Below are positions 1 to 5,229 of a stretch of 5,229 nt of DNA, in pieces. The notes beneath the pieces were generated by a model, which was not told the origin of the DNA, searched no databases, and saw nothing but the letters and a program-made list of their open reading frames with translations. The translations under genes and the position numbers were made by a program. The first letter of the stretch is position 1; every line of letters starts with the position of its first letter. This DNA is from Anaerolineae bacterium (GTDB taxonomy: Bacteria > Chloroflexota > Anaerolineae > Anaerolineales > Villigracilaceae): assembly GCA_017303735.1 (NCBI GenBank), contig JAFLCF010000270.1, positions 1 to 5,229 of the forward strand, in the 5' to 3' direction.

Positions 1-107
1 TGCTATATGGATTATTTCATGAGAAATAAATAAAATTCACATAGTTCAGAAAAAAAACCAAAACTTCAAAGAAAGTAAAAACTAACAAGGAAATTAATGT
101 TTCGCCT
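1..107. other. AT-rich upstream region of the ATPase gene
   Basis: This stretch is very A-rich and has no clear -35/-10 pair. AAGG at 87-90 is well placed (6 nt) for an ATG at 97, not for the main start at 108. The ATG at 97 opens a 34-codon frame (MFRLCHNYP...) that overlaps the ATPase gene in another frame and ends inside it. It could be an upstream regulatory frame or a coincidence. Confidence 0.4.
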
Positions 108-1598
108 ATGTCACAACTATCCATTAAGAACTGGGGAACTCAATTTGAAAAAGCAATATTGCAAGGTTACGAAAGTAGAAAAGCTTTTGCCCATGAGATA
201 AATGAATATTTCAGAAAAAAACATGAGGGGCACTTAAAAATTCTTGAAGATTTCAAGCAGGCTCAAGAACAAAAAAAGACAATTTCTAGTGAAATCTATG
301 AAAATGAATTGGTCAAGAAATATAGATCTGGACAAAAAATCTCCACTCCCAGCCAATGGATTTGGGATACGGAAATTACAAAATGGATCAATGGGAAAAA
401 ATCTCCCACCAACTCCAAAACTCTAATCCCGATTCTTGAGTTTTTTTTTGAAAAAAATATTATGTCGAAACTTGAAGCTAATGAATGGATTATGAACTTA
501 AAATTCGTAATGCCAGATAAAGAGCTTCATAAAATTATTAAGTACATTGGCGCGAACACAAGTTCTTTTACAGCAAATCCATGGATTTTAGACAAAAACA
601 AAATTCAGGAGTTTATGTATATAGGCACTTTGTTTGTGGTGTATGGACCGGCGGGATGTGGAAAATCAAATTTTATTGATCATGTTACAAATTACTTACA
701 TCGTCATTTTATGAGTGAAATATCAAAGGGTGTTTTTCTGGTAAGTGGCAAAAACATGAGCGTAGGAGACGCATTATTCCAAATTATGTCTAATGTTCTA
801 GAATGCTTACCCACTAATGAAAATGAAATTTTCGAGATATGGGAAGATTGGATTGCCACCTATATTGACAAAGACATAGTAGTAATTTTGGATAATGTGT
901 CGCCCGAGTTAGTAAGCTATTTTATTAAGTACCCAACGAAAATCCACTTAATCGTTTCAACGTCAGATATCGAAAATATACTGCCGATTATTAGTGACGC
1001 AGTTGCTCATAATGAAGTGATTTTCCAAACGCCTACAATTAATAAAGCCAGCCTAATTAATTATTTGTCCGAATATTCAAGGTTACATCGGGATTGGGTT
1101 ATGAACATTGCCATGTTGTCAGAATGGTATCCTGAGCCAATATTTCGTGCAATCAAATTAATAAGCGGGAAAAATAAAATTGATTGGTTTGGGAGATTGG
1201 GAGACTTGCCCGTAAAAACAACATCGGTGTTCAACGCCCATTGGAATTATCCAGAATATGCGACGGGACTGCACAAGGTTGCACGAGCAATATTAGCCAG
1301 CTTAAGAGAAAAAGAAAGACACTACATGCTATTATTTGTACTATTCGCAAAATCTGATGAGTTTTATAGCATTGAAGCTATTTCTAAAGTATGGAAACTC
1401 GAAAACGCTCTCGCCCTATTCGTTATTGAAAGATTGGAAAAATTGGGTTTACTCATAAGACAAATCGAAGATAACCCAATACATGGCTATATTTTTAATT
1501 ATCGCCCCCTTCGTTTTTTTATTGAAGCTGTACAAATTGCGAATAATTTCAACCAAGATCCAGAAATTTTTCTTCTTTCGTCTGAAGAATTATTCTGA
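108..1598 (+). CDS. STAND/NB-ARC-like P-loop ATPase with N-terminal HTH-like region
   Basis: Seen: a 496-residue protein. Walker A is GPAGCGKS at residues 180-187 (K186, S187). Walker B is VVILDN ending at D262-N263. An RNBS-B/sensor-like strand, LIVSTSD, lies at 281-287. The order and spacing fit the NB-ARC branch of the STAND ATPases, which act as nucleotide-driven switches in defence, regulation or cell death. About residues 400-480 look like a winged-helix segment, and no WD40, TPR or LRR sensor repeats follow, so the protein is short for the class. At the N-terminus, residues 25-135 resemble an Xre-like HTH (W93-INGKKSP) interrupted by a charged, lysine-rich insert at about 38-75. The gene is AT-rich and stands alone, ending in a strong hairpin. 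The ATG at 108 has no close Shine-Dalgarno: AAGG at 87-90 is 17 nt away. No upstream ATG, GTG or TTG is in frame. Inferred role: a DNA-binding signalling ATPase, possibly defensive. Its substrate and partners are unknown. Confidence 0.75.
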   Translation: MSQLSIKNWGTQFEKAILQGYESRKAFAHEINEYFRKKHEGHLKILEDFKQAQEQKKTISSEIYENELVKKYRSGQKISTPSQWIWDTEITKWINGKKSPTNSKTLIPILEFFFEKNIMSKLEANEWIMNLKFVMPDKELHKIIKYIGANTSSFTANPWILDKNKIQEFMYIGTLFVVYGPAGCGKSNFIDHVTNYLHRHFMSEISKGVFLVSGKNMSVGDALFQIMSNVLECLPTNENEIFEIWEDWIATYIDKDIVVILDNVSPELVSYFIKYPTKIHLIVSTSDIENILPIISDAVAHNEVIFQTPTINKASLINYLSEYSRLHRDWVMNIAMLSEWYPEPIFRAIKLISGKNKIDWFGRLGDLPVKTTSVFNAHWNYPEYATGLHKVARAILASLREKERHYMLLFVLFAKSDEFYSIEAISKVWKLENALALFVIERLEKLGLLIRQIEDNPIHGYIFNYRPLRFFIEAVQIANNFNQDPEIFLLSSEELF

Positions 1599-1614
1599 TC
1601 TTTGATATAATCTC

Positions 1615-1659
1615 AATCGCAACAGCTAGGATGCCCCCCTCATCCTAGCTGTTGCGATT
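1615..1659. terminator. Perfect 19-bp hairpin after the ATPase gene
   Basis: Arms 1615-1633 and 1641-1659 are exact reverse complements around a 7-nt C-rich loop (1634-1640). It begins 16 nt after the ATPase stop codon, the usual place for a terminator. However, only three T residues follow the stem, so a classical U-tract is missing. It may act as an mRNA 3'-end stabiliser, a Rho-assisted terminator or a protein-binding palindrome. Confidence 0.6.
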
Positions 1660-1673
1660 TAACACCTACGAAC

Positions 1674-1678
1674 CGCGC
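1674..1678. repeat. Left target-site duplication CGCGC
   Basis: These five bases directly precede the left tip and are repeated exactly after the right tip. A 5-bp match by chance is about one in a thousand, and the positions were set by the inverted-repeat tips, not chosen to fit. Confidence 0.7.
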
Positions 1679-1702
1679 TGTAACTTAACCCATAAGTTTG
1701 CC
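1679..1702 (+). repeat. Left terminal inverted repeat (24 bp)
   Basis: It starts TGTAACTTAACCCATAAG and ends TTTGCC. It is the reverse complement of 2116-2139 with a single difference at position 13 (C here, T in the other). It directly abuts an inverted copy of the subterminal motif, forming a palindrome. Confidence 0.8.
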
Positions 1703-1749
1703 GCTTTGGCAAACTTATGCTTCCAGACGGGGGATTTTGCAAATGGCAC
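1679..1749 (+). repeat. 71-bp direct repeat, copy 1 (left end module)
   Basis: It holds the left terminal repeat, an internal 12-bp inverted repeat (1691-1702 with 1708-1719, spacer GCTTT), the motif ending CTTCCAG, and a tail GGGGGATTTTGCAAATGGCAC without the last base. It matches copy 2 at 1785-1855 in 68 of 71 positions. Two of the three differences are a compensating pair in the stem. Confidence 0.85.
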
Positions 1750-1784
1750 TCACTCAGGGAACTTCTCTTTCACACCTTCAGCTC

Positions 1785-1855
1785 TGTAACTTAACCCATA
1801 AGTCTGCCGCTTTGGCAGACTTATGCTTCCAGCCGGGGGATTTTGCAAATGGCAC
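1785..1855 (+). repeat. 71-bp direct repeat, copy 2 (internal duplicate of left end)
   Basis: This is a second complete left-end module 106 bp inside the first, including the TGTAACTTAACC tip sequence. The five bases before it (AGCTC) do not match the right flank, so this inner end does not define the inserted unit. Its stem arms are 1797-1808 and 1814-1825, carrying C1804 and G1818 where copy 1 has T1698 and A1712. Confidence 0.85.
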
Positions 1856-1996
1856 AACAGCGTGAGTTACCGATTTTTGGACTAAAATCTTTAGCATTTC
1901 ATCTATGCTGACAAGGTCATGCCTTGCCTCAGACCTTTTCGAGGTGATTATTCATATTCAGGGCTCATTTTGTGTGAAAAGACAAAATGTTTTTTC

Positions 1997-2111
1997 GGCA
2001 AGATTATGCTTCCAGAATGTACTTGCGGCAAACTTATCCTTCCATCTCTTTTTGAATTCATGATTTTTGATGGTTCACTACGAGTAAACGGCGGCAAACT
2101 TATGCTTCCAG
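1997..2111 (+). repeat. Subterminal array of 19-bp motifs at the right end
   Basis: Three copies lie at 1997-2015 (GGCAAGATTATGCTTCCAG), 2027-2045 (GGCAAACTTATCCTTCCAT) and 2093-2111 (GGCAAACTTATGCTTCCAG), just before the terminal repeat at 2116. All point the same way. The same motif occurs at 1708-1726 and 1814-1832 in the left modules. Likely transposase-binding sites (inference). The reading frame seen across them is a by-product of the repeats. Confidence 0.75.
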
Positions 2112-2115
2112 CCGT

Positions 2116-2139
2116 GGCAAACTTATAGGTTAAGTTACA
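2116..2139 (-). repeat. Right terminal inverted repeat (24 bp)
   Basis: Reads GGCAAACTTATAGG then TTAAGTTACA. It matches the left terminal repeat in 23 of 24 positions. The preceding copy of the subterminal motif (2093-2111) lies only 4 bp inward. Confidence 0.8.
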
Positions 2140-2144
2140 CGCGC
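2140..2144. repeat. Right target-site duplication CGCGC
   Basis: Exact copy of 1674-1678, immediately after the right tip of the element. Removing the element and one copy joins ...ACGAAC-CGCGC-CTTGTG... as the predicted empty site. Confidence 0.7.
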
Positions 2145-2146
2145 CT

Positions 2147-2170
2147 TGTGACTTACCCCATAAGTTTACG
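2147..2170 (+). repeat. Degenerate extra transposon end outside the element
   Basis: It starts TGTGACTTACCCCATAAG and matches the left terminal repeat in 20 of 24 positions. It begins 2 bp beyond the right target duplication. It appears to be the worn end of an older related element next to which the intact one inserted. No partner end is visible downstream. Confidence 0.6.
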
Positions 2171-2171
2171 A

Positions 2172-2212
2172 AAACCTCGCACGGAGAATACCCGGCGAGG
2201 TTTCTATTTTTT
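2172..2212 (+). terminator. Intrinsic terminator after the transposon
   Basis: A 9-bp stem AAACCTCGC (2172-2180) pairs with GCGAGGTTT (2195-2203) around a 14-nt loop. It is followed by CTA and six T residues (2207-2212). It would stop + strand read-through from the ATPase gene or the element before the Xre unit. Confidence 0.65.
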
Positions 2213-2247
2213 AATTCAATGGACTATTTATACTGAAATAACTACAC

Positions 2248-2253
2248 TATAAT
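2248..2253 (+). promoter_or_regulatory. Candidate -10 box for the Xre/membrane-protein unit
   Basis: A perfect TATAAT just after the 2172-2212 terminator. No good -35 hexamer stands 16-18 bp upstream (TATTTA at 17 bp is weak), so the promoter may need an activator or be weak. A start near 2260 would give a leader of about 170 nt before the GTG at 2431. Confidence 0.4.
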
Positions 2254-2256
2254 GTA

Positions 2257-2376
2257 GGTCAGGCACTGCTGGCCACAATCAACAATGCCTGACCGGGAAT
2301 TGGACGCCGCTTGGACAACGGCGGTCATGCTTGCTTTTATGCAGCAGACTGTATACATTGTATTAGATTTTTTTTC
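2257..2376 (+). other. Structured 5' leader or possible small RNA
   Basis: Immediately after the -10 box a 9-bp perfect inverted repeat, GGTCAGGCA (2257-2265) and TGCCTGACC (2286-2294), closes a 20-nt loop. A GCCG/CGGC-centred hairpin follows at about 2303-2325. A TGCTTGC/GCAGCA stem with one bulge lies around 2329-2347. A run of eight T residues sits at 2368-2375. I do not recognise a known RNA family. It could be a leader with an attenuator-like stop, a free small RNA, or an operator region for the Xre protein. Confidence 0.3.
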
Positions 2377-2430
2377 TTTGTCAAGTTGCGACGCTAATAT
2401 CACCGGTCATTCCAACATGGAGTGTAGCTT

Positions 2431-2640
2431 GTGATTAAGATAAAAGTACCTGAATTATTAAAGAAAAAAGGGCTGAATGCAACTGATCTTATGCGAAAAG
2501 GAAATATCGCTTATGGAACAGCACATCGGCTTTCAAAAGGTGATGGGGATGGAATTACTTTTGAAGTGCTAAATGCCCTCTGTAAGTTATTCAACGTTCA
2601 AGTCAAAGATATTCTAGAATACGTTCCAGATGATGAATAA
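2431..2640 (+). CDS. Small Xre/Cro-type HTH transcriptional regulator
   Basis: Seen: 69 residues starting at GTG, with GGAG at 2419-2422 placed 8 nt upstream, which decides this start. The protein is a single helix-turn-helix domain. It opens with VPELLKKKGLNATDLM, has a recognition-helix region near residues 27-37 (AYGTAHRLSKG), then FEVLNALCKLFNVQVKDILEY, the typical last two helices of compact Xre proteins. Small members of this family bind operators as dimers and often control their own operon. There is no sensor domain. The stop overlaps the start of the membrane-protein gene by 11 nt, so the two are almost certainly co-transcribed. The hairpins and inverted repeat at 2257-2294 are candidate operator sequences. 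The family call is firm; the target genes are unknown. Confidence 0.85.
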   Translation: MIKIKVPELLKKKGLNATDLMRKGNIAYGTAHRLSKGDGDGITFEVLNALCKLFNVQVKDILEYVPDDE

Positions 2641-2929
2641 CCCCTATCCTAGCGCAGATACGGGTGGAGCAGTTATATTAATAGGTGTATTACTTACTTT
2701 AGGGTTTTTACTGCAATACACCAAAAAGATCCCTCAAAATAAAACTACACCAAATGATCTAACAAAACGAGATAAAGTCCTGCTAATTTTTGCTTTGATC
2801 ACAGCTGTGATATTTACAGTCGTGCAGGAAAAGCTCTTAGCTACTATAGAATACATTTACCTATTGTGTTTAATGCCCCCAATCATGTTTTGGTGGATAT
2901 TAGATCCAGAGAAAAAAGAAATAATTTAA
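2630..2929 (+). CDS. Small membrane protein with three predicted TM helices
   Basis: Seen: 99 residues with hydrophobic segments at about 12-30, 49-65 and 73-91, the last including MPPIMFWWIL. The lysine-rich loop at 32-49 and the charged tail EKKEII suggest N-terminus outside and C-terminus inside. There is no signal peptidase site and no recognisable enzyme motif. It starts with two consecutive ATG codons (2630, 2633) inside the end of the Xre gene and has no own Shine-Dalgarno, so translation is probably coupled to the upstream gene. I do not recognise the family. A small membrane protein tightly paired with an HTH regulator could be a sensor or anti-regulator, or simply a passenger. No function is claimed. 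Confidence 0.65.
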   Translation: MMNNPYPSADTGGAVILIGVLLTLGFLLQYTKKIPQNKTTPNDLTKRDKVLLIFALITAVIFTVVQEKLLATIEYIYLLCLMPPIMFWWILDPEKKEII

Positions 2930-3182
2930 TCAAGTCATACTGTTGTTCGACGATGAATATCTGAAATTGCAAACCAAGTTTGATATTCACGAATACGAAA
3001 TTATGGAGAGAATTGGTCTTTCCATCCCAAACGAAAAGATTAGTGCTACGCTCTTATGTAAAATTCGTGGGCGTGGTGCATTACGCAGATTTAGAGATAT
3101 GATTTATTAGTATGAGATTGAAGAAGAGTGGTTCAATTATCCAAGAAAAAATGTTCGCAAAACATTAAACCTCACTTTATAA
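2925..3182 (+). pseudogene. UPF0158 family protein, 5'-truncated and interrupted
   Basis: Read in the frame of 2949, the sequence gives DDEYLKLQTKFDIHEYEIME, then IGLSIPNEKISATLLCKIRG and RGALRRFRDMIY, then TAG (3108-3110), then YEIEEEWFNYPRK and a final TAA at 3180-3182. The blocks FDIHEYEIME, RGRGALRRF and EEEWF are typical of the C-terminal half of UPF0158 proteins, a family of unknown function. The N-terminal half is missing: a stop at 2922-2924 lies directly upstream in frame, inside the end of the membrane-protein gene. The amber codon splits the C-terminal part, and sequence after it has drifted. No intact start or ribosome site fits. The remnant's last bases now overlap the promoter of the WYL gene. 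An alternative reading as a short functional peptide from ATG 3003 is unlikely. Confidence 0.7.
3150..3166. promoter_or_regulatory. Candidate operator at the WYL gene promoter
   Basis: Inverted repeat AATGTT-CGCAA-AACATT. Its right 13 bp (TTCGCAAAACATT, 3154-3166) recur on the opposite strand of the helicase promoter with one change (4351-4363). It covers the proposed -35 of the regulator's own promoter, as expected for autorepression by a WYL protein (inference). Confidence 0.45.
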
Positions 3183-3183
3183 T
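3154..3183 (+). promoter_or_regulatory. Promoter of the WYL regulator gene
   Basis: A perfect TATAAT lies at 3178-3183. TTCGCA at 3154-3159 is a fair -35 (four of six) with an 18-bp spacer. Transcription would start about 7 nt after the -10, at or next to the A of the ATG at 3190, predicting a leaderless mRNA. The -35 overlaps the candidate operator. Confidence 0.6.
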
Positions 3184-3189
3184 GGTCTC

Positions 3190-4188
3190 ATGCGTGGCAG
3201 CGAGTGGACTTCTCTTAAAAGATGTTTAGCAATTGTGCAGAGATTACAGCAGGGACCTGCTACAAGTCTTGAACTCTTTGGTTACGTCTTGAGCGCCTTG
3301 GATGAGGCAGCTTATCCATCCTCAGTTTCTGCGCGAGAAAAAGCGTTTAAGCGTGATCGGGAAAATTTAAAAAAGAGGCTGGGGGTAAAAATACAATACT
3401 CAGCTTCTACCAAGAAATATACGCTTGCGGAAAGTAGTGAATTGTTTCGATTAAAGCTATCTGCAGAGGGTTTGCGCGCAATTTCTATTTTGTCGAACTC
3501 TTTTGAGGGACATGTAGGGTCATACACCGAAATAAAGGATTTGTTGAGCGATGTAGTTCCTCGTTTATCAAACGAAGATCAGCGCAACCTCGAAAGTATG
3601 GGGTCTCATATTTATCTCGACCTATTAGGTGATGTAGACCCAAATCATTTATCAAAGAAGGTATGGGTAACCGTTTGGAAAGCAGTTAAGAATCACAGAA
3701 AACTTGCCTTCAACTACAGATCGCCTCGATATGAAGACCACAAACCGCGATATCAGGAGGTAGTGCCTTATCGTATTCAGTATCAATCTGGGCATTGGTA
3801 CCTGCGGGCGTATCGACTGTTATATAAGGATAGTATTGGTATTCATCACACAGCATCGCATGTGAAGTATCGACTGAGTTATCTTTTGGAAGATGATGCA
3901 TTGACCATCTTGCCGCAAAAGATGCCAAGCCCACCGGCCCCTCCAAGGTATTTTGTTCAATACCGCCTGCTCCCTCCTTTATCTAATGGGATCATTAGTC
4001 AACGGTTTGATGAAATGCAGGTAAAAAAACTGGAGGATGATAGTGTGCTCGTGAGCGGGTTTTGCGAAGATGTCTTCGAGGCAGGGCGCATCTTGCTCAC
4101 GTATGGGGAGTATTGCATTGTTACTGGGGGAGAAGAGATGTTGAATTGGATGAAAAACACCATACAGGGAATGGCAGAAAATTACTAA
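3190..4188 (+). CDS. WYL-domain transcriptional regulator of the adjacent defence operon
   Basis: Seen: 332 residues. An N-terminal winged helix-turn-helix spans about 5-78 (LKRCLAIVQRLQQGPATS... FKRDRENLKKRLGVKI). A linker follows, then a WYL domain at about 155-235 with the signature HWYLRAY (W203, Y204, L205) and YRSPRY just before it. A C-terminal WCX-like extension runs from about 253 to 328. This is the full-length architecture of WYL regulators. Related proteins BrxR and CapW repress BREX and CBASS defence operons and bind nucleic-acid or other ligands through the WYL pocket. The ATG has no Shine-Dalgarno and lies 7 nt after a TATAAT, so the mRNA is probably leaderless. Two terminators separate it from the helicase gene, so the regulator is expressed independently and probably acts on that promoter. 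Repressor versus activator cannot be told from sequence. Confidence 0.88.
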   Translation: MRGSEWTSLKRCLAIVQRLQQGPATSLELFGYVLSALDEAAYPSSVSAREKAFKRDRENLKKRLGVKIQYSASTKKYTLAESSELFRLKLSAEGLRAISILSNSFEGHVGSYTEIKDLLSDVVPRLSNEDQRNLESMGSHIYLDLLGDVDPNHLSKKVWVTVWKAVKNHRKLAFNYRSPRYEDHKPRYQEVVPYRIQYQSGHWYLRAYRLLYKDSIGIHHTASHVKYRLSYLLEDDALTILPQKMPSPPAPPRYFVQYRLLPPLSNGIISQRFDEMQVKKLEDDSVLVSGFCEDVFEAGRILLTYGEYCIVTGGEEMLNWMKNTIQGMAENY

Positions 4189-4193
4189 ACAGA

Positions 4194-4227
4194 AAAAGAC
4201 TAGCCCGCATATGCGGGCTAGTCTTTT
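4194..4227. terminator. Bidirectional intrinsic terminator after the WYL gene
   Basis: A perfect 17-bp palindrome arm pair (4194-4210 and 4211-4227) starts with AAAA and ends with TTTT, with the GC-rich core CTAGCCCGCAT and its complement. The hairpin loop is about 4 nt (ATAT). It begins 5 nt after the stop codon, and the A and T runs allow termination from both sides. Confidence 0.88.
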
Positions 4228-4307
4228 ATATAGAATTCCCCCAGATAATTTATCTTGCTGTCTGATCTCGGCATTCTCTGAGGGGAATATGCTGGGTGGG
4301 GGTTCGC

Positions 4308-4348
4308 AAAAGGGTCTCGCGCATCTAACGAAGAGACCCTTTTTGTTT
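4308..4348 (+). terminator. Second intrinsic terminator before the helicase promoter
   Basis: An 11-bp stem AAAAGGGTCTC (4308-4318) pairs with GAGACCCTTTT (4333-4343) around a 14-nt loop, followed by TGTTT. It sits about 30 bp upstream of the helicase -10 box. Together with the first terminator it insulates the defence operon from read-through of the regulator gene. Confidence 0.8.
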
Positions 4349-4350
4349 CG

Positions 4351-4363
4351 AATGTTATGCGAA
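4351..4363 (-). promoter_or_regulatory. Candidate WYL-regulator operator at the helicase promoter
   Basis: On the minus strand this reads TTCGCATAACATT. It matches TTCGCAAAACATT at 3154-3166 in 12 of 13 positions and overlaps the -35. A partial copy, TTCGCAAAA, also occurs at 4303-4311 on the + strand. Binding by the WYL protein is inference. Confidence 0.45.
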
Positions 4364-4379
4364 GAAATTTGGGTATAAT
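4351..4379 (+). promoter_or_regulatory. Promoter of the helicase (DISARM) operon
   Basis: A perfect TATAAT lies at 4374-4379. The -35 position 17 bp upstream is AATGTT (4351-4356), a poor match, so basal activity may be low or helped by a regulator. The predicted start is near 4386, giving a leader of about 130 nt. The -35 zone is covered by the motif shared with the WYL promoter. Confidence 0.5.
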
Positions 4380-4406
4380 TGCCTTCATGAACGGCCAAGT
4401 GAGGGA

Positions 4407-4421
4407 TTTGTAATTTACAAA
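4407..4421. promoter_or_regulatory. Palindrome in the helicase leader, second operator candidate
   Basis: TTTGTAA-T-TTACAAA is a perfect 7-bp dyad around one base, 27 bp after the -10 box and inside the transcribed leader. Such a position suits a repressor roadblock. No similar dyad is seen near the WYL promoter, so the binding protein is uncertain. Confidence 0.35.
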
Positions 4422-4453
4422 AAAGCCGCCTCATTTCATAGTAATCGTAGAAA

Positions 4454-4516
4454 ATGAAAAAGGGGCTGTTCGATGTTGATGTTCCATTCCTGCATATTGG
4501 ATTGTTAGGAACCTAA
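4454..4516 (+). CDS. Possible 20-codon leader peptide directly before the helicase gene
   Basis: Seen: ATG at 4454 opens a frame coding for MKKGLFDVDVPFLHIGLLGT. It ends with TAA at 4514-4516, and the helicase ATG follows at once (TAAATG). The frame is the same as the helicase gene, so only this one stop separates the two. No strong Shine-Dalgarno precedes it. It could be a translated leader that couples or limits helicase synthesis, a trace of a longer N-terminus, or chance: an open stretch of 20 codons is not rare. No known leader peptide is recognised. Confidence 0.25.
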   Translation: MKKGLFDVDVPFLHIGLLGT

Positions 4517-5229
4517 ATGAGCACTGATATCACCGCTATTCCAGAGCAAGGACAGATCGTTACCGTTCGCCAGCGTCGCTATGTGGTCGTGGATGTACAG
4601 CCAAGCACACTGCCGCCACAGCCACTTGCCGTGAGTCAAACGGCAGGTCAGCACTTGTTAACCTTGAACTCCATCGAAGACGATGGCTTGGGGGAAACCT
4701 TGCAAGTGATCTGGGAACTGGAACCTGGAACAAGTATCGAGGAAAAGGTGGGGCTGCCCCAGCCAGATGGCTTTGATGCGCCCGAACGGTTGGATGCATT
4801 TATGAATGCCGTGCGTTGGGGAGCAATCTCATCGGCAGATACACGAGCGTTGCAGGCTCCCTTCCGGAGCGGCATTGAAATTGAAGATTATCAGCTTGAC
4901 CCGTTGGTACGCGCCATTCAGATGCCGCGCGCTAATTTGTTAATTGCCGATGATGTGGGTCTGGGTAAGACCGTTGAGACCGGATTAGTGATTCAGGAAC
5001 TGATCGTACGCAACCGTGCGCGGACTATATTGATTATTTGCCCAGCGGGACTGCAGACACATTGGCGCGACCAGATGCGCGACAAGTTCGGGTTGGAGTT
5101 CCGCATTATAGACAGTGACTTGATGCGCAGCCTGCGCCGCAGCCGTGGAATCCACTCAAACCCGTGGACACACTTTCCGCGCCTCATTACCTCGATCGAC
5201 TTTATCAAACGCGATACGCCGATGCGACT
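4517..5229 (+). CDS. drmD: SNF2-family helicase, probable DISARM protein DrmD (3' end outside window)
   Basis: Seen: 237 complete codons, open to the window edge. The ATG at 4517 has AGGA 6 nt upstream (4507-4510). The N-terminal segment, about residues 8-80, is a beta-rich accessory region (GQIVTVRQRRYVVVDVQP). The superfamily 2 core then begins: Q-motif YQ at 125-126, motif I DDVGLGKT at 145-152 (K151), motif Ia LIICPAGLQTHW at 172-183, and a TSIDFIKR stretch near the edge. The DEAH box and second RecA domain would lie downstream. DDVGLGKT with QTHW is typical of SNF2/RapA-like translocases. The N-terminal accessory region and the upstream WYL regulator point to DrmD of class 1 DISARM, an anti-phage system that also uses a methylase and DrmA, DrmB and DrmC. 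The gene is GC-richer than everything to its left. The main alternative is another SNF2 or RapA-type helicase in a different defence locus. Confidence 0.75.
   Translation, partial: MSTDITAIPEQGQIVTVRQRRYVVVDVQPSTLPPQPLAVSQTAGQHLLTLNSIEDDGLGETLQVIWELEPGTSIEEKVGLPQPDGFDAPERLDAFMNAVRWGAISSADTRALQAPFRSGIEIEDYQLDPLVRAIQMPRANLLIADDVGLGKTVETGLVIQELIVRNRARTILIICPAGLQTHWRDQMRDKFGLEFRIIDSDLMRSLRRSRGIHSNPWTHFPRLITSIDFIKRDTPMR

Follow-up and report, generated by a model that had tools for sequence, protein, structure and literature searches.

How the DISARM defence system is switched on is little described in the literature searched: the parts consulted mention CapH/CapP modules adjoining DISARM, and no study of WYL control of DISARM appeared there by title or abstract. 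The stretch of DNA analysed here, 5,229 nt in full and called the window below, raises the question of whether a regulator with a WYL domain controls both its own gene and the DISARM genes next to it. The window carries a WYL gene followed, after a gap of 328 bp, by drmD on the same strand (Table 1). Both gene calls of the original prediction were borne out by the profile matches listed in the table. The first 237 residues of DrmD are present before the gene runs off the window, and the NF038317 score lies below the whole-protein cut-off because of this truncation. The gene drmD is the class 1 marker of DISARM, whose further genes are named drmMI, drmA, drmB and drmC. The start MRGSxW is the consensus start of the WYL protein among 61 aligned sequences.

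Table 1. Genes, promoter elements, candidate sites and predicted hairpins of the window.
Feature	Position	Strand	Remarks
WYL regulator gene	3190..4188	+	wHTH (about 1-81), linker helices, WYL domain; Pfam WYL 1.6e-8
drmD, DISARM SNF2-like helicase gene, 5' part	4517..5229	+	PADLOC DrmD 7.7e-116; NF038317 1.5e-106
-10 box TATAAT of the WYL gene	3178..3183	+	6 nt before ATG
TATAAT, candidate -10 box of drmD	4374..4379	+	without consensus -35
Candidate site 1, inverted repeat with TTCGCAAAACATT inside	3150..3166	+	over -35 zone of WYL promoter
Candidate site 2, TTCGCATAACATT	4351..4363	-	5' of drmD TATAAT
Hairpin directly 3' of WYL	4194..4227		terminator-like in the scan, minus strand
Hairpin with GAGGGGA loop	4266..4299	+	
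10-mer GTTCGCAAAA	4302..4311	+	exact to 3153-3162; overlaps 5' arm of the terminator-like hairpin
Terminator-like hairpin AAAAGGGTCTC...GAGACCCTTTTT	4306..4346	+	predicted; z -2.4 for the stretch 4300-4350

The regulatory proposal started from two 13-mers, TTCGCAAAACATT at 3154-3166 on the plus strand and TTCGCATAACATT on the minus strand, whose coordinates, strands and identity in 12 of 13 positions were confirmed. The inverted repeat AATGTT-CGCAA-AACATT described around the first copy was found as well, with the arms AATGTT (3150-3155) and AACATT (3161-3166) enclosing the spacer CGCAA. Compared with site 1, site 2 keeps one half-site and the spacer, and its other half is degraded. The distance to TATAAT is 11 bp for the first 13-mer and 10 bp for the second; as a pattern the paired word of the window was written TTCGCAWAACATT.

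TATAAT stands exactly 6 nt 5' of the WYL ATG in the window and in the related loci L001, L002, L003 and L006, i.e., in five of the 18 WYL upstream regions inspected. L005 has TATACT 7 nt before its start. At the 6-nt spacing, TATAAT was seen by eye in none of the other 13 regions, which include L004, where an HTH_26 gene stands immediately 5' of WYL, and L007-L017, whose proteins are 34-43% identical. The fixed spacing between TATAAT and ATG in the near relatives makes a leaderless WYL mRNA probable, in these loci as in the window, and the WYL promoter itself is probably real. A consensus promoter scan reported it as TTCGCA, 18 bp, TATAAT (10/12), one of 11 sites in the window, where 13.8 were expected from shuffles. 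The drmD promoter was not among these 11 sites. Both 13-mers had been said to cover the -35 zone of a promoter with a perfect TATAAT; the two TATAAT boxes are in place, but the -35 element of drmD is not, the best hexamer at 15-19 bp spacing matching in 3/6 positions and the hexamer at 17 bp, AATGTT, in 0/6. Judged from its bases, the drmD promoter is weaker than had been claimed.

The first rival to a regulatory reading is chance, namely that an AT-rich 13-mer match between two promoters was picked by eye from the many possible coincidences in 5.2 kb; we regard this as a serious possibility, although a somewhat doubtful one. What speaks against it is position: directly before the two TATAAT boxes (3130-3189 versus 4319-4378) the best 13-mer match was equalled by just 17 of 2000 dinucleotide shuffles. 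Wider comparisons favour chance. When the comparison was extended to the 150 bp upstream of WYL and to all of the WYL-drmD intergenic region, a 13-mer match as good appeared in 32 of 500 shuffles; by an ungapped segment score (WYL -80..-1 versus the intergenic region) the pair was equalled in 32/400 shuffles and, with the same approach, in 66/1000 GC-matched real segments; and with mismatches penalised more stiffly, over 150 bp, 50 of 300 shuffles did as well, the top-scoring word then being the exact 10-mer at 4302 and not the 13-mer pair. Within the whole window, 304 pairs of 13-mers match in at least 12/13 positions (real repeats and double counts included), and the motif at up to 3 mismatches occurs 7 times, against a mean of 5.7, with at least 7 occurrences in 66/200 shuffles. 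Taken alone, the inverted repeat is weak evidence: per 1000 shuffles, repeats as good were found in 80 for the window, 62 for L003, 181 for L001, 456 for L005, 611 for L006 and 1000 for L002. By itself the window match is only suggestive, and it is suggestive because of its location before both TATAAT boxes, from which its weight comes.

Related loci were collected by a profile scan of genome contigs, which gave 26 loci; L001-L017 are related along nearly the whole WYL protein, at 34-57% identity. The sequence stops less than 400 bp past the WYL gene in L001, L008, L010, L011, L015, L016 and L017. Among the ten others, five have Cas genes behind WYL (Cas3d in L009, L012 and L014, Cas10d in L013, Cas8b in L007), DISARM genes are present in four (drmD in L002, L003 and L006, DrmA in L004), and L005 lies outside the scan. 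A WYL gene adjoins drmD in the window and in L002, L003 and L006. The CRISPR-linked WYL proteins of Anaerolineae belong to the same sequence family, although their loci differ in carrying type I-D or I-B Cas genes and not DISARM.

A DrmD like that of the window was found in 16 of 400 genomes of the order. A WYL neighbour of the window's family stands at drmD in three of them (G002, G003 and G005), and a C-terminal remnant in G004; among the other twelve, the contig ends within about 1 kb 5' of drmD in five (G607, G528, G581, G526 and G667). In G001, drmD is cut by the contig start and the WYL gene is on a separate contig. G004 has a WYL gene followed by an apparent transposase fragment (identified by eye) and then DrmA (L004, 5990-7134); a second contig (L097) carries drmD next to the C-terminal remnant of WYL, the intergenic stretch there being similar. 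In the loci tested (L001-L112), searches of the family, the order and the class turned up no additional WYL-drmD pair; 13 of the 43 matches of one such search lie outside these loci. The scan of IMG/VR for WYL gave no relative, and plasmids gave no WYL relative at 1e-20; by annotation only, none of the 3 plasmid records examined, of 41 with drmD, has a WYL gene adjoining it. Closer WYL homologues (P0001-P0005, 67-97% identical) are known as proteins.

In sequence terms, the conservation test named with the original prediction went against it, as the motif is not conserved in the orthologous loci: the best matches in seven regions reached 8-9/13, which 57-187 of 200 shuffles equalled, and beyond chance the window 13-mer is absent from L002, L003, L006 and the upstream region of L001, a result in favour of coincidence. 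Two of the sister loci have shared words of their own in the same two regions, which argues against it. In L002, the 13-mer CCAAATAGATATT occurs both upstream of WYL and in the WYL-drmD region (1/400 shuffles as good). The word of L003 is 20 bp long, with the palindrome ATGTGATCACAT in it; its copies in these two regions, ATGTGATCACATTATTGATA and ATGTGATCACAGACTTGATA, agree in 17/20 positions (1/400 shuffles). The third sister pair, L006, has no shared word (359/400 shuffles as good). Real segments, with the loci of the same genomes removed, did as well as the sister pairs in 0 (L002), 10 (L003) and 904 (L006) cases per 1000, and shuffles under the stiffer penalty in 2, 10 and 215 cases per 300, respectively. 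With the window included, Fisher's method over the four loci gave 0.0004 for real segments, 0.0009 for shuffles and 0.010 for the stiffer penalty, figures carried by L002 and L003, and the true pairing of the four loci had the top sum among all 24 permutations. Since the pair test was chosen after the words had been spotted by eye, its figures flatter. Among the cross-locus controls, to which L001 and L005 (no drmD region next to WYL) and L097 (a mere remnant of WYL beside drmD) contributed as controls only, 2 of 26 pairs (L001-L003 and L005-L002) reached the window score of 10.5, a further point for chance, and none reached 12.5. L004, with WYL directly behind the HTH_26 gene and an apparent insertion downstream, was left out of the pair test.

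The sister words are nearly private to their loci. In five genomes CCAAATAGATATT occurs twice in G002, both times at the L002 sites, and once elsewhere in G005; the L003 pattern, its three variable positions set to N, is matched at 0 mismatches only at its two places in G003, and at 2 mismatches it has three matches in G001 and one in G003, the reversed control having one each in G002 and G003. Two of the placements count against the operator reading: upstream of WYL the L002 word lies at -62..-50 and not over -35, and the second L003 copy lies about 110 bp 5' of the candidate drmD -10.

The DNA-binding domains hardly differ between these loci. The wHTH domains of L002, L003 and L006 are identical in 69-71 of 82 positions (84-87%), and the third helix (46-62) in 15-16 of 17. 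No exact 4+4 dyad in the WYL upstream regions is common to the three sisters or to all five regions, in a test that would miss a looser motif and in which shuffles too give almost none. That near-identical sister domains, expected to read the same DNA, recognise all these different words is hard to explain: the words may not be WYL sites at all, specificity may depend on a handful of positions, or the true sites may be shorter and looser than the words found. Because the near-identical domains come without a common exact dyad, the reading of the words as operators is held at less than even confidence.

The predicted structure of the WYL protein (pLDDT 84.8, pTM 0.55) comprises a wHTH, linker helices and a WYL fold; in the model, the wHTH has helices at 3-20, 26-36 and 46-64 and wing strands at 67-71 and 76-81. 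In Foldseek, DriD and PafBC rank highest, followed by CapW and BrxR, whose chains were matched at E 1e-6 to 1.5e-4 with a whole-chain TM of just 0.27-0.34. By sequence, no BrxR was among the 4 PDB profile matches, which are PafBC-type chains (best E 0.00094).

The closest likeness in layout is to BrxR. According to the portions of PMC9122601 consulted, R-BOX1 precedes brxR in the BREX island of pEFER and R-BOX2 precedes the operon, and one half-site and the spacer are well kept between both boxes. The window likewise combines a protein of WYL and wHTH domains with candidate sites before its own gene and before the defence genes, an inverted repeat with a 5-bp spacer, and one half-site and spacer kept better than the rest. 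It differs in that the BrxR arms are 11 bp and those of the window 6, that BrxR box 1 lies downstream of the -10 whereas site 1 lies over the -35, and that its system is DISARM, a word absent from the main text of PMC9122601 as consulted. CapW offers a second comparison: as described in the consulted parts of PMC9122588, it represses CBASS genes and apparently also its own gene, which is the role proposed here for the WYL protein, and three CapW homologues bind imperfect palindromes (24, 21 and 19 bp) at the promoters of their respective genes. The palindromes of CapW lie across the -10 of a shared promoter region (PMC9122588, same parts), unlike the two separate sites of the window. That two sister loci each have a word of their own, common to the regions before WYL and before drmD, fits BrxR-like two-site autoregulation with locus-specific sites.

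Taken together, the proposal that the WYL protein controls its own gene and the operon keeps the gene identities, the BrxR-like layout and the two sister words on its side, and has the unconserved motif and the weak drmD promoter against it. We consider it plausible, with a probability somewhat short of even, that the protein is a local regulator of its own gene and of DISARM through the pair of sites, which would make these a putative operator pair of an already known type. As a working model, a repressing two-site circuit is the most likely. The WYL protein, probably dimeric, would regulate its own leaderless gene and the neighbouring DISARM operon by binding site 1 over the -35 zone of the WYL promoter and the related site 2 over the -35 zone 5' of drmD; it would most likely block RNA polymerase at both sites until the WYL domain binds a releasing signal, which in some relatives is single-stranded nucleic acid. 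We infer the binding, the dimerisation, the repressing sign and the ligand on an observed base of gene identities, the sequence match, the fixed WYL -10 in the nearest relatives and the words in two of three sister loci.

Activation is a real alternative in sign, although an improbable one: at the same two sites the WYL protein would aid RNA polymerase at promoters with a poor -35, in the manner of DriD, PafBC and SiwR. The best fold matches, DriD and PafBC, are titled activators, and all six WYL promoters compared match TTGACA in at most 4/6 positions. For SiwR, described as an activator, the binding site is an imperfect palindrome of 19 bp that extends from -35 to -10 (PMC10693628, in part). 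By contrast, the defence-linked precedents BrxR and CapW, as far as their reports were consulted, repress, and in the window an inverted repeat covers the -35 of the WYL promoter itself. None of DriD, PafBC and SiwR is linked to DISARM in the portions of the literature examined. It is slightly less probable still that another protein (e.g., the HTH_26 regulator encoded at 2431-2640) binds the shared words, or that they stem from local DNA duplication with no regulatory meaning. In favour of this, the words differ by locus while the sister wHTH domains hardly do, and HTH_26 is present upstream of WYL in the window and L004. Against it, L004 was the only one of 20 other loci searched to have HTH_26, which was not seen in L002 and L003 with their shared words.

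The region between WYL and drmD also holds several predicted hairpins (Table 1). The core of the hairpin at 4194-4227 recurs 3' of WYL in L002, L003, L006 and L097. The hairpin with the GAGGGGA loop, between WYL and the drmD promoter, has a similar block in L002 (6078-6125) and L006 (6068-6120) and a weaker one in L003, with altered stem sequence; its z-scores are -2.6 in the window, -3.5 in L006, -0.8 in L002 and +0.7 in L003. The partial copy of the 13-mer, TTCGCAAAA at 4303-4311, is present as had been reported, but its role as a site was not upheld: the 10-mer containing it was rejected as a third site, as it overlaps the stem of the predicted terminator-like hairpin at 4306-4346 (whose loop is too long for the general terminator scan) and as the block at the equivalent place in L002, whose shared word differs, reads GGGGTTTGCAA. 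In L006, at about 6160-6242, a terminator-like hairpin with a T run is predicted 3' of the candidate drmD -10 and before the start of drmD (z -4.1); a similar stretch in L002, at about 6283-6320, was recognised by eye only, and its predicted fold differs. An attenuator or a small RNA is possible in this leader stretch of L006 and L002. Each of the 9 Rfam matches with E of at most 5 scored far under the gathering threshold.

Upstream of WYL, the window encodes an HTH_26 (Cro/C1-type) protein and a 99-aa protein (2431-2929), and an HTH_26 gene 72% identical to that of the window directly precedes WYL in L004 (4788-4988); the HTH_26 protein is a possible second regulator. Further upstream, at 1674-2167, lies an array of repeats of about 25-75 bp (GGCAAACTTATGCTTCCAG..., TGTAACTTAACCCATAAG...) in direct and inverted orientation, which is also found in L002 at 4069-4856, and related repeats occur on the other strand about 150 bp 5' of WYL in L002. 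We take the array to resemble the transposase-binding sites of a transposon end; given this array and the L002 repeats 5' of WYL, the DISARM island may be transposon cargo. The gene at 108-1598 encodes a protein of 496 aa, possibly an ATPase of the adjacent element; its Pfam matches are P-loop-like but sub-threshold, and PADLOC gave one weak match. A perfect 19-bp inverted repeat with a 7-nt loop at 1615-1659, 3' of this gene, is probably its terminator.

A broader reading, which we think unlikely, is that each WYL-DISARM locus has a private operator pair, whose word turns over fast while the two-site layout is kept, even between near-identical DNA-binding domains; such locus-by-locus insulation would let WYL systems reside together without cross-talk. 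If the operator pair of the window is true, it would provide a two-box WYL circuit on DISARM with exact candidate sites. The comparison of loci also suggests that such operators may escape searches for conservation among orthologues, and that looking for words repeated inside a single locus is the better way to find them.
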